In this document: positions 1 through 64,000 of the stretch, one piece after another | Numbering within the stretch: the first letter of the stretch is position 1 | How the letters are laid out: every line of letters begins with the position of its first letter | From: Robertkochia flava | GTDB lineage: Bacteria > Bacteroidota > Bacteroidia > Flavobacteriales > Flavobacteriaceae | NCBI RefSeq assembly: GCF_020166515.1 | Contig: NZ_JAINZT010000002.1 | Span: forward strand, 434,001 to 498,000 | Direction: 5' to 3' | Length of the DNA stretch: 64,000 bases | Program-made: the position numbers and the translations under genes | The notes under the pieces: generated by a model | What the model saw: only the letters and a program-made list of their open reading frames with translations | Told to the model about the DNA's origin: nothing | Databases searched by the model: none

Positions 1-399
1 GAGATAGTAGGGGGTAAGATCCTGCCCTCCTCCAAACCAGGAGTCGATAACCGCTCCCGTTTTGTCGTACATTTCAAAATACCTCCAGTTCGCATGAACA
101 GTAGGCACAAAAGGGTTTTTTGGATGGATCACCAGGCTCAGGCCGCAGGCGAAAAAGTCGACATCTCCCACCTTAAAATAGTTTTGCATTGAAGCGGGCA
201 GCGCGCCGTGCACAGCAGAGATATTAACCCCACCCTTTTCAAAAACAGCACCGTTTTCAATAACCCGGGTGCGTCCGCCTCCACCGCCTTCCCGCTCCCA
301 AAGGTCTTGCCTGAAAGTGGCCTTTCCGTCGATGGCTTCAAGTTCTGAAGTAATTTGATCCTGCAAATTCAATATATAATCGTAAAATTTCGATTTCAT
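1..399 (-). CDS. hemF: Coproporphyrinogen III oxidase, oxygen-dependent (C-terminal part outside the window)
   Basis: Oxidative decarboxylation of coproporphyrinogen III to protoporphyrinogen IX using O2, in the cytosol. The visible 133 residues match the N-terminal half of HemF: the glycine-rich REGGGGGRTRVIENG segment, VFEKGGVNISAVHG, then HPKNPFVPTVHANWRYF and SWFGGGQDLTPYYL, which carry the conserved substrate-pocket and metal-region residues. The start ATG at 399 overlaps the stop of the upstream gene (TGATG), so translation is probably coupled. It is the last visible gene of the minus-strand heme operon, and the oxygen-dependent enzyme fits an aerobe. The stop codon lies beyond the left edge. 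Identification is secure. Confidence 0.95.
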   Translation of the reverse strand, partial: MKSKFYDYILNLQDQITSELEAIDGKATFRQDLWEREGGGGGRTRVIENGAVFEKGGVNISAVHGALPASMQNYFKVGDVDFFACGLSLVIHPKNPFVPTVHANWRYFEMYDKTGAVIDSWFGGGQDLTPYYL

Positions 400-905
400 C
401 ATTTTTCATCTTTTATATATATCAACTCCCCGGGAAACCGGTGGAGTTCTTCTGTGCTGTTTATTTTCCTCGCAGTTTTCAGCAAAGGTAATAAGGCTTG
501 GGTTAATTGGGAGTTCTTCACCCCGTTTCGGTCAAAGTTTTGCAGGTACAATTGCCTGCCAGCGGCATTGTTGTGCAGGTCCATACTCCGGGCAAGAGGA
601 GGGTTTGGGGAAAACGTTTCGTGCCAGTCGGTCAGTGATTTAACCCAGCTCCGGACCTTTTCGCTGTTTTTTTCAACAACAAATGCATTCCGCATGAGCA
701 TCATATTCCAAAGGGCATGCCGGAAGGCGTTGGCCTTATTGTTCTTGTGGTGGCTTTTACCGAACATCCGGTCACAAATAAGGAGGCATTGTCCCGTTGC
801 CGTAATCGCACTGAGAAATAATAAGGGGTGGCGGAAAAAGAATCCGGACACCCCTTTGAATTGTTTCCATTGCAGGATCTTTAACAATTTTAAAGATCCC
901 TTCAT
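399..905 (-). CDS. DUF6973-like protein of unknown function in the heme operon
   Basis: A 168-residue protein with no recognised enzyme assignment. Visible features are a short hydrophobic stretch near residues 25-45, then a conserved-looking block with [19 protein letters not shown], later TDWHETF and [10 protein letters not shown]. The spaced His, Glu and Asn residues (HALWN, HE, DLHNN) resemble the pattern I associate with DUF6973, and could form a metal or catalytic site; this is inference. The start overlaps the hemE stop by 4 bases and its stop overlaps the hemF start, so it is locked into translation of the heme operon. It could be a membrane-associated accessory of coproporphyrinogen handling, or an unrelated passenger. 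Confidence 0.7.
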
Positions 906-1930
906 TTGCCTTCGTATTCTTTAACGGCCTCGATAAACGCCTTGGCGTGGTCTACGGGAACCGTAGGCAGAATTCCATGCCCGAGATTCACCACATATTT
1001 ATCTTTCCCGAACCGGTCTATCATGGTATGGACCATTTTTTTGAGTTCCGGAATGGGTGTGAACAGTCGCGAAGGATCAAAATTTCCCTGCAGTGTAATA
1101 TTCCCTCCGGTGAGGTTCCTGGCAATTTCAGGAGAACAGGTCCAGTCTACCCCGAGAGCGCTGGCTTTACTCTTTGCCATGGTGTCCAGGGCAAACCAGC
1201 ATCCTTTTCCGAAGACGATCACCTCTGTCATCGGTTCAAGAGCCTCCACGATCTGGTTGATATATGGCCATGAGAAGGTATGGTAATCTTCGGGTGACAA
1301 CATGCCGCCCCAGGAGTCAAAGATCTGAACGGCATCTACCCCCGTTTTTACCTTTTCCTTCAGGTAGGCAATGGTAGTGTCGGTGATTTTCTGAAGTAAT
1401 ACGTGAGCTGCCTCGGGTTGTGAAAAGCAGAAGCTCTTGGCTGTATCGAAGCTTTTCGAACCCTTTCCTTCAACCGCATAGCAGAGGATGGTCCATGGGG
1501 ATCCTGCAAATCCGATAAGAGGTACCTCGTTGTTGAGCATTTCCTTGGTCAGGCGGATCGCATCCATGACATAACCCAGGGTTTCATCTATATCCGGAAC
1601 GATCACCTGTTCAACATCGGCGGCAGAGCGGATAGGCTTGGGTACCCATGGCCCGACTCCCGGTTTCATTTCCACATCGATATTCATGGCCTGGGGAATA
1701 ACCAGGATATCCGAAAAAAGAATGGCTGCATCCGGCTTTACGATCCGGATGGGTTGCACGGTGATCTCAGCAGCAAGTTCCGGAGTGCGACACCTGGTGA
1801 AGAAATCATACTTTTCCTTCAGGGCCATAAATTCAGGCAGGTATCGTCCGGCCTGACGCATCATCCAGACCGGGGGTCTGGAAACTTCTTCTCCTCTCAG
1901 GGCTCTTAAAAACAGATCGTTCTTTATCAT
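902..1930 (-). CDS. hemE: Uroporphyrinogen decarboxylase
   Basis: Cytosolic enzyme converting uroporphyrinogen III to coproporphyrinogen III by four decarboxylations. The 342-residue length is normal. Signature motifs are present: [15 protein letters not shown] near the N-terminus (substrate-binding Arg), [13 protein letters not shown] (the catalytic Asp region), [16 protein letters not shown], and the C-terminal [16 protein letters not shown] with its conserved His. It overlaps the hemD stop by 4 bases (ATGA) and the next gene by 4 bases, so it is part of one transcript. No anomalies were seen. Confidence 0.97.
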
Positions 1931-2607
1931 TGTTCTACGCTATGTTGTCTTTTAGGATTAAAATATTTTACGACCTCAAGGATCAGGTGTTCGGCTGTTG
2001 GTTTTGCGGCAATGGCCACTTTGTTTTCAAAGCCTTCGAAGGCCTTAGCGGTCGTGGGGCCAATGCAAAAACACACCGCGTTTCCGGTTTCGTTCTTTTG
2101 CCGGAATGCATTAACAGCACTTGGGCTGAAAAAGAGTATGGCATCAAACCTCCCGGGGGCTTCAATCACATTGGTAAGGGTGCGGTAGACTTCGATCTCA
2201 GTTAGTGGGGTGTTATGCTCTTTCAATATACGCGGCAATTCGTCCCTGCGGTTGCGGGTACCCAGATAATGAAAATCCTTACCCTTGTAACGGTCTGCCA
2301 GGGCATAAGCCAGTTGTTCCCCCGAAGATTCGCATAGCACCGGCGGATAACCGGCTTCGGTTAATGCCGCTGCGGTTTTTTCTCCTACACAAAAACACTG
2401 GCCGATCCGGAGGTCGGCACCTCTTATCGCCTTGACCGCATTCTGACTTGTAATAATGGCTCTGTCGATTTTATGCGGATGAGAAAACGGAACGGTTTCT
2501 GTTTTCACAAAAGGGATTTCAACCAGGGCAAATCCGGCATTGAGCAACCGCTCCTTTTGGGGAGTGGTGAGGCTTTTAGTGCTCAGTATGCGAATGGATC
2601 CTGCCAT
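1927..2607 (-). CDS. hemD: Uroporphyrinogen-III synthase
   Basis: Closes hydroxymethylbilane with inversion of ring D to give uroporphyrinogen III. HemD is poorly conserved in sequence, but length (226 residues) and features fit: IIFTSQNAV-type segment ([12 protein letters not shown]), [27 protein letters not shown] and [10 protein letters not shown] followed by CIGPTTAKA, the two-lobed pattern of the family. Its position between hemC and hemE, with a 4-base overlap with hemE and a 20-base gap after hemC, supports the call strongly. Confidence 0.92.
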
Positions 2608-2627
2608 ATGCTGTGAATTGTTACCGA

Positions 2628-3548
2628 TTATTTTGCCAGGGTTTTTTTGATCTTCTTCATAAGGTTCTCTCCGCCGTTATTCAGTACTTCTTTTGCGCAA
2701 ATACTTCCAAGGCCCTCGACATTTTCAATGAGTACTTCCTTTTGTACCTCAACTTTTTGTTTGCCGTCCAGGGAATGCAGGACGCCTTTAAAATGCAGGT
2801 AATCCACATCTATGGTAGCCAGTGCTCCGATAGGGGCAGTACATCCTCCTTCAAGGGTCCGGAGAAAATCTCTTTCTATAGCGGTGCAAATATCCGTCTC
2901 GTAGTCGTTTAGTTTGTTGAGTGCCTTGAGTAGTTGCTTGTCTTTTTCAAGGGCGGCGATCATCATTGCTCCCTGAGCCGGTGCCGGAACCATCCAGTCC
3001 AGCTCTATAGCATCTTCGGGCTTGATCGCAATGCGTTCCAGTCCGGCAGCTGCAAAGATCGCTGCATCCCAGGGGTTGTTCTTTAGTTTTTCGAGGCGAC
3101 TGTTAACATTTCCTCTCAGATCAGAAACCTGGTGTTTGGGAAACCTGCTCAGCCATTGTGCCTTTCTTCTCAGGCTGCCTGTTGCTATATGGCCCTTTTT
3201 GCTGGACAGAAAGTCGTCTCCGTTTTTTAAAACCAGCAGGTCTGCCGTATTGGCGCGTTTAAGAACAGCGGCCTTTACAATCCCTGCAGGCAGGGCTGTG
3301 GGAACATCTTTCATGCTGTGTACGGCGATGTCAATTTCTTCCTGTAACAGGGCAACATCCAGGGTTTTGGTGAAAACCCCGGTAATTCCGAGTTCGTAAA
3401 GGGGCTTGTCAAGAACGAGATCTCCCGTTGATTTTACGGGGATTAGCTGTGTTCTGTACCCAAGTGCTTCCAGCTTTTGCTGCACATTCCTGGCCTGCCA
3501 CATAGCGAGTTCGCTATCGCGGGTGCCAATTCTTATCACTTTATTCAT
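2628..3548 (-). CDS. hemC: Hydroxymethylbilane synthase (porphobilinogen deaminase)
   Basis: Polymerises four porphobilinogen molecules into hydroxymethylbilane in the cytosol. The 306-residue protein begins VIRIGTRDSELAMWQA, has HSMKDVPTALP near residue 80, the GSLRRKAQW and DLRGNVNSRL arginine clusters that bind the growing chain, and LEGGCTAPIGA with Cys236 as the attachment point of the dipyrromethane cofactor. The start overlaps the hemA stop by 4 bases. All catalytic hallmarks are retained. Confidence 0.97.
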   Translation of the reverse strand: MNKVIRIGTRDSELAMWQARNVQQKLEALGYRTQLIPVKSTGDLVLDKPLYELGITGVFTKTLDVALLQEEIDIAVHSMKDVPTALPAGIVKAAVLKRANTADLLVLKNGDDFLSSKKGHIATGSLRRKAQWLSRFPKHQVSDLRGNVNSRLEKLKNNPWDAAIFAAAGLERIAIKPEDAIELDWMVPAPAQGAMMIAALEKDKQLLKALNKLNDYETDICTAIERDFLRTLEGGCTAPIGALATIDVDYLHFKGVLHSLDGKQKVEVQKEVLIENVEGLGSICAKEVLNNGGENLMKKIKKTLAK

Positions 3549-4798
3549 TTAGAAGTTTCTAGTTGAAACACTTTCTTTATAAGTTCAATGCTCTCATCCG
3601 AAGAATTCGGGCTTTCCCGAAGGTGGTTGGCGAACTGGGTGGTGATCTTCTGGATCAGACGGTCGCTGAGGATCTCGGCATGTTCATCATTAAAGTCCTT
3701 GATCTTTTTTCTCTGGTTGTCGATCTCGGCTTCTTTCAGGGATTTCAATTTCTTTTTGAGTGCTTTGATCGTGGGGGCGAACTTCCGGGTTTCCAGCCAT
3801 TTTTTAAAATCGCCTTCTACCTCTGCTATGATCTGTTCGGCCTTGGGGATATAACGTTCCCTTCTCTTCAGTGTGTCGTCTGTCATTTTTGAAAGCTGAT
3901 CGATGTGTACCAGGGTAACATTTTCAAGCTCCGCCACATTTTCATGTACATTTCTGGGGATAGAAAGATCGAGAACCAACAACGGCTTGTTGGCGTAGAT
4001 CAACTCTTTGGAAACCGTGGGGTGCTGCGCTCCGGTAGCCACAACCAGTACATCTGCCTTGCGAATCTCCTCCTGCAGCTGTCCGTACTCCTTAACCACC
4101 AGGTTAAACTTCCCGGCCACTTTTTCTGCCTTGTTCCTGGTGCGGTTGATCAGAACGATATGGTCGTTATTGGTGTGCTTTACCAGGTTTTCACAGGTAT
4201 TTCGACCTATCTTTCCTGTACCGAAAAGCAGGATGTTCTTTTGTGATATATTCGGAACTTTGGAAAGAATGTACTGTACAGAAGCAAACGCCACCGAAGT
4301 AGCCCCGGAAGAAAGTTCTGTTTCGTTCTTGATGCGTTTGCTGGCCTGGATCACCGAATTGCACAGGCGTTCCAGGAAGTGGTTGGTAAGTTCTTCTTCC
4401 TTCGAGGCAATAAAACCCTGTTTGATCTGGCTGATGATCTCAAAATCTCCCAGGATCTGGCTGTCTAATCCGGTGCCAACCCGGAACATGTGGTTGATGG
4501 CTTCGTAATTTTTATGGACGTAGCCCACACTTTGAAATTCTTCTACCGTACCGTTGGTATTTCCGCAAAGTAACTGGATCAGTTGAAAAGGGTGTTGGGC
4601 AAAACCATAGAGTTCTGTGCGGTTACAGGTAGAAGTTACCAGAATCCCGTCAATACCAGACGATTTGGCCTGACGTAGCAGGTTGGTTCTGTCTTCGTCG
4701 TTAAGACTGAATTTGCCACGTGTATGCACGTCGGCTTTTTTATAACTCAATCCTACTACGTAAAAAGAACTGTGTTTAGAGATGTTATAAGCTTTCAT
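3545..4798 (-). CDS. hemA: Glutamyl-tRNA reductase
   Basis: First committed step of C5-pathway tetrapyrrole synthesis: NADPH-dependent reduction of Glu-tRNA(Glu) to glutamate-1-semialdehyde. The 417-residue protein has the catalytic Cys58 in TSTCNRTELYG, the LGDFEIISQIKQ segment, the NADPH-binding GTGKIGRNTCENL motif, VLDLSIPRNV and a long helical C-terminal dimerisation region. hemL and hemB are not in this window. It is the promoter-proximal gene of the hem operon, reading away from an AraC-family regulator across a 201-bp intergenic region that contains a -7 element and a tandem repeat (separate entries). Confidence 0.96.
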   Translation of the reverse strand: MKAYNISKHSSFYVVGLSYKKADVHTRGKFSLNDEDRTNLLRQAKSSGIDGILVTSTCNRTELYGFAQHPFQLIQLLCGNTNGTVEEFQSVGYVHKNYEAINHMFRVGTGLDSQILGDFEIISQIKQGFIASKEEELTNHFLERLCNSVIQASKRIKNETELSSGATSVAFASVQYILSKVPNISQKNILLFGTGKIGRNTCENLVKHTNNDHIVLINRTRNKAEKVAGKFNLVVKEYGQLQEEIRKADVLVVATGAQHPTVSKELIYANKPLLVLDLSIPRNVHENVAELENVTLVHIDQLSKMTDDTLKRRERYIPKAEQIIAEVEGDFKKWLETRKFAPTIKALKKKLKSLKEAEIDNQRKKIKDFNDEHAEILSDRLIQKITTQFANHLRESPNSSDESIELIKKVFQLETSK

Positions 4799-4820
4799 TC
4801 AGTTTGTTCCGAATTGAGCT

Positions 4821-4829
4821 GCAAAAATA
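4821..4829 (-). promoter_or_regulatory. Predicted -7 promoter element of the hem operon
   Basis: On the minus strand this reads TATTTTTGC, a full match to the Bacteroidota -7 consensus TAnnTTTG, ending 22 bases before the hemA start. There is no good -33 TTG at the usual distance; instead the tandem repeat at 4850-4891 begins 20 bases upstream of the TA, which suggests an activator-dependent promoter. Confidence 0.6.
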
Positions 4830-4849
4830 GGATGGATCATTTTAAAAAA

Positions 4850-4891
4850 ATAACGCTCAAAGTACTTTTTATAACGCTTAAAGTGATTTGT
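4850..4891. repeat. Two abutting 21-bp direct repeats, candidate operator between hemA and the AraC-family gene
   Basis: Unit 1 (4850-4870) and unit 2 (4871-4891) match at 17 of 21 positions; the first 14 bases are ATAACGCTCAAAGT and ATAACGCTTAAAGT. A 21-bp step is two helical turns, the usual geometry for AraC-family monomers bound in tandem on one DNA face. The proximal unit lies where the -33 element of the hemA promoter should be. Shorter ATAAC repeats 10 bp apart (4956, 4966) and a 16-bp imperfect palindrome (4921-4936) lie nearer the regulator gene. Regulator identity is inferred from adjacency only. Confidence 0.55.
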
Positions 4892-4999
4892 ATGGTTTTT
4901 ACACATATTTTGGCTTAAAACCCTTAATTTTGAGGGATTGTCAAGGATTTAGCAAATAACTGTTTATAACAATTCTAAATAAATAAACCCGGTGGGGTT

Positions 5000-5896
5000 A
5001 TGGAAGAAGAAAAAAAAAATATCGCTCAAGGAACATCAAAGGAAGTGCGTTTTGAAGACGGCTTCAAATTGCTCATCACCAGAAATGATTCGTCATCTTT
5101 TGCTCAGTATACCAGGGAGGTAGACCGAACCTTTATTCAGTTTCACTTTTGCCTGAAGGGAGAAGGGAGCTTTTTATTTAATAATGGCAGTTATTCTCTG
5201 AGTTTAGGGGAGGATGATTCGCTATTGCTGTACAACCCGCAGCGGGATCTTCCCATGCATCTGGATCTCTCTGCCAATACCTGGGTGGTTTCGGTGCTGA
5301 TATCCATAAAGAAGTTCCACTCGCTATTTTCTCTTGAAGCCGGATACATTCCCTTTCTCAGTGAAGAGAATATGGACAAGAAATACTACAATACAGCCCC
5401 AATTAATCCCGCCATGGCAGTAGTATTGAGTCAGATCATTAATTATAACCTGCATGCCTCGGTTCGTATGCTCTATTTGAAGGGGAAGGTTTATGAACTT
5501 CTCGGGCTATACCTGAATAAGCCGGAAGACGCCGATATTGAGCAATGCCCTTTCCTTGTGGATGAAGACAATGTGAGGCGGATCAAAAAGGCTAAGGATA
5601 TCATTATATCCAGAATGACCGATCCTCCCGGACTTCAGGAATTATCGGAAGAAATCGGGCTTAACCTTAAAAAACTGAAAGAAGGTTTTAAACAGATCTA
5701 CGGGGATTCGGTGTACAGTTTTTTGTTTGATTATAAAATGGAGGTCGCCAGGCGAATGCTGGAAAGCGGCGAACACAATGTAAATGAGGTAGGTCTTAAA
5801 GTGGGCTACAGCACATCGAGTCATTTTATTGCAGCCTTTAAGAAGAAATATGCAACCACCCCTAAACGGTACATTACTTCTTTAAACAACGGGTAG
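5000..5896 (+). CDS. AraC-family (PchR-like) transcriptional regulator
   Basis: DNA-binding regulator of 298 residues. The C-terminal third (about 195-298) is an AraC double helix-turn-helix: LQELSEEIGLNLKKLKEGFK is the first HTH and NEVGLKVGYSTSSHFIAAFK the second, ending in the typical KKYATTPKRYI. The N-terminal ~180 residues look like a cupin-type sensory domain (FHFCLKGEGSFLFNNGSY) rather than AraC's arabinose domain. The layout resembles PchR-type iron or siderophore regulators. It is divergent from the hem operon and 870 bp upstream of hemH, so a role sensing iron, heme or a precursor is plausible but inferred. It probably binds the repeats at 4850-4891. Confidence 0.85.
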   Translation: MEEEKKNIAQGTSKEVRFEDGFKLLITRNDSSSFAQYTREVDRTFIQFHFCLKGEGSFLFNNGSYSLSLGEDDSLLLYNPQRDLPMHLDLSANTWVVSVLISIKKFHSLFSLEAGYIPFLSEENMDKKYYNTAPINPAMAVVLSQIINYNLHASVRMLYLKGKVYELLGLYLNKPEDADIEQCPFLVDEDNVRRIKKAKDIIISRMTDPPGLQELSEEIGLNLKKLKEGFKQIYGDSVYSFLFDYKMEVARRMLESGEHNVNEVGLKVGYSTSSHFIAAFKKKYATTPKRYITSLNNG

Positions 5897-5899
5897 TTT

Positions 5900-6667
5900 A
5901 TGAAAATACAGATTTTAATCCTTGTGCTCTACTTAATAGGGTGCAGTGACGGGGCCGAAAACAACCAGGAAGGTACTCCTGATGGGGGGGTGGATGCCCC
6001 CGTTGCGCAGCGTGTGCTGGTGTTCACCAAAACCGAAGGTTATCGTCACGGCTCCATCTCCGATGGGGTTTCCCTGATCAGGCGTTTAGGTCGCAATAAT
6101 GAATTCGGCGTTGACCGAACGGAAGATTCAGAAGACTTTAATAAGAACGATTTGGAGAAGTATGACCTGGTGATCTTTCTGTCGACCACCGGAGATGTGT
6201 TAAATGACGAGCAACAGGAGGCCTTTGAAAATTATATCCGGGCGGGCGGGAGTTTTATGGGAATTCATGCGGCCGCGGATACTGAATTCGACTGGCCCTG
6301 GTACGGCAATCTTGTCGGGGCGTATTTCGAAAGTCATCCTTCTGTACAGGAGGCTACGATTATAGTAGAAGATAAGGGACACCCCTCCACGTCCTTTTTG
6401 CCTGATACCTGGGAGCGCAGGGATGAATGGTATAATTTCAGGGAAATGTCGGATGAGATCCAGGTTTTACTTACCCTGGACGAGGAAAGTTATGAGGGAG
6501 GTGAAAACGGCGAATACCACCCTATCGCATGGTACCGTGAATTTGACGGAGGTCGCAGTTTTTACACCGGTGGCGGCCATACCGATGCATCCTTCAGCGA
6601 GCCCCTGTTTGAGGAACACGTTCTTGGAGGGATTCTTTGGTGCCTGAAGCGTACCAACCCCAACTAG
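5900..6667 (+). CDS. ThuA-like domain lipoprotein
   Basis: 255 residues starting 3 bases after the regulator gene, so probably co-transcribed. The N-terminus has a lipoprotein signal with lipobox LIGC (Cys around residue 15). The rest is a ThuA-type flavodoxin-like (class I glutamine-amidotransferase-like) fold: VLVFTKTEGYRHGSI, YDLVIFLSTTGDVLN, FENYIRAGGSFMGIHAAAD and FYTGGGHTDASF. ThuA-like domains are linked to sugar metabolism, but the biochemical function of secreted Bacteroidota versions is not settled. No catalytic assignment is made. Its place between a regulator and hemH is odd for a sugar protein. Confidence 0.85.
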   Translation: MKIQILILVLYLIGCSDGAENNQEGTPDGGVDAPVAQRVLVFTKTEGYRHGSISDGVSLIRRLGRNNEFGVDRTEDSEDFNKNDLEKYDLVIFLSTTGDVLNDEQQEAFENYIRAGGSFMGIHAAADTEFDWPWYGNLVGAYFESHPSVQEATIIVEDKGHPSTSFLPDTWERRDEWYNFREMSDEIQVLLTLDEESYEGGENGEYHPIAWYREFDGGRSFYTGGGHTDASFSEPLFEEHVLGGILWCLKRTNPN

Positions 6668-6712
6668 GTATTGGAATGTTCTATAGGCCTATTTAAATTT
6701 CATTGGCCGGCA

Positions 6713-6746
6713 TTGGAAAGAGGTTCTCATTAAGTTTTAACTTTGC
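6713..6746 (+). promoter_or_regulatory. Predicted promoter of hemH
   Basis: TTG at 6713-6715 and TAACTTTGC at 6738-6746 (full TAnnTTTG match, 22 bases apart), 20 bases before the hemH ATG. A CATTGG direct repeat with a 10-bp step (6701 and 6711) overlaps the -33 region, and the palindrome ATAGGCCTAT lies at 6683-6692. hemH can therefore be transcribed independently of the two upstream genes. Confidence 0.55.
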
Positions 6747-6766
6747 TAAAAAAATTATAGCTGTCT

Positions 6767-7804
6767 ATGAAAGGAGTATTATTGGTGAATCTGGGATCGC
6801 CGGATTCGACAGACCCAAAAGACGTCAAACGATATCTGGATGAATTTTTGATGGACGAACGTGTGATCGATCTGCCAAAGTGGCTCAGGACCTTTATTGT
6901 AAGAGGTATCATTCTGAACACCCGTCCTAAAAAATCTGCCGAGGCCTATTCCCGTATTTGGTGGGAAGAGGGTTCTCCGCTCATCGTATTATCGGAACGA
7001 CTCCGCGACAAGGTAGATGAAATGACAGCGGTTCCGGTGGTTCTGGCCATGCGTTATGGAAACCCATCCATTCAGGCCGGACTCAAGGAATTGCACGATA
7101 AGGGGGTAACCGATGTGCTGCTGTTGCCTTTGTATCCTCAGTTTGCCATGGCTACAACAGAGACCATCCTGGTGCTTGCAGAAGAGATTCGCAAACAACA
7201 GTTTCCAAATATGCAGTTCACCAATGTTCCGGCCTTCTACAATCATGACGATTATATCCGGGTGCTTTCAGAATCCATAAGGGAACATCTCAAGGATAAG
7301 GATTGGGAACATCTGTTGTTCTCATACCACGGGGTGCCCGAGCGACACATTAAAAAATCGGATATCACAAAATCACATTGCAAGATAGACGGTCAGTGCT
7401 GTAAGACCCCATCACCCGCCCACCAGTTCTGCTACCGGCACCAGTGTTATGAAACCACAAAACAGGTAGCGGCGTATCTCCAGCTAAAAGAAGGTACCTA
7501 TTCAACTTCTTTCCAGTCCAGACTGGGTATTGACCCCTGGTTACAGCCCTTTACAGACAAAACCGTAAATGGGTTTGCAGAAAAAGGTATGAAAAAGCTT
7601 GCCGTAGTAACGCCGGCTTTCGTATCTGACTGCCTGGAGACGCTCGAGGAGATCGGGATGGAGGCAGAGGAGGAATTCAAGGAAAGAGGCGGAGAGGAAT
7701 TCCACCTGATCCCCTGTTTAAATGACAATGAAGCCTGGGTGAAAGTAATCGCCCGATGGGTAGACGAATGGGCGCATCAGGAGCAGGCTTCGGTTACACA
7801 ATAA
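6767..7804 (+). CDS. hemH: Ferrochelatase
   Basis: Inserts Fe2+ into the porphyrin macrocycle, the last step of heme synthesis. 345 residues. Motifs: LLVNLGSPDSTDPKDVKRYL at the N-terminus, VLAMRYGNPS, LLPLYPQFAMATTET, the active-site His188 in LFSYHGVPERHIKKSD, and the late conserved DCLETLEEIGMEAEEEF with acidic metal-path residues. An unusual cysteine cluster (C205, C211, C212, C222, C227) directly follows the active-site loop; see findings. The MATE transporter starts 15 bases downstream. Confidence 0.97.
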   Translation: MKGVLLVNLGSPDSTDPKDVKRYLDEFLMDERVIDLPKWLRTFIVRGIILNTRPKKSAEAYSRIWWEEGSPLIVLSERLRDKVDEMTAVPVVLAMRYGNPSIQAGLKELHDKGVTDVLLLPLYPQFAMATTETILVLAEEIRKQQFPNMQFTNVPAFYNHDDYIRVLSESIREHLKDKDWEHLLFSYHGVPERHIKKSDITKSHCKIDGQCCKTPSPAHQFCYRHQCYETTKQVAAYLQLKEGTYSTSFQSRLGIDPWLQPFTDKTVNGFAEKGMKKLAVVTPAFVSDCLETLEEIGMEAEEEFKERGGEEFHLIPCLNDNEAWVKVIARWVDEWAHQEQASVTQ

Positions 7805-7819
7805 TTCAAAACGCATACT

Positions 7820-9178
7820 ATGGCCAGGATCTCATCCGAGGAATTGGGTACGGAACCCATAGGCCGGCTTTTGGTAAAACAAGCCGTGCCGGCTTCCATA
7901 GGGATCCTTGTCATGTCACTAAATATCCTGGTCGATACCATTTTCGTGGGGAACTGGATCGGGTCTGTGGCCATTGCCGCTATCAATGTGGTGCTTCCCG
8001 TATCCTTTTTTATTGCGGCCCTGGGTATGTCCATTGGTATAGGGGGAGCCTCTATGATCTCCAGGTCGCTGGGGGCAAAAAACAAGGAACACGCGCTTAA
8101 AACCTTTGGAAACCAGATCGTGCTCACCCTGGTGCTCACCTGTTTCCTTGTATTTTTAGGCGTGGGTTGGGCTGATGATATCATCCCTAAATTCGGAGGT
8201 AAGGGCGCCATTTTTGAGCCTGCCAGGATCTACTACCTGATCGTGCTCTACGGGGTGCCCTTCCTGGCCCTTTGCATGATGGGAAATAACGTGATCCGGG
8301 CCGAAGGAAAACCCCGATTCGGGATGATCGCCATGATCATTCCTTCTGTAGGGAACTTGTTGCTCGATTACCTGCTGATCAATGTGCTTGACCTTGGGAT
8401 GCATGGGGCAGCGTGGGCTACTACCGGCTCCTATCTCTGTTGTTTTCTTTATATCCTTTGGTTTTTCTTTTCTGATAACTCTGAACTCAAGATCTCCTGG
8501 TCGCATCTGGGATTAAACTTCAATGTTGTGAGTGAGATCGCTTCCCTGGGAGGAGTAACCCTGGCCAGGCAGGCTGTGGTAAGTGTGACTTATCTCTTTG
8601 TAAATAATATCCTGTTCGACCTGGGGGGAGAATCTTCTATAACCGTGTATGCCATAGTTGGGAGGATGCTCATGTTTGCGCTGTTTCCGGTCCTGGGTAT
8701 CACCCAGGGATTTCTTCCCATAGCCGGATATAATTATGGTGCCCATCATTACAGCCGGGTCAGGGAGTCCATAAATACGGCTATCAAATATGCAGCATTG
8801 CTTGGTCTGGTTGTTTTTGCCCTGATCATGGCTTTTCCATATCAGATCACACAGGTGTTTACTGATAATGCGGAGGTGCTTAGCGAAGCTCCGTATGCCA
8901 TGAGGTGGGTGTTTGCTGCCACTCCTGTAGTGGTGGTGCAGTTAATTGGTTCGGCCTATTTTCAGGCCATTGGAAAGGCGCGTCCGGCCCTGTTCCTCAC
9001 CCTCACCCGACAGGGTTTCTTCTTTATCCCCCTGGTGCTGATACTGCCGAAGTTTTTTGGTGAGTTTGGCGTATGGGTCTCATTTCCTATCTCAGATCTG
9101 CTTTCCACCGTGGTTACCGGCTATTTTCTTCATAAGGAGGTCCGCACGAAATTAGTAGGAAATGGTATCGATTCGTAA
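7820..9178 (+). CDS. MATE-family multidrug/solute efflux transporter
   Basis: 452-residue integral membrane protein with about 12 hydrophobic segments arranged as two similar halves. It starts EPIGRLLVKQAVPASIGILV, typical of MATE (MatE) proteins, and has IAAINVVLPVSFFIAALGMSIGIGGASMISR in the first half and IGRLxMF/VLGITQGFLPIAGYNYGA in the second. The family exchanges cations or drugs for Na+ or H+ across the inner membrane. Only 15 bases separate it from hemH, so it is probably co-transcribed. The substrate cannot be read from the sequence; a porphyrin or drug is possible. Confidence 0.9.
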   Translation: MARISSEELGTEPIGRLLVKQAVPASIGILVMSLNILVDTIFVGNWIGSVAIAAINVVLPVSFFIAALGMSIGIGGASMISRSLGAKNKEHALKTFGNQIVLTLVLTCFLVFLGVGWADDIIPKFGGKGAIFEPARIYYLIVLYGVPFLALCMMGNNVIRAEGKPRFGMIAMIIPSVGNLLLDYLLINVLDLGMHGAAWATTGSYLCCFLYILWFFFSDNSELKISWSHLGLNFNVVSEIASLGGVTLARQAVVSVTYLFVNNILFDLGGESSITVYAIVGRMLMFALFPVLGITQGFLPIAGYNYGAHHYSRVRESINTAIKYAALLGLVVFALIMAFPYQITQVFTDNAEVLSEAPYAMRWVFAATPVVVVQLIGSAYFQAIGKARPALFLTLTRQGFFFIPLVLILPKFFGEFGVWVSFPISDLLSTVVTGYFLHKEVRTKLVGNGIDS

Positions 9179-9221
9179 TTAATTTATAAATTGAGCCCTG
9201 AACTACTAACTGACTTTAAAA

Positions 9222-12200
9222 ATGCGAAATCTTCCCTTGCTTAGGAGCCTGCTCCTGTTGTGTGTGATGATGTCTTTTGTGCCCGCTGGTGCACAAAAGA
9301 ACAAGAGTGAATATTCAAAAGAATTGTACAGTTCCCTGGAGTACCGCCTTTTAGGGCCATTCCGTGGAGGCCGTTCTGCAGCTGTGACCGGGGTTCCCGG
9401 CAAACCCAACCTCTATTATTTTGGAGCTACCGGTGGAGGGGTATGGAAAACCGAAGACGGTGGCCGTACCTGGGAAAACCTCTCTGATGGTTATTTTGGA
9501 GGAAGTGTCGGGGCTATAACAGTTGCCGCAGGCGATCAGAACGTGATCTATGTAGGTGGAGGAGAATCTACCGTGAGAGGTAACGTTTCCTCAGGTTATG
9601 GTATCTGGAAAAGTGTGGATGCCGGAAAGACCTGGCAGCAGGCGGGTCTCGAAAAAAGCAGGCACGTTCCGCGAATCGTGGTGCACCCGGAAAATCATGA
9701 CATTGTTTACGCAGCCGTACTCGGGAATATTTATAAGGCTACAGAAGACAGAGGTGTTTACAAAAGTACCGATGGTGGTAAAACATGGAGAAAAACACTT
9801 TTCTCCAATGATATGGCCGGGGCAGTTGATCTTATAATGGATCCTAATAACCCAAGAATACTTTATGCTTCTACCTGGAGAATACAACGTACCCCTTACA
9901 GCCTGAGTAGTGGCGGAGAGGGTTCTGCGCTTTGGAAAAGTACCGATTCGGGGGAAACCTGGACCCGTATATCAGACAATGAAGGCTTTGCAAAAGGAAC
10001 CCTGGGGATCATCGGAGTTACCGTATCGCCGGTGAATTCTGAAAGAGTTTGGGCTATAGCAGAAAATAAGGATAAAGGTGGGGTCTATCGCTCTGAAGAC
10101 GGAGGAAAGACCTGGGCCTATATTAATGACAGCAGAAGTCTGCGTCAGCGTGCATGGTACTACACCCGTATTTATGCGGATACCCAGGATGAAGATGTGG
10201 TTTACGTAATGAACGTGTCCTATCATAAATCCAAAGACGGGGGTAAAACCTTTAGTGCCAGTAATGCTCCTCACGGGGACCACCATGACCTTTGGATTGC
10301 TCCGGAAGATCCGAAGCGTATGATCATCGCTGATGATGGTGGGGCACAGGTGTCCTATGATGGGGGAGAAACCTGGAGCACTTATCACAACCAGCCTACC
10401 GCTCAATTCTACCGGGTCACAACAGACAATCATTTCCCATATCGTATCTATGCGGCGCAACAGGATAATTCAACCATACGTATCGCACATCGTTCCAGTG
10501 GTTCAAATATCTCCGAAGACGACTGGGAGGAAACCGCCGGAGGAGAATCTGCCCATATCGCAGTAGACCCTGAAAATGATGATATAGTGTACGGGGGCAG
10601 TTACGGAGGATTCCTTACCCGTGTAAATCATGAAACCGGTTCGGTGCGTGCCATCAATGTGTGGCCCGATAACCCGATGGGCTATGGAGCAGAGGGCATG
10701 AAGTACCGTTTTCAATGGAACTTCCCTATCATCTTCAGTAAGCATAATCCCGATAAACTTTATACCTTCTCCAACCATGTACATGTAAGTGAGAACGAGG
10801 GGCAAAGCTGGGAAGTGGTTAGTCCAGACCTGACCAGGAACGATCCTGAGAAATTAAAATCTTCCGGTGGGCCTATCACCCAGGACAACACCGGGGTAGA
10901 ATATTACTGTACCATTTTTGCTGCCAATGAAAGTCCGCTGAAAGAAGGTTTACTTTGGGTAGGTAGCGACGACGGGCTTGTACATGTTACCCGCGACGGG
11001 GGACAGACCTGGGATAATGTTACCCCAAAACAAGCGCCAAAATGGCTTATGATTAACAGCATCGAACCTTCTCCTTTTGAAGAGGGTACCTGTTATGTGG
11101 CAGGAACACTTTATAAGGAAGGTGATTTTGCTCCTTACCTGTATAAGACCACTAACTTCGGGAAGACGTGGGAAACGATCACCGATGGTATTAACGAAGA
11201 ACATTTTACCCGGGTACTGCGTGCCGATCCGAATCGAAAAGGATTGTTGTATGCAGGAACAGAAACCGGAATGTACATATCATTTAATGACGGCGAAAGC
11301 TGGACACCTTTTCAGCAGAACCTTCCTGTAGTACCGATTACTGATCTGGCGGTAAAAGACAACAACCTGATCGTGGCTACCCAGGGTAGAAGTCTCTGGA
11401 TCATTGACGACCTGACTGTATTGCACCAGCTCGGGGATGAGGTGGCAAATGACGAAGATTACCTTTTTAAACCAAGGGAGAGTTATCGTACCCAGGGGCG
11501 TGGAGGTCGGACTTCTATAACTGCCGGAACCAATATCCCTAATGGGGTTATCACTCATTTCTACCTGAATGATTACGATGTGGAAAAGGATTCGGTGAGC
11601 CTTACCTACCTGGAAAAGGATGGAGACACCATTAAAACCTTTGCCAACTTTGCCAGGGAGGATAAGTTGAAGGATTTAAAAGCAGGGGGTAATACCTTTG
11701 TCTGGGATACCCGTTACGAAGGCGCGGAGCGTTTTGACGGCATGATCCTCTGGTGGGCCAGCCTCAGCGGAGCCAAGGCCGTTCCCGGAGAATACCAGGT
11801 AGTTCTCAATGTGAACGGAGAAGAGCAATCCCGAACCTTTGAGATCCTTCCCGACCCACGGGCAGAGGTTACAGTGGAAGAGATGCAGGAACAGTTTGAT
11901 TTTGTTAAGGAGATCAACGCAACAGTAGATGAGGCCCATAAGGCCATTAAAAAGATACGCAGGGTGAATTCGCAGCTCGACACCTTTATCGAACGCTATG
12001 GCGATCAGGAAGAAACCGCAGCGCTGGTTGAGAAGGCAAAGGCCATGAAGGAAAAGCTGGGAGAAGTAGAGAAAGCACTTTATCAGACTCAGAACCGAAG
12101 CGGACAGGACCCATTGAATTATCCGATCAGGCTCACCAATAAACTGGCGCACCTGAACAGCCTGGTAACCCTGGGAGATTTTCCTCCTACAGCACAGGAC

Positions 12201-12335
12201 AGGGCTGTAAAGGAAGAGCTTACCAAAGAGATCCTGGCAGAATTGGAGAAATATAATGCCGTAGTTGATGCGGAAATAGATACCTTTAATAAGGAATTTA
12301 ACAGTAAACAGCTGGAATACCTTAATCTTAAATAG
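9222..12335 (+). CDS. Large secreted Asp-box (VPS10/sortilin-like) beta-propeller protein
   Basis: 1037 residues with an N-terminal signal peptide (cleavage after about VPAGAQ). At least 11 Asp-box motifs (S/T-x-D/N-x-G-x-T/S-W/F), such as KTEDGGRTWENL, KSTDGGKTWRKT, RSEDGGKTWAYI, VTRDGGQTWDNV and ISFNDGESWTPF, cover roughly residues 70-690 and predict one or two many-bladed beta-propellers, as in VPS10/sortilin and BNR glycosidase-like proteins. The remaining ~300 residues hold a beta-sandwich-like region (ITHFYLNDYDV) and a helical tail. These are often annotated glycosyl hydrolase, but I see no catalytic residues that justify this. Probably periplasmic or surface. It is followed after 5 bases by hemJ. 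Confidence 0.85.
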   Translation: MRNLPLLRSLLLLCVMMSFVPAGAQKNKSEYSKELYSSLEYRLLGPFRGGRSAAVTGVPGKPNLYYFGATGGGVWKTEDGGRTWENLSDGYFGGSVGAITVAAGDQNVIYVGGGESTVRGNVSSGYGIWKSVDAGKTWQQAGLEKSRHVPRIVVHPENHDIVYAAVLGNIYKATEDRGVYKSTDGGKTWRKTLFSNDMAGAVDLIMDPNNPRILYASTWRIQRTPYSLSSGGEGSALWKSTDSGETWTRISDNEGFAKGTLGIIGVTVSPVNSERVWAIAENKDKGGVYRSEDGGKTWAYINDSRSLRQRAWYYTRIYADTQDEDVVYVMNVSYHKSKDGGKTFSASNAPHGDHHDLWIAPEDPKRMIIADDGGAQVSYDGGETWSTYHNQPTAQFYRVTTDNHFPYRIYAAQQDNSTIRIAHRSSGSNISEDDWEETAGGESAHIAVDPENDDIVYGGSYGGFLTRVNHETGSVRAINVWPDNPMGYGAEGMKYRFQWNFPIIFSKHNPDKLYTFSNHVHVSENEGQSWEVVSPDLTRNDPEKLKSSGGPITQDNTGVEYYCTIFAANESPLKEGLLWVGSDDGLVHVTRDGGQTWDNVTPKQAPKWLMINSIEPSPFEEGTCYVAGTLYKEGDFAPYLYKTTNFGKTWETITDGINEEHFTRVLRADPNRKGLLYAGTETGMYISFNDGESWTPFQQNLPVVPITDLAVKDNNLIVATQGRSLWIIDDLTVLHQLGDEVANDEDYLFKPRESYRTQGRGGRTSITAGTNIPNGVITHFYLNDYDVEKDSVSLTYLEKDGDTIKTFANFAREDKLKDLKAGGNTFVWDTRYEGAERFDGMILWWASLSGAKAVPGEYQVVLNVNGEEQSRTFEILPDPRAEVTVEEMQEQFDFVKEINATVDEAHKAIKKIRRVNSQLDTFIERYGDQEETAALVEKAKAMKEKLGEVEKALYQTQNRSGQDPLNYPIRLTNKLAHLNSLVTLGDFPPTAQDRAVKEELTKEILAELEKYNAVVDAEIDTFNKEFNSKQLEYLNLK

Positions 12336-12340
12336 GAACC

Positions 12341-12892
12341 ATGTCCGAGTGGTATAATTACATAAAAGCCCTGCACCTGATCTTTGTGACCACATGGTTT
12401 GCAGGGCTTTTTTATATTCCAAGGCTTTTTGTTTACCAGATCGAAGCTTCCAAAAAGCCATCTCCCGACAGGGAGATCCTGGGAAAGCAACTCGCCTTAA
12501 TGGCAAAGCGTCTCTGGTATATTATTACCTGGCCTTCTGCTGTGCTGGCCACAATTTTTGCTCTCTGGCTTTTAGTGATCATTCCCGGATGGTTAACCCA
12601 GGGCTGGATGCTGGTCAAGCTGGGGTTCGTGGTGCTGTTATTTCTCTACCATTTTAAAACGCACCAGATGTTTAAGGAGCTCCAAATGGGGCAGGTGCGA
12701 TATTCTTCTGCGTTCATGCGGATCTGGAATGAAGGGGCTACCATTATTCTTTTTGCAGTGGTATTTCTGGTGATCCTTAAAAGTACCATTAACTGGATTT
12801 TCGGGGTGGTGGGTATCCTGGGACTGGCCATCTTACTCATGCTGGGCATACGTTTGTATAAAAATATCCGCAAGCGCAATCCGGAAGCATAA
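12341..12892 (+). CDS. hemJ: Protoporphyrinogen IX oxidase, HemJ type
   Basis: 183-residue inner-membrane protein with four or five hydrophobic helices. The N-terminus WYNYIKALHLIFVTTWFAGL FYIPRLFVY contains the conserved His12 and the WFAGLFYIPRLFVY block that define HemJ (related to CopD-like proteins); K- and W-rich loops follow (LKLGFVVLLFLYH). HemJ oxidises protoporphyrinogen IX to protoporphyrin IX, the substrate of the ferrochelatase encoded 4.5 kb upstream. With HemF and HemH it completes the aerobic end of the pathway. The start has AGGAACC just before the ATG and lies 5 bases after the previous gene. Confidence 0.9.
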   Translation: MSEWYNYIKALHLIFVTTWFAGLFYIPRLFVYQIEASKKPSPDREILGKQLALMAKRLWYIITWPSAVLATIFALWLLVIIPGWLTQGWMLVKLGFVVLLFLYHFKTHQMFKELQMGQVRYSSAFMRIWNEGATIILFAVVFLVILKSTINWIFGVVGILGLAILLMLGIRLYKNIRKRNPEA

Positions 12893-12931
12893 TGGCTTAA
12901 TTATTGATAAAGATTTACCCAAAACAGCATA

Positions 12932-14401
12932 TTGGTGTATAAAAAACTCTCTTTGCGGTTACGGATATTTATAACCATGATCCTACTGGTGATCATAGCC
13001 TCTATCTTCTTTGCTGGGCTTACCATCTATCAATATCGCGAACAGAATGTCGATTATCACCGGGACCGTCTTGAAAGAAAGGAAGAGCAGGTAAAGGCGC
13101 ATATTGACCTGGTTTTAAGAGAGACCACCTACGAGGTTAAAACGGAGAATCTTCAATACATTTTTAAAGATGAGATCTACGATATTTCGGACATTCAGAA
13201 TCTGAACTTTTACATCTTTGACCTGCAGGGAAACCTGATCAAAAGTTCCAAACCGATTTATGAAGACGACTCTATTTTTGTAAAACTCGCTCCTAATATC
13301 CTGGAAAAACTAAGGGAGAGCCCCGGAGAGAATCCTACCCTAGGCAAGCGATATGTAGAAAAGAAATCGGCTGCCGGTGAGCGGTACCAGTCGTCGTACA
13401 GCTATATTCTCGATAAGCGGTTTAAGCCTATTGGTATTCTTAACATCCCTTATTTCGAGGACAACAGCTTTAACAATTACGAATTAAAGGAATTTCTGAT
13501 GCGTCAGGGCGGGGGGATCCTGATCATCCTGGCGTTGGCCGTTTTCCTGGCTTACCTGATCTCGAGTTATATCACGCGGTCCCTGAAAACCATTAGTAAG
13601 AGGCTGTATGAGACGCGGCTGAGTAAATCCAATGAGAAGATCTATCTGGACGACCCCAGCGAAGAAATAGGCGCTCTGGTTGATGCCTATAACGGGATGG
13701 TAGATGAGTTGAATGAGAGTGCAGCCCTGCTTGCAAAAAGTGAACGGGAACAGGCCTGGAGGGAAATGGCCAGGCAGGTGGCACACGAGATCAAAAATCC
13801 GCTGACCCCCATGCGGTTGAGTATACAGAATTTCCAGATGCGGTTTGATCCCACAGCTGCAGATGCCAAAGAAAAAATACAACAATTTACTGATACCCTT
13901 ATTCAGCAAATAGACACCCTGAGCAATATAGCTTCGGCCTTTAGTAATTTTGCCAATATGCCGGCTCAGCAAAATGAAACTCTGAACGTGGTCAAGGTGG
14001 TAAGGCTCGCACTGGATATTTTTAATGAAGACTACATTACCTTTGTGAGCGACGAAGAGGAGATCATTGCCAAACTGGACCGTACCCAATTGATACGGGT
14101 GGTTACCAATCTCGTTAAAAATGCGGTTCAGGCCATTCCCGAGGATCGCCTTCCCAAGGTGGTGGTGAGCGTGTTTTCGGAGGCCGATAAGGTCAGGATC
14201 ACCGTGGCCGATAATGGACAGGGCATCGATGAGGCTAACCGTGAAAAGATCTTTGAACCTAAATTTACCACCAAGACCAGCGGTATGGGCCTCGGTTTGG
14301 GAATGGTGAAAAATATTGTGGAAACCTACCAGGGAAGTATTACCTTTACATCCGTTCCGCAGAAAGGCTCCGTTTTTACCGTGAGCTTCCCCAGGATCTG
14401 A
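12932..14401 (+). CDS. Membrane sensor histidine kinase, NtrY-like, without an adjacent response regulator
   Basis: About 489 residues. No ATG fits: the frame opens with TTG at 12932 followed directly by GTG at 12935, either of which may be used. Order: membrane helix 1 (about 10-30), periplasmic sensor (30-190), helix 2 (about 193-213), HAMP linker ([31 protein letters not shown]), HisKA with H-box [19 protein letters not shown] (phospho-His near 285), then HATPase_c with [30 protein letters not shown] and [13 protein letters not shown]. The H-box resembles NtrY. No response regulator is encoded nearby. The stimulus is unknown. Confidence 0.9.
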
Positions 14402-14460
14402 TCACGGCCGCTGCTGCTTGAAGATAAAAAAGATCATCAAAATCATAAATCACAACAATC

Positions 14461-15237
14461 ATGGAATTCAATAATATTCTTACTGAAAAGGAAGAGAACA
14501 TTGCTGTAATCACCATTAACAGGCCTTCAAAGCTCAATGCGCTGAACCGGGAAACCATCAGGGAATTACACGAGGCTTTTGATGTACTGGACAAAGATCC
14601 CGGGGTACGGGTTATTATAGTTACCGGTGCGGGTCCTAAGGCATTTGTAGCAGGGGCGGATATTTCTGAATTTTCAGAGTTCTCCGTTGATGAAGGAGCA
14701 TTACTGGCGGCAAAAGGACAGGAACTGCTGTTTGATTTTGTGGAAAGGCTTTCTACTCCCGTCATTGCTGCAGTAAACGGGTTTGCCCTGGGCGGCGGAC
14801 TCGAACTGGCCATGGCCTGCCATTTCAGAGTGGCGAGTGATAACGCCCGTATGGGCTTGCCGGAGGTAACTCTGGGAGTTATTCCAGGCTACGGTGGCAC
14901 CCAGCGGCTTCCACAGCTGGTAGGTAAGGGGAGAGCCATGGAAATGATCATGACAGGAGGAATGATCGGTATAGAACAGGCGCATTTGTACGGCTTGGTA
15001 AACCATATGGTGGCCCAGGAAGAACTTTTACCCTTTTGTAAAAAGATCGCCTCAAAGATCGCCGCCAACTCGCCTAAGGCTATCGCTACGGCTATTAAGG
15101 CTGTAAATGCCGGGTTTAGCCGGGAAGGTTACCGCGAAGAGGTCAAGGCCTTCGGAGCCTGTTTCGGAACGGGGGATTTTAAGGAGGGTACAACCGCATT
15201 TCTGGAAAAAAGAAAACCGGAATTTAAAGGAAAATAG
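14461..15237 (+). CDS. Enoyl-CoA hydratase/isomerase family protein
   Basis: 258-residue crotonase-fold enzyme. AFVAGADISEFSEF supplies the CoA-binding oxyanion loop, GGGLELAMACHFRVA holds the first catalytic Glu, and LPEVTLGVIPGYGGTQRLP the second catalytic Glu plus oxyanion glycine. Both acidic residues are retained, so it is most likely a true enoyl-CoA (or 3-hydroxybutyryl-CoA) hydratase of beta-oxidation or butanoate metabolism. The C-terminus TTAFLEKRKPEFKGK is typical. It is the last gene before a strong terminator. Confidence 0.92.
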   Translation: MEFNNILTEKEENIAVITINRPSKLNALNRETIRELHEAFDVLDKDPGVRVIIVTGAGPKAFVAGADISEFSEFSVDEGALLAAKGQELLFDFVERLSTPVIAAVNGFALGGGLELAMACHFRVASDNARMGLPEVTLGVIPGYGGTQRLPQLVGKGRAMEMIMTGGMIGIEQAHLYGLVNHMVAQEELLPFCKKIASKIAANSPKAIATAIKAVNAGFSREGYREEVKAFGACFGTGDFKEGTTAFLEKRKPEFKGK

Positions 15238-15273
15238 GTCCGTCTGCCGGCTGGCAGTTGGAAATAATCACAT

Positions 15274-15316
15274 AAAAGGCGCGCGGAGAAAGAAATTTTA
15301 CCGCGCGCCTTTTTTT
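15274..15316 (+). terminator. Rho-independent terminator after the enoyl-CoA hydratase gene
   Basis: AAAAGGCGCGCGG pairs with CCGCGCGCCTTTT around a 14-base loop, followed by T7 (15310-15316). It separates the rightward heme/hydratase block from the leftward HD gene. Confidence 0.9.
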
Positions 15317-15353
15317 AATCACCTGTATTAAGCTGTTTTAGGAGGGCGTATTT

Positions 15354-16010
15354 CTAGCGTCTGCCTTCCCATTCCCCGTAAAACTGTTCCAGGAAGGTTT
15401 CCATGAATTCGTGGCGTTTCCCGGCCAGTTCTTTTCCTGTTGCGGTATTCATACGGTCTTTGAGCAGAAGTAACTTTTCGTAAAAGTGATTTATGGTGGG
15501 CGAGTTGGATTTTTTGTACTCTTCCTTGCTCATGTTTAATTGCGGGGGAATAGCAGGGTCGTATAAGGGCCGGTTCTTAAATCCTCCATAGTTAAAACAC
15601 CTGGCAATTCCGATAGCTCCAATAGCATCAAGCCTGTCGGCATCCTGAATGATGTCCAGTTCCAGGGAGTTGAATTTTTGTTTGAAATTACCACCTTTAA
15701 AAGAGATGTTCTCAATGATCTTTACCACGTGGTCTGTGATCTTTTTGTCCACCCCGAGCTCCCCAAGGAATCCGCGGGCCATTTCCGGGCCAACCTCCTC
15801 GTTCCCGTCGTGAAATTTGGAGTCGGCAATGTCGTGCAAAAGCGCTCCGAGCCCCACTACAAGCGGGTCGGCCTTAGGTTCGTCCTTGGCAATAAATAAG
15901 GCGCTTTTAAACACACGTTGGGTGTGAAACCAATCATGACCGCCCTCAGCGTTCGTCAGGGCTTCTTTTACAAATGCTATGGTTTTCTCTATGATCTCGC
16001 TGTTACTCAT
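15354..16010 (-). CDS. HD-domain phosphohydrolase
   Basis: 218-residue soluble protein of the HD superfamily: GGHDWFHTQRVFKSAL gives the first His, GLGALLHDIADSKFHDGNE the HD pair, and DIIQDADRLDAIGAIGIARC the distal Asp. This full set is found in small YedJ/YpgQ-like metal-dependent phosphohydrolases, probably acting on nucleotides; the substrate is unknown. It overlaps the acyltransferase start by 8 bases and is the last gene of a three-gene operon. Confidence 0.88.
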   Translation of the reverse strand: MSNSEIIEKTIAFVKEALTNAEGGHDWFHTQRVFKSALFIAKDEPKADPLVVGLGALLHDIADSKFHDGNEEVGPEMARGFLGELGVDKKITDHVVKIIENISFKGGNFKQKFNSLELDIIQDADRLDAIGAIGIARCFNYGGFKNRPLYDPAIPPQLNMSKEEYKKSNSPTINHFYEKLLLLKDRMNTATGKELAGKRHEFMETFLEQFYGEWEGRR

Positions 16011-16755
16011 ATGCTTTTATACTCGAAATAATGGTAGATTCAATCTGATCGATCAGGGCTTCGGTAGTTGCGCTGCTAACCTCAATGGAAGGGTGAACGT
16101 CGAAGGTGATATGGTTCCCTATGCCCATCGGGAAAGCACCGTATCTCACTGTTTTCCAGGAATTGTTAATACTGATGGGAATAACCTGTGCTTCTGGCAT
16201 CTCTTCAATAAGGGTTTGCAATCCCGAACGCTTGAATTTCTTCATCTTTCCCTTGCTGCTTCGGGTACCTTCCGGGAATATCACTACAGACCGACCGTGT
16301 TCGTTGGCATAGGCAGCGATCTTTCTGATCTCCCTCAGGGCCTGATCACTGTTCCTGCGATTGATAAGCACGGAACCGCCATGGCGGAGATTATAAGAGA
16401 CACTGGGGATGCCTTTTCCCAGTTCTTTCTTACTGATAAATTTGGGGTGATACTTTCTCATATACCAGATAACAGGAGGGATGTCGTACATGCTCTGGTG
16501 ATTGGCCACTATAATCGTAGGCCTTCCCACAGGGATCTTGTTCGGATTTCTGAAGCTTACGCGGTTTCCGAGTAATAGCAGGCACCTGGTGAGTCCCAGG
16601 TTCAAAAGGTCAACACTTTTTTTATGGGCCTGGTAGCCGAAAACGTTCAGGCATATCCATTGAACGGGATGAAAAATAACCAGCAGGAATCCGAATGCCA
16701 GGTAGTAGATTACGGTGAGTGGATATGAAAGTATCTTCGCCATCGTATTAATCAA
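16003..16755 (-). CDS. 1-acyl-sn-glycerol-3-phosphate acyltransferase family (PlsC-like)
   Basis: 250 residues with an N-terminal membrane anchor (about 10-32). The acyltransferase block NHQSMYD (NHX4D, catalytic His-Asp), later VLINRRNSDQA and FPEGTRSSKGKMKKF (phosphate binding) are intact. The family transfers an acyl chain to lysophosphatidic acid at the inner membrane. It overlaps the neighbouring genes on both sides by 8 bases, so it is translationally coupled. PlsC is the best guess; another acceptor such as an ornithine lipid is possible. Confidence 0.9.
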   Translation of the reverse strand: MINTMAKILSYPLTVIYYLAFGFLLVIFHPVQWICLNVFGYQAHKKSVDLLNLGLTRCLLLLGNRVSFRNPNKIPVGRPTIIVANHQSMYDIPPVIWYMRKYHPKFISKKELGKGIPSVSYNLRHGGSVLINRRNSDQALREIRKIAAYANEHGRSVVIFPEGTRSSKGKMKKFKRSGLQTLIEEMPEAQVIPISINNSWKTVRYGAFPMGIGNHITFDVHPSIEVSSATTEALIDQIESTIISSIKAYE

Positions 16756-17209
16756 GATTCATGTGAAAATACTCCTTTTTAAGCGCATCAACAAGTTCGG
16801 TTACCTTGCGGTCAAGTCCCGGTAATACCTGATCGGGGTCTTTAATATAATCGTCCTCAAATTGCCAATAGGTGATTTTCTCGGCCCAGTCAGGAAACTG
16901 GTCCTGCATCAGCACCTTGTGTTCGGTCTCATCCATGGCGATTATTCTGGGGGCCGACCTGAGGTCCTGCAGGCTCAGGGAACGCGGCATATGCAGGTAT
17001 TCGGTAATATCGATCTCCTGCTGTTCCATATAAGCTTTGGTATGCCTTGATAAGGGGCCCTCATTACCGCTCCAGAGTTTTAAACCTCTGGAAATGGAAG
17101 TGAATTCCAGATTTTGTATCTGGCATTGATGGTTAAAAAGGATCTCTGCAAACCGGCTTCTGTAATAGTTTCCGGTACAGATAAAAAGAACATCGTAGTT
17201 TTTCTTCAT
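16748..17209 (-). CDS. Low-molecular-weight protein-tyrosine-phosphatase-like protein
   Basis: 153 residues from the ATG at 17209 (MKKNYDVLFICTGNYYRSR), chosen because the longer frame adds 13 residues that look non-coding and reach into the upstream terminator. The CX5R loop CTGNYYR matches LMW-PTPs, and a DP pair (YIKDPDQVL) lies where the general acid is expected. The usual second cysteine (GNxCRS) is Tyr here, so redox protection of the active site would be missing. The target is unknown; it could act on tyrosine or arginine phosphate. First gene of the operon with the acyltransferase. Confidence 0.8.
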   Translation of the reverse strand: MKKNYDVLFICTGNYYRSRFAEILFNHQCQIQNLEFTSISRGLKLWSGNEGPLSRHTKAYMEQQEIDITEYLHMPRSLSLQDLRSAPRIIAMDETEHKVLMQDQFPDWAEKITYWQFEDDYIKDPDQVLPGLDRKVTELVDALKKEYFHMNLD

Positions 17210-17236
17210 GTTGGTGTTGAAAATTAAGCTGACAGC

Positions 17237-17265
17237 AAAAAAAGCCACGTTCAGGACGTGGCTTT
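17237..17265 (-). terminator. Rho-independent terminator of the bacilliredoxin gene
   Basis: On the minus strand AAAGCCACGT pairs with ACGTGGCTTT around a 5-base loop and is followed by T7. It lies 27 bases past the end of the bacilliredoxin gene and just upstream of the phosphatase-like gene. Confidence 0.9.
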
Positions 17266-17291
17266 AGTGTATTTCTTAACGTTGGAGATAT

Positions 17292-17702
17292 TTAGCAAAA
17301 ATCGTTGTAAGCATCCATCAGGTTCTCCGCGATCATTTCAGCAGGTCTGCCTTCGATGTGGTGACGCTCCAGCATGTGTACCAGTTCTCCGTCTTTAAAC
17401 AATGCCATACTCGGAGAAGAAGGAGGGAAGGGAAACATATAGCTTCTTGCCTTGTCGGTGGCCTCCCGGTCTACCCCGGCAAAAACAGTGTACAGGTTGT
17501 CTGGACGCTTGGCGTTCTGAAGGCTCATTTTGGCCCCCGGTCTGGCATTGGCCGCGGCACATCCGCATACCGAGTTTACTACAACAAGCGTGGTACCCTT
17601 CTGTGCAATGGCATTATCTACTTCTTCTACCGTTAAAAGTTCTGTAAACCCAACTGATGTCAGGTCTTCCTTCATGGGTTTTACTAATTCTGGTGGATAC
17701 AT
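17292..17702 (-). CDS. Bacilliredoxin (BrxA/BrxB, YphP/YqiW family)
   Basis: 136 residues, the usual size. MYPPELVKPMKEDLTSVGF is the family N-terminus and VVVNSVCGCAAANARPG carries the CGC redox motif. PFPPSSPSMALFKDGELVHM and ERHHIEGRPAEMI follow as in BrxA/B. Family members remove bacillithiol from S-bacillithiolated proteins under oxidative stress; the presence of bacillithiol in this organism is inferred. Monocistronic, with its own promoter and terminator. Confidence 0.93.
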   Translation of the reverse strand: MYPPELVKPMKEDLTSVGFTELLTVEEVDNAIAQKGTTLVVVNSVCGCAAANARPGAKMSLQNAKRPDNLYTVFAGVDREATDKARSYMFPFPPSSPSMALFKDGELVHMLERHHIEGRPAEMIAENLMDAYNDFC

Positions 17703-17726
17703 ATAATTCCTTTCTTTTTATGATGG

Positions 17727-17802
17727 GTGAACCTTTGTTCACGCCGGATTTATCTTTATAAATAAGATGTCGCAAATATATGGAAAAACATACACTCAAA
17801 AA
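17727..17802 (-). promoter_or_regulatory. Predicted bacilliredoxin promoter and structured leader
   Basis: Minus-strand TATATTTGC (17772-17780) matches the -7 consensus, with TTTTTG (17797-17802) 16 bases upstream as a possible -33. The ~65-base leader contains ATCTTatttatAAAGAT and the stem GTGAAC-AAAG-GTTCAC (17727-17742), 24 bases before the start codon. Confidence 0.55.
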
Positions 17803-18114
17803 TGCATTTTCGAGATTTCGATCGGGTTCACCGGTAAGGATGATTTCTGTAAAGGGTCCTGGAATTCAGCTTAAAACGTAGTGTTCGTTTTTAAATTTCA
17901 TAGCAATTGCACAGGGATTTTTTGGTCGGCATCTGTTTCAAAACCAAACTGGCCTGGTCTCGGGCAAGGGGGAGCATGGGAAACAGCAGGGATGGTGGTT
18001 AATGTACGGTGCCTGGTTCAGCCAGTTGGTAAATTTCTGCAGGTTGACAAACCTGCCATTGGAGGCACTTCCGGTAAGCCTTGGGTAAAAAAGTGTCGAA
18101 CGTTTCAGAAATAG
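17803..18114. other. Intergenic stretch without a recognised gene
   Basis: About 310 bases between the divergent bacilliredoxin and DnaJ-domain promoters. A 77-codon plus-strand open frame (17881-18114) exists but its translation is rich in Trp, Gly and Pro without any recognisable pattern. I see no convincing repeat or hairpin. Possibly eroded sequence. Confidence 0.5.
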
Positions 18115-18122
18115 TATATTTG
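18115..18122 (+). promoter_or_regulatory. Predicted -7 element of the DnaJ-domain gene
   Basis: TATATTTG, a full match to TAnnTTTG, 19 bases before the ATG at 18142. No clear -33. Confidence 0.5.
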
Positions 18123-18141
18123 GGCTCTCAATATTCAGGCT

Positions 18142-18873
18142 ATGTATAAATGGATTGCGGCTTTCATTGGCTATCTTTTGTATAGGATTCCGGGTGCAGT
18201 ACTCGGATTTTTTATCGGAAGTTTTATCGATGGTATCAAGGTGACCAAAGTGGATCCCGGTACGATTTTCGGGCAGAGTTCCCGATCGGTTTCTCCTGCT
18301 GATTTTGAGCTGAACCTGCTCTCCCTTTGTTCTATTGTGATCAAGGCTGACGGACGGGTAAACACCACAGAACTCGATTATGTTCGCAGGTATTTTGTTT
18401 CGACCTATGGAAAAGAAAAGGCCAATGCCATTTTCCGGACCTTTAATGAAGTGGTTAAGAACAGGGAGATCAATGCCCAGCGTATTTGCGGGTATCTCAA
18501 CACCCGGATAGGTTATGAAGTTCGTTTGCAGCTGGTCCATTTTCTCTTTGGGATCGCGGCCGCAGATGGTGTGGTAAGCGAACGTGAAAGTGAAAAGATC
18601 CATGATATTGCCGGCTTTTTCCGGATCAGCTATCGCGATTTTGAAAGCGTGAAGGCCATGTTTGTTAAGTCGGCAGATAACGCCTACAAGATCCTGGAAA
18701 TTGATGCCTCTGCCACCGACGCCGAAGTGAAAAAAGCCTACCGGCAAATGGTTAAAAAGTACCACCCGGACAAGGTGCGTTCTGAAGATGAGGCCATTAA
18801 AAAAGGTGCTGAAGACAAATTCAGGGAAGTGCAAAGGGCCTATGAGCAAATTCAGTCTGAAAGGGGGTTTTAA
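18142..18873 (+). CDS. DjlA-like membrane co-chaperone (TerB plus DnaJ domain)
   Basis: 243 residues. An N-terminal hydrophobic segment (AAFIGYLLYRIPGAVLGFFIG) with glycines resembles the dimerising anchor of DjlA. The middle (about 55-165) is a TerB-like helical domain (LCSIVIKADGRVNTTELDYV, FGIAAADGVVSEREsEKI). The C-terminus is a J-domain (AYKILEIDASATDAEVKKAY) with the essential HPD in KYHPDKV. The J-domain implies stimulation of DnaK at the membrane surface. The order of domains is the same as in DjlA of Proteobacteria. Confidence 0.93.
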   Translation: MYKWIAAFIGYLLYRIPGAVLGFFIGSFIDGIKVTKVDPGTIFGQSSRSVSPADFELNLLSLCSIVIKADGRVNTTELDYVRRYFVSTYGKEKANAIFRTFNEVVKNREINAQRICGYLNTRIGYEVRLQLVHFLFGIAAADGVVSERESEKIHDIAGFFRISYRDFESVKAMFVKSADNAYKILEIDASATDAEVKKAYRQMVKKYHPDKVRSEDEAIKKGAEDKFREVQRAYEQIQSERGF

Positions 18874-18920
18874 GCAGTTGAAGTAAGGATTCAAAATTAT
18901 TTCTTTAACAGAAAAAATTG

Positions 18921-18928
18921 TAAGTTTG
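18921..18928 (+). promoter_or_regulatory. Predicted -7 element of the HupE/UreJ-like gene
   Basis: TAAGTTTG, full TAnnTTTG match, 29 bases before the start at 18958. No clear -33. Confidence 0.45.
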
Positions 18929-18957
18929 GCCTTACCTGAATCTAACCTGAAAACATT

Positions 18958-19545
18958 ATGGCCGACTTTTGGTTTTACTTTAAACTCGGACTTACACACG
19001 TCCTGGATATCAACGCCTACGATCATATCCTGTTCCTAATTGCACTCACGGTTCCATACACCTTTAAAGACTGGAAAAAAACACTTTGGCTCGTCACGGT
19101 CTTTACCATAGGGCATTCGGTAAGTCTGATCCTTGCCTCCTATAACGTGGTATCTGTAAATGCAGCCTGGGTAGAGTTCCTGATCCCGGTAACTATTGTA
19201 TTAACAGCGCTGTTCAATGTGTTTACGGCGGGGAAAGGCCCGAGAAAGGAAAAGATCGGTCTGAACTTTTTTGTGACCCTTTTCTTTGGATTGATCCACG
19301 GACTCGGATTCTCGAGCTTTTTCAGGATGAATGTCGAGGGAAGAGATAACAAACTGCTCACCCTGGAGGAATTCGCGTTGGGTGTGGAGGCAGCCCAGGT
19401 TGTCGTAGTGCTTTTGGTGCTGCTTCTTGGATTTATGATGCAAACGGTATTCCGTTTTAATAAAAGAGATTGGGTGATGGTGATCTCTTCTGTGGTCATA
19501 GGGATAGCCTTGCCCATACTGAGAGACACCTATCTGGTTTTATAG
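18958..19545 (+). CDS. HupE/UreJ-like membrane protein
   Basis: 195 residues with about six hydrophobic helices. The motif GLTHVLDINAYDHILFLIAL followed by HSVSLILA, and later FFGLIHGLGFSSFF, matches the HupE/UreJ_2 group with its intramembrane histidines (H17, H26 region, and GLIHGLGF). HupE/UreJ proteins are implicated in nickel or cobalt entry, but this subgroup is common in organisms lacking urease or hydrogenase, so its metal is unproven. Monocistronic with a terminator downstream. Confidence 0.85.
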   Translation: MADFWFYFKLGLTHVLDINAYDHILFLIALTVPYTFKDWKKTLWLVTVFTIGHSVSLILASYNVVSVNAAWVEFLIPVTIVLTALFNVFTAGKGPRKEKIGLNFFVTLFFGLIHGLGFSSFFRMNVEGRDNKLLTLEEFALGVEAAQVVVVLLVLLLGFMMQTVFRFNKRDWVMVISSVVIGIALPILRDTYLVL

Positions 19546-19613
19546 GAAAATTTTAATAGGTATAAGGTTGTAAATCAGTGGCAAACCTCATATCTTCGTT
19601 ATTAATCAGATCA

Positions 19614-19648
19614 AGCAACCTATTGTCTTAGATAGCGTTGCTTTTTTT
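19614..19648 (+). terminator. Hairpin with T7 between the HupE-like gene and dCMP deaminase
   Basis: AGCAACCTAT pairs with ATAGcGTTGCT around an 8-base loop, followed by TTTTTT. It probably ends the HupE-like transcript. A possible promoter (TTG at 19568-19570, TATCTTCG at 19591-19598) lies upstream of it, so it could instead attenuate the dCMP deaminase transcript. Confidence 0.75.
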
Positions 19649-19663
19649 GACCCGAATTTACTT

Positions 19664-20098
19664 ATGTCTGAAAAAAAACAGAGGAAGTATGACAAAGCCT
19701 ATTTACGCATGGCCCAGGAATGGGGGAAACTGTCATACTGTAAACGAAAGCAGGTAGGGGCTATTATTGTTAAAGACCGGATGATCATTTCTGACGGTTA
19801 TAACGGGACTCCGACAGGGTTTGAGAATTTTTGTGAAGATGAGGAAGGCTATACCAAGTGGTATGTACTTCACGCGGAGGCCAATGCCATATTAAAGGTG
19901 GCTTCTTCCACACAATCCTGTAAAGGTTCTACCTTGTATATTACCCTTTCTCCATGTAAGGAATGCAGTAAGCTTGTGCATCAGGCCGGTATTACGCGGG
20001 TTGTCTATCATCGTGCATACAAAGATGATTCCGGAATGCAGTTTCTCTCAAAAGCAGGAGTTGAACTGGTTCATATGCCGGACTTAGAAGACGATTAA
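19664..20098 (+). CDS. Deoxycytidylate (dCMP) deaminase
   Basis: 144 residues of the zinc-dependent cytidine/dCMP deaminase superfamily. MAQEWGKLSYCKRKQVGAII, DGYNGTPTGFENFCED and the zinc motif HAEANAI with PCKECSK are typical of ComEB-like dCMP deaminases, which convert dCMP to dUMP for thymidylate synthesis. The Zn ligands are the His of HAE and the two Cys of PCxxC. The downstream protease gene begins immediately after its stop (TAAATG), so the two are co-transcribed. Confidence 0.9.
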   Translation: MSEKKQRKYDKAYLRMAQEWGKLSYCKRKQVGAIIVKDRMIISDGYNGTPTGFENFCEDEEGYTKWYVLHAEANAILKVASSTQSCKGSTLYITLSPCKECSKLVHQAGITRVVYHRAYKDDSGMQFLSKAGVELVHMPDLEDD

Positions 20099-21694
20099 AT
20101 GAAGAAAATATATTATTTATTACCGCTTATTCTCGCAGTGGCATTCTCTCTGGGCTTGTTCATTGGGGGAAAGCTCAATTTTAACGATACCCCCGAGAAA
20201 CTTTTTTCCACCAATTCCAAAAAGGATAAGCTCAACAGGCTCATCGATTATATCGATTATGAATATGTCGATGAGGTCAATACCGATAGTATTGTTGATG
20301 TAACAGTAAACAATATCCTGGATAAGCTGGATCCACATTCCGTATATATCCCAAAACAGGAGGCCGAACGGGTCGCTGAGAATATGAAAGGCGATTACGT
20401 AGGGGTTGGGGTGAGCTTCCATATGTATAAGGATAGCCTCGCTGTGATCCGGGCCATAGAAGGAGGTCCAAGTATGGAGGCGGGGATTCTTCCCGGAGAC
20501 AGGATACTGATGGCTGATGCGGATACCTTGTATGGGAAGCACCTCAGCAATGATGAGGTGGTAAGCAGGTTGAAAGGCATGGCTAACACTCCGGTGAATC
20601 TGCAGATATACCGGAAAAGTGAAGACAGGTACCTGAATGTAAAAATTAACCGGTCCAGGGTGCCCATAGCAAGTCTTGATGCGTATTACATGCTGAGCAG
20701 TGATCTGGGTTATATCCGTTTGAACCGGTTCGCAGAAAGTACCTATAAGGAATTCAAGGAAGCCCTTAAAAAACTGAAATCGTTGGGGATGACCAAACTT
20801 GCCCTCGATCTTCGCGACAATCCGGGGGGTTACCTGGGAATTGCCGAACAGATTGCCGATGAATTTCTTGAGTCCAAAAAACTCATGCTCTTTACCCGGA
20901 ACAAGAGTGGGGCAGTAGAACAATCCTTCGCCACCCGAAGAGGCGATTTCGAAGATGGGGAAGTGTTTGTCATGCTGAATGAAAAGTCGGCCTCTGCAAG
21001 TGAGATCGTGGCCGGAGCGCTACAGGACAACGACAGGGGGACCATCGTGGGCAGGCGGTCTTTCGGAAAAGGACTTGTGCAGCGGGAAATGGAGCTGGGT
21101 GACGGGTCTTCTGTAAGACTCACCGTATCGCGGTATTATACCCCCACCGGAAGGTCCATACAGCGCTCTTACGAAAACGGTTCCGACGATTATTATGAGC
21201 GCTTTTTTAAAAGATATGAAAACGGAGAATTATATTCTGCTGACAGCATTCAGGTCGCTGACTCGCTGATCTTCCGCACGCCTAAGGGTAAGATAGTATA
21301 CGGAGGCGGAGGGATCATACCGGACATCTTTGTCCCCCTCGAGGAAACCAGGGAAGAAAATTTCTTCAATACCATGGTTTTCGAATCCGGGTATATGTCC
21401 TTCTATGTGTTTGAATACCTGGATCAGCACCGGGAATTGTTTCTGGGTATGGATTTCCAGACCTTTAAGAAAGAAGTAACCATTGATCCTGCGCTGGTAA
21501 GAGGCTTTTCGGATTACCTGAGTTATAGAAAACTCGAGTTTGACCTTGAAAAATACAGCGACAACCTTGAATTATATCTCAAAGCCACAATTGCCGAGCA
21601 ACTCTTTGGAAAAAATGCCTATGAGCAGATCCTCAGGGAAAATGACCCGATGATCAGGGCAGTGGTGGATATCAGCAAAAAAGAAAATTTATAA
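20099..21694 (+). CDS. S41-family C-terminal processing protease
   Basis: 531 residues. An N-terminal membrane anchor or signal (YYLLPLILAVAFSLGLFIGG) exports it to the periplasm. A PDZ domain covers about 90-180 (GVGVSFHMYKDSLAVIRAI, GILPGDRILMADAD). The protease domain has LDLRDNPGGYL, the catalytic Ser in SASASEIVAGAL and the catalytic Lys in RRSFGKGLVQ. The ~130-residue C-terminal extension after PDIFVPLEETREE is common in Bacteroidota members. It likely trims or degrades periplasmic proteins. Confidence 0.93.
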   Translation: MKKIYYLLPLILAVAFSLGLFIGGKLNFNDTPEKLFSTNSKKDKLNRLIDYIDYEYVDEVNTDSIVDVTVNNILDKLDPHSVYIPKQEAERVAENMKGDYVGVGVSFHMYKDSLAVIRAIEGGPSMEAGILPGDRILMADADTLYGKHLSNDEVVSRLKGMANTPVNLQIYRKSEDRYLNVKINRSRVPIASLDAYYMLSSDLGYIRLNRFAESTYKEFKEALKKLKSLGMTKLALDLRDNPGGYLGIAEQIADEFLESKKLMLFTRNKSGAVEQSFATRRGDFEDGEVFVMLNEKSASASEIVAGALQDNDRGTIVGRRSFGKGLVQREMELGDGSSVRLTVSRYYTPTGRSIQRSYENGSDDYYERFFKRYENGELYSADSIQVADSLIFRTPKGKIVYGGGGIIPDIFVPLEETREENFFNTMVFESGYMSFYVFEYLDQHRELFLGMDFQTFKKEVTIDPALVRGFSDYLSYRKLEFDLEKYSDNLELYLKATIAEQLFGKNAYEQILRENDPMIRAVVDISKKENL

Positions 21695-21708
21695 GCTATC
21701 CCCCGAGG

Positions 21709-22317
21709 CTACACCAATTTATCGTGTACTTTGGTGTGCTCCCCGTTATTCCATTGGGTAAGAATGTCGGTGGCCACCTGTGCCCCGCTGCCTGCAGCAA
21801 TAGCGAACTGACTGCGCCATCCTGCCAGGGTTCCTGCCACCCATAATCCTGGGAAAACCAGGTGATTCTCATTTCTCAACTGGATCCGATTCTTGGATGC
21901 CGGAGACAGGGCATGAGGTGCTATATAGGATTCCAGACCTTTAATGGTGAACAGATCGGTGTATCCTACTGCAATAACAACCTTTTCGGCCTCGTAGATC
22001 CCTTTGTTGGTGGTGACCTCGAAATGGCCCTCCGAACCGGATACAGCAGTTACCTTTTCCTTATGGATCTGATCAATATGAGGGTAAAGTTCTTGCAATT
22101 GCTCCTGTCCCTGTTTGAGGATATCCTTTCCCAGGGTTCCCGGTTTTAAACCAAGCACATTGTTAAACAATGCATTTTGAAGATGGGAAGCCTTCTGGTG
22201 CATAACAATGCCGGTGCGCTTTCCGGCGGCGTATGGTTTGTTTACAGCCGACCCGATAACCAAAGCACATTGCATGCCTGCCGCCCCGCCTCCAATAATC
22301 AAAAGATCGTATTTCAT
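21709..22317 (-). CDS. Single-domain NAD(P)/FAD-binding oxidoreductase (thioredoxin-reductase-like)
   Basis: 202 residues, much shorter than thioredoxin reductase (~310). DLLIIGGGAAGMQCALVIG is the FAD Rossmann motif, VVIAVGYTDL and FPGLWVAGTLAGWRSQFAIAA the second flavin-binding site. The inserted NADPH domain with its CxxC is absent, so it cannot reduce thioredoxin in the classical way. Short proteins of this form recur in Bacteroidota, so this may not be decay. Its start overlaps the upstream small membrane protein by 4 bases. The substrate is unknown. Confidence 0.8.
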   Translation of the reverse strand: MKYDLLIIGGGAAGMQCALVIGSAVNKPYAAGKRTGIVMHQKASHLQNALFNNVLGLKPGTLGKDILKQGQEQLQELYPHIDQIHKEKVTAVSGSEGHFEVTTNKGIYEAEKVVIAVGYTDLFTIKGLESYIAPHALSPASKNRIQLRNENHLVFPGLWVAGTLAGWRSQFAIAAGSGAQVATDILTQWNNGEHTKVHDKLV

Positions 22318-22517
22318 TTCTTTCCTTTCACTTTGTCCTGGATTTGTCTGGAGATGCTAAGGATCACCAGCAGGAGAATAGCACAAAGGGATGCTACTAC
22401 CCCGATAATGGCTACCGTGCTGTCTCCCTCGAAGGGATTGCTGAAGTCAATTAGCGTGGCATTGTAGATAACCAGGGCAAATGCAAGTACGATAAGAACG
22501 ATATTAAAAATTTTCAT
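22314..22517 (-). CDS. Small two-helix membrane protein, function unknown
   Basis: 67 residues: hydrophobic helix at 2-22, a short polar loop (DFSNPFEGDST), a second helix at 34-54 and a basic tail ending KVKGKK, predicted to face the cytoplasm. It overlaps the flavoprotein gene by 4 bases (ATGA), so the two are translated together. It might anchor the flavoprotein at the membrane; this is inference. Confidence 0.7.
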   Translation of the reverse strand: MKIFNIVLIVLAFALVIYNATLIDFSNPFEGDSTVAIIGVVASLCAILLLVILSISRQIQDKVKGKK

Positions 22518-22526
22518 AGCTGTTTT

Positions 22527-23099
22527 TTATAGTAGTCCTGAAATGTTACTGGTAAACAGTTTTACAGAGATCGCCAGGAGAATAACTCCGAATACTTTTC
22601 GGATCACCGATAAACCGGATTTTCCCATAACCCTTTCGATCTTTTTCGAAGACTTCAGGATAATATACACAAAGATAATATTAGCCAGGATGGCCACAAT
22701 AATATTTTCGACATGATATTCTGCTCTTAACGACAGGATAGAGGTTAATGTACCGGCTCCTGCAATAAGAGGAAATGCCAGGGGTACAATTGAGGCGGTT
22801 TCCGGAGCATCATCCTTGTAGAGGGTAATGCCCAGGATCATTTCAAGTGCCAGAAAAAATATGATAAAACTACCGGCTACAGCAAAAGAATTCACATCGA
22901 TACCGATGAGCTTAAGAATTTCTTCCCCGATAAAAAGGAAGGCGATCATGATCACGGCAGCCACTACCGAAGCTTTTTCAGATTCGATATGACCAACCTT
23001 TGCTCTGAGGCCTACAATGATGGGTACACTGCCAATAATATCGATCACAGCGAACAGGATCATAGTTGCCGGAAGGATTTCGGAAATGCTGAAATTCAT
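22527..23099 (-). CDS. MarC-family integral membrane protein
   Basis: 190 residues from the ATG at 23099 (MNFSISEILPATMILFAVID); the longer frame to 23234 would cross the promoter of the divergent DUF3109 gene. Six hydrophobic helices; DIIGSVPIIVGLRA, FAVAGSFIIFFLALEMILG and PLAFPLIAGAGTLTSIL are typical of MarC/UPF0056 (YhgN-like). Function is unresolved, since the original link to multiple antibiotic resistance was withdrawn. Nine bases separate it from the small membrane protein gene, so the three minus-strand genes form an operon. Confidence 0.88.
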   Translation of the reverse strand: MNFSISEILPATMILFAVIDIIGSVPIIVGLRAKVGHIESEKASVVAAVIMIAFLFIGEEILKLIGIDVNSFAVAGSFIIFFLALEMILGITLYKDDAPETASIVPLAFPLIAGAGTLTSILSLRAEYHVENIIVAILANIIFVYIILKSSKKIERVMGKSGLSVIRKVFGVILLAISVKLFTSNISGLL

Positions 23100-23213
23100 G
23101 GACTTAGGGTTTTTTAAAATCGGCTGCAAAATTAATAATAAGTTCGGGATAGACATCAATAAATAGTTAAATTTTACCGGGTTGTTAAGGGAAAATATCC
23201 AGAGAAAACGAGG

Positions 23214-23221
23214 TATCTTTG
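23214..23221 (+). promoter_or_regulatory. Predicted -7 element directly before the DUF3109 gene (leaderless?)
   Basis: TATCTTTG (then C) ends 4 bases before the ATG at 23226. The usual distance from this element to the transcription start would place the RNA 5' end at or next to the start codon. Confidence 0.5.
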
Positions 23222-23225
23222 CAGC

Positions 23226-23795
23226 ATGTTTCAACTTGGGAAAAGTATAATTTCGGAAGAGATCATAGAAAATGATTTCGTTTGCAACCTCAACGCCTGT
23301 AAAGGGGCTTGTTGTGTGGAGGGGGAAGCGGGTGCTCCTTTGGAAGAGGAAGAACTGAAAGTTCTCGACGACATTTATGCGGAGGTAAAACCTTTTTTAC
23401 GGCCTGAGGGTATTGAAGCCATAGCACAGCAGGGTCGGTATGTAAAGGGAGCAGATGGAGAGTGGGAAACCCCGCTGGTGAACGGCTCGGAATGTGCCTA
23501 TGTGACATTTGATGAAAAAGGTACTGCCCTTTGTGGGATCGAGGAGGCCTATAACCAGGGGAAGATCGACTGGAAAAAACCGCTTTCCTGCCATCTCTAT
23601 CCCGTGCGGGTAAAGCAATACGCGGAATTCTCCGCTGTTAATTATCACAAGTGGTATATCTGCGACGATGCCTGTACCCTTGGGAAGGAGCTTGGCGTTC
23701 CGGTGTATAAGTTCGTCAAGGAAGCCCTCATCCGTAAGTTCGGACAGGAGTGGTATGATGAACTGGAGGAAGTTGCCAGTCAGTTAAAGTCCTGA
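23226..23795 (+). CDS. DUF3109 cysteine-cluster protein
   Basis: 189 residues. The N-terminus IIENDFVCNLNACKGACC, then ECAYVTFDEKG, ALCGIEEAY and PLSCHLYPVRV give a YkgJ-like Cys-rich cluster (CNLNACKGACC...C...C...C) that probably binds zinc or an Fe-S cluster. The start MFQLGKSIISEEI is the conserved family start, so the ATG at 23226 is reliable even though it is only 4 bases from the -7 element. Function is unknown. Confidence 0.88.
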   Translation: MFQLGKSIISEEIIENDFVCNLNACKGACCVEGEAGAPLEEEELKVLDDIYAEVKPFLRPEGIEAIAQQGRYVKGADGEWETPLVNGSECAYVTFDEKGTALCGIEEAYNQGKIDWKKPLSCHLYPVRVKQYAEFSAVNYHKWYICDDACTLGKELGVPVYKFVKEALIRKFGQEWYDELEEVASQLKS

Positions 23796-23881
23796 TGGGG
23801 CAATCACCACGGTTGTTTTACCAGACCAGTATTTCCGCCCCGTTCTTTCTATTGTGAACCTGACTTTTTAAACCGGTATAT

Positions 23882-24892
23882 ATGTACGGTAGTTTAAAAG
23901 GATGGCCCATATTCAAGGAAATACTTCCCATACTGCTGCTGGGGGTGTTCTTCGTTGCATGCAAAGAACAAAACATCCGGGAAAAACAAGCCGGAAAAAC
24001 GGAGAAGCAGGGTATAGCAGAGATACTTGTCGAAAACAGGGAAGGGGAGGCTGAGTATGTTACCCGGCATATGGAATTTACCGGGCCCGATACCCTGAAT
24101 TCCGGATGGAACCACCTGAAATATGTAAACCTTTCTTCTGAACCCCATTTTATAGTTCTTGAAAAGCTGCCCGATAGTATCGGTATGGAACGATACCTCG
24201 AGGAAGTGATCCCTGTTTTTCAGCAGGCCGGTGACCTGATCTTTAAAGGGAAGCGCGATAGCGGACTCACGGTCTTAATGAACCTCCCTTCCTGGTTTTA
24301 TAAGGTGCGCTATTGTGGCGGGGTGGGGTTAACGTCTGCCGGAGAGGTAGGTCGAAGTACGGTGTATCTCGAACCGGGCACCTATGTTATGGAGTGTTAC
24401 CTGAAGATGCCGGATGGAAGTTTTCACTCTTCCATGGGTATGGTAAAGCAAATCAGGGTTTCCGAAACCGAGGGGCCGGGACGCCCTCCATTAAAGGCGC
24501 TTCCTGTGGTCATATCCCGGCAAAAAGGAATTGAGTTTGATCGCCGACTAAAGGCCGGTGTCCATAATTTTTCGGTGTATTTCAGGGATCAATCGGTGCA
24601 CGGACATTTACTTGGGCATGATGTTCACCTGGCAAAGGTGGAAAGGGCTGACGCCCTGGAATCGGTTCTGGCGTGGATGGACTGGAGCCGCACCGGAGGA
24701 TTGCAATCTCCTGCTCCCATCGGAATCAACTTTCTTGGCGGGATACAGGAACTCCCAATGGGCAAAACCGGGTATTTTCATGCGAATCTTACGCCCGGCA
24801 ATTATATCCTTATCGCCGAGGTGCCGGAACCTGACACGAAAAGGATGGTAGTGTCTTTTCAGGTAGATCCGGTTGGGGAACCGGCAGAATAA
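23882..24892 (+). CDS. Lipoprotein with two cupredoxin-like repeats, uncharacterised
   Basis: 336 residues. Signal with lipobox around FFVAC (Cys near 27). Two similar halves: SGWNHLKYVNLSSEPHFIVL ... VYLEPGTYVMECYLKMPDG in the first, and AGVHNFSVYFRDQSVHGHLL ... ANLTPGNYILIAEVPEPDT in the second. The LxPGxYxxxCxxxxxDGxxHxxxGM pattern resembles plastocyanin-like folds. The first half keeps Cys, His and Met near the classical ligand order (C, H, M in ECYLKMPDGSFHSSMGM); the second half has lost them. Copper binding is a guess. It starts 86 bases after the DUF3109 gene. Confidence 0.6.
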   Translation: MYGSLKGWPIFKEILPILLLGVFFVACKEQNIREKQAGKTEKQGIAEILVENREGEAEYVTRHMEFTGPDTLNSGWNHLKYVNLSSEPHFIVLEKLPDSIGMERYLEEVIPVFQQAGDLIFKGKRDSGLTVLMNLPSWFYKVRYCGGVGLTSAGEVGRSTVYLEPGTYVMECYLKMPDGSFHSSMGMVKQIRVSETEGPGRPPLKALPVVISRQKGIEFDRRLKAGVHNFSVYFRDQSVHGHLLGHDVHLAKVERADALESVLAWMDWSRTGGLQSPAPIGINFLGGIQELPMGKTGYFHANLTPGNYILIAEVPEPDTKRMVVSFQVDPVGEPAE

Positions 24893-24912
24893 CTGTTAAG
24901 ATCAGAAAAGGG

Positions 24913-25620
24913 TTATTCTGCCCCGATTAACAGGTCGGTTCCCAGGTATTTTCCCTTGTTGGTATACCAAGCCCTGCTTTTTGGGATTTTCATGCCCTGA
25001 ACATCCATTGTTTCTTCGAGCAGGATATATTCTCCCTGGCCTGTGGTCTCATCCTTAAAGAATTGGTAAGCCTCCATGGCATAGGTCTCCGGATCAAAAT
25101 AAAAACACCACACGTCTTGCCCTACTTCCGGGTCATAATCTACTCTTACCACCAGATATTCCTTCCCCATAAAAGTTTTGCGCTCCACCTCTTCACCTAT
25201 CCTGCTTCCGGGATCCATGAGTTTCATGGGTAAGCCGTAGAGATAGGTGTAGTAATTCTTCATCATGGTGGTGCGTTCGCAGGTGCCGCGGTGCTTTTTC
25301 ATTTCTTCGGGAGTAAGATCGGTGACTCCGTTAAGGCTGAAGGTGCACTGGCCATCCTTCCATGTTCTGAAGGTTTGGGTGCTGTCTCTTTCGGTCTTCA
25401 GGGTAAAGGTGTTGCCGGGCAGATCAATAAATACTTCACTGTACCGCACAGACTGATCAGGGGTGGTCATTTCAATTTCCAGGGTGCCTTTAAACTGATC
25501 CCAGCGTTGTCCAGGGTCATGGTATTCTATGGCGCGTTCCAGAACCTGTTTGCCGTCGCTTATCGTATTACAGGAGGTCAATGCAATACTAAAGACAAGG
25601 AGAAGCGTTTTAAGATGCAT
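24913..25620 (-). CDS. DUF6503-like lipoprotein
   Basis: 235 residues with a lipoprotein signal (LVFSIALTSC, Cys18). The mature part begins AIEYHDPGQRWDQFKGTLEI and continues with alternating beta-strand-like segments (VFIDLPGNTFTLKTERD, YLVVRVDYDPEVGQDVWCFYF, MEAYQFFKDE). This matches my memory of DUF6503, a Bacteroidota lipoprotein family resembling LolA/LolB-like half-barrels that bind lipids; the fold is inferred. It converges with the preceding lipoprotein gene. Function unknown. Confidence 0.7.
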   Translation of the reverse strand: MHLKTLLLVFSIALTSCNTISDGKQVLERAIEYHDPGQRWDQFKGTLEIEMTTPDQSVRYSEVFIDLPGNTFTLKTERDSTQTFRTWKDGQCTFSLNGVTDLTPEEMKKHRGTCERTTMMKNYYTYLYGLPMKLMDPGSRIGEEVERKTFMGKEYLVVRVDYDPEVGQDVWCFYFDPETYAMEAYQFFKDETTGQGEYILLEETMDVQGMKIPKSRAWYTNKGKYLGTDLLIGAE

Positions 25621-25645
25621 AGGGTGTAATTTTACCCTCTAAAAT

Positions 25646-25676
25646 AAAAAAAGCGCCTTGATCAAGGCGCTTTTTT
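25646..25676 (-). terminator. Bidirectional terminator after the PiT transporter gene
   Basis: AAAAAAAGCGCCTTG-AT-CAAGGCGCTTTTTT is an almost perfect palindrome with A7 and T6 flanks, usable on both strands. Its expected role is to end the minus-strand porin-PiT transcript 6 bases past the stop. Confidence 0.9.
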
Positions 25677-25681
25677 GTGGA

Positions 25682-27949
25682 TTAATGCGTTGCCGTTTCC
25701 GGAACGGGGACTTTACTGTCGTATTCCTTATTGTAGAGCTCCATAAGATTCATCACAGCCTCGGCGAGGTCTTTGGTCTCCATCAGGAGACTAAAGTAAA
25801 GCGATGTGTTCTTAGGGCTTGACTCTTCGGTACGGGTTCTGGCGATCTGTTTCTGAACTTTTTCAGAAACCTTAGCCATTAGCGCTTCCTTGTTCTGCAA
25901 CAGTATTTCGATAGCTTCAAAGTCCTTATTGGTAAAGGCATCTTTGATGTTTGTAAACAGGTTTTCCATTTCCTGCTGCAATTCCAGAAGTTCGCGGGTC
26001 TGGTTGAACTTAAGTTTTCTGTGATTGTTATTCACGTGCTTATAGCTCGCCTTCCCGATGAATTCCAGAGACTGGCTCATGTCCTGAAGGTAACCCAGGG
26101 CCGTAATGTAGAAGTTGGATGCTCCCACACTCGATTCGTCCAGATTTTTGATAAAGTAGAAGATGTTGTCTCTCATCTCTTCCACTTCAGCGGTAAGTTT
26201 GGTTGTACCTTTTTTACTTTTCTTAAGCATCTTGAGATCTTCCTTTGAAAGTCCGATAATGGCATCGTTAAAGATCTTGTTACTTCTGCTTGCTACAGCG
26301 GCAATGTTTTCTGCACTCTCCTGGATAACCCCCTGGATAGAGCTGCTTTCAGCGCGCTTCAGGCTGTCAGCTTCCTTGTTGAGGGAGCTTTTCTTCTTGT
26401 AGGTAATGTAGTTGCGAACCAGCAATACTACTGCAAAGAATAAAAGGATCGCAATGGCGGCAGGTCCGCCAAGGTATATAATGTAGGCCATGATAGCGGC
26501 AGCGATGAATGCTGAGAATGCCGTAAAGAACCATCCTCCGATCACATTAAATACACCGGCAACACGGTATACAGCACTTTCACGTCCCCAGGCACGGTCG
26601 GCGAGGGAGGTACCCATGGCAACCATAAAAGTAACATAGGTAGTGGAAAGTGGTAATTTCATGGAAGTGGCAATAGAGATCAGTACCCCTGCGATCATCA
26701 GGTTCACAGAAGCTCTGATCATATCAAATACCGGAGCATCTTCCTTTTTCATCCCTTTTGCAAGGGCAGGTTTTTCAAATTGCCTGTTCATGGTGCTGAT
26801 GGCAGAAGCCGGTAATACAGCGCCGATGCCTTCGCTTATACGGGTACTGAAACGAACGATACCACGAGACAATGCGTTAGGCTGGAATTTTTCCTGACCT
26901 TCATCCTGTCTTGCAAGACCAAGTTCTGTCTCGGTTACGGTACGGGCTTTTTTAGAGAACCACAGGGTAAGTACCATCACGCCACCGGCGATGAAAAGCA
27001 GGAAGGGTTCGGTTGGTACTTTTTTGGCAAGGGTTTCCATAGAGTAGCTGTCTGCAGCAACTCCTGAAGCTGTCCAGGCTTCAAAAGAGTGGTAGGCAGC
27101 CATTGGCACCCCGATAAAGTTGACCAGGTCGTTTCCGGCAAAAGCCAGGGCAAGACCGAAGGTTCCCATAATGATAACGAAGGTAAGGACGTTTTTCTTG
27201 AACAAGCTGCTGTAAAGCTGAGAGAACAGCGTCCAGAATACAAAGCTTCCTCCGATAATATACAGTTCATTTCCGGTCAGGTATCCTTTCAGGTCATCGT
27301 AGTAAGGAGTCCCTTTTAATCCCTTCATAAAGATGAAGTAAGTGATGGCAGTCAATGCGATCCCTCCGAAGATAGCGCCAAAGTGCTTGATCTTCTTCTC
27401 GTACTGGAATGAAAAGATCAAACGGGAAATAAATTGCACCAGGGCACCTACCGAAAACGCGATCACCACAGATAACAGGATCCCGGAAATGATCATCAGA
27501 GCCTTATCAGAATTGATGTAGTTTCCTAAGTCAGCAAGCGTTTCGGTTTCTGAAGCACCAATCTTGATAAGCGCCATGGCTACCGCAGCACCGAGCAGTT
27601 CGAATACGATCGATACCGTAGTGGAAGTGGGCATCCCGAGGGTGTTAAAGAAATCCAGTAAGAGAATATCGGTGATCATTACGGCCATAAAGATGATCAT
27701 GATCTCACTGAACATGAACTGTTCAGGGATAAAGATCCCTTTTCGTGCAACTTCCATCATTCCGCTGGAGAATACTGCTCCGAAAAAGATCCCTAAACTC
27801 GCAATGATCATAATGGTCTTAAAGGAGATTGCCTTGGAACCAATAGCTGAGTTCAGGAAGTTAACCGCATCGTTACTTACCCCAACCACAAGGTCGGCGA
27901 TAGCCAGAATGGCCAGGGCAACGATCATGAGTAAATAAATGTTTTCCAT
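25682..27949 (-). CDS. Inorganic phosphate transporter, PiT family, with C-terminal PhoU-like domain
   Basis: 755 residues from the ATG at 27949 (MENIYLLMIVAL). Residues ~1-520 are a PiT permease: VVGVSNDAVNFLNSAIGSKA and the second-half repeat AFAGNDLVNFIGVPMAAYHS are the paired GxNDxxN signatures, with about 11 helices. Residues ~540-755 are helical and charged (SSIQGVIQESAENIAAVASR, FYFIKNLDESSVGASNFYIT, LYFSLLMETKDLAEAVMNLM), resembling PhoU/DUF47 proteins that are usually encoded as a separate pit accessory gene. Family function is low-affinity phosphate (or metal-phosphate) symport. It follows the porin by 41 bases and shares its Pho-box-like promoter. Confidence 0.9.
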   Translation of the reverse strand: MENIYLLMIVALAILAIADLVVGVSNDAVNFLNSAIGSKAISFKTIMIIASLGIFFGAVFSSGMMEVARKGIFIPEQFMFSEIMIIFMAVMITDILLLDFFNTLGMPTSTTVSIVFELLGAAVAMALIKIGASETETLADLGNYINSDKALMIISGILLSVVIAFSVGALVQFISRLIFSFQYEKKIKHFGAIFGGIALTAITYFIFMKGLKGTPYYDDLKGYLTGNELYIIGGSFVFWTLFSQLYSSLFKKNVLTFVIIMGTFGLALAFAGNDLVNFIGVPMAAYHSFEAWTASGVAADSYSMETLAKKVPTEPFLLFIAGGVMVLTLWFSKKARTVTETELGLARQDEGQEKFQPNALSRGIVRFSTRISEGIGAVLPASAISTMNRQFEKPALAKGMKKEDAPVFDMIRASVNLMIAGVLISIATSMKLPLSTTYVTFMVAMGTSLADRAWGRESAVYRVAGVFNVIGGWFFTAFSAFIAAAIMAYIIYLGGPAAIAILLFFAVVLLVRNYITYKKKSSLNKEADSLKRAESSSIQGVIQESAENIAAVASRSNKIFNDAIIGLSKEDLKMLKKSKKGTTKLTAEVEEMRDNIFYFIKNLDESSVGASNFYITALGYLQDMSQSLEFIGKASYKHVNNNHRKLKFNQTRELLELQQEMENLFTNIKDAFTNKDFEAIEILLQNKEALMAKVSEKVQKQIARTRTEESSPKNTSLYFSLLMETKDLAEAVMNLMELYNKEYDSKVPVPETATH

Positions 27950-27990
27950 AGTAGTCAAATTAAAAATGCTTATTAGCAATTAGTCTGTTA

Positions 27991-29193
27991 TTAGAAGTGG
28001 AAATCCAGTTGAAGTCTCCACATAAGCCTGTCATTATTAGCTTCAAAATCGGTGTAAGATACGTCGGTTTGCAGCTTAAGTTTGTGGCCAACAAAATACT
28101 TTGAAAGTCCGAGAGTGTACTGGGTTTCCTCTCCGATGCCTGTTATGGCTTCATCCAGGGCAACGTTGGAGTATCTTCCTGTGATTTCGTAATCGTTCTT
28201 GAACAGGTATCCTGACATCAGGTTCAATCCGTCTCCAACCAAAACCACGTCTCCGGTAGCGGTGCCATCCAGGTTAAGGGCAACTGGGGTGTCGGCATCT
28301 CTTTTAGCATATTCTCCCATAAAGGAAAAACCTTTGTATTTGAACATCATGTCTGCAAAAAACGTGTTGATATCGGTCTCATGGAATCCGTAATCTGTTA
28401 CCATGTAGCTTCCCATATTGCTTCGGGTACGTACCGCATCCTTGTTCATGTCGTAGGTGGCAGCAACCATCAGTTTTGGGGTTTCCTGTCTGTCAAGGGC
28501 AGCACCTTTGTAATCGCCTTTGTTTGCAAATTTCCCGAAAGGCAGGATCTCGATGCGTCCGGTGTACTGGTGTCCTCCGAGGTTTCCGGTGGTTACGTTT
28601 CGTCCTTCTCCCTGAGATACGGCAAGTTTTTCCCGGATCAGAAAGGAGTTGCCAAATGTGATGTGGTGTCTTAACTGCAAGCCCATATCACGGTCAATAT
28701 TGAATCGCGAGTTCACGATGGAACGGTCTACCAGTTGCAGGTCTGCGGAGGAGATCACACGTTCGATGTTCCCGGGAAGCTTGGTTTGACCGGCCCATAA
28801 TTCGAAGTTCTCCCAGAAGTTGTACTTGATAACTGCGTCCATGATAAACCGTGGGGCGTTGTTGGTAAAGGCAGAGGTGCCTCCCATATCTCTGTTGGAA
28901 AGCCCGAACTCCATCTTATAGGTGATCTTAGGGCTGTACAGGTGTCCTTTGAACTTTAACCTGGAACGTCTGATAAGGTTGTTGTTTTGGGGGTTCTCGA
29001 AAGTTCCGTCGTTGTCGGTCCAGGTTGTGGTGGAAAGCAATTGTACACGGGCAGAAAAATTCATGCTCCAGGTACTGTCCTGACCAACAATGTTTAAAAG
29101 TCCTTTTCCGAATTTTGGGGCTGTTACTTCCTGAGCATGCATAGCAGCTGGAGAAAGTAGAAACAGCATGATAACTGTAGCTAAATATCTCAT
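27991..29193 (-). CDS. Phosphate-selective porin (OprP/OprO-like)
   Basis: 400 residues from the ATG at 29193 (MRYLATVIMLFLLSPAAMHA), which gives a proper signal peptide; the extra nine residues of the longer frame do not. The mature chain is a beta-barrel with alternating aromatic/polar strands (WSMNFSARVQLLSTTTWTD, YKMEFGLSNRDMGG, MFKYKGFSFMGEYAKRDAD) and ends in WRLQLDFHF, the C-terminal Phe of outer-membrane proteins. Similarity is to Porin_O_P. Operon with the PiT gene argues that it admits phosphate or polyphosphate. Confidence 0.88.
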   Translation of the reverse strand: MRYLATVIMLFLLSPAAMHAQEVTAPKFGKGLLNIVGQDSTWSMNFSARVQLLSTTTWTDNDGTFENPQNNNLIRRSRLKFKGHLYSPKITYKMEFGLSNRDMGGTSAFTNNAPRFIMDAVIKYNFWENFELWAGQTKLPGNIERVISSADLQLVDRSIVNSRFNIDRDMGLQLRHHITFGNSFLIREKLAVSQGEGRNVTTGNLGGHQYTGRIEILPFGKFANKGDYKGAALDRQETPKLMVAATYDMNKDAVRTRSNMGSYMVTDYGFHETDINTFFADMMFKYKGFSFMGEYAKRDADTPVALNLDGTATGDVVLVGDGLNLMSGYLFKNDYEITGRYSNVALDEAITGIGEETQYTLGLSKYFVGHKLKLQTDVSYTDFEANNDRLMWRLQLDFHF

Positions 29194-29216
29194 GTAGGTA
29201 TTAGTTTTTGTCGGGT

Positions 29217-29262
29217 GCAAAGAACTTTTTTATATGTTAACTGAATGTAAAGTGAGTGTTAT
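29217..29262 (-). promoter_or_regulatory. Pho-box-like tandem repeats and promoter of the porin-PiT operon
   Basis: Read on the minus strand: ATAACAC (29262-29256), TTTACAT (29251-29245), TTAACAT (29240-29234), each start exactly 11 bases from the next, with 4-base spacers TCAC and TCAG. The promoter-proximal repeat ends 8 bases before GTTCTTTGC (29225-29217), which fits the TTTG half of the -7 element, 24 bases before the porin start. Seven-base repeats with 4-base spacers replacing the -35 region is the architecture of PhoB boxes. The assignment to a PhoB homologue is inferred. Confidence 0.5.
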
Positions 29263-29305
29263 TAAAGGATATTCTTTTTAAAAGGTAAGTGCTTATAAAA
29301 GAAAA

Positions 29306-29330
29306 GGGTTACCTGGCCAACCGGTAACCC
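29306..29330 (-). terminator. Minus-strand hairpin in the porin-dgt intergenic region
   Basis: GGGTTACC pairs with GGTAACCC; on the minus strand it is followed by TTTTCTTTT, like a weak terminator. It lies upstream of the porin promoter and has no gene ahead of it on that strand, so either it insulates the operon from upstream antisense transcription or it ends a short RNA. The rest of 29263-29541 is AT-rich; I see only an inverted repeat TGAGGC/GCCTCA (29394-29420) and a weak -7 for dgt (TATATTGC, 29515-29522). Confidence 0.4.
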
Positions 29331-29541
29331 CAATACTTCATTAAAGTCGACAAAAACTATTAATACTAATGAAATATTTAATAGTCTTAAGACTGAGGCA
29401 AAAATGTAGCTTTAGCCTCAAGCAAAGGTTTCCGGAATATTATTTTAATATTAATTCGATTTTTTTCCGGGGCTTTTTTCCTTTCAATGCGATCCTTTTT
29501 TCAGGAAGACAATAGTATATTGCAGTACCTAAAACCGAACT

Positions 29542-30888
29542 ATGAACTGGGAACAACTCTTGTCTCTGAAACGTTACGGAGACACCTTTAAAAGGATCAG
29601 AAAAGAACAGGATGAAACCCGCCTTGGATTTGAGGTGGATTACGACAGGATCATTTTCTCTTCCGCATTCCGGAGTCTTCAGGATAAGACCCAGGTCATA
29701 CCGCTTTCCAAGACCGATTTTGTACATACGCGGCTTACCCACAGCCTGGAGGTTTCTGTAGTGGGGCGTAGTCTTGGAAGGGCCGTTGGGAAGGCGGTGC
29801 TGGAAAAACACCCTTACCTGGCTGAGGTTTACGGATACCGGTTTAATGATTTTGGCGCTATCGTGGCCGCTGCTGCTTTAGCCCATGATATTGGGAATCC
29901 GCCCTTCGGGCACAGCGGGGAAAAGGCCATAGGAGAATTTTTCTCTAATGGAAATGGCAGAAAGTATCAGGAGTTGCTGTCTGAGAAACAGTTTCAGGAC
30001 CTGGTTGATTTTGAGGGGAACGCCAACGGGTTAAGTATTCTTACCGAAACCCGCCAGGGAATTGAAGGCGGACTTCGGCTAAGCTATGCCACCCTGGGGG
30101 CCTTCATGAAATACCCGAAAGAATCCCTTCCGAAACGGCCCACGAACCGGATCGCGGATAAGAAATACGGTTGTTTTCAGTCGGAACGGAATGTGTTCAA
30201 AGACGTGGCAGAGGAACTGGGCCTTATGCCTGCCGGGAACACAAAAGAAGAGCTTTCCTATTGCCGGCACCCTTTAACCTTTCTGGTGGAAGCCGCAGAT
30301 GATATCTGCTATACCATTATCGACTTCGAAGACGGGATCAACCTTGGTCTTATAGGGGAAGAGTACGCCCTGGAATACCTGATCAATCTGGTTCGGGATT
30401 CCATTAACACGAAAAAATATCATGCCCTGAGCAGCAGGGAAGACCGTCTGGCTTACCTGAGGGCGTTATCCATAAGTACCCTGATCAATGATGCGGTACG
30501 TATTTTCCTGGAAAATGAAGAGGCGATCCTGGCCGGGGAATTTCACGTCTCCCTGTTGGAGCAATCGAAGTTCAAGGCACAGATCGACGATATTATAAAG
30601 ATCAGTATTTCCCATATTTATCAGAGCCAGGAGGTGGTGCAAAAGGAAATAGCCGGGTATCGCATTTTAAACACCCTGCTGGATATATTCTGCGGAGCAG
30701 TGATGCGGGATTATGAAGGCAAACCCACCAATTACGATAAACTTATTCTGGAGATGTTGCCTCAGCGTTTCCGGGAAGCCGGAGATCCTTATGGAAAACT
30801 ACTCCGGGTGTCTCAGTTTGTTGCGGGACTAACCGATGGGAAAGCCCTGCTTATCTTTAATAAGATCAACGGACAGTCATTGCATTAG
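29542..30888 (+). CDS. dgt: Deoxyguanosinetriphosphate triphosphohydrolase-like protein (dGTPase)
   Basis: 448-residue HD-domain enzyme that splits dNTPs to nucleoside and triphosphate. RKEQDETRLGFEVDYDRIIF is the family start; THSLEVSVVGRSLGR, AAALAHDIGNPPFGHSGEKA (HD pair) and EAADDICYTIIDFEDGI supply the metal and catalytic residues. Length and motifs fit the bacterial dGTPase-like group 2. It is convergent with the DUF3078 gene, overlapping its end by 4 bases. Confidence 0.92.
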   Translation: MNWEQLLSLKRYGDTFKRIRKEQDETRLGFEVDYDRIIFSSAFRSLQDKTQVIPLSKTDFVHTRLTHSLEVSVVGRSLGRAVGKAVLEKHPYLAEVYGYRFNDFGAIVAAAALAHDIGNPPFGHSGEKAIGEFFSNGNGRKYQELLSEKQFQDLVDFEGNANGLSILTETRQGIEGGLRLSYATLGAFMKYPKESLPKRPTNRIADKKYGCFQSERNVFKDVAEELGLMPAGNTKEELSYCRHPLTFLVEAADDICYTIIDFEDGINLGLIGEEYALEYLINLVRDSINTKKYHALSSREDRLAYLRALSISTLINDAVRIFLENEEAILAGEFHVSLLEQSKFKAQIDDIIKISISHIYQSQEVVQKEIAGYRILNTLLDIFCGAVMRDYEGKPTNYDKLILEMLPQRFREAGDPYGKLLRVSQFVAGLTDGKALLIFNKINGQSLH

Positions 30889-31907
30889 AAATCATAGGTG
30901 AGTCCCACGCCTAGCAATTGTTTCAGCTGGATCCTGGGGCCTACCGGAATGGTTTCTCCGGTTTCGCTGTCAATTTCGCTGAACTTCACATCGTTATCAT
31001 AGATGATGTGGGTGCCCAGGGTGGCTTTTACGTATTCATTCACCCGTAGTTCCAGATCCAGGATCCAGTTTACATCGATGTTTCCGAAGCTGTTCAGGTA
31101 GTCGGTATACAGGGTGAGCTTATTGGAAAGGAACATATTGTCATAGATCTTTCTCTGAAAGGAGTGAGAGATCAGGATACCGATCTCAGTAAGGACCTTT
31201 TGTCCGTTTCTCAATTTATTTCCAAGGCTATCAAAAGCAGCAGGTCGCACCCCGAAAGATCCGGCATCGGCAAGGTCCTGGTCCAGGACGAAAGTGGATT
31301 TTTGTGTCAGGGGAGAAATATAGAGGTTCACATCCTTATCGTCGGGGGAATATTCGGCACCAATACCCAGGAAGAGGTACCCCGGGGCCATAAATCGGGA
31401 AATGGGTTGCTCCCTGTCGGGGTATTTATAACCATTGGAGAACTGGGTGCTGAAATTTCCCTTTGCAGACATATACCAGTTGGAGAGAGCATCATGCCTG
31501 GCACCGAAGGTAGAGTTCAGCTGGATCGCGTCATCGCTCTTCCGGATTTTCTGACCTTCCTGAACGTTGATGCCGTAACGCATGATGAGCTCATTATTCC
31601 ATTGTACGTTTCGGTTCTTGTACCTCCGTCTGAACTCGGCCTTTAATAAGGTGGTGATGGCATTATTTCCCCCTGCATTCCAATTCACGAAAGCGATCTC
31701 ACTGAGGTCGAATCCCAGTTTATTAACGGTGGTCCATTTAGGGGGAGACGGCTGGTATTTGGCCAGCAATTGTTCCAGATTCAGCGTATCCCGCTTGATC
31801 ACTAATAAGGTGTCCTGTAATGGCTCTTCACCCAGGATCTCCTGGTCATTTTGTGCAATCAGGGTATTGCAACAAAAAACGAAGAGAAGGATTCTCCAAT
31901 ATTTCAT
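30885..31907 (-). CDS. DUF3078 outer-membrane-type protein
   Basis: 340 residues with a signal peptide (ILLFVFCCNTLIAQ) and beta-strand-rich body: FDLSEIAFVNWNAGGNNAIT near residue 65, YKNRNVQWNNELIMRYGINV, SNWYMSAKGNFSTQFSNGYK, FLSNKLTLYTDYLNSFGNID and a C-terminal QLLGVGLTYDF ending in Phe. These are signs of an outer-membrane beta-barrel; DUF3078 is the family I recognise. Function unknown. It lies 24 bases after dxs and is probably co-transcribed. Confidence 0.85.
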   Translation of the reverse strand: MKYWRILLFVFCCNTLIAQNDQEILGEEPLQDTLLVIKRDTLNLEQLLAKYQPSPPKWTTVNKLGFDLSEIAFVNWNAGGNNAITTLLKAEFRRRYKNRNVQWNNELIMRYGINVQEGQKIRKSDDAIQLNSTFGARHDALSNWYMSAKGNFSTQFSNGYKYPDREQPISRFMAPGYLFLGIGAEYSPDDKDVNLYISPLTQKSTFVLDQDLADAGSFGVRPAAFDSLGNKLRNGQKVLTEIGILISHSFQRKIYDNMFLSNKLTLYTDYLNSFGNIDVNWILDLELRVNEYVKATLGTHIIYDNDVKFSEIDSETGETIPVGPRIQLKQLLGVGLTYDF

Positions 31908-31931
31908 ACCGCATGTAGGTTAGTTCAGGGA

Positions 31932-33719
31932 TTACAAAACAGACAGAAGTTGTCTCAACTCCTGTGCCAAACTTCGCCCGTCAATCTTTAATTTATTATA
32001 CAATTCACTAATACTTCCTTGTTCTATGAATTCGTCCGGAATCCCTTTTAGGATTACCGGGTTGGTATACCGGTGTTCTGAGGCAAATTCCAGAACAGCA
32101 CTTCCCATCCCGCCTTTAATGGTGCCATCTTCCAGGGTAAGAACCAACTCGTGTTCCCGGAATACCTCATGCAGCATATTCTGATCCAGGGGTTTCAGAA
32201 AGCGGAGGTCGAAATGGGAGATCTGACTCACTTCTTTCTCTGATAGTAACTCCATAGCATCCTGAATATTGTATGCCATGGTTCCTATGGTTACAATGGC
32301 CAGGCGGGAACCTTTTCTTAAGATATCCCCCTTTCCGGTGGCTATGGTATTGAACTGCTTTTCCCAATCAGTGATCCGGCCTCTTCCCCTGGGGTACCTG
32401 ATGGCTATCGGATGCTCCAATCCCTTGGTCGCAGTATACAGTATATTTCTCAATTCAATAACATTGCGCGGAGAAAATATAATGAGATTTGGAATACACC
32501 TAAGGTAAGCCAGGTCGAAGACCCCGTGGTGGGTGGCGCCGTCATGGCCGACGAGTCCCGAACGGTCCAGACAAAAAATCACAGGGAGGTTCTGCAGGGC
32601 TACATCGTGAATAACCTGGTCATAGGCCCGCTGCAGGAAGGTCGAATAGATATTACAAACCGGGATCATTCCGTTTGCCGCCATTCCTGCTGCCAGGGTT
32701 ACAGCGTGCTGCTCTGCAATACCCACGTCGAAGGCTCTTTCGGGATAGGCTTTCATCATCATGTTCAGGGAGCTTCCCGTGGGCATGGCGGGGGTAATAG
32801 CAGTGATCTTTTCATTAAATCCGGCCAGTTCGGTAAGGGTACGTCCGAAGACATCCTGGAACTTTGGAGGCAGGCCTTCTTCATTTTTTGGTAATAACTT
32901 CCCGGTGCGGGCATCAAATCTCCCGGGGGCGTGATACAGCACCTGGTCTTCCTCTGCCTTTTTCAGGCCTTTTCCTTTGGTGGTGATCAGGTGAAGGAAC
33001 TGCGGGCCTTTGCAATGGCGCAATCGCTCCAGTTCCCTGAGCAGGGCCGGGAGGTCATGTCCATCTACCGGACCCGAATATGCGATATTGAGTGCTTTAA
33101 TAATATTGGGCGCACCGGTATTCTTTTTTCGCTTTACCCGGGTGAGGTATTCTTTGAGAGCACCTACACTGGGGTCGATCCCAATGGCGTTATCATTCAG
33201 GATAATGAGGAGGTTGGCATCGCTAACCCCGGTATGGTTCAGTGCCTCAAAGGCCATTCCGCTTGCGATGGACGCATCCCCGATCACTGCGATATGCTTG
33301 CGTTCGTGATCGCCCTGGATCTTAGAGGCCATAGCCATTCCCAGGGCAGCCGAAATGGAGGTGGAACTATGGCCGGTGCCAAAGGCATCGTAAATACTCT
33401 CTTCACGCTTGGGGAAACCGCTGATACCACCCAGCTGCCGATTGGTATCAAAAACCCCTTTCCTTCCCGTCAGGATCTTATGACCGTAGGCCTGATGCCC
33501 CACATCCCATATCAAAAGGTCATCGGGGGTATTGAAAATATAATGTAAGGCGATGGTTAGTTCCACAACACCCAGGCTGGCACCTAAATGACCTTCCTTG
33601 GTGGCTACGATCTCGATGATGAACTGTCGAAGTTCCCGTGCCAGATCGGTAAGCGTGGCGGGATCCAGTTTTCTCAGATCGGATGGATCGTTGATCGAGT
33701 CGAGCAAAGGCGTGTTCAT
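31932..33719 (-). CDS. dxs: 1-deoxy-D-xylulose-5-phosphate synthase
   Basis: 595-residue thiamine-diphosphate enzyme joining pyruvate and glyceraldehyde-3-phosphate, entry step of the MEP isoprenoid pathway. Motifs: FIIEIVATKEGHLGASLGVV, WDVGHQAYGHKILTGR, GDASIASGMAFEALNHTG and NDNAIGIDPSVGAL (ThDP/Mg site), and VTLAAGMAANGMIPVCNIYS in the pyrimidine-binding domain. Slightly shorter than the E. coli enzyme (620). The start MNTPLLDSINDPSDLRKLD is the usual one, although a -7 element ends only 4 bases upstream. Confidence 0.96.
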   Translation of the reverse strand: MNTPLLDSINDPSDLRKLDPATLTDLARELRQFIIEIVATKEGHLGASLGVVELTIALHYIFNTPDDLLIWDVGHQAYGHKILTGRKGVFDTNRQLGGISGFPKREESIYDAFGTGHSSTSISAALGMAMASKIQGDHERKHIAVIGDASIASGMAFEALNHTGVSDANLLIILNDNAIGIDPSVGALKEYLTRVKRKKNTGAPNIIKALNIAYSGPVDGHDLPALLRELERLRHCKGPQFLHLITTKGKGLKKAEEDQVLYHAPGRFDARTGKLLPKNEEGLPPKFQDVFGRTLTELAGFNEKITAITPAMPTGSSLNMMMKAYPERAFDVGIAEQHAVTLAAGMAANGMIPVCNIYSTFLQRAYDQVIHDVALQNLPVIFCLDRSGLVGHDGATHHGVFDLAYLRCIPNLIIFSPRNVIELRNILYTATKGLEHPIAIRYPRGRGRITDWEKQFNTIATGKGDILRKGSRLAIVTIGTMAYNIQDAMELLSEKEVSQISHFDLRFLKPLDQNMLHEVFREHELVLTLEDGTIKGGMGSAVLEFASEHRYTNPVILKGIPDEFIEQGSISELYNKLKIDGRSLAQELRQLLSVL

Positions 33720-33723
33720 AGCA

Positions 33724-33731
33724 CAAATTTA
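33724..33731 (-). promoter_or_regulatory. Predicted -7 element of dxs (leaderless?)
   Basis: Minus strand TAAATTTG, full consensus match, ending 4 bases before the dxs ATG at 33719; the RNA would start at or near the A of ATG. Confidence 0.5.
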
Positions 33732-33794
33732 CAAGGAGATTCGGATTGTACCTACCTTAATGACTTAAAATGGGATATAAAAACACTGAAATTG

Positions 33795-33802
33795 TATTTT
33801 TG
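33795..33802 (+). promoter_or_regulatory. Predicted -7 element of tadA (leaderless?)
   Basis: TATTTTTG, full consensus match, ending 5 bases before the tadA ATG at 33808. With the dxs element it forms a divergent promoter pair in an 88-bp gap. Confidence 0.5.
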
Positions 33803-33807
33803 TAATT

Positions 33808-34257
33808 ATGGTGGAAGTATTTGATGATAATTACTTTATGCGAAAGGCGCTGCAGGAAGCAGAAGAAGCCTTCGAAAAAAATGAAATTCCTGTCGGAGCA
33901 GTGGTCGTGGTAGAAAACCGGATCATCGCCCGGGCGCATAACCTGACGGAGACCCTGAATGACGTTACCGCTCATGCAGAGATGCAAGCCATAACAGCGG
34001 CTGCCAACTTCCTTGGCGGAAAATACCTTAAGGGTTGCACCTTATATGTAACCCTGGAGCCCTGCCAGATGTGTGCCGGAGCCCTCTACTGGAGCCAGAT
34101 CGACCGGATCGTTTACGGGGCCACCGATGAACACCGTGGCTGTGGGGTCATGGGTACTACCCTGCACCCCAAGACCCGCATGCAGGGGGGAGTTATGCAG
34201 GAAGAAGCTTCCCGGCTTATGAAGCGCTTTTTTATTGAGCGCAGAAATCTGAACTAA
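33808..34257 (+). CDS. tadA: tRNA(adenine34) deaminase
   Basis: 149 residues. Converts A34 to inosine in tRNA(Arg)ACG. FMRKALQEAEEAFEKNEIPV is the standard N-terminus; HAEMQAI supplies a Zn His and catalytic Glu, PCQMCAGALYWSQIDRIVYG the two Zn Cys and RNA-binding segment; the C-terminal helix SRLMKRFFIERRN is also typical. Guanine deaminase-like activity is the main alternative but the motif set favours TadA. Confidence 0.9.
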   Translation: MVEVFDDNYFMRKALQEAEEAFEKNEIPVGAVVVVENRIIARAHNLTETLNDVTAHAEMQAITAAANFLGGKYLKGCTLYVTLEPCQMCAGALYWSQIDRIVYGATDEHRGCGVMGTTLHPKTRMQGGVMQEEASRLMKRFFIERRNLN

Positions 34258-34285
34258 AAAAAAATGCACCCCGGGGGGTGCATTT
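34255..34285 (-). terminator. Terminator of the cold-shock gene, overlapping the tadA 3' end
   Basis: Minus strand: AAATGCACCCC pairs with GGGGTGCATTT and continues into T9 made by the A-run 34255-34264. The T-tract overlaps the last codon region of tadA on the other strand. Confidence 0.85.
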
Positions 34286-34308
34286 GTACTACAAAATAAA
34301 ATATATCC

Positions 34309-34503
34309 TTAGCCAATAACTTCCACGTCTGTGGCGGTCATTCCTTTTCTGCCTTCTGATTCTTGATATTCTACTTTGTCACCATCACGAAGTTCGATTC
34401 CGTTCAGATTTGAAACGTGAACGAAAATGTCTTTTCCTGATTGATCATTGGTGATGAATCCATAACCTTTGGATTCGTTGAAAAATTTAACTGTACCAGT
34501 CAT
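34309..34503 (-). CDS. Cold-shock-domain protein (CspA family)
   Basis: 64 residues. TGTVKFFNESKGYGFITND is RNP1-containing (KGYGFI), DIFVHVSNL is RNP2 (FVHV), and DGDKVEYQESEGRKGMTATD completes the five-stranded OB fold. Single-stranded nucleic-acid binding, RNA chaperone. The minus-strand leader has TACCTTTA (34532-34539) as a near-consensus -7 and an AT-rich 5' UTR of about 25-30 bases. Confidence 0.95.
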   Translation of the reverse strand: MTGTVKFFNESKGYGFITNDQSGKDIFVHVSNLNGIELRDGDKVEYQESEGRKGMTATDVEVIG

Positions 34504-34531
34504 TGTAATAAATAATAAAAAATTAAAGCGG

Positions 34532-34539
34532 TAAAGGTA
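34532..34539 (-). promoter_or_regulatory. Predicted -7 element of the cold-shock gene
   Basis: Minus strand TACCTTTA, one mismatch to TAnnTTTG; 28 bases upstream of the start codon. Confidence 0.4.
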
Positions 34540-34588
34540 GGATTAAAATGTTCAGGTCGTGTTAAAAAAATGATATTTAAGTGAAAAA

Positions 34589-34843
34589 TTATTGATTTTC
34601 AGGTTTTTTGTGCTTTCTGTCCTTCATCTTATCGAGGTTTTCCTTTGTGAAAGTATAATCCTTTAGTTTCTTTCCCCGGGACCTGTGAAATATAAAAATC
34701 GGCATGAGGATAAAGGCGGAAGCGAGCACTGCCAGTCCCACGATGCGGTCACCGGTGATATGGTTTCCCTGCCATTTAAAATAATAGCCCACCCCAATGG
34801 CTACAAGGATGGAAAAGAATAAAAATCTCAGGAAATACTTCAT
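34589..34843 (-). CDS. Small membrane protein downstream of the ClC gene
   Basis: 84 residues with two hydrophobic helices (about 4-22 and 36-52) and a basic, Lys-rich C-terminal tail (LDKMKDRKHKKPENQ). It starts 3 bases after the ClC stop, so co-translation is likely. I do not recognise the family; a modulator of the transporter is one idea. Confidence 0.65.
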   Translation of the reverse strand: MKYFLRFLFFSILVAIGVGYYFKWQGNHITGDRIVGLAVLASAFILMPIFIFHRSRGKKLKDYTFTKENLDKMKDRKHKKPENQ

Positions 34844-34846
34844 AAA

Positions 34847-36646
34847 CTATCGGGTTAAATGGATGAGCTTTCGGCGGTAGGCCGTGAGTAATTTTGATTT
34901 GGAAACGAATCCGTAATATTTTCCGTCTTTGATCACAGGCAGGTTCCAGGCACCACTGTCCTGGAATTTCTTCATGACCCGGGTCATTTTGTCCTTTTGG
35001 ATCCTGATCACCGCCGGCGGGTTGTTCATCAGGTCCTGGGCAGTGATCTCGTTGTACAGTTTTTGATCGAACATGACCGGTCTGAGGTCATCCATGAGTA
35101 TAATGCCTTCAAGATAATGCGTTTCCCGGTTGAGTACCGGGAAAATGTTTCGTTTCGACTTTACTATGGCCTCCTTCACGATCTGCCCCAGGTTCATATC
35201 CGGATAAACCGGAATAAAATTGGTCTCCACCACACTTTCTATATCCATAAGGGTGAGTACGGCATGATCCTTATTGTGTGTGATCAGATCTCCTTTTCTG
35301 CCGAGCTCCATGGCATATACCGAGTGGGGTACGAAATACCGGGTGATCCAATAGGACATAGCTGCTGTGATCATTAGCGGCACGAACAGGTCGTACCCTC
35401 CGGTGAGTTCAGCGATAAGGAATATGGCAGTAAGCGGAGCGTGTAACACCCCGGCCAGAAGCCCGGCCATACCTACCAGGGTAAAGTTACTGGTAGAGAT
35501 CACCTTGGGAAAAATGTTAAGGGTGTTAATAAGCAGTGCCAGGCAGTAGCCCATGATGCTTCCCATGAACAGGGTAGGGGCAAAAATTCCACCTACGCCT
35601 CCCGCTCCGAAGGTGAGGGCTGCCGCTACGATCTTAAAAATAACCAGTCCTGCCAGAAGTCCTATGATGACCCAGGCATTGTTGAGGTCCAGGTTGAATA
35701 TATTCTTTTGCAGTGCTACTTCCGGCTGGTCCTGTATGAGGTGGTTGATCACATCAAAACCCTCCCCGTATAAGGGGGGGATAAGAAAGAGCAGTAACCC
35801 GAAGGCCAACCCTCCGGTAAGAAGGCGTTTAAGAGGGCTTCCGATCTTTTCAAAGTAGATGGCGATATTCTCGTATACCCTGGAGAAATACACGGAAGTA
35901 AATGCCGCTACCACTCCCAGAATAACATAGTAGGGTAGGTCTCCGATGGTAAAGGTCTCTGTGATACGGAAGGGTAAAATAATATCGTTTCCAAAAAAGA
36001 AGTAGGACGTGATCACTCCCGAAAGGGATGCCAGCAGGAGCGGAAGCAGGGATGCCAGGGTGAGATCCAGGCTGAAGACTTCTATGGCGAAAATGATGGC
36101 GGCAATCGGGGCTTTAAAGATAGATGACATGGCCCCGGCAGCAGCACATCCTATCAATAACATACGAGACGCCTGGTTGGTATGCAGCAGGCGCGAAAGA
36201 TTGGAACTTATGGCAGCCCCCGTTGCAACGGTAGGACCTTCAAGTCCTACAGATCCTCCGAATCCCACGGTGATCGGGGCAGTGAGCAAGCTTCCGAACA
36301 TCTGGAATCGCTTCATGATACCTTTGCGTTTGGATATGGCAAAAAGGGTGGAGGGAATACCATGGCTTACCTTGTTTCTTATTACATAGGTAATCATGAG
36401 CAGGGTGAGGGTGAAGCCGATAATCGGAAACACAAAATAAAATGCGAGCTGTAGGTTGCCCAGGGCAGAAATATTGAGCAGCACCTCGATAAAATGAGTG
36501 AGGTTCTTTAAGGTGACCGCAGCAAGACCAGAGGCGAGTCCTACAATAATGCTGAGGATGTAAATGAAATTTTTATCAGAGATATGTTTGTACTTCCATA
36601 TCAGGAAGCGGGTAAACAGGTTTTTCTTTGACTTTGATCTCGTCAT
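34847..36646 (-). CDS. ClC-family chloride channel/transporter with tandem CBS domains
   Basis: 599 residues. Membrane part about 25-440; SHGIPST (94-100) at the first anion-site loop, GLEGPT (134-139) with the gating Glu136, IFAIEVF around 185-191, GAGGVGGIFAPTLFMGS, and SVYAMEL with the anion-coordinating Tyr. The C-terminal ~150 residues carry two CBS motifs (MNLGQIVKEAIVKSKRNIFP and the final VMKKFQDSGAWNLPVIKDGK). The site of the intracellular proton Glu of exchangers is Val190, as in channel-type ClCs, and the selectivity Ser is His95. It is headed by its own promoter downstream of the aspS terminator. Confidence 0.92.
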   Translation of the reverse strand: MTRSKSKKNLFTRFLIWKYKHISDKNFIYILSIIVGLASGLAAVTLKNLTHFIEVLLNISALGNLQLAFYFVFPIIGFTLTLLMITYVIRNKVSHGIPSTLFAISKRKGIMKRFQMFGSLLTAPITVGFGGSVGLEGPTVATGAAISSNLSRLLHTNQASRMLLIGCAAAGAMSSIFKAPIAAIIFAIEVFSLDLTLASLLPLLLASLSGVITSYFFFGNDIILPFRITETFTIGDLPYYVILGVVAAFTSVYFSRVYENIAIYFEKIGSPLKRLLTGGLAFGLLLFLIPPLYGEGFDVINHLIQDQPEVALQKNIFNLDLNNAWVIIGLLAGLVIFKIVAAALTFGAGGVGGIFAPTLFMGSIMGYCLALLINTLNIFPKVISTSNFTLVGMAGLLAGVLHAPLTAIFLIAELTGGYDLFVPLMITAAMSYWITRYFVPHSVYAMELGRKGDLITHNKDHAVLTLMDIESVVETNFIPVYPDMNLGQIVKEAIVKSKRNIFPVLNRETHYLEGIILMDDLRPVMFDQKLYNEITAQDLMNNPPAVIRIQKDKMTRVMKKFQDSGAWNLPVIKDGKYYGFVSKSKLLTAYRRKLIHLTR

Positions 36647-36663
36647 TACCGGTGTAATATATT

Positions 36664-36671
36664 CAAAGCTA
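36664..36671 (-). promoter_or_regulatory. Predicted -7 element of the ClC gene
   Basis: Minus strand TAGCTTTG, full consensus, 17 bases before the start codon and just after the aspS terminator. Confidence 0.5.
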
Positions 36672-36685
36672 GGAAATAAAAGGAG

Positions 36686-36719
36686 AAAAAGGCTGCCTTA
36701 CTTGTATTAAGGCAGCCTT
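36686..36719 (-). terminator. Rho-independent terminator of aspS
   Basis: Minus strand AAGGCTGCCTTA pairs perfectly with TAAGGCAGCCTT around a 7-base loop and runs into T5. Confidence 0.9.
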
Positions 36720-36728
36720 GCAGGATTA

Positions 36729-38477
36729 TTATTTCTTTAGAGCGATATGCAATTCGGTTAGCTGCTCTTCGTCCAGACGTGCAGGGGCGTCGATCATGAC
36801 ATCCCTTCCGGAATTGTTCTTAGGGAAGGCAATATAATCTCTGATCGATTCCTGACCTCCCAGGATGGCGGTAAGTCTGTCGAATCCGAAGGCGATCCCA
36901 CCATGAGGGGGCGCACCGTACTGGAAGGCATCCATAAGGAACCCGAATTGTTCCCTGGCTTCTTCCTCGGTAAATCCAAGATGTTTGAACATCAGGCTTT
37001 GTAAGCCTTTATCGAATATACGAATGGATCCTCCGCCGATCTCGTTCCCGTTAAGCACCAGGTCATAGGCGTTGGCACGAACGGCGCCGGGATCGCTCTC
37101 CAGTTTGGCGATGTCTTCAGTTTTTGGGGAGGTAAACGGATGGTGCATGGCGTGATAACGCTCGGTATCTTCATCCCATTCCAGTAATGGGAAATCGACC
37201 ACCCATAACGGTGCAAACTCACTTGCTTTACGCAATCCCAGACGTTCTGCCATCTCCATTCTCAGCGCGCTGAGCTGTGGACGTACTTTTCTGGTGTCTC
37301 CGGAAAGCACACAGATCAGGTCTCCGGGTTTTGCCCCGGTGGCCTCTGCCCATGCGGCCAGGTCTTCCTGGTCGTAAAATTTGTCTACCGACGACTTGAA
37401 GCTGCCATCTTCATTGTATTTTACATAGACCATACCGAGAGCTCCCACCTGCGGGCGCTTTACCCAGTCAATAAGGTTGTCGATCTCTTTACGGGTATAG
37501 GCGGCTCCCCCGGGAACGGCAATACCCACCACGAGTTCGGCCTCGTTGAAGATTTTGAAGTCCTTGTGTTGGGCAACCGCATTGAGTTCTCCGAACTCCA
37601 TGCCAAAGCGGATATCCGGTTTATCATTCCCATAGCGCTTCATGGCCTCATCATAAGTCATTCTTGGAAAGGTGCCGGTCTCCACACCTTTTAATTCTTC
37701 CAGCAGGTGTCTTGTAAGGCCTTCAAAAGTGTTCAGTATATCTTCCTGATTCACAAAGGCCATTTCACAATCGATCTGGGTGAACTCCGGTTGCCTGTCG
37801 GCGCGGAGGTCTTCGTCCCGGAAACACTTTACGATCTGGAAGTATTTATCCATCCCGCCCACAATAAGCAATTGCTTAAAGGTTTGGGGCGACTGCGGCA
37901 GGGCATAAAATTGCCCCTCATTCATTCTGGAAGGTACCACAAAATCACGGGCGCCTTCAGGAGTCGATTTTATAAGGTAAGGCGTTTCCACCTCAATGAA
38001 TCCTTCCTCAGAAAGGTAGTTTCTCACTTTCATAGCTACCTGGTGACGGAAAACAAGCTTGTTTTTTACCGGGTTTCTTCTAATGTCCAGGTAGCGGTAT
38101 TTCATACGAAGGTCTTCGCCTCCATCGGTCTCGTCTTCAATCGTGAACGGAGGTACCTCGGCCTTGTTCAACACCACCAGTTCCTTCACCAGGATCTCGA
38201 TATCCCCGGTAGGGATATTGTTATTCTTGGATTCCCGTTCAATGACCTCCCCTTTCACCTGGATAACGAATTCGCGCCCCAGGGAGTCTGCGGTCTCAAA
38301 AACCGCCTTTGGAGTTCTCTCTTCATCAAATATAAGCTGGGTGATGCCGTAACGGTCCCTGATATCCACCCAGATCATAAATCCCTTGTTTCTTATTTTT
38401 TGTACCCATCCCGACAGGGTAACTTCTTTGCTGATGTCTGCGGCTCTGAGTTGCCCGCAGGTATGACTTCTGTACAT
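36729..38477 (-). CDS. aspS: Aspartyl-tRNA synthetase
   Basis: 582 residues from the ATG at 38477 ([19 protein letters not shown]). The upstream ATG at 38492 would sit only 7 bases from the -7 element and adds five residues without family counterpart. OB-fold anticodon domain ([20 protein letters not shown]), class II motifs [38 protein letters not shown] (motif 2) and [16 protein letters not shown] (motif 3), and the bacterial GAD insertion about 290-430. Charges tRNA(Asp), possibly also tRNA(Asn). Confidence 0.97.
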
Positions 38478-38499
38478 AGATCTTAAATGCATTTGAGGT

Positions 38500-38508
38500 G
38501 CAAAGGTA
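38500..38508 (-). promoter_or_regulatory. Predicted -7 element of aspS
   Basis: Minus strand TACCTTTGC, full consensus, 22 bases before the preferred start; supports starting at 38477. Confidence 0.55.
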
Positions 38509-38713
38509 AGAAGTTATACAGATAAATGGACTAAAGATTTTAGGAGGTAATCAGGAGGCCAAAAATGGAGGTTAGCTATTAAAATGCGCCTGGAATTCAG
38601 AGGAATGAAATAAAAATAACCGCCTTTCAATAGTGATTTTCTTTGTAAAAATTGATGAAATATATCAAAATGATTTAAATTACGTACAATTAGTCAAACC
38701 AAACAAACAAATT

Positions 38714-41632
38714 ATGAATCAAAAAGCGTTAAAGAGAATCATTTTCTTTGGTCTCTTAGTACTTCCGTTTTTAGGATTTTCCCAGGGAGAGGTCACCGGT
38801 ACGGTAACCGATGCCGACATGGGGACACCATTGCCGGGAGTAAGTGTGATCATTAAGGGGACAACCCGGGGAGTTTCGAGTAATTTTGATGGAGAGTATT
38901 CCATTACCATTGACGAATTCCCTGCAACCCTTATTTATTCGTATGTAGGTTTTCAAACCGTGGAAAGACGGGTTACCGGTCCCACCTCAGTGGATGTAAC
39001 CATGAATATGGAGGCTACGGGATTGGAAGAAGTCGTTGTAACGGGACTTGGATCGTCGGTAAAGCGGGCGAACCTTGCCAATGCCGTTTCTACGGTTTCC
39101 TCAGAAGAACTGGTGGGAACCACCGCCCAACCCACACTTGACGGAGCCTTATACGGAAAGTTGACAGGGGTAAACATCGTATCCGCATCCGGAGCCCCGG
39201 GTGGAGGTATCGCGATGCGATTACGGGGTATTTCCTCGATCAATGGGAACAACCAGCCATTATTTATTATCGACGGGGTGTATGTGAACAACGCAGAGAT
39301 CCCTTCCGGGCTCCGCTTTGCTTCGGGAGCCAACCAGGGTAACGAGGAGAACTCCTCGAACCGTATTGCCGATCTGGACCCCAATGATATTGAGAATATT
39401 GAGGTCTTAAAAGGAGCTTCTGCTGCAGCCATTTACGGTACCCGTGCAAATGCGGGGGTGGTAATCATCACGACCAAAAGAGGTAGGGAAGGAAAAACAG
39501 ATATTCGTTTTAGTCAGGATGTCGGTTTTAACACCATCATCAAAAAACTCGGGATGCGAAACTGGACCCGCGACAAGGTGGTGGAAGTCTTCGGAGAGGA
39601 TGAGGCATTGCTGTACGACCAGGCCATTGCAGAGAACGGATCCCTTTACGACTACGAAGAGGCCATCTACGGAGAGCAAGGCCTGATCACCGATACCCGG
39701 TTGAGTGCCAGTGGTGGGGGTGAAAAGACGCAATTCTACCTGGCCACATCCTTGAGAGATGAGGAGGGTATTATAAAAAATACCGGGTTCGAGAGATTTT
39801 CTCTCAGGGCCAATATAGATCATAAGATATCAGAGACCTTCAGTCTTTCGGCTTCCAGTAACTTTGTAAAAAGTGGAGCCAGCCGTAGTTTTACGGGAAA
39901 TGAGAATGAGGGAGGACTGAGTTACGGGTATACCCTGGCCTTTACCCGGCCATGGGTAGATCTTTATCCGGATGCACAAGGCAATTACCCGGATAACCCG
40001 AACTACTCCGGTAACCCGATATTTGTTAGAGATCAGGCCAAGAATGAGGATGTAAACAACCGTTTTATCCAGGGCATGAAACTGACAACAAATTTCCTGA
40101 ATACCGATAACCATAAGGTTCGTTTGATTCTTAACGGAGGTGCTGACTTCCTGGCCAACGAAACCTTTGTTTATGTTCCGGAAGACCACCAGGCACAGGC
40201 CGGTAACCAAAATGGTTTTATCGGTGCCGGTAGAAATAATTTTGATTTCTACAACTTCCAGGGTATCGCCGTTTGGGATGCATTTCTTGGAGACATCAGC
40301 CTGACCACCCAGGGGGGTATATCCTACCTGGAACAGCAATCAGACCTGATCTTTAATCAGACCACACAGCTAAACTCTGCCCAGGACAATCTTTCCCAGG
40401 GTAGTGCCTTCTTTATAGATCAGACCATTCAGAACGTAAAGGAATTTGGATACTTCTGGCAAACAGAAGCCAACTTTAAGGATCAGTTTATCGGTACCCT
40501 GGGGTATCGTTTGGACAAGTCGACCCTGAACGGAGATCCGAATAAATTCTATGGGTTCCCGAAGGCTTCTGCAGCTGTGAACCTGCATAATTTCGATTTC
40601 TGGGGAATAGATGCTGTAAATCAGTTCAAGCTGAGAGCGGCTTATGGAGAAACAGGGTCTTCTGCTGCATTTGGTAATGTGTTTACCAGCTTAAATGCGG
40701 TGTCTATCGGAGGTTCCGGAGGTACCACCATAGACCCTTCAAAAGGAGACAGTGAGATCGATCCTGAAACTTCAGCGGAATTTGAGGTGGGACTTGATGC
40801 CACCTTCTGGAATAAACTTACCCTTGAATTTACTTTTTACGATCGTAGGGTTCGTGACCTGCTACTGCAGAGATCGCTTGAAACTTCCAGTGGATTTGGT
40901 TCAGAGACCACCAACCTGGCCGACCTGAAGAACACCGGGGTGGAACTGGCGCTTAGGGCTACCGTATTTAACCAGGATAATTTCTTCTGGAATACCGGGG
41001 TACAGTTCTGGAAAAATACCTCAGAGGTAACCCGTCTCGATGTGCCTGCCTTCCCTCTGCCGGGGGCCGGATTTGGATTAGGACTGGGTACTTTTTATAT
41101 TGAAGAAGGAAAGCCTGTAACCCAATTGGTGGGGAACATCGATGGGGTACCTACCCAGGTGGGTAATACAGAGCCGGATTTCCAAATGACCTTTAACAAC
41201 CAGTTCACTTTCTTCAATCACTGGGACCTGTCGTTCCTGCTGCATTGGAAGGCGGGTGGTGAGAACCTGAACCTCTCGAGACTGTTATCGGATCTTGGGC
41301 AAACCACCCCGGATCTGGACACGCCTGAAGGTCAGGAGCGCCTTACCCAGGGATTTGTGGCTACCCGATTTGTGGAGCCTGCAGAATACCTGAGAATGCG
41401 GGAGCTTGCGCTTTACTACAGGTTGAATGGAGATCAGCTGGGCTGGTTGGGAGAGACCATTAGCGGAATCAAACTGGGGCTAAGCGCCAGAAACCTGTTT
41501 ACCATTACCGATTACAGCAGTTACGATCCTGAAACTTCTGTAAATGGTAGTGCCGGACTTTCCACAGGAATAGAGGTGACTCCTTTCCCGAGCTCTAAGC
41601 AATATTATTTTCACCTAAGAGTTAACTTCTAA
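38714..41632 (+). CDS. SusC/RagA-family TonB-dependent outer-membrane transporter
   Basis: 972 residues from the ATG at 38714; the longer frame lacks a signal peptide. Signal (RIIFFGLLVLPFLGFSQ), carboxypeptidase-D-like regulatory domain about 20-95 (GTVTDADMGTPLPGVSVIIK, FDGEYSITI), plug about 100-230 with LEEVVVTGLGSS, RLRGISSINGNNQPLFIIDG (the SusC signature) and VLKGASAAAIYGTRANAGVV, then a ~740-residue barrel ending YYFHLRVNF. Imports a SusD-bound ligand using TonB-ExbBD energy. Paired with the SusD gene 11 bases downstream. No glycosidase, sulfatase or regulator is adjacent, so the substrate is unknown. Confidence 0.96.
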   Translation: MNQKALKRIIFFGLLVLPFLGFSQGEVTGTVTDADMGTPLPGVSVIIKGTTRGVSSNFDGEYSITIDEFPATLIYSYVGFQTVERRVTGPTSVDVTMNMEATGLEEVVVTGLGSSVKRANLANAVSTVSSEELVGTTAQPTLDGALYGKLTGVNIVSASGAPGGGIAMRLRGISSINGNNQPLFIIDGVYVNNAEIPSGLRFASGANQGNEENSSNRIADLDPNDIENIEVLKGASAAAIYGTRANAGVVIITTKRGREGKTDIRFSQDVGFNTIIKKLGMRNWTRDKVVEVFGEDEALLYDQAIAENGSLYDYEEAIYGEQGLITDTRLSASGGGEKTQFYLATSLRDEEGIIKNTGFERFSLRANIDHKISETFSLSASSNFVKSGASRSFTGNENEGGLSYGYTLAFTRPWVDLYPDAQGNYPDNPNYSGNPIFVRDQAKNEDVNNRFIQGMKLTTNFLNTDNHKVRLILNGGADFLANETFVYVPEDHQAQAGNQNGFIGAGRNNFDFYNFQGIAVWDAFLGDISLTTQGGISYLEQQSDLIFNQTTQLNSAQDNLSQGSAFFIDQTIQNVKEFGYFWQTEANFKDQFIGTLGYRLDKSTLNGDPNKFYGFPKASAAVNLHNFDFWGIDAVNQFKLRAAYGETGSSAAFGNVFTSLNAVSIGGSGGTTIDPSKGDSEIDPETSAEFEVGLDATFWNKLTLEFTFYDRRVRDLLLQRSLETSSGFGSETTNLADLKNTGVELALRATVFNQDNFFWNTGVQFWKNTSEVTRLDVPAFPLPGAGFGLGLGTFYIEEGKPVTQLVGNIDGVPTQVGNTEPDFQMTFNNQFTFFNHWDLSFLLHWKAGGENLNLSRLLSDLGQTTPDLDTPEGQERLTQGFVATRFVEPAEYLRMRELALYYRLNGDQLGWLGETISGIKLGLSARNLFTITDYSSYDPETSVNGSAGLSTGIEVTPFPSSKQYYFHLRVNF

Positions 41633-41643
41633 AGCGAAAAGGA

Positions 41644-42960
41644 ATGAATTACACAATAGATATAAAACGAAAATTTAAGGGGGTATTACTGGCCGGACTC
41701 GCGCTGATGGCGGTCTCCTGTACCTTCGACGAACAAATAGACCCTAACGGCCCCAGTTTGCAGGGGGTGTTAAACAATGCCACCGGGCGACAGCTCAATG
41801 AAATGGTGGTTGGGGTGGAAGCTGCCATGCGTAATGGTATAGCCATCCAAACCACAGGTTCAGGAACCATGGCCAGGGAATTGTACCTCTTTGATGCAGA
41901 TCCCCGGAATACGGGAGACCTGCTCGGGAAGAACGGGAGTACCCTGGATAATAATACGTTCTATTCCACTGCACCGTGGGCAGGGCGTTATCGCGCCATA
42001 AAAAATGCCAACATTCTTATTGAGGCTGTGGCGAATACGGAAAGCATCACTACAGAGGAGGCCAATGCCTATACCGGCTTTGCGAAGACCATTAAGGCGT
42101 ATGAACTTATCCAGGTGTTGAAATCCTATAACAGGGCCCGTGTAGATGTGGCAGATCCTGAGAACCTCGGACCCATACTGGAATTCGGGGAGGCTATGGA
42201 TGCCATACGCGCCCTGCTTGATGAAGGACTGGCCGATCTCAATGCCGCAGGAAGCGAATTTCCGTTTACCCTGGGTGGATTTGAAGGCTTTAATTCTCCA
42301 GCAACCTTTGCCCAATTCAACCGCGGGATTGCCGGAATGGCAGCGGTTTATGATGGCGATGGTCAGGCGGCTCTTAGTGCCCTTGGGAATTCTTACCTCG
42401 ATCTCAACGGGGCTTTTGAAAATGGTCCGAAGCACGTGTTCTCCACCAATGGAGGGGATGTAACTAACCCTTTGTTTAAGATCGTGGATAATAACGGAGA
42501 CCAGATCATTGTTCACGACAGCTGGATCGATGAGGCTGAAGCCGGAGATGAGCGTGTGGCGCTTAAAACGGTGATCCGTGATAACCCTACTTCCCAGGAC
42601 GGACTTAACGGGGCTTACCAGACGGCACTTTATGAATCTAACGTGTCTCCTATTGACATCCTTAGAAATGAAGAATTGATTCTGCTTTATGCAGAGGCCA
42701 ATATGCTCGCAGGAAATCTGCCGGAAGCTGCCAATGCCCTTAATGTTATCAGAAATGAATGGGGCCTTGCAGATACTGGCGCAAGTACCCAGCAAGCATT
42801 AGAGGCCGAGCTTTTAAATCAGAGAAGGTATTCCCTTTGGTGTGAAAATCACAGGATGTTTGACCTGAGAAGGTATGGATTGTCTCAAACCCTTCCGATA
42901 GATCGGGCCGGGGATGTGATCTACAATACACTTCCTGTACCGTTAACAGAAAATGAATAA
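41644..42960 (+). CDS. SusD/RagB-family surface lipoprotein
   Basis: 438 residues with a lipoprotein signal (GLALMAVSC, lipobox around Cys26). TPR-like helices typical of SusD: YRAIKNANILIEAVANTES, GFAKTIKAYELIQVLKSYNR, LLYAEANMLAGNLPEAANAL, and the C-terminal RYSLWCENHRMFDLRRYG. It forms the lid over the SusC barrel and binds the ligand at the cell surface. Somewhat short for the family (usually 450-600). Confidence 0.94.
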   Translation: MNYTIDIKRKFKGVLLAGLALMAVSCTFDEQIDPNGPSLQGVLNNATGRQLNEMVVGVEAAMRNGIAIQTTGSGTMARELYLFDADPRNTGDLLGKNGSTLDNNTFYSTAPWAGRYRAIKNANILIEAVANTESITTEEANAYTGFAKTIKAYELIQVLKSYNRARVDVADPENLGPILEFGEAMDAIRALLDEGLADLNAAGSEFPFTLGGFEGFNSPATFAQFNRGIAGMAAVYDGDGQAALSALGNSYLDLNGAFENGPKHVFSTNGGDVTNPLFKIVDNNGDQIIVHDSWIDEAEAGDERVALKTVIRDNPTSQDGLNGAYQTALYESNVSPIDILRNEELILLYAEANMLAGNLPEAANALNVIRNEWGLADTGASTQQALEAELLNQRRYSLWCENHRMFDLRRYGLSQTLPIDRAGDVIYNTLPVPLTENE

Positions 42961-42980
42961 TACGCTTCGTATTCAATAGC

Positions 42981-43007
42981 AAAACCCCTCTTCGGAGGGG
43001 TTTTTTT
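42981..43007 (+). terminator. Terminator of the susC-susD pair
   Basis: AAAACCCCTC-TTCG-GAGGGGTTTTTTT, a stem closed by a TTCG tetraloop and followed by T7. Confidence 0.95.
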
Positions 43008-43192
43008 ATGGGAGAGAAGAAATTAACGGAAAGTGACATTCATTTACGTAAGGAGTTGAAAATCAATAATAAGGAAAAACATAAAGAATCAGTGTGTTGT
43101 AATTACTGATAAGCATTCCGGATTAGGATTACAAATCTGCTCCAATGTTAACTTAATGTTACCAAAAGGTTTCAAAAGTTTAAAATTATCGC

Positions 43193-43200
43193 TATATTTG
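43193..43200 (+). promoter_or_regulatory. Predicted -7 element of the MORN-repeat gene
   Basis: TATATTTG, full consensus, 35 bases before the ATG at 43236. Confidence 0.5.
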
Positions 43201-43235
43201 TTACTATAATGTAAAAGAAAGAAAGTCCTAAAGTC

Positions 43236-43592
43236 ATGAGATACATTGTTTTAACATTCGCGATGCTTTTTTCTGTAGTGGTTCTTGCGCAGCAGGAAAA
43301 CAAGCCTAAATATGAAGTTGAAGGAGATATGGTAAAAGCTACCTATTATCACGACAATGGAGTTGTGGCGCAAACGGGGTATTACCTCGACGGAAAGTTA
43401 CAAGGACAATGGAAAGCTTTTGACAAGGACGGGAACAAGATCGCAATGGGCACCTATGAAAAAGGGGCGAAGGTCGGAAAATGGTTCTTCTGGAATGAAG
43501 AAGCATTAAATGAGGTGAACTACGATGACAGTCGTATCGTTAGTGTGACCCAATGGAACAATGCCAATCCCATCGTGATCAATCAGGAATAG
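43236..43592 (+). CDS. Secreted MORN-like repeat protein (often mis-named)
   Basis: 118 residues with a signal peptide (VLTFAMLFSVVVLAQ). The mature part has three MORN_2-type units: KATYYHDNGVVAQTGYYLDG, KLQGQWKAFDKDGNKIAMGT and AKVGKWFFWNEEALNEVNYD, like YwqK-type antitoxin repeats. Such small proteins beside nadD in Flavobacteriaceae are often labelled nicotinic acid mononucleotide adenyltransferase in databases; nothing in this sequence supports that enzyme. Periplasmic, role unknown. Own promoter and terminator. Confidence 0.75.
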   Translation: MRYIVLTFAMLFSVVVLAQQENKPKYEVEGDMVKATYYHDNGVVAQTGYYLDGKLQGQWKAFDKDGNKIAMGTYEKGAKVGKWFFWNEEALNEVNYDDSRIVSVTQWNNANPIVINQE

Positions 43593-43614
43593 GATCAAAC
43601 AAAATAGTAAATAG

Positions 43615-43640
43615 AAGCCCGGTATTTCCGGGCTTTTTTT
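43615..43640 (+). terminator. Terminator of the MORN-repeat gene
   Basis: AAGCCCGG-TATTT-CCGGGCTT followed by T-run to 43640. Confidence 0.92.
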
Positions 43641-43703
43641 ATGGAAACATCCAGCTGTTCTCCGGGGGATCCGGGGTAATGATTCCGATAGCCAACAATT
43701 TCG

Positions 43704-43711
43704 TATTTTTG
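43704..43711 (+). promoter_or_regulatory. Predicted -7 element of the yicC-gmk-nadD operon
   Basis: TATTTTTG (then C), full consensus, 19 bases before the yicC ATG at 43731. Confidence 0.55.
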
Positions 43712-43730
43712 CTCTAATTAAACAGAAAGC

Positions 43731-44603
43731 ATGATCCATTCGATGACCGGATTCGGGAAGAGCGTCAGGCAGCTTCCCTCCAAAAAGATCACCATTGAAC
43801 TTAAATCCCTTAACAGCAAATCTCTGGACCTCAATGCGAGGATCCCTTCCAACTATCGGGAGAAGGAATTGCAAATGCGCAGGCTCATCGCAGACAGCCT
43901 GCAAAGAGGAAAGGTGGATTTCAACCTGTACATTGAGATCACGGGAGAAGAAACGACCACTGCTGTCAATAAAGGGGTGGTAAGGGAGTATGTACAGCAA
44001 TTGATGGATGTATTTCCCGACCTGGCCGACGAGAGCGCGCGGGTGGAGATGATGAAGATGGCGGTTCGGATGCCCGATGCCCTGAAAACGGAAAGGGATG
44101 AGATCGATGAAGAAGAGTTCAATATTATCCTGGCTTCCCTGGAAGAGGCTCTGGAGCAGATCACAGAATTTCGTTTGCAGGAAGGAAAGGCCCTGGAAAA
44201 CGACTTCAGATCGCGGGTAAGCACCATACGAAGTTTGCTGGAAAAAGTGAAGGAGATCGATCCCGAACGCACCGAAGCTATTCGCACCCGGCTGGAGAAT
44301 GCGGTTGCCGATCTCAAAGAAAATGTGGATGAGAACCGCTTTGAACAGGAGTTGATCTATTACCTGGAGAAATTTGATATCACCGAAGAAAAGGTGCGCC
44401 TGGAAAACCACCTGAATTATTTTGATGAAAGCCTTGATTCTGATGATTCCAACGGGAAGAAGCTTGGGTTTATATGCCAGGAGATAGGAAGGGAGATCAA
44501 TACCATTGGTTCTAAGGCCAATTATGCGCCTATGCAGCAGGTGGTGGTACAGATGAAGGATGAACTCGAAAAGATAAAGGAACAAGTTTTAAACGTATTA
44601 TAG
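43731..44603 (+). CDS. YicC/YloC-family endoribonuclease
   Basis: 290 residues. IHSMTGFGKSVRQLPSKKIT and ELKSLNSKSLDLNARIPSNY are the N-terminal YicC_N motifs; the DUF1732 C-terminus FDITEEKVRLENHLNYFDES, GKKLGFICQEIGREINTIGS and the final QVVVQMKDELEKIKEQVLNV are complete. Family members are RNases that act on mRNA or sRNA. The classic neighbour, guanylate kinase, starts 9 bases downstream. Confidence 0.95.
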   Translation: MIHSMTGFGKSVRQLPSKKITIELKSLNSKSLDLNARIPSNYREKELQMRRLIADSLQRGKVDFNLYIEITGEETTTAVNKGVVREYVQQLMDVFPDLADESARVEMMKMAVRMPDALKTERDEIDEEEFNIILASLEEALEQITEFRLQEGKALENDFRSRVSTIRSLLEKVKEIDPERTEAIRTRLENAVADLKENVDENRFEQELIYYLEKFDITEEKVRLENHLNYFDESLDSDDSNGKKLGFICQEIGREINTIGSKANYAPMQQVVVQMKDELEKIKEQVLNVL

Positions 44604-44612
44604 CACGGTATT

Positions 44613-45227
44613 ATGGAGGAGAGCCAGAAAGGCGGAAAGCTCATCATATTTTCAGCCCCTTCCGGGAGTGGAAAAACTACGATCGTAAAACATTTACTGC
44701 AACACCCGGAACTGAACCTGGCCTTTTCCATTTCGGCCACTTCCAGAGCTCCACGGGGAGAGGAAAAAGACGGAGAACATTACTATTTTCTCTCTGCCAG
44801 AGCGTTTAAAGACCATATTAAGGCAGGCGACTTTCTGGAGTGGGAAGAGGTCTACAGGGATAACTTCTACGGCACCCTGAAAAGTGAGGTGGAACGGTTG
44901 TGGGCCGAGGGGAAGAACGTTATTTTTGATATCGATGTAGCCGGAGGATTGCGCATCAAGAAGAAGTTTCCGGAACGGACCCTGGCGGTGTTCGTAAAGC
45001 CCCCAAGTGTGGACGAGTTGAAAAGACGACTTAAAAAGCGCAAGACCGAAAGCGAAGACCGGATCAATATGCGTATAGCCAAAGCTTCTGTGGAACTGGC
45101 TACTGCACCCCAATTCGATACCATCATTAAAAATTACGACCTGGATACTGCCAAACAGGAGGCCTACGATCTGGTGGCGAACTTTATAGGACTCACCCAA
45201 CAGGCCGGAAAGCAGGAAAACGAATAG
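44613..45227 (+). CDS. gmk: Guanylate kinase
   Basis: 204 residues, phosphorylates GMP to GDP. FSAPSGSGKTTIVKHLL is the P-loop, ISATSRAPRGEEKDGEHYYF the GMP-binding region and FLEWEEVYRDNFYGTLKSEV the lid; VIFDIDVAGGLRIKKKFPE and RLKKRKTESEDRINMRI complete the fold. Operon with yicC and nadD. Confidence 0.97.
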   Translation: MEESQKGGKLIIFSAPSGSGKTTIVKHLLQHPELNLAFSISATSRAPRGEEKDGEHYYFLSARAFKDHIKAGDFLEWEEVYRDNFYGTLKSEVERLWAEGKNVIFDIDVAGGLRIKKKFPERTLAVFVKPPSVDELKRRLKKRKTESEDRINMRIAKASVELATAPQFDTIIKNYDLDTAKQEAYDLVANFIGLTQQAGKQENE

Positions 45228-45247
45228 CGCAATAATTTCTCGGGATC

Positions 45248-45829
45248 ATGAAAAAGGTTGGCCTTTATTTCGGAACGTTCAATCCGATCCATATCGGGCA
45301 TCTCATCATAGCCAATTATATGGCCGAATTCAGTGATATGGATGAGGTATGGCTCATGGTAACCCCCCACAACCCTTTTAAGAAAAAGAAAACCCTCCTG
45401 GACGACCGTCATCGGTATGAACTGGTATACCGGGCAACCGAACCCTATCCGAAGCTCAAACCCAGCGATGCTGAATTTGGATTGCCACAACCCAGTTATA
45501 CGGTGCATACCCTGGCCCATCTGGAAGAGAAATACCCGGATATCGAATTTGCACTGATCATGGGGGAAGATAATCTGCACCATCTCCATAAGTGGAAAAA
45601 CCACGATGTGATCCTCAGGCGACACGATATCTTTGTCTATCCCCGTTTACACGGACAGCAAACCGATGCCCGCTTTGACCATCACCCCCGGATCAAAAGA
45701 CTGGATGCCCCGGTGATGGAGTTGTCCTCCACCTTTATCCGCGAGGCCATAGCAAAGGGAAAGGATATACGCCCTATGCTCCCGCATCCCGTATGGCAAT
45801 ATATTGATGAGATGAATTTTTATCGCTAG
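45248..45829 (+). CDS. nadD: Nicotinate-nucleotide adenylyltransferase
   Basis: 193 residues. Adenylates nicotinate mononucleotide in NAD synthesis. YFGTFNPIHIGHLIIANYMA holds the HIGH nucleotide-binding motif, MVTPHNPFKKKKTLLDDRHR the substrate loop and MELSSTFIREAIAKGKDIRP the SSTxIR motif. Last gene of the yicC operon. The real nadD here argues against the adenylyltransferase label often given to the MORN protein. Confidence 0.95.
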   Translation: MKKVGLYFGTFNPIHIGHLIIANYMAEFSDMDEVWLMVTPHNPFKKKKTLLDDRHRYELVYRATEPYPKLKPSDAEFGLPQPSYTVHTLAHLEEKYPDIEFALIMGEDNLHHLHKWKNHDVILRRHDIFVYPRLHGQQTDARFDHHPRIKRLDAPVMELSSTFIREAIAKGKDIRPMLPHPVWQYIDEMNFYR

Positions 45830-45947
45830 ATCAAGGGGGTGGATTTTTAGTTCAGAAGCTGCCTTTCCTGATAGTTTAAGGATGGGGAGAGCAAGCGATT
45901 TGGTTAGGGTGGAAACCCGGACCCCGGGCAGGAATTGCTAATAACCT

Positions 45948-46096
45948 AAAAAAAGAACCGCCCTTATTAATAAATAAGAGCGGTTCTGCAACTAAATAAC
46001 CAACCAAAAAATCAACTAACTAAATTATTCAGATCCTCTGCATGATCCGGGAGTTCTCGTTCTCTTTTTCCCGGGGAAGTTACTGCAGAGGGATCT
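45948..46096 (-). ncRNA. Candidate small RNA (minus strand), unverified
   Basis: Read on the minus strand: a long stem-loop whose outer arms are 46084-46096 and 46031-46042 (12 pairs, one bulge) with an inner stem CCGGGA/TCCCGG (46047-46052 with 46069-46074); a ~45-base single-stranded A/U-rich linker; then AGAACCGC-CTTATT hairpin (45954-45987, one mismatch) running into T7 (45948-45954), an intrinsic terminator. No gene lies upstream on this strand for more than 1 kb. This is the usual plan of a ~150-nt sRNA. No clear consensus promoter was found, and the family is not recognised. Confidence 0.35.
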
Positions 46097-46329
46097 TCCG
46101 ATTCTCTTTTTTATCTAACGCCTGTATTTCATCAAACATTGTACAGGGAAGTCATAATCTCATGTTAAAGTTTTCAGGCCAATCCTTCTGCCTTCAATTG
46201 GTTATCGGGATTTTAGGATATTAGGCCGGACCTTTTCTGCAACATGTCTTTGAACGGCTTCACTTAACTACTTTTCAACCTTCGTGCCAAAATGATGGGG
46301 GATCTGCCCGGCAATTGAATTTTAACATG

Positions 46330-46337
46330 TATTTTTG
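46330..46337 (+). promoter_or_regulatory. Predicted -7 element of gpsA
   Basis: TATTTTTG, full consensus, 23 bases before the ATG at 46361. Confidence 0.5.
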
Positions 46338-46360
46338 AGACAACATATTTACAGAGACAC

Positions 46361-47362
46361 ATGGAGAACACGGCAAAAGTGGCGGTATTCGGAGGAGGTA
46401 GCTGGGCCACGGCAATTGTAAAAATGTTAAGCGAAAACCTCCATGAGATTGGGTGGTACATGCGTAGCGTATATGCTAAGGAGCATATCTTAAATCAGCA
46501 GCATAACCCCAATTATCTCAGTTCCGTAGAGTTTCATACCGAACAACTTCGGTTGAGTAATGATATCAATGAAACAGCTGCATGGGCTGATATTCTCATC
46601 TTCGCCATACCCAGTGCCTTTCTTAAGGAAGAGCTCGACCGGCTTACGGTTTCCCTTGAGGATAAAGTGGTATTCTCTGCCATTAAAGGGATCGTTCCGG
46701 AAACCGGACAGATCGTAGGCGAATTTTTCAACGAACATTACCAGGTACCCATAGATGCCATCGGGGTGATCACCGGGCCTTGCCATGCCGAAGAGGTGGC
46801 CCTGGAACGACTTTCTTACCTTACCGTAGCTTGTTTTGATAAAGCCAGAGCTGAAGAAGTGGCCGGCTACCTCTCCAGTGATTATATTAAAACCAAGATC
46901 AGTGATGATATTATTGGAACCGAATATGCGGCAGTCTTAAAGAATATCTACGCCATTGCAGCGGGTATTGCCCATGGTCTGGGATATGGAGATAATTTTC
47001 AGGCAGTTTTAATGAGCAATGCCATACGAGAGACTCGGAGGTTTATTAAACGTATCCATAAGATGAAACGGAATATCAATAATTCGGCCTACCTGGGCGA
47101 TCTTTTGGTTACGGGATATTCGGTATTTTCCCGAAACAGAATGTTCGGAAATATGATCGGTAAGGGCTATACCGTAAAAAGTGCCATGATGGAGATGAAT
47201 ATGATTGCAGAGGGATATTATGCCACAAAAAGTGCATATGCCATCGCAAAAAAATATAAGCGTAAATCAAAAACTCCTATTCTTGATGCCGTATACCAGG
47301 TACTCTACGAAGGGAAAGATCCGATGCCCATCTTTAAAAAGCTCACGGATAAGCTCGATTAA
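46361..47362 (+). CDS. gpsA: NAD(P)H-dependent glycerol-3-phosphate dehydrogenase
   Basis: 333 residues; reduces dihydroxyacetone phosphate to sn-glycerol-3-phosphate for phospholipids. VAVFGGGSWATAIVKMLSEN is the Rossmann motif, VIFSAIKGI-type FSAIKGIVPETG, ITGPCHAEEVALERLSYLTV and EYAAVLKNIYAIAAGIAHGL (catalytic Lys) follow. Its last 4 bases overlap the end of glpD on the opposite strand. Confidence 0.95.
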   Translation: MENTAKVAVFGGGSWATAIVKMLSENLHEIGWYMRSVYAKEHILNQQHNPNYLSSVEFHTEQLRLSNDINETAAWADILIFAIPSAFLKEELDRLTVSLEDKVVFSAIKGIVPETGQIVGEFFNEHYQVPIDAIGVITGPCHAEEVALERLSYLTVACFDKARAEEVAGYLSSDYIKTKISDDIIGTEYAAVLKNIYAIAAGIAHGLGYGDNFQAVLMSNAIRETRRFIKRIHKMKRNINNSAYLGDLLVTGYSVFSRNRMFGNMIGKGYTVKSAMMEMNMIAEGYYATKSAYAIAKKYKRKSKTPILDAVYQVLYEGKDPMPIFKKLTDKLD

Positions 47363-49023
47363 ACCCTGTCGAAGCTAAAGTTGGAGTGTTCTTCTATTGC
47401 GTGCTCCAGGTCGGCGGCCATGTCTTCCAGGGTGGAAGGGTCTGCCCCGAACTTAACTCCGTAATCCTTCAGGATGATTCCCATATGCTTTCGGACACTT
47501 TCTATCTGAAAGTACATTCTTCCTGTTCTTCGGATAAAAAAATCAAAGGGATTAAGGATCATTTCTTTTCTCGCACAGAAATCAAATTCGGCCCGGATCA
47601 TACGCTCTTCCGGTTCTCCCGTGGTGATGTTATTGTAGATCTCCAGGATCTCTTCTGTTTGCTTACCGTAGGTGTGCACCAGGTAGCGGGCGTCATGAAG
47701 GTCGAATTTATCTCCGGTCAGGAGGTTGTGAATTTTATGCTCATATTCCTGAACTTCCTTATATCCACCCTTCCAGGGCCCTCCGCAAAGGGCGATCTTT
47801 TCTGTGATGCAGGCTGAAAAGGTTTTGTCGTGTTGTTCCTTAAACTTTTCGGTGACCCGGTTCACCACCCGTTCAGCCATTTTACGGTACCCTGTGAGTT
47901 TCCCTCCGGCGATACTGATCAACCCACTGTCTGAGGTAAAGATCTCATCCTTCCGGCTGAGTTCGGAAGGCGATTTGCCCTCTTCGTGAATTAGCGGGCG
48001 CAGACCTGCCCAGCTTGAAATAATATCCTCCATCTCCAGATTGATCTTCGGGAACATATTGTTTACAGCCGAAATGAGATAGATAGCATCTGCTACATCG
48101 GTATGGATATCGTCTTTGTTGTCGTTGTAGTTGGTGTCTGTAGTACCCACATAGGTGATGCGCCCCCTGGGTATGGCAAAAATCATACGGCCGTCGGGGA
48201 CATCAAAGTAGACCGATTGTTTTACCGGGAGTTTCTCGTAGGGAAATACCAGGTGCACCCCTTTGGTAAGGTGGAGTTGTTTTCCCTTTTTAGATCGGTT
48301 CAGACTTCTCAGTTCATCTACCCAGGGTCCTGCAGCATTGATCACATAGCTGCCGTTGATCTTTATTTCCTTTTTGGTTAATTCATCCCTGCCGATAACC
48401 CCGCATACCTGCTCTTCCTGGTATAGAAACTCGCTTACCTTCATATAATTAATGGCGGTGGCATCATATTCCAGGGCCTTTTTGATATTTTCAAGAGTCA
48501 ACCGGGCGTCATCGGAGCGGTATTCGGCATAATATCCCGCTCCTTTAAGAGGAGTATCCGGCAAGAGGGGTTCCTTTTCCATCGCCTCATCTTTCTCCAG
48601 CATGCGGCGTTGATCATCGCCCTCTACCTGGGCCAGGATGTCGTAAACTTTCAGTCCGATGGAGGTGAGCCATTTTCCATAGGACCCGTGCTCGATCAGG
48701 GGAAGAAGCATTTTCTCCGGAAGCACAAGGTGTGGAGCTAACTGATGTACGATGGCTCTTTCTGATCCTACTTCCTTTACCAGCCAAAAATCAAATTGCT
48801 TGAGATAGCGCAGTCCGCCATGAATAAGTTTGGTGGATTTACTGCTGGTTCCGGAGGCAAAATCTCCCTTTTCAAGTAACAGGGTCTTTAGTCCCCTTGA
48901 GGCCGCATCCAGCAGGATCCCTGCTCCGGTTATGCCCCCTCCGATCACGATGAGGTCGTAGTGGGTGTTTGGGAGAGGTTTCAACAGTTCATCTCGTTTC
49001 AGATTGGTGAATCTTTCTTTCAT
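47359..49023 (-). CDS. glpD: Aerobic glycerol-3-phosphate dehydrogenase
   Basis: 554 residues; FAD-dependent oxidation of glycerol-3-phosphate with electrons passed to quinone at the inner membrane. DLIVIGGGITGAGILLDAAS is the FAD motif; LLLEKGDFASGTSSKSTKLI and HGGLRYLKQFDFWLVKEVGS are family-specific; ISIAGGKLTGYRKMAERVVN lies near the flavin, and the C-terminal DAO_C domain runs from about 400. Eleven bases after glpK, so one operon. No glpF or regulator gene is present here. Confidence 0.95.
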   Translation of the reverse strand: MKERFTNLKRDELLKPLPNTHYDLIVIGGGITGAGILLDAASRGLKTLLLEKGDFASGTSSKSTKLIHGGLRYLKQFDFWLVKEVGSERAIVHQLAPHLVLPEKMLLPLIEHGSYGKWLTSIGLKVYDILAQVEGDDQRRMLEKDEAMEKEPLLPDTPLKGAGYYAEYRSDDARLTLENIKKALEYDATAINYMKVSEFLYQEEQVCGVIGRDELTKKEIKINGSYVINAAGPWVDELRSLNRSKKGKQLHLTKGVHLVFPYEKLPVKQSVYFDVPDGRMIFAIPRGRITYVGTTDTNYNDNKDDIHTDVADAIYLISAVNNMFPKINLEMEDIISSWAGLRPLIHEEGKSPSELSRKDEIFTSDSGLISIAGGKLTGYRKMAERVVNRVTEKFKEQHDKTFSACITEKIALCGGPWKGGYKEVQEYEHKIHNLLTGDKFDLHDARYLVHTYGKQTEEILEIYNNITTGEPEERMIRAEFDFCARKEMILNPFDFFIRRTGRMYFQIESVRKHMGIILKDYGVKFGADPSTLEDMAADLEHAIEEHSNFSFDRV

Positions 49024-49034
49024 TTGCTCTCATT

Positions 49035-50522
49035 TTAATGGTTCAGCCAGTTCCTTGTTCGGGATATGGCTTTTTGCCACCCCTTGTAAAGGGCTTTTCG
49101 CTCCTTTCCTGTGATCAGGGGAGCGAAGATCTTTTCTATCCTTTTATTGTTTCTTATTTGTTCCAGGTCCCATAGGTCCAGGGCGTAGGCAGCCAGAGAT
49201 GCAGCTCCCATAGCGGTGCTTTCCACCGATTTGTGACGGATCACCTCACAGTTAAGGATATCTGCCTGGAATTGCATCAGGTAATTATTTGCGCTGGCCC
49301 CACCGTCTACCTTCAGGGTGGCCAGGCTGGTGTTTGAGTCCTTTTGCATGGCGTCGAGAATGTCCTTGGTCTGGTAAGCCAGGCTGTCCAGTGTAGCCCT
49401 TGTAATATGAGGGATGCCCGTATCTCTGCTGAGTCCGAAAATGGCACCCCGGGCGTACATATCCCAATAAGGAGCCCCCAGCCCTGCAAAGGCGGGAACC
49501 ACGTATACGGGGTTTTCAGTTTTCAGTTTTTTGGCGATCTTTTCAGAATCAGCGGAGTCTTCGAAAAATTTTAATTCGTCACGAAGCCATTGTACGGCGG
49601 CACCTGCTATAAAGATGCTTCCTTCCAGGGCGTAGTAGATCTTATTATCGATGCCCCAGGCTATGGTGGTTAAGAGCCCGTTTTTGGAGGTGGTGATCTC
49701 CTCTCCGGTATTCATGAGCATAAAACACCCGGTACCATAGGTGTTCTTTGCCTCTCCTGCCCTGAAACACCCCTGCCCGAAAAGGGCAGCCTGCTGGTCG
49801 CCCGCGATCCCCATGATGGGAATGGCATGTCCTGCAATTTCGATATCGCCAAAATGTCCTGCACAAGGACGTACTTCAGGTGCCATCTCTAAGGGAATCT
49901 CCAGTTTTTCAAACAGGTAAGGGTCCCATTTTAACTCCCGGATATTATAGAGCATGGTCCTGGAAGCATTGGTGTAATCGGTAACGTGATGCTGTTGTTT
50001 GGTGAGATTCCGGACGAGCCAGCTGTCTATGGTTCCAAAACACAATTCGCCATTTTCTGCAAGGCCGCGGGCTTCTTTTACATGATCGAGCACCCATCTT
50101 ACCTTGGTGGCCGAAAAATATGAGTCAATAAGAAGACCTGTGTTTTTATTGACGTACTCCGAAAGTCCTTCTTCCTTTAGCCGGTCACAAAGAGCGGCCG
50201 TACGTTTATCCTGCCAGACGATGGCATTATGAATGGCTTTTCCCGTGGTCCGGTTCCAGACCACGGTGGTTTCCCGCTGATTGGTGATTCCAATAGCTTT
50301 TACCTGTTCAGGAGCGATGTCATTGTCCCGGAGAAGGGATTCAAGGACGTCCCTTTGGGTACTTAAAATTTCCTCCGGATCGTGTTCCACCCAGCCGGGA
50401 TGAGGAAAGTATTGCCGGAATTCCTTTTGCTTCATTCCCCTGATCTTACCTTTTAGATCAACGAGGAGGGCTCTTGAGCTCGTAGTTCCCTGGTCCAGGG
50501 CTACGATATACTCTTTATTCAT
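49035..50522 (-). CDS. glpK: Glycerol kinase
   Basis: 495 residues, FGGY family. YIVALDQGTTSSRALLVDLK at the N-terminus, IGITNQRETTVVWNRTTGKA, IVWQDKRTAALCDRLKEEGL, GIAGDQQAALFGQGCFRAGE and DGGASANNYLMQFQADILNC are complete GlpK motifs. Phosphorylates glycerol for GlpD. A near-consensus minus-strand -7 (TATCTTTA, around 50543-50550) precedes it. Confidence 0.96.
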   Translation of the reverse strand: MNKEYIVALDQGTTSSRALLVDLKGKIRGMKQKEFRQYFPHPGWVEHDPEEILSTQRDVLESLLRDNDIAPEQVKAIGITNQRETTVVWNRTTGKAIHNAIVWQDKRTAALCDRLKEEGLSEYVNKNTGLLIDSYFSATKVRWVLDHVKEARGLAENGELCFGTIDSWLVRNLTKQQHHVTDYTNASRTMLYNIRELKWDPYLFEKLEIPLEMAPEVRPCAGHFGDIEIAGHAIPIMGIAGDQQAALFGQGCFRAGEAKNTYGTGCFMLMNTGEEITTSKNGLLTTIAWGIDNKIYYALEGSIFIAGAAVQWLRDELKFFEDSADSEKIAKKLKTENPVYVVPAFAGLGAPYWDMYARGAIFGLSRDTGIPHITRATLDSLAYQTKDILDAMQKDSNTSLATLKVDGGASANNYLMQFQADILNCEVIRHKSVESTAMGAASLAAYALDLWDLEQIRNNKRIEKIFAPLITGKERKALYKGWQKAISRTRNWLNH

Positions 50523-50569
50523 AAATAGTACGGGTTTTCCTTAAAGATACAGGAAAGCCCCTAATATTC

Positions 50570-50600
50570 AAAAAATTACCCGGCCATGGGACCGGGTAAT
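50570..50600 (-). terminator. Terminator of the isoaspartyl peptidase gene
   Basis: Minus strand ATTACCCGG-(8)-CCGGGTAAT followed by T-run; 9 bases past the peptidase stop codon and upstream of the glpK start. Confidence 0.88.
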
Positions 50601-50608
50601 TCGCTGTA

Positions 50609-51670
50609 TTATTTCTCGTAAATACCGATGTTGAGCTGACCTTCAGAATCAATACTGGCCCGGTACATGCCCGGGGTGTTGAACTCCATGGAGATCTCTC
50701 CACTCTTATCGATGGCAATGATACCTCCGGTACCTCCCATGGCGGTAAGTTTATCCTGGATGACTTCTTTGGAGGCCTGCTGCAGTGGAATCTTCTGGTA
50801 TTCCATTTTGGCGGCAATGTCATAGGCAACCACTCCGCGGATGAAATATTCTCCCCATCCGGTTGAAGATACTGCACAACTCACGTTGTTGGCGTAGGTT
50901 CCTGCTCCGATGATCGGGGCATCTCCGATACGGTTATAGCGCTTGTTGGTCATTCCCCCGGTTGAGGTTCCTGCAGCGAGGTTTCCGTTTTTATCAAGGG
51001 CAACACATCCAACGGTACCGTACTTGGAATTTTTAATGAAAGGATCGTAAAAAGCAGCCTGTCCGTCATGGTCAAGTTCGACCTTTTCTCTTTCAATAGC
51101 TCTTTTTAAAGACTCCATTCTGCGTTCGGTGTAAAAGTAGTCCGGGTCTACCATTTCCAGGCCCTGTTCCTGTGCAAAAGCTTCAGCGCCGGTTCCGGAT
51201 AACATCACGTGTTCAGATTTTTCCATCACCGTACGCGCAAGCTGAATCGGACTTTTTACCCTGCTGATGCCCGAAACGGCACCTGCATTCAGGTCTTTCC
51301 CATTCATGATGGAAGCATCGAGTTCATTTTTCCCCTCATGAGTGAAAACTGCTCCGATCCCGGCGTTGAATAGAGGGGATTCTTCCATGACCTGTATAGC
51401 GGCGATCACTGCATCCAGGCTTTCGCCTCCCTCTTCCAGGACTTTGTATCCTGCGGTTACGGCCTCTTCCAGCTTTTCCTTGTAAGCAGCTTCCTGTTCG
51501 GCGGTCATGTTTTCCTTTAATATGGTTCCGGCACCACCGTGAATTACGATCCCGATAGGAGGTTTTTCAGAAACCGGTTTGGTTGCTTCCTGTTCTGCTG
51601 CAGGTTGCGTTTCGGTTTGTTTGCAACTGATAATCAGTAACATAAGAACGAAAAAATTGACAAATTTCAT
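50609..51670 (-). CDS. Isoaspartyl peptidase / L-asparaginase, lipoprotein form
   Basis: 353 residues. Lipoprotein signal (LMLLIISC, Cys16). N-terminal nucleophile fold: IGIVIHGGAGTILKENMTAE, GGESLDAVIAAIQVMEESPL and NAGIGAVFTHEGKNELDASI in the alpha chain; autocleavage before Thr in KYGTVGCVALDKNGNLAAGT creates the catalytic threonine, followed by STGGMTNKRYNRIGDAPIIG. Removes isoaspartyl residues from peptides or hydrolyses asparagine, here probably in the periplasm as a membrane-anchored enzyme. Monocistronic. Confidence 0.94.
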   Translation of the reverse strand: MKFVNFFVLMLLIISCKQTETQPAAEQEATKPVSEKPPIGIVIHGGAGTILKENMTAEQEAAYKEKLEEAVTAGYKVLEEGGESLDAVIAAIQVMEESPLFNAGIGAVFTHEGKNELDASIMNGKDLNAGAVSGISRVKSPIQLARTVMEKSEHVMLSGTGAEAFAQEQGLEMVDPDYFYTERRMESLKRAIEREKVELDHDGQAAFYDPFIKNSKYGTVGCVALDKNGNLAAGTSTGGMTNKRYNRIGDAPIIGAGTYANNVSCAVSSTGWGEYFIRGVVAYDIAAKMEYQKIPLQQASKEVIQDKLTAMGGTGGIIAIDKSGEISMEFNTPGMYRASIDSEGQLNIGIYEK

Positions 51671-51826
51671 GGACTTTCTTTATTTTTCTGTTAAAAATGA
51701 CTAAGTTAGTTCTTTCACTTTCTTATTGAAAATTATCTGCTCCTTTTTCAGACAGACTTAACTACTTATTTCACCCCAATTTTGGAGTCCCCATTCTGAA
51801 CATGTACTTGTTAATTCTGACAGGTA

Positions 51827-52318
51827 ATGAAAAGAGCGCATTTGTTGATTATTGTTTTTCTGGGGTTATTTTCGGGGTCTTGTACCAATGATCCGGATAC
51901 GGATCTGGAATCCATTCCCATTTCAGAACTTAAAATCGAAGAAGAATTGCAAACGGCAACCATGCAGTTGGTGAATACATACAGGATATCCAAGAATCTC
52001 GGATCCCTGCTCTACAGCGAGGATGCTTATAAAATTGCCCTGGCCCATACGCAAAAGATGGCTTCGGAAGGAAGGATGACCCATGAGGATTTTGTGAGTC
52101 GTGCCGAAAATCTGGGCACCCTGGTAAATGCCAAAGCGGTGGCAGAGAATCTTTCCAATAATTTCCCGACCGCTCAGGAAACCTTTCGGCAGTGGTTGTT
52201 AAGCAGCAAGCACAGGGCAGCTATAGTAGGCGATTATACGCATAGCGCAGTAGCTGTGGTCACCACGCCCGGGGGCGACGTTTACTATATGCAGCTCTTT
52301 TTCAAAGCGGGTCCGTAA
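51827..52318 (+). CDS. CAP-domain (SCP-like) lipoprotein
   Basis: 163 residues; lipoprotein signal (FLGLFSGSC, Cys around 20). A CAP/SCP domain follows: QLVNTYRISKNLGSLLYSED, ALAHTQKMASEGRMTHEDFV, AENLSNNFPTAQETFRQWLL and SSKHRAAIVGDYTHSAVAVV. His of MTHEDF and Glu of AEN occupy the usual metal-tetrad area. Function of bacterial CAP proteins is mostly unknown. No operon partner. Confidence 0.88.
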   Translation: MKRAHLLIIVFLGLFSGSCTNDPDTDLESIPISELKIEEELQTATMQLVNTYRISKNLGSLLYSEDAYKIALAHTQKMASEGRMTHEDFVSRAENLGTLVNAKAVAENLSNNFPTAQETFRQWLLSSKHRAAIVGDYTHSAVAVVTTPGGDVYYMQLFFKAGP

Positions 52319-52429
52319 CCATCATTTTTACTTCGCTCTCCAGTAGCTCTTAAGAATTTCGCATTGTTTTAACCCTTCATAACAAGGGCATTTCTTAATT
52401 TTAGGGAGAATTTAAAAGCATCGCGAGTT

Positions 52430-52972
52430 ATGGCTGTAAACCGCCCTTTCAACCTGAATAAATGGATCGAGCAAAACAGGGAAAGTCTTAAACCTCCTGT
52501 TGGCAATAGAAATCTCTACAAAGAATCCGATGATTATATCGTAATGGTGGTGGCTGGGCCCAATGCCAGGAAGGATTACCACTATAACGAAACCGAAGAG
52601 CTTTTCTACCAGCTCGAAGGAGAAATAGAGGTTCATATCCAGGATGAGGGGCAAAAAAAGGTGATGACCCTGGGCCCTGGGGATATGTATCTGCATCCCG
52701 CTAAAATTCCACATTCTCCCGTACGGAAAGCCGGATCTATCGGACTCGTGGTAGAACGCAAGCGCACAGGCCTTTCCGGAAAGGATGGGCTGCTCTGGTA
52801 TTGTGATGAGTGCAATGAAAAACTTTACGAAGTGTATTTTCCGCTTCACGATATAGAGACCGACTTCCTTAAACACTTCAGAGAATTTTATGGTTCCAAA
52901 GACCTGCGCACCTGCAGGAATTGCGGACATGTTATGCCGGCCGATGAACGGTATGTGGCGGGTGAGTCCTGA
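52430..52972 (+). CDS. nbaC: 3-Hydroxyanthranilate 3,4-dioxygenase
   Basis: 180 residues, cupin dioxygenase with Fe2+. FNLNKWIEQNRESLKPPVGN start; GPNARKDYHYNETEELFYQL carries the Fe ligands His and Glu, LGPGDMYLHPAKIPHSPVRK the third His. The C-terminal rubredoxin-like CxxC pairs WYCDECNEKLYEVYF and LRTCRNCGHVMP are those of bacterial HAD enzymes. Ring opening in tryptophan/kynurenine degradation or quinolinate synthesis. The other pathway genes are not in the window. Confidence 0.94.
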   Translation: MAVNRPFNLNKWIEQNRESLKPPVGNRNLYKESDDYIVMVVAGPNARKDYHYNETEELFYQLEGEIEVHIQDEGQKKVMTLGPGDMYLHPAKIPHSPVRKAGSIGLVVERKRTGLSGKDGLLWYCDECNEKLYEVYFPLHDIETDFLKHFREFYGSKDLRTCRNCGHVMPADERYVAGES

Positions 52973-52982
52973 ATATACCCGT

Positions 52983-53025
52983 AAGATTTTGTATGTACAG
53001 GCCTGAATAGGCTCAAAATCTTTTG
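52983..53025 (+). terminator. Hairpin after nbaC
   Basis: AAGATTTTG pairs with CAAAATCTT, with an inner GCCT/AGGC stem, then TTTTG. Probably a weak terminator of nbaC; it lies 50 bases before the ALDH start, so it could also be an operator. Confidence 0.5.
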
Positions 53026-53071
53026 TACATTCGTGATATATTTAACAAAACCTACCTAAAAAGTTATAAAA

Positions 53072-54625
53072 ATGTCGATTACTTTAGAAGATTATGGAAT
53101 TATGGAGGCACTGGGAAAGCTCGGTGTGAGAGAAATAAATAATGGGACTTCTACCGGTTCCGATTGGTTCGGGGAAGGCGATCTGATCGATTCTGTTTCA
53201 CCGGTTGACAAACAGTTAATTGGGAAGGTACATCAGACTACCCGCGAAGACTATGAAAAGGTCATGGAGAAGGCAACCGATGCATTCAAGCAATGGCGTG
53301 TAATGCCTGCACCACAGAGAGGGGAGATCGTAAGACAGTTTGGAGAGCGTCTCAGAACATATAAAGAACCTCTTGGAAAGTTGGTTTCCTATGAAATGGG
53401 GAAATCGCTTCAGGAGGGATATGGAGAGGTACAGGAAATGATTGATATCTGTGATTTTGCTGTTGGCCTTTCCAGACAATTACACGGGTTTACCATGCAT
53501 TCTGAGCGTCCGGGACACAGAATGTACGAGCAGTACCATCCGCTTGGGGTGGTGGGTATTATCTCTGCATTTAATTTTCCCGTGGCTGTTTGGGCATGGA
53601 ATACCGCCCTGGCCTGGGTATGTGGGGATGTGTGTGTTTGGAAACCATCTGAGAAGACGCCTTTAACCGCTGTTGCATGTCAGCACCTGATTGCTGAGGT
53701 ACTAAAAGAAAATAACCTTCCCGAGGGGATTTCCTGTCTCATCAATGGAGATTACAAAGTAGGAGAGTGGATGACCAATGATAAGCGGGTTCCTTTGGTG
53801 TCTGCAACCGGATCCATTCGAATGGGGAAAATCGTTGCTCAAACCGTGGCGGCCAGACTTGGAAAATCGCTTCTTGAACTGGGTGGTAACAATGCGATTA
53901 TCGTTACCCCGGATGCCGATATTAAAATGACCGTGATCGGGGCAGTATTTGGCGCTGTAGGTACCTGCGGACAGCGATGTACCTCCACGAGAAGACTCAT
54001 CGTTCACGAGGACGTATACGATCAGGTCAAAGAAGCCCTGACAGATGCTTACAAGCAATTGCGTATCGGGAATCCGCTGGATCAGAATAACCACGTAGGA
54101 CCTCTTATCGATACGGATGCTGTAAAAAATTATCTCCATGCCATTGCCAAGGTTCAGGAGCACGGAGGCAAGCTCTTGGTTGAAGGCGGTGTGCTCGAAG
54201 GAGAAGGTTACGAGAGCGGATGCTATGTAAAACCTGCCATCGCGGAAGCCGAAAATCACTGGGATATTGTTCAGGAGGAAACATTTGCTCCAATACTTTA
54301 CCTGATGAAATATTCGGGAGATCTCGAAAATGCCATTGCACTGCAAAACGGGGTGGTTCAGGGACTTTCTTCCGCCATCATGACCACCAATCTGAGGGAA
54401 GCTGAGCGTTTCCTTTCTCATGCCGGTTCTGATTGTGGTATTGCCAACGTCAATATCGGTACCAGTGGTGCTGAGATCGGTGGAGCCTTCGGAGGAGAAA
54501 AGGAAACCGGAGGAGGCCGTGAGAGTGGTTCCGACGCCTGGAAGGTATACATGAGGCGACAAACCAATACGATTAATTACACCACAGAATTGCCGCTGGC
54601 ACAGGGGATTAAATTTGACCTTTAA
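53072..54625 (+). CDS. Aldehyde dehydrogenase, ALDH7 (alpha-aminoadipate semialdehyde) type
   Basis: 517 residues. LGKLGVREINNGTSTGSDWF and the catalytic loop GAVGTCGQRCTSTRRLIVHE (nucleophilic Cys) are characteristic of ALDH7A1/antiquitin and AmaB (L-piperidine-6-carboxylate dehydrogenase). LLELGGNNAIIVTPDADI holds the general-base Glu; FNFPVAVWAWNTALAW the NAD pocket; GGAFGGEKETGGGRESGSDA the C-terminal oligomer motif. NAD-dependent oxidation in lysine degradation is most likely. It follows nbaC but is not the ALDH8 type expected for aminomuconate semialdehyde. Confidence 0.9.
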   Translation: MSITLEDYGIMEALGKLGVREINNGTSTGSDWFGEGDLIDSVSPVDKQLIGKVHQTTREDYEKVMEKATDAFKQWRVMPAPQRGEIVRQFGERLRTYKEPLGKLVSYEMGKSLQEGYGEVQEMIDICDFAVGLSRQLHGFTMHSERPGHRMYEQYHPLGVVGIISAFNFPVAVWAWNTALAWVCGDVCVWKPSEKTPLTAVACQHLIAEVLKENNLPEGISCLINGDYKVGEWMTNDKRVPLVSATGSIRMGKIVAQTVAARLGKSLLELGGNNAIIVTPDADIKMTVIGAVFGAVGTCGQRCTSTRRLIVHEDVYDQVKEALTDAYKQLRIGNPLDQNNHVGPLIDTDAVKNYLHAIAKVQEHGGKLLVEGGVLEGEGYESGCYVKPAIAEAENHWDIVQEETFAPILYLMKYSGDLENAIALQNGVVQGLSSAIMTTNLREAERFLSHAGSDCGIANVNIGTSGAEIGGAFGGEKETGGGRESGSDAWKVYMRRQTNTINYTTELPLAQGIKFDL

Positions 54626-54649
54626 TCAGCATTCCATTTCATAAAACTA

Positions 54650-54676
54650 AGCCTCCCGTTTTCGGGAGGCTTTTTT
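54650..54676 (+). terminator. Terminator of the ALDH gene
   Basis: AGCCTCCCG-TTTT-CGGGAGGCT followed by T6. Confidence 0.95.
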
Positions 54677-54795
54677 GTTCCCGGGATCAGCGAAGTGTTG
54701 ATTGCCTGGGGTAATCCATATTTTTCCTACCCAATGAAAAGAAAAGAACCTCTTTTTTAAGTACATTTATAAAACAATGAAAATGAGACACTTAA

Positions 54796-55692
54796 ATGCA
54801 GGGTAAGTATGCGTATCTAACAGGGATCTTCCTGGTCATCCTGCTTGGGACCTATCTGAATTGGAACTTTTGCTGCCAGATACAAGACAGGGCATCCACA
54901 GCTGGATTTGACCCTTCAGGACCTCCTGTAAACCCTTTGATCTTAAAAGATTCCGGCGGTAGTTTTACGGTTAGTCAAAATGAAAATTTCAGGTTTTATT
55001 TCTCTGATTACAATATTGTGCCTCCTCTTGGAGCAGGAGTAAGAATCGCAATTGACTCTTTGAAGACCTATCTGGACGCCCATCCGAATCGCTATCTGGA
55101 GATCAACGGATTATACGGTGCAGGCGAACGAAATATATCTTCTTACGCAGATCTTGGGCTGGCCCGATCTGTTCAGGTCCGGAATTACCTCATAGCAAGG
55201 GGCATAGATCCGGAGCAGTTAACCAATTCCGGAAGGGCGGCAGAAAGCCTTGTGGCCTACGACAGCATGTATGTGGGGCCATTGGAATTCGTTTTTCACG
55301 AGCAGAAAGAGGCCGAGATCACCTCTCCCGATTCCCTGGCTTCTGTTTTAAGGGAGGATCCTCTGGTTATTCGCTTTGAATGGGGAGAAAGCGAGATCAC
55401 ACTGTCTGAAGCCCAGCAGAAAAAACTGGGTCTCCTCGCAACATATCTCGAACTAACGGATGATCATCATTGCCAGGTAACCGGGCATACAGACAATACC
55501 AGTTCTTCTCGTTTTAATTATGAGCTGGGCCTCAAACGTGCTGCTTTTGTTAAGGAGTACCTCATTGAATACGGGATCCCCGAAGAGCGTATAGCGATCA
55601 TGTCGAAGGGAGAAACGGAGCCCATGGCCGGGAATAATTCAGAGGAGGGAAGGGCTTTAAATCGCCGTACGGTGATCACGATAACGGAATAA
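54796..55692 (+). CDS. Periplasmic double-OmpA-domain protein
   Basis: 298 residues. N-terminal membrane helix or signal anchor (YLTGIFLVILLGTYLNWNFC) with two Cys at about 25-26. Two OmpA-like domains: a diverged one (about 60-150; FRFYFSDYNIVPPLGAGVRI, GLARSVQVRNYLIARGIDPE) and a canonical C-terminal one (about 185-295; VIRFEWGESEITLSEAQQKK, CQVTGHTDNTSSSRFNYELG LKRAAFVKEYLIEYGI, RALNRRTVITI). Only the second keeps the GHTDN and NRR peptidoglycan-binding residues. Short upstream frame (MKMRHLNAG, stop overlapping the start) is noted in findings. Confidence 0.88.
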   Translation: MQGKYAYLTGIFLVILLGTYLNWNFCCQIQDRASTAGFDPSGPPVNPLILKDSGGSFTVSQNENFRFYFSDYNIVPPLGAGVRIAIDSLKTYLDAHPNRYLEINGLYGAGERNISSYADLGLARSVQVRNYLIARGIDPEQLTNSGRAAESLVAYDSMYVGPLEFVFHEQKEAEITSPDSLASVLREDPLVIRFEWGESEITLSEAQQKKLGLLATYLELTDDHHCQVTGHTDNTSSSRFNYELGLKRAAFVKEYLIEYGIPEERIAIMSKGETEPMAGNNSEEGRALNRRTVITITE

Positions 55693-55712
55693 CCAGTCAA
55701 ACTGATCGAAAT

Positions 55713-56210
55713 ATGAATTTATGTGTTTTAATACCGGTGCTTACCGGCGTGATAAGTGCGCTTTTGGGATACCTGCTGGGAAAATTGCTAGCTGATGACA
55801 GGTCTGCCGACGTTGAATTGTGGAAGACCAAATATATTGGTGTGGAAAAGGAACTGGCCATGTGCCGGACGCAGCTATCCTCCCTGAAGAAGGATCAGAT
55901 CAAAGGCGTTCCCTTTGACCCTGAAGCGGCAAAGAGTGTTTTTGGAAGAACGATAAAGGAGAACGATCTTAAGGTGGTGGAGGGTATTGGTCCGAAGATC
56001 GAAGAATTGTTTAAAAAGCACGGGATTGATACCTGGGCGCGTCTTGCCTCGACCTCTGTAGAACATTGCAGGGACATCCTGGATTCGGAGGGAGAGCGTT
56101 TTCGCATTCACGACCCGGAGACCTGGCACGAGCAGGCACGCCTTGCTTACCAGGGCAAATGGGATAAATTGTACGAATGGCAGCAGCAGCTCAAGGGCGG
56201 TAAGATGTGA
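55713..56210 (+). CDS. Membrane-anchored protein with helix-hairpin-helix (DUF4332-like) domain
   Basis: 165 residues: an N-terminal transmembrane helix (LIPVLTGVISALLGYLLGKL), a ~35-residue coiled-coil-like stretch (VELWKTKYIGVEKELAMCRT), then a HhH-type domain KVVEGIGPKIEELFKKHGID TWARLASTSVEHCRDILDSE, of the kind seen in DUF4332 or in ribosomal protein S13-like DNA-binding motifs. DNA binding is not shown. It starts 20 bases after the OmpA gene and is likely in its operon. Confidence 0.75.
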   Translation: MNLCVLIPVLTGVISALLGYLLGKLLADDRSADVELWKTKYIGVEKELAMCRTQLSSLKKDQIKGVPFDPEAAKSVFGRTIKENDLKVVEGIGPKIEELFKKHGIDTWARLASTSVEHCRDILDSEGERFRIHDPETWHEQARLAYQGKWDKLYEWQQQLKGGKM

Positions 56211-56246
56211 TATCACCGCGGTTTTTGAGGCGATGTGTTTTTCACT

Positions 56247-56984
56247 TTAGTTCGCGTTCCGGCCTTTCTCGTCGGGATAGAGTTCGTTTGCATTGTCGCT
56301 CTGCCAGAATTGTTTAGAATCCACGTCCATGAGCGTCAGCGGACTTTTATAGGCTGCGCCGGTATCCATATTCCAAATGGTGGCCTTATTCACCGGGGTG
56401 GTTTCCCCGATTCGGATGGTAGGAGTATGTCCGATGAAAATCTCCTTGTAGTGCTGCAGCCGATCGGGATACATCGGGTCTTCGGGCGTCAGTCCGGGGT
56501 CCATGGCCAGGGCCATTTCCCAGAGGGAGCGGTCCCACCACAGCATATCGGTAAAGTATTCCCGGGTTACCCCATGAAGGTTCGTGAAACCGGCATGCAC
56601 ATATAACCTGTTGTTCCTGTCCAGGTGGTAATTGTCAAGATTTTCCAGGAATTCCCGGTGTAGCTGTGTTTTTTCCTCAGCCACGTCCTCATATGCTTCG
56701 ACAGTGGAACGTCCCCCGTGCATCAGCCACAGTTCGTTGTCCTGTCTTTTTTGAAGCCACTCCAGGAATAACTGGTCGTGATTGCCCCGGATGAATACAC
56801 ATTCATGGCTGTCATTGAGCTGGATCAACAGATCCAATACCCCGGGAGCATCGCTCCACCCATCTACATAATCGCCGAGGAATACCAGTTTGTCATCCGG
56901 GGTTACCGATGCCCGGTCGAGTACTTGTTCGAGGGCTTTCAGGGCGCCGTGGATATCTCCTATGACGAGGGTTCTTTCTGGCAT
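56247..56984 (-). CDS. Serine/threonine-type metallophosphoesterase
   Basis: 245 residues of the PPP (calcineurin-like) superfamily: VIGDIHGALKALEQVL, FLGDYVDGWSDAPGVLDLL and CVFIRGNHDQLFLEWLQK are the GDxHG, GDxxD and GNHD metal motifs; FIGHTPTI gives the distal His. Looks like PrpA/Ap4A hydrolase-type enzymes; the substrate (phosphoprotein or dinucleoside polyphosphate) is open. Divergent from the PfkB kinase gene. Confidence 0.92.
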   Translation of the reverse strand: MPERTLVIGDIHGALKALEQVLDRASVTPDDKLVFLGDYVDGWSDAPGVLDLLIQLNDSHECVFIRGNHDQLFLEWLQKRQDNELWLMHGGRSTVEAYEDVAEEKTQLHREFLENLDNYHLDRNNRLYVHAGFTNLHGVTREYFTDMLWWDRSLWEMALAMDPGLTPEDPMYPDRLQHYKEIFIGHTPTIRIGETTPVNKATIWNMDTGAAYKSPLTLMDVDSKQFWQSDNANELYPDEKGRNAN

Positions 56985-57001
56985 ACGTTGTGTTTCTTAC
57001 A

Positions 57002-57009
57002 CAAAGATA
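57002..57009 (-). promoter_or_regulatory. Predicted -7 element of the metallophosphoesterase gene
   Basis: Minus strand TATCTTTG, full consensus, 17 bases before the start. The divergent kinase gene has a weaker TATCTTTA at 57062-57069. Confidence 0.45.
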
Positions 57010-57094
57010 CTATACCTGTCCTTAACTTCTCCAGTGCCTTTCAGGATTATAGGCAATTCGCTATCTTTAAGTTAGCATTAAATGCCAGGAACTT

Positions 57095-58042
57095 ATGAAG
57101 AAGGTTTTTTGTATCGGCGAACTGCTGATCGATTTCGTAGCCGAAAACCAGGGCAGCAAACTGGAATCGGCTTCTCAATTTACCAAAAAAGCCGGCGGGG
57201 CTCCTGCCAATGTTGCTGCCGCCGTAGCGCGGGTGGGAGGTAAAGCGGGATTTATCGGCGCTGTGGGCCAGGACCCTTTCGGGGAATTTTTGTTAAATAC
57301 GCTAACAGAGGAAAAGGTTGATGTGCGACACGCCCAGCGGGTGCAAACCTTTACCACCCTTGCATTTGTGTCTTTGGACAAAAGTGGGGAACGAGATTTC
57401 ATCTTTAGCAGGGGAGCCGACAGGGAACTTAAATACGATTCGGAAATGGTGTCCGTTTTTGGTGGACAGATCCTTCATTTCGGGGCAGCGACGGGTTTCC
57501 TGGGCGGGCATCTGGAGGCCTCATATAAGCAGTATTTAAAGGAAGCCCGGGCTTCGGGATGCCTGGTCAGTTTTGATCCGAATTACCGGGCTGACCTCTG
57601 GAAAGAAGGCATAACTCATTTTAAAGACAGCTGTTACAATTTTTTAAAAAGTGCCCACTTCGCAAAATTGAGCCTCGAAGAAGCCGAAATAATCACCCAG
57701 GCCGATACTCCCGCGGCCGCCTGCCAGCTTCTTCATGAGTTGGGAGTGGTTTGTGTGGCCATAACCTTGGGTGCGCGTGGCACCTATCTGAGTGTTGCGA
57801 ATCAAGGGGAGGTCATCCCGTCTGTACCTGTTGAATGCAGGGATACCACCGGTGCCGGAGATGCCTTCGTGGGCTGCATGCTCTGGCAGCTTTCGGCGGC
57901 CGGAGACCCGATGGCTGTAATTGCGGATTTCGAACGCATGAAGGAGGTAACGGTGCTTGCCAACCGGGCGGGAGCCTATACTACCACTTCCTTTGGTGCC
58001 ATTGCTGCCTTGCCGAAGGCCAGCGATCTGGTTGCGGTCTAA
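57095..58042 (+). CDS. PfkB-family carbohydrate kinase (fructokinase-like)
   Basis: 315 residues. CIGELLIDFVAENQG at the start, GGAPANVAAAVARVGGKAGF and GQDPFGEFLLNTLTEEKVDV the PfkB signature 1 area, and DTTGAGDAFVGCMLWQLS signature 2 with the catalytic Asp and anion hole. FDPNYRADLWKEG is typical for sugar kinases of the fructokinase/ribokinase type. The sugar (fructose, or another) is not certain. Convergent 4-base overlap with the AlbA_2 gene. Confidence 0.9.
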   Translation: MKKVFCIGELLIDFVAENQGSKLESASQFTKKAGGAPANVAAAVARVGGKAGFIGAVGQDPFGEFLLNTLTEEKVDVRHAQRVQTFTTLAFVSLDKSGERDFIFSRGADRELKYDSEMVSVFGGQILHFGAATGFLGGHLEASYKQYLKEARASGCLVSFDPNYRADLWKEGITHFKDSCYNFLKSAHFAKLSLEEAEIITQADTPAAACQLLHELGVVCVAITLGARGTYLSVANQGEVIPSVPVECRDTTGAGDAFVGCMLWQLSAAGDPMAVIADFERMKEVTVLANRAGAYTTTSFGAIAALPKASDLVAV

Positions 58043-59175
58043 TTGTAACGTACCTTTCGAAGAATCCGGAGTGCTTCCTTGAGGGATCGGTAAACCGACG
58101 GGTCCTCCGCCTTTACATATTCTTTGTAATCTTCCATCATTTGTTTAGCCCCTTCAAATCCATTGAGGTAACAGATGAGATGGGTGGCAGGTAATTGATA
58201 AAAATCCTTCAGGTTTGACGGGGTCAGGGGAATATTCTTTTTAAGTTTTTCCAGGATGGTATTGTTGGTATTGAAGATGTGGTACAGCATTTTCTTGTCG
58301 TACTGGGGAGGTTCAAATAAGAGCTTGCTGTTTATGCGGTATGTGCCGTTGTTCTTAAAGGTGATCACCACTCTTTCCAGGGGGTAAAACTTCTTGTGTT
58401 TTTCCAGGCCGAGCTTTAAATATTCTGTGGTGGTAAAGGTATTTTCGGAATAACTGATCTCCACCTCATCCAGGGCCGAATAAAACAGCTTTACCTGTTC
58501 GTTTATAAGTTCGATGTCAAGGCGGGAGTAATAAACCTTGTCATTGACCTTTTTGGTTTGCCCCGCCCAGCACACCACGAATTGTTCCTTAAACACCTTG
58601 TAGTTCGACTCCAGATCCGGATGGCGGTTATTGATGAAATCAATGACTCCGTCGAGGGTAAGTTCAATATTGTTCCTGGCGTGTTGTTCGATCTGAGAAA
58701 CGATCTCTGAATTAATGTCTTTGATCTCTATGTCGAAGACCTTGGGCATGCTCATACTTCCATCCCTGAAAAATACAGAACCGCCCCAGTATTTCCAGAT
58801 ATTCTTCTTTAAGGCACTGAGCTTTCCTGCTGACCGGATAGTGACCAAACCAACCACCTTACCCTCCGGGAGGTCGGGGAAGGGAATGTTTTCATAGGTG
58901 ATGATCGGCGGATTCTCAATGTAGGCATTGACCAGGTTCTGTATCCTGCTGTCGTCAAAGAAATCGACCCCAATGATCCTGTTGTCTTCATCATCTACGC
59001 CTACAACAATATAAGAGTTGTTGGCCGGATTGGAATTGGCCAGGGCGCAGACATGTTTAATGAACTTGGCCTTGCCTTCCTTATCCCCGATGTTCAACTG
59101 CCGCTTTTTGTCATAAAAACTGTTCTCATCATTGTGAGCGAGAAGATTTTTTATGAGTAAGCGTTTGTTGATCAT
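58039..59175 (-). CDS. AlbA_2 / Schlafen-type domain protein
   Basis: 378 residues. The N-terminal ~160 residues match the AlbA_2 (formerly AAA_4) domain: EGKAKFIKHVCALANSNPAN, YIVVGVDDEDNRIIGVDFFD, VNAYIENPPIITYENIPFPD and GKVVGLVTIRSAGK. Residues beyond are mixed alpha/beta and not recognised. AlbA_2 domains occur in regulators and nucleic-acid-binding proteins, sometimes in defence loci, but no defence neighbours are seen here. Single-gene unit. Confidence 0.8.
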   Translation of the reverse strand: MINKRLLIKNLLAHNDENSFYDKKRQLNIGDKEGKAKFIKHVCALANSNPANNSYIVVGVDDEDNRIIGVDFFDDSRIQNLVNAYIENPPIITYENIPFPDLPEGKVVGLVTIRSAGKLSALKKNIWKYWGGSVFFRDGSMSMPKVFDIEIKDINSEIVSQIEQHARNNIELTLDGVIDFINNRHPDLESNYKVFKEQFVVCWAGQTKKVNDKVYYSRLDIELINEQVKLFYSALDEVEISYSENTFTTTEYLKLGLEKHKKFYPLERVVITFKNNGTYRINSKLLFEPPQYDKKMLYHIFNTNNTILEKLKKNIPLTPSNLKDFYQLPATHLICYLNGFEGAKQMMEDYKEYVKAEDPSVYRSLKEALRILRKVRYN

Positions 59176-59240
59176 GGGAATTCAATTACCACCTGTCATC
59201 CCGGAAAGATGCCGGGTGCAGGTTCGTATTTTATCTAAAG

Positions 59241-59996
59241 TTAGGTCTTCTTGTTGACAATGGTACTGCTGGCCTGGTCGGTGCACATGACCATGAGATC
59301 CGCAATGTTCACATGGGGTGGTCTGGATACCATAAAATAAGCGATCTCGGCTATGTCTTCCGGTCGAAGCGGGGTGTAACCTTCATACACCTTTTCGGCT
59401 CTTTCCCGGTCGCCTTTAAACCTGACATCGCTGAATTCTGTCTCAACCAGTCCGGGATTGATGGCCCCCACCCGTATTCCAGATCCGTTAAGATCCAGGC
59501 GCATGCCCTGGTTAATGGCGTCAACGGCATGTTTACTGGCGCAGTAAACATCGCCCTTGGGGTAGACCTCCTTCCCGGCAGTAGAACCAATATTTATGAT
59601 CTGTCCTGCCTTTCGTTTCATCATCTGAGGTAAAATACAGTGGGTAACGTATAACAGTCCCTTAACGTTGATGTCCATCATGGCATCCCAATCGTCCGGA
59701 TTTCCCTGATCGATCAGGTCCAGCCCATGTGCATTCCCTGCATTATTAACAAGGATATCGATCTGGGAAAACGCTGGGTCCAGCGACCCTATGGCTTTTT
59801 CAACAACCTCCCTGTATCTTACATCAAAGCACAGGGTAGTTACTTCAGTGAGTGGAGAGAGTTCATCTTTCAGGGTGTCCAGGCGCTCCTGCCTGCGGCC
59901 GCATAGAACCAATCGGATCTCATGTTTTGCAAATGCTCTGGCAATAGCTCTTCCGATCCCACTGCTTGCTCCGGTAATGAATGCAGTTTTTTTCAT
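59241..59996 (-). CDS. Short-chain dehydrogenase/reductase
   Basis: 251 residues, classical SDR. TGASSGIGRAIARAF (cofactor), NNAGNAHG, INIGSTAGKEVYPKGDVYCA and the YxxxK catalytic pair (YCASK), with the Ser two segments before. RVGAINPGLVETEFSDVRFK and GYTPLRPEDIAEIAYFMVSR resemble YdfG-type NADP-dependent 3-hydroxy acid/serine dehydrogenases. Substrate inferred only by similarity. Ten bases downstream of the AKR gene, same operon. Confidence 0.9.
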   Translation of the reverse strand: MKKTAFITGASSGIGRAIARAFAKHEIRLVLCGRRQERLDTLKDELSPLTEVTTLCFDVRYREVVEKAIGSLDPAFSQIDILVNNAGNAHGLDLIDQGNPDDWDAMMDINVKGLLYVTHCILPQMMKRKAGQIINIGSTAGKEVYPKGDVYCASKHAVDAINQGMRLDLNGSGIRVGAINPGLVETEFSDVRFKGDRERAEKVYEGYTPLRPEDIAEIAYFMVSRPPHVNIADLMVMCTDQASSTIVNKKT

Positions 59997-60006
59997 GTGT
60001 TGGTGT

Positions 60007-60870
60007 TTAAGGTACTTTATGACCCTGGCTCGCTACCTGAATAGCAAACCAGTCTTGCAATTCCAGGTCGATATTTGTAGCCTTCAGGGCATTTGAAATT
60101 CTTTCAGGGTTGGTGGTTCCGATAACCGGAATGATCCCGGCCGGATGTTTCATGATCCAGGCCAGTAATAGCTGATCTGCGGTGGCCTTGTATTTTTCAA
60201 TGAGTTCGAACATCAGGGTTCTGATGCGTTGTGTCTGAGGCGTATCTTCCCGGAAAACACTTCCAAGCGGACTCCAGGCCATGGGTTGGATGCCATGAAG
60301 GATCATATGGTCCAGGTCTCCATTGAGCATGCTTTCAAAATGCGTGGCAGAGAACTGTATCTGGTTGGCGGCCAGGGGAATTTTAGAACGGATGAGGTCG
60401 GTTTGGGAAGGTGTGAAGTTGGAAACCCCCAGGGATTTGATCTTTCCCTCTTTTTTCAATCGCTCGGCTGCGGCGGCGATGGCTCCCGGCTCCATCAGCG
60501 GGCTCGGTCTGTGCAAGAGGAACAGGTCAAGATAATCGGTGCCCAGGTTCTTCAGGCTTTGCTCTGCACTCCAGACGATATAGTCTTCAGACAGGTCGTA
60601 GTGTTTGATCCGGTTATCCCGTGTATCGGCCATATACTGGATCCCGCATTTACTGATAAGCTGTATGTCTTCTCTCTTGACCGGACTCTTCTTCAGCGCC
60701 TTTCCGAAATCGGCCTCTGTGGTATACCCTCCATAGATGTCAGCGTGATCGAAGGTGGTGATCCCTTTTTCAACACAATAATTGATCAGATGGGTCATCT
60801 GGGCTGTACTGAGGTTTTTTCCCCAGCTTCCCCATGTCATGGTTCCGGCTATGATTTTTGAAAATGTCAT
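60007..60870 (-). CDS. Aldo/keto reductase
   Basis: 287 residues from the ATG at 60870 (MTFSKIIAGTMTWGSWGKNL); the eight extra residues of the longer frame look non-coding. TIM-barrel AKR with the tetrad in TTFDHADIYGGY (Asp, Tyr), LISKCGI (Lys) and LLHRPSPLMEP (His). NADPH binding near IIPVIGTTNPERISNAL. Resembles YdhF-type oxidoreductases; the substrate is unknown. Confidence 0.9.
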   Translation of the reverse strand: MTFSKIIAGTMTWGSWGKNLSTAQMTHLINYCVEKGITTFDHADIYGGYTTEADFGKALKKSPVKREDIQLISKCGIQYMADTRDNRIKHYDLSEDYIVWSAEQSLKNLGTDYLDLFLLHRPSPLMEPGAIAAAAERLKKEGKIKSLGVSNFTPSQTDLIRSKIPLAANQIQFSATHFESMLNGDLDHMILHGIQPMAWSPLGSVFREDTPQTQRIRTLMFELIEKYKATADQLLLAWIMKHPAGIIPVIGTTNPERISNALKATNIDLELQDWFAIQVASQGHKVP

Positions 60871-60953
60871 CTTTTTTCTGTTTATGGATAGCAATTTAAA
60901 GAATACACGGCTAAACTTTGGTGTTTTGAGATAAAACTACAGGAATTTCAATT

Positions 60954-60984
60954 TTTGAAATTTGCCAGGTTTGGTTTAGTTTTG
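60954..60984 (+). promoter_or_regulatory. Near-perfect promoter of the DUF4382 gene with structured leader
   Basis: TTTG (60954-60957) and TAGTTTTG (60977-60984) with exactly 19 bases between, the ideal Bacteroidota promoter. The predicted leader is about 140 bases; it has an outer stem GGATCT/AGATCC (61007-61012 with 61064-61069) and an inner TGCCT/AGGCA (61033-61037 with 61053-61057), followed by a T-rich stretch. Confidence 0.65.
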
Positions 60985-61131
60985 AACCCCTGTATTCCAA
61001 TTTATAGGATCTCAACTTTACCTCTTCAATAATGCCTGCTTCTTGTTTTTAAAGGCAATAAAAAGATCCGTTTTCCGTTTTTCAACGTACATAGAATGAA
61101 AGCCTTAAAACTTAATTAAATACTGAATGTT

Positions 61132-62211
61132 ATGCTAAACAAATTCTTACTCAACGTATTAGCGATTATTTCCGTGACTACCGCACTGGTAGGTTGCAGT
61201 GATAACGATGATACTAAACTATCTCAAAATGCCCGGCTTACGGTACGTCTTACCGATGCTCCTGGCGATTATGAAGCTGTAAACATCGATGTGCAGGGCG
61301 TAATGGTCAACGCGTCTGATGATCCGGAGTCCGGCTGGGAGGAAATGCAGGACGTGAACACCGGGATCTACGACCTTCTGGAGTTAACCGGAGGTCTTAA
61401 TGTTTTACTTGCCGACAACCAGTGGCCTGCCGGTGAACTAAAACAGATACGTCTGGTACTGGGTGAAAACAACACCGTGGTGGTAGACGGAAACGAAATG
61501 CCTTTGGAGACCCCCAGTGCCATGCAAAGCGGACTGAAGGTTAAGGTTAATGAAACCCTCGAAGCCGGCTATACGTATGATATCATCCTGGATTTTGATG
61601 TGGATGCTTCTATCGTGGAGGCCGGGAATTCAGGAAATAAGAATCTCAAGCCTGTGATTCGAGCCAGTTCTGTAGCTACCTCCGGGATCATTTCCGGTAG
61701 TGTGGAACCTTCAGGATTCCAGACTAAAGTGAGTGTCATGGTTGGTGAGGAAGAAGTTAGTGCTTACACCGATGAAACCGGTAATTTTATGCTCTACGGA
61801 GTGCCCGCCGGAACCTATGATGTTTTGGTGACGCCGGATCCTGAGGTCCGTTACGGCAGTGCCACCATAGAAGGGGTTACTGTTGTAAACGGTGAAACCA
61901 CCCAGCTGGATCCTGTGGTTCTTGTAATGCTTGAGAATGTTGGGGATGTTACCGGTACTGTGAGCAATGAGGGACTTTCTTTTTCCGCTACAACAGTAGT
62001 AACTGTTGAAGGAGTAGAGAATAGTGTCGAGGCGGTTTACGGTGCGGAAGGACAATTTACTTTCTACAATTTACCGGCTACAGGAGAAGGTGAGTCTTAT
62101 ACCATTACCGTGGCAGCAGAAGGATATCAGTCTGTAGAGGTTACCGGGGTTACCGTAGCTGATAATGAGCTGACTACCCTGGAGGCTCCGATCGAGTTAA
62201 TGGTAGAGTAA
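61132..62211 (+). CDS. DUF4382 lipoprotein with carboxypeptidase-like repeats
   Basis: 359 residues; lipoprotein signal (VTTALVGCSDNDD, Cys22). DUF4382 about 35-175: ARLTVRLTDAPGDYEAVNID and DNQWPAGELKQIRLVLGENN. Two carboxypeptidase-regulatory-like (Ig-type) domains follow: GIISGSVEPSGFQTKVSVMV ... GVPAGTYDVLVTPDPE, and DVTGTVSNEGLSFSATTVV ... LPATGEGESYTITVAAEGY. Surface-exposed lipoprotein, function unknown. Monocistronic, ends at a terminator. Confidence 0.88.
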   Translation: MLNKFLLNVLAIISVTTALVGCSDNDDTKLSQNARLTVRLTDAPGDYEAVNIDVQGVMVNASDDPESGWEEMQDVNTGIYDLLELTGGLNVLLADNQWPAGELKQIRLVLGENNTVVVDGNEMPLETPSAMQSGLKVKVNETLEAGYTYDIILDFDVDASIVEAGNSGNKNLKPVIRASSVATSGIISGSVEPSGFQTKVSVMVGEEEVSAYTDETGNFMLYGVPAGTYDVLVTPDPEVRYGSATIEGVTVVNGETTQLDPVVLVMLENVGDVTGTVSNEGLSFSATTVVTVEGVENSVEAVYGAEGQFTFYNLPATGEGESYTITVAAEGYQSVEVTGVTVADNELTTLEAPIELMVE

Positions 62212-62236
62212 AGTTAAAATCTGCTAAAGAAATATT

Positions 62237-62267
62237 AAGAGTGGTCTCTGCAGGGATCACTCTTTTT
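62237..62267 (+). terminator. Terminator of the DUF4382 gene
   Basis: AAGAGTGGTC pairs with GATCACTCTT (one G-T pair), then T5. Confidence 0.85.
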
Positions 62268-62364
62268 ATTTTTAACCTAACCTTAACAACATACTCTCAT
62301 ATTAATTTTCAATTTGCGTGCTACCGCGAGTCGTCTTATATTCAAACTGCTAAAAAACTATTAT

Positions 62365-63366
62365 ATGGAGCAAGAAAGTACTATTGATATTAGTCAGATC
62401 AATGAAAAAATTGCCACAGAGAGTGCTTTTGTCGATATTTTAACCAAGGAAATGACCAAGGTTATCGTGGGTCAGAAACATATGGTAGAGCGTTTGCTGA
62501 TCGGTTTGTTAGGTCAGGGACATATTCTGTTAGAGGGGGTGCCGGGCCTGGCAAAAACCCTGGCGATAAATACCCTGTCCAGTGCGGTTCATGGTAGTTT
62601 CAGCAGGATACAGTTTACTCCGGATTTGTTGCCGGCCGACGTTATCGGAACGCTGATCTACAATATCAAAGAGAATGACTTTTCCATAAAAAAGGGGCCA
62701 ATATTCGCGAATTTTGTTTTAGCAGATGAGATCAACAGGGCCCCCGCTAAAGTGCAGTCGGCATTGCTTGAGGCGATGCAGGAAAGGCAGGTGACCATCG
62801 GGGATGAAACGTTTCCCCTGGACCGCCCCTTCCTGGTAATGGCCACCCAGAACCCTGTAGAGCAGGAAGGTACGTATCCGTTGCCGGAAGCCCAGGTAGA
62901 CCGATTCATGCTGAAAACGGTAATTGACTATCCTAAAATCGATGAGGAACAGCTCATTATACGCGCTAACCTGCGGGGCGGGTTTGCAGAGGTTAAGCCG
63001 GTGGTAACTCTGGAACAGATCCTCAGGGCTCAGCAAGCCGTTCGTGAGGTGTATATGGATGAAAAGATCGAGAAGTATATCCTGGATATTATTTTTGCCA
63101 CCCGTTACCCTGAAAAGTACGGTTTGTCGGAGATAAAGCCGCTCATCAGTTACGGTGCTTCTCCAAGGGGAAGCATCAACCTGGCCACTGCAGCCAAATG
63201 TTATGCCTTTATCAAGCGACGTGGATACGTGGTGCCTGAGGATGTCCGTGCGGTTGTTATGGATGTATTGCGACACAGAGTTGGGATAACCTATGAGGCC
63301 GAGGCCGAGAACATCAGTTCTGAAGACCTTATACATAAGGTGGTTAATGCGATTGAGGTGCCCTAA
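62365..63366 (+). CDS. MoxR-family AAA+ ATPase
   Basis: 333 residues from the ATG at 62365 (MEQESTIDISQINEKIATES); the longer TTG frame is rejected. Walker A GVPGLAKT in HILLEGVPGLAKTLAI, Walker B FVLADEINRAPAK, sensor 1 MATQNPVEQEGTYPLPEAQ VDRF and sensor 2 in YGASPRGSINLATAAKCYAF. MoxR proteins act as chaperones for VWA-domain partners; the next gene encodes a DUF58 VWA-like protein, the standard partner in Bat (aerotolerance) operons. Confidence 0.95.
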   Translation: MEQESTIDISQINEKIATESAFVDILTKEMTKVIVGQKHMVERLLIGLLGQGHILLEGVPGLAKTLAINTLSSAVHGSFSRIQFTPDLLPADVIGTLIYNIKENDFSIKKGPIFANFVLADEINRAPAKVQSALLEAMQERQVTIGDETFPLDRPFLVMATQNPVEQEGTYPLPEAQVDRFMLKTVIDYPKIDEEQLIIRANLRGGFAEVKPVVTLEQILRAQQAVREVYMDEKIEKYILDIIFATRYPEKYGLSEIKPLISYGASPRGSINLATAAKCYAFIKRRGYVVPEDVRAVVMDVLRHRVGITYEAEAENISSEDLIHKVVNAIEVP

Positions 63367-63426
63367 ACTATTGCGATAGTTCCGGTAGAATGGTTATAAC
63401 CTTAGCTTCAAGACTGAACCCTAAAA

Positions 63427-64000
63427 ATGGATACCAAAGAAATACTCAAAAAAGTAAGGAAGATTGAAATCAAAACCCGAAGACTCAGTGATCATGTTTT
63501 CGGGGGAGAATATCATTCCACCTTTAAAGGTCGGGGGATGACCTTTAGCGAGGTAAGGCAGTATCAGTTCGGGGATGATGTGCGGAGCATAGACTGGAAT
63601 GTAACTGCCCGTTACAATGAACCTTTTGTCAAGGTTTTTGAGGAAGAACGTGAATTGACGATGATGTTAATGGTTGACGTCAGCGGATCTGAGATGTTTG
63701 GTACCAGCAGCCAGTTTAAGAAGGAAGTGATCACGGAAATTGCAGCAACCCTTGCTTTTTCTGCCCTTCAGAACAATGATAAGATAGGCCTGGTGTTGTT
63801 TTCTGACCAGGTGGAACTTTACATACCTCCGAAAAAAGGGAGGTTTCACGTATTGCGTATTATCAGGGAACTGATCGAATTTACTCCCGGAAGCAAGGCC
63901 ACCAACCTGGATCGTGCCCTGCAATTCCTTTCGAGTGTAACCAAGAAAAAGGCGATAGTGTTTATACTCTCTGATTTTATTACGGACGGATATGAACACA
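63427..64000 (+). CDS. DUF58 protein, truncated by the window edge
   Basis: Open from the ATG at 63427 to the edge (191 residues visible). MDTKEILKKVRKIEIKTRRL, GRGMTFSEVRQYQFGDDVRS IDWNVTARYNEPFVKVFEEE is the DUF58 block; MVDVSGSEMFG is a MIDAS-like VWA metal site. It lies 60 bases after moxR. In Bacteroidota these two genes begin the batA-batE cluster; the remainder is outside. Confidence 0.9.
   Translation, partial: MDTKEILKKVRKIEIKTRRLSDHVFGGEYHSTFKGRGMTFSEVRQYQFGDDVRSIDWNVTARYNEPFVKVFEEERELTMMLMVDVSGSEMFGTSSQFKKEVITEIAATLAFSALQNNDKIGLVLFSDQVELYIPPKKGRFHVLRIIRELIEFTPGSKATNLDRALQFLSSVTKKKAIVFILSDFITDGYEH

Follow-up and report, generated by a model that had tools for sequence, protein, structure and literature searches.

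Conserved tandem repeats in the hemA–araC intergenic region of Flavobacteriaceae: a probable operator for the control of heme supply

How is the heme biosynthesis operon of Robertkochia controlled, and does the AraC-family gene that lies divergently beside it take part? The window, i.e., the whole 64,000 nt stretch of DNA that was analysed, carries hemA (glutamyl-tRNA reductase, nt 3545–4798, minus strand; TIGR01035, 3.5e-84, above cut-off) as the first gene of the putative target operon, and hemA and the genes read as hemC, hemD and hemE are transcribed leftwards from nt 4798. All three lie on the minus strand: hemC (nt 2628–3548) is an ORF named by inspection, with relatives in 79 of the 80 loci closest to the query, the hemD-like CDS (uroporphyrinogen-III synthase, nt 1927–2607) matches NCBIfam PRK09189 at 5e-15, below the cut-off of that model, and hemE (nt 902–1930) is an ORF named by inspection only. 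The hemB gene is found just beyond the window edge (G000:C6:432512-433462). Transcribed rightwards, on the plus strand, are araC (nt 5000–5896), a gene for a ThuA-domain lipoprotein and hemH (ferrochelatase, nt 6767–7804; Pfam Ferrochelatase, 3.5e-102; TIGR00109, above cut-off). The ThuA-domain gene (nt 5900–6667) has relatives within the flank taken in 39 of the 80 closest loci. An RNA element was rejected, as Rfam gave no match at the gathering threshold in nt 1–12,000 of the window, and a scan of nt 4700–5100 for sigma-70 promoters found none.

The original prediction had described two abutting 21-bp units between the two operons, and these are present at nt 4850–4870 and 4871–4891, identical at 17/21 positions. 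When the 201-bp intergenic region was shuffled with its dinucleotides preserved, 0/2000 replicates contained abutting 21-mers of that identity. The only exact matches to the core ATAACGCTYAAAGT in the window are the two repeats themselves, and the full tandem pattern (≤3 mismatches) has a single occurrence in the 3.45-Mb genome. A perfect hemA -7 element had been placed 20 bp from the repeats, and it was confirmed at that distance as GCAAAAATA (read on the plus strand; nt 4821–4829, minus strand). The element TATTTTTGC, with core TANNTTTG at nt 4822–4829, reads CAAA..TA on the plus strand, and lies at offset -24 to -17 from the first operator unit.

For comparison with relatives, 81 loci (80 plus the window) were reduced to a non-redundant set of 73 at 85% identity; the 80 loci are the nearest to the query by construction, and genome-wide pattern searches of 199 and 397 genomes provided less biased draws. 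Loci L201 and L205 were left out of the results. The alignment of hemA–araC intergenic regions that had been proposed as a check revealed conserved repeats in a fixed geometry. In the -7 element the C, AAA, T and A are invariant (73/73), and its distance from the first unit has one fixed value in all 73 loci. That promoter-proximal unit, A (nt 4846–4865), overlaps the -33 position (TTA, minus strand, nt 4851–4853) and has the consensus ~AAAAA(T/C)AACGCT..ARG.AC, in which AACG (offsets 6–9) and the G seven bases later (offset 16) are invariant across the set. Unit B (nt 4867–4886) has the same orientation 21 bp away, and its CG and G contacts recur exactly 21 bp after those of unit A (C in 97% and G in 93% of loci at offsets 29–30, G in 96% at offset 37). 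TTG is the -33 consensus, and its absence at hemA, already pointed out for the window, extends to the relatives: at a spacer of 21, 69 of the 73 hemA promoters have TTA and four have TTG, while TTG at spacers of 17–20 or 22–25 occurs in none of them. Promoters lacking TTG at -33 in such a proportion are as expected if hemA depends on an activator. A search for further targets in the Robertkochia genome with a single unit returned 33 places at ≤2 mismatches versus 28 for the reversed pattern. With 0–1 mismatch the matches were unit A, a further unit inside araC (unit C, below) and C12:65398-65416, the sole other one-mismatch copy in this genome.

Linkage of the repeats to the regulator gene is seen throughout the family. 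An AraC ortholog (E ≤ 1e-40) is encoded by 188 of 199 family genomes, the nearest named relatives are R. sediminum and R. marina (86–87% identity in the AraC protein), and araC is divergent from hemA in 80/80 of the closest loci and 29/30 further ones. When loci were picked by the A+B DNA pattern alone, 29/30 again lay between hemA and a divergent araC. This pattern (≤3 mismatches) was matched in 124/199 genomes, compared with four for the reversed pattern, and its matches are distributed as 123/188 AraC-positive versus 1/11 AraC-negative genomes (p = 3e-4, with genomes that are not phylogenetically independent); 65 of the 188 AraC-positive genomes had no match. The geometry of -7 plus unit A (≤2 mismatches) was matched in 309/397 genomes, mostly once each, versus 12 for the reversed pattern, and was unmatched in 88. 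Additional A+B matches at 3 mismatches lie inside open frames in G005, G017 and G167, and in an intergenic region in G195. Trained with the 73 loci, a position weight matrix gave scores of 6.6 to 38.8 on six distant orthologous loci outside the training set (protein identity 35–43%), where the next-best place in each scored -15.8 or lower. Two genomes, G027 and G062, have hemA without this AraC. Taken together, the paired repeats are very probably the conserved binding site of the neighbouring AraC-type regulator. Two loci differ in arrangement: at L188 (G026:C86) two unit copies, 31 bp apart, surround the araC start instead of one, and at L196 (G154:C3:38500-42700) two short genes separate hemA and its AB site from araC, one of them specifying a lipoprotein that by eye may be truncated haemoglobin-like, with no Pfam match.

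The side of the intergenic region nearer the regulator was also predicted to hold autoregulatory elements. A palindrome at nt 4921–4936 is present as described, but it overlaps the araC -7 element (TAATTTTG, nt 4925–4932, plus strand; TA..TTTG-like columns) and its symmetry is, by eye, not kept in a 29-locus alignment (L030, with no hemA beside araC, was left out). A better candidate for autoregulation, and one that had gone unnoticed, is unit C (AAAAATRTCGCTNAAGGT, nt 5015–5034), which lies inside the coding start of araC. An I/V/N/T codon there has C as third base in 73/73 loci and the codon that follows is GCT in 65/73, compared with 263 of 1002 Ala codons elsewhere in araC; of all 4-codon windows in the gene, the three with the largest excess of synonymous identity fall at this unit. 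Amino acid conservation was rejected as the cause, as the residue varies while the third base does not, and the element of L207, a hemA-less locus, stands before the apparent ATG. Constraint at silent positions and the placement at L207 thus mark unit C as a DNA element. Autoregulation of araC through it is likely, and looping via unit C only possible.

A pair of ATAAC sequences 10 bp apart had likewise been noted. Both exist (nt 4956 and 4966), but the second belongs to a different element, a Fur-box-like palindrome in the araC leader (TTTATAACAATTCTAAATA, nt 4963–4981), and it was read there as ATAAC because of one departure (TTTATAAC) in the window copy. The conserved form, TTTAGAAYNRTTCTAAATA, scores at least 15/18 in 73/73 loci and starts 31 nt past the end of the araC -7 element, which occupies offset -38 to -31 from the palindrome. 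Loci L023, L024 and L028 lack it or have only a poor version. The consensus of the box in the family is the Riemerella anatipestifer Fur-box palindrome, and the window copy has one mismatch to the search pattern; for that species, the part of the source covering it describes 5'-ATTTAGAATTATTCTAAAT-3' as predicted by software, with EMSA on four promoters carried out afterwards (PMC5609570). In the Robertkochia genome the box pattern (≤2 mismatches) was found at 10 places, versus 6 for the reversed control, so that single matches are weak evidence. The other nine include one at feoAB, one at a gene for succinate dehydrogenase cytochrome b and one at a gene for a multihaem cytochrome c, as well as one in coding sequence within a cytochrome oxidase gene cluster and four without an evident iron link. 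Another box (L038, C8:273799) stands some 5 bp ahead of the first ATG of a gene for a DUF4856 lipoprotein, and the lipoprotein gene that follows is imelysin-like by inspection only; they are perhaps an imelysin-type iron-regulated pair. The genome has a single FUR-family gene (94.8 bits, cut-off 23.1). The iron link that had been suggested is thus supported by the Fur-box-like palindrome, and the regulator gene is likely to be under Fur control.

The regulator is a protein of 298 aa. Its double helix-turn-helix DNA-binding domain matches Pfam HTH_18 (62.6 bits, cut-off 33.6; 4.4e-17), and Pfam returned no match to its N-terminal domain. An AlphaFold2 model (mean pLDDT 83.8, pTM 0.59) has an AraC-like cupin followed by an AraC DNA-binding domain; the former matches the cupin/dimerisation fold of 2arc (Z 9.8, 134 aligned residues, rmsd 3.6, model residues 19–175) and the latter the AraC DNA-binding domain 2k9s (Z 14.1, 106 residues, rmsd 2.2). 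All of the 20 NCBIfam matches were below cut-off, and no PchR model was among those listed. Cys-Pro is a common dipeptide. At residues 183–184 of this protein it is invariant in 73/73 loci, and it is present in nine diverged orthologs (as CPFL, CPFI, CPFM or CPYI) and in the other hemA-less copies that were read; in seven of seven paralogs it is absent from the aligned position (an eighth gave no alignment). It falls in a segment predicted to be flexible (residues 176–187, pLDDT < 50). In the passages of a review that deal with Irr and IRP2, Cys-Pro is the heme ligand motif of these proteins (PMC11442138). The Cys-Pro of this linker is a possible heme motif, and heme sensing by the regulator is a hypothesis.

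Genomes that lack heme synthesis genes offered a separate view of the operator. Among the 199 genomes, hemA was not found in 17; hemB was absent from all 17 and present in the 6/6 hemA-positive genomes tested alongside. Several of the hemA-less genomes are incomplete (73–99%). AraC is missing from 9/17 of them versus 2/182 hemA-positive genomes (Fisher p = 1e-9, uncorrected for relatedness or completeness). In G224 and G019, pattern matches away from hemA lie upstream of a TonB receptor gene followed by one for a HmuY lipoprotein (PF14064), and HmuY operons were then inspected in all 17 genomes having one among the 30 searched. Eight hemA-less genomes keep AraC, and the operator is found at hmuRY in 6/6 of those with a readable promoter, with scores of 27.2 (G089), 19.4 (G133), 32.7 (G174), 33.8 (G075), 27.7 (G213) and 47.6 (G224). 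The two uncounted are G012, in which the contig ends before the hmuR promoter, and G155, which has no HmuY match. A seventh hmuR site (48.2) occurs in G019, in which AraC was undetected in a genome that is 84% complete. The training hemA sites score at least 33.2 (median 67.5) and four of the seven hmuR sites are lower (19.4–32.7); the next-best score is -13.4 or less at the hmuR loci and -16.3 in the whole window. Sites in G224, G019, G075 and G213 are matches of the pattern search, and those in G089, G133 and G174 were found only by inspecting HmuY operons. All seven hmuR promoters have a -7-like sequence at the offset seen at hemA, one base off TANNTTTG in G133 and G174. No operator was found at the HmuY operons of G122, G194 and G068 (hemA-less, AraC undetected), nor at those of six hemA-positive genomes (five with AraC, and G027 without; best score -22.8).

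In G089, G133, G174 and G075, araC and the heme-uptake operon are immediate divergent neighbours, and the operator lies between them. No site was seen at L214, the second HmuY locus of G075, on a contig that starts inside the receptor gene. In a tree of 38 AraC proteins the six hemA-less rows require two changes, falling into a clade of five plus G224, and a member of the same genus as G224 (G391) keeps the ordinary hemA–araC arrangement. In G213 the operator is at hmuRY and araC is elsewhere without a site; a third AACGCT unit is found in this genome (L215, G213:C44), 63 bp beyond unit A at hmuR and beside a Fur-box-like sequence. Locus L229 (G155:C15), of the genome without hemA, hemB or HmuY, has an araC that keeps its AB site (35.1) with no obvious target gene adjacent; the site is possibly a relic, an autoregulatory element or the operator of an unseen target. 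One operator serves hemA in heme makers and heme import in auxotrophs, which most simply means that heme supply is what is controlled, and it is highly probable that this supply, either made or imported, is the regulon.

A mechanism can be proposed that accounts for these features. As half-sites that point the same way at a distance of 21 bp, units A and B would place a dimer of the regulator over the -33 position of a hemA promoter that has a strong -7 element and no -33, and the half-site of unit C inside araC would let the regulator act on its own gene. The Fur-box-like site in the araC leader, present in most close relatives, may couple araC expression to iron. When heme is short, the regulator at A–B would contact RNA polymerase and switch the hem operon on, as AraC does at araBAD, which is an example of class II activation. 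When heme is plentiful, it would bind the conserved Cys-Pro linker and activation would end. In lineages without heme synthesis the same regulator–operator pair would drive the TonB receptor/HmuY importer. The probability of this reading as a whole (AraC operator, activation at low heme, silencing by heme) is put at about 0.6. Its parts differ in strength: it is very likely that AraC binds A, B and C, activation is only slightly favoured over repression, and direct sensing of heme by the regulator is tentative. That the neighbouring regulator controls the hem operon through the tandem repeats, as originally predicted, is strongly supported on comparative grounds by the conservation of the repeats, their fixed geometry, the co-loss of araC with hemA and the operators at hmuRY.

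Both hemA and the importer should be expressed at low heme, and either a heme-silenced activator or a heme-requiring repressor would serve. Activation is favoured by the missing -33, the tandem half-sites over that position and the fixed distance to -7. In favour of repression, on the model of Irr at hemB, is the Fur-like box, through which low iron should raise AraC. A heme-loaded AraC-type protein would then repress hemA and hmuRY by covering -33, and Fur-raised AraC would halt porphyrin synthesis when iron is scarce, whereas the same protein activating hemA at low iron would risk a build-up of porphyrin. Such a repressor makes physiological sense of the Fur-like box, accounts for feedback on heme uptake, uses an operator that overlaps -33, and has a counterpart in the account of Irr given in part of a review, where this regulator, which has a CP motif, acts as the repressor of hemB when iron is limiting (PMC11442138). 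It is nonetheless judged rather unlikely: TTG is missing at -33 in all but four of the 73 promoters, as would be expected with an activator, the single spacing of half-site to -7 is retained in the hmuR promoters, and tandem direct repeats at -33 are the layout of class II activators.

Equally doubtful, and overlapping with the other readings, is a light switch as in AraC itself, in which a dimer would loop from A (or B) to C and repress both genes, and in another ligand state would fill A–B and activate. Unit C is conserved and lies 165–170 bp from A in 72/73 loci, about 16 helical turns, and the distances from A to the Fur box and from the Fur box to C are negatively correlated (r = -0.53, a value that ignores relatedness and omits the remaining locus, at 156 bp). 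In other lineages, however, the A–C distances are 122, 134, 135, 162 and 244–248 bp, which are not whole turns, and helical phasing of the two units thus fails beyond the main 73-locus set.

A regulator that responds to iron alone, by way of Fur and possibly an iron ligand, with heme genes as merely iron-linked targets, would fit the box at araC and the boxes before feoAB and the cytochrome b and cytochrome c genes named above. It is improbable given the operator at heme uptake in hemA-less genomes, the single match in most genomes, and the four araC–hmuRY divergons, in which no Fur-like box at araC was seen by eye. Chance or low-complexity similarity of DNA without a regulatory role, which the AT-rich intergenic region and short core might invite, is contradicted by the shuffles, the 309 matching genomes and the silent-position constraint, and has a negligible probability.

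The preferred reading, a heme-silenced activator, has its closest parallel in E. coli AraC at araBAD (araI1-I2, araO2). Both have an AraC-type DNA-binding domain with a cupin-like N-terminal domain, half-sites in tandem at a distance of 21 bp, the proximal of which covers -33/-35, divergent promoters and a distant half-site on the araC side. Here, however, the targets are genes of heme supply rather than of sugar use, the promoter is of the Bacteroidetes kind, the araC leader has a Fur-box-like site, and the distant half-site is within the coding start of araC at a spacing that is not helically phased across lineages. PchR and YbtA are AraC-family activators of iron uptake; they share the family, and their operator lies, as in the hemA-less genomes here, at the promoter of a TonB receptor gene, but the main target here is heme synthesis and no NCBIfam equivalog reaches cut-off. 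Irr of Bradyrhizobium, as portrayed in sections of PMC11442138, also couples iron and heme status to heme synthesis and has a Cys-Pro motif; it belongs to the unrelated Fur family and acts on hemB, and heme binding is only putative for the present regulator. PefR (MarR), HrtR (TetR), HbrL (LysR) and HssRS, which in the same sections control heme synthesis, uptake or export, are likewise not of the AraC family. The target operon of the hemA-less genomes, TonB receptor plus HmuY (PF14064), is that of the HmuRY/Hfp systems of Bacteroidetes, which is without this operator in the 6 hemA-positive genomes tested; hfpRY of F. psychrophilum is described as induced at low iron in the relevant part of PMC9331221.

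The searchable literature held little on the regulation of heme synthesis in Bacteroidetes. The heme-regulator families named in the pertinent passages of PMC11442138 are Fur, MarR, TetR, LysR and two-component systems, with AraC not among them, and the word AraC is absent from the searched text of that review and of PMC12670364. In titles, abstracts and passages, no account of an AraC-type protein controlling hemA or HmuRY in members of the Flavobacteriaceae was recognised. The AraC-type operator layout is already known, and its use on heme supply appears to be new. If the proposal is true, the exact operator and the regulon of a dedicated regulator can be named for most of a large family, and the regulator–operator pair has kept its task, heme supply, while the genes performing that task were replaced. 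The broader idea that an AraC-family Cys-Pro heme sensor is the main heme-supply regulator of Flavobacteriaceae, a low-heme activator that measures itself via unit C, is set by Fur and was handed to import more than once, is speculative and less likely than not. The heme-auxotroph genomes make the question of the signal directly testable. One of them, G224, also has a regulator gene in an unusual setting (L192, G224:C15:174500-179500): in this genome, which has no matches to hemA or hemB, araC adjoins a gene for a 514-aa hemC–hemD fusion (Porphobil_deam + HEM4) and has none of units A, B and C in evident form, and the operator is carried at hmuRY on a different contig.
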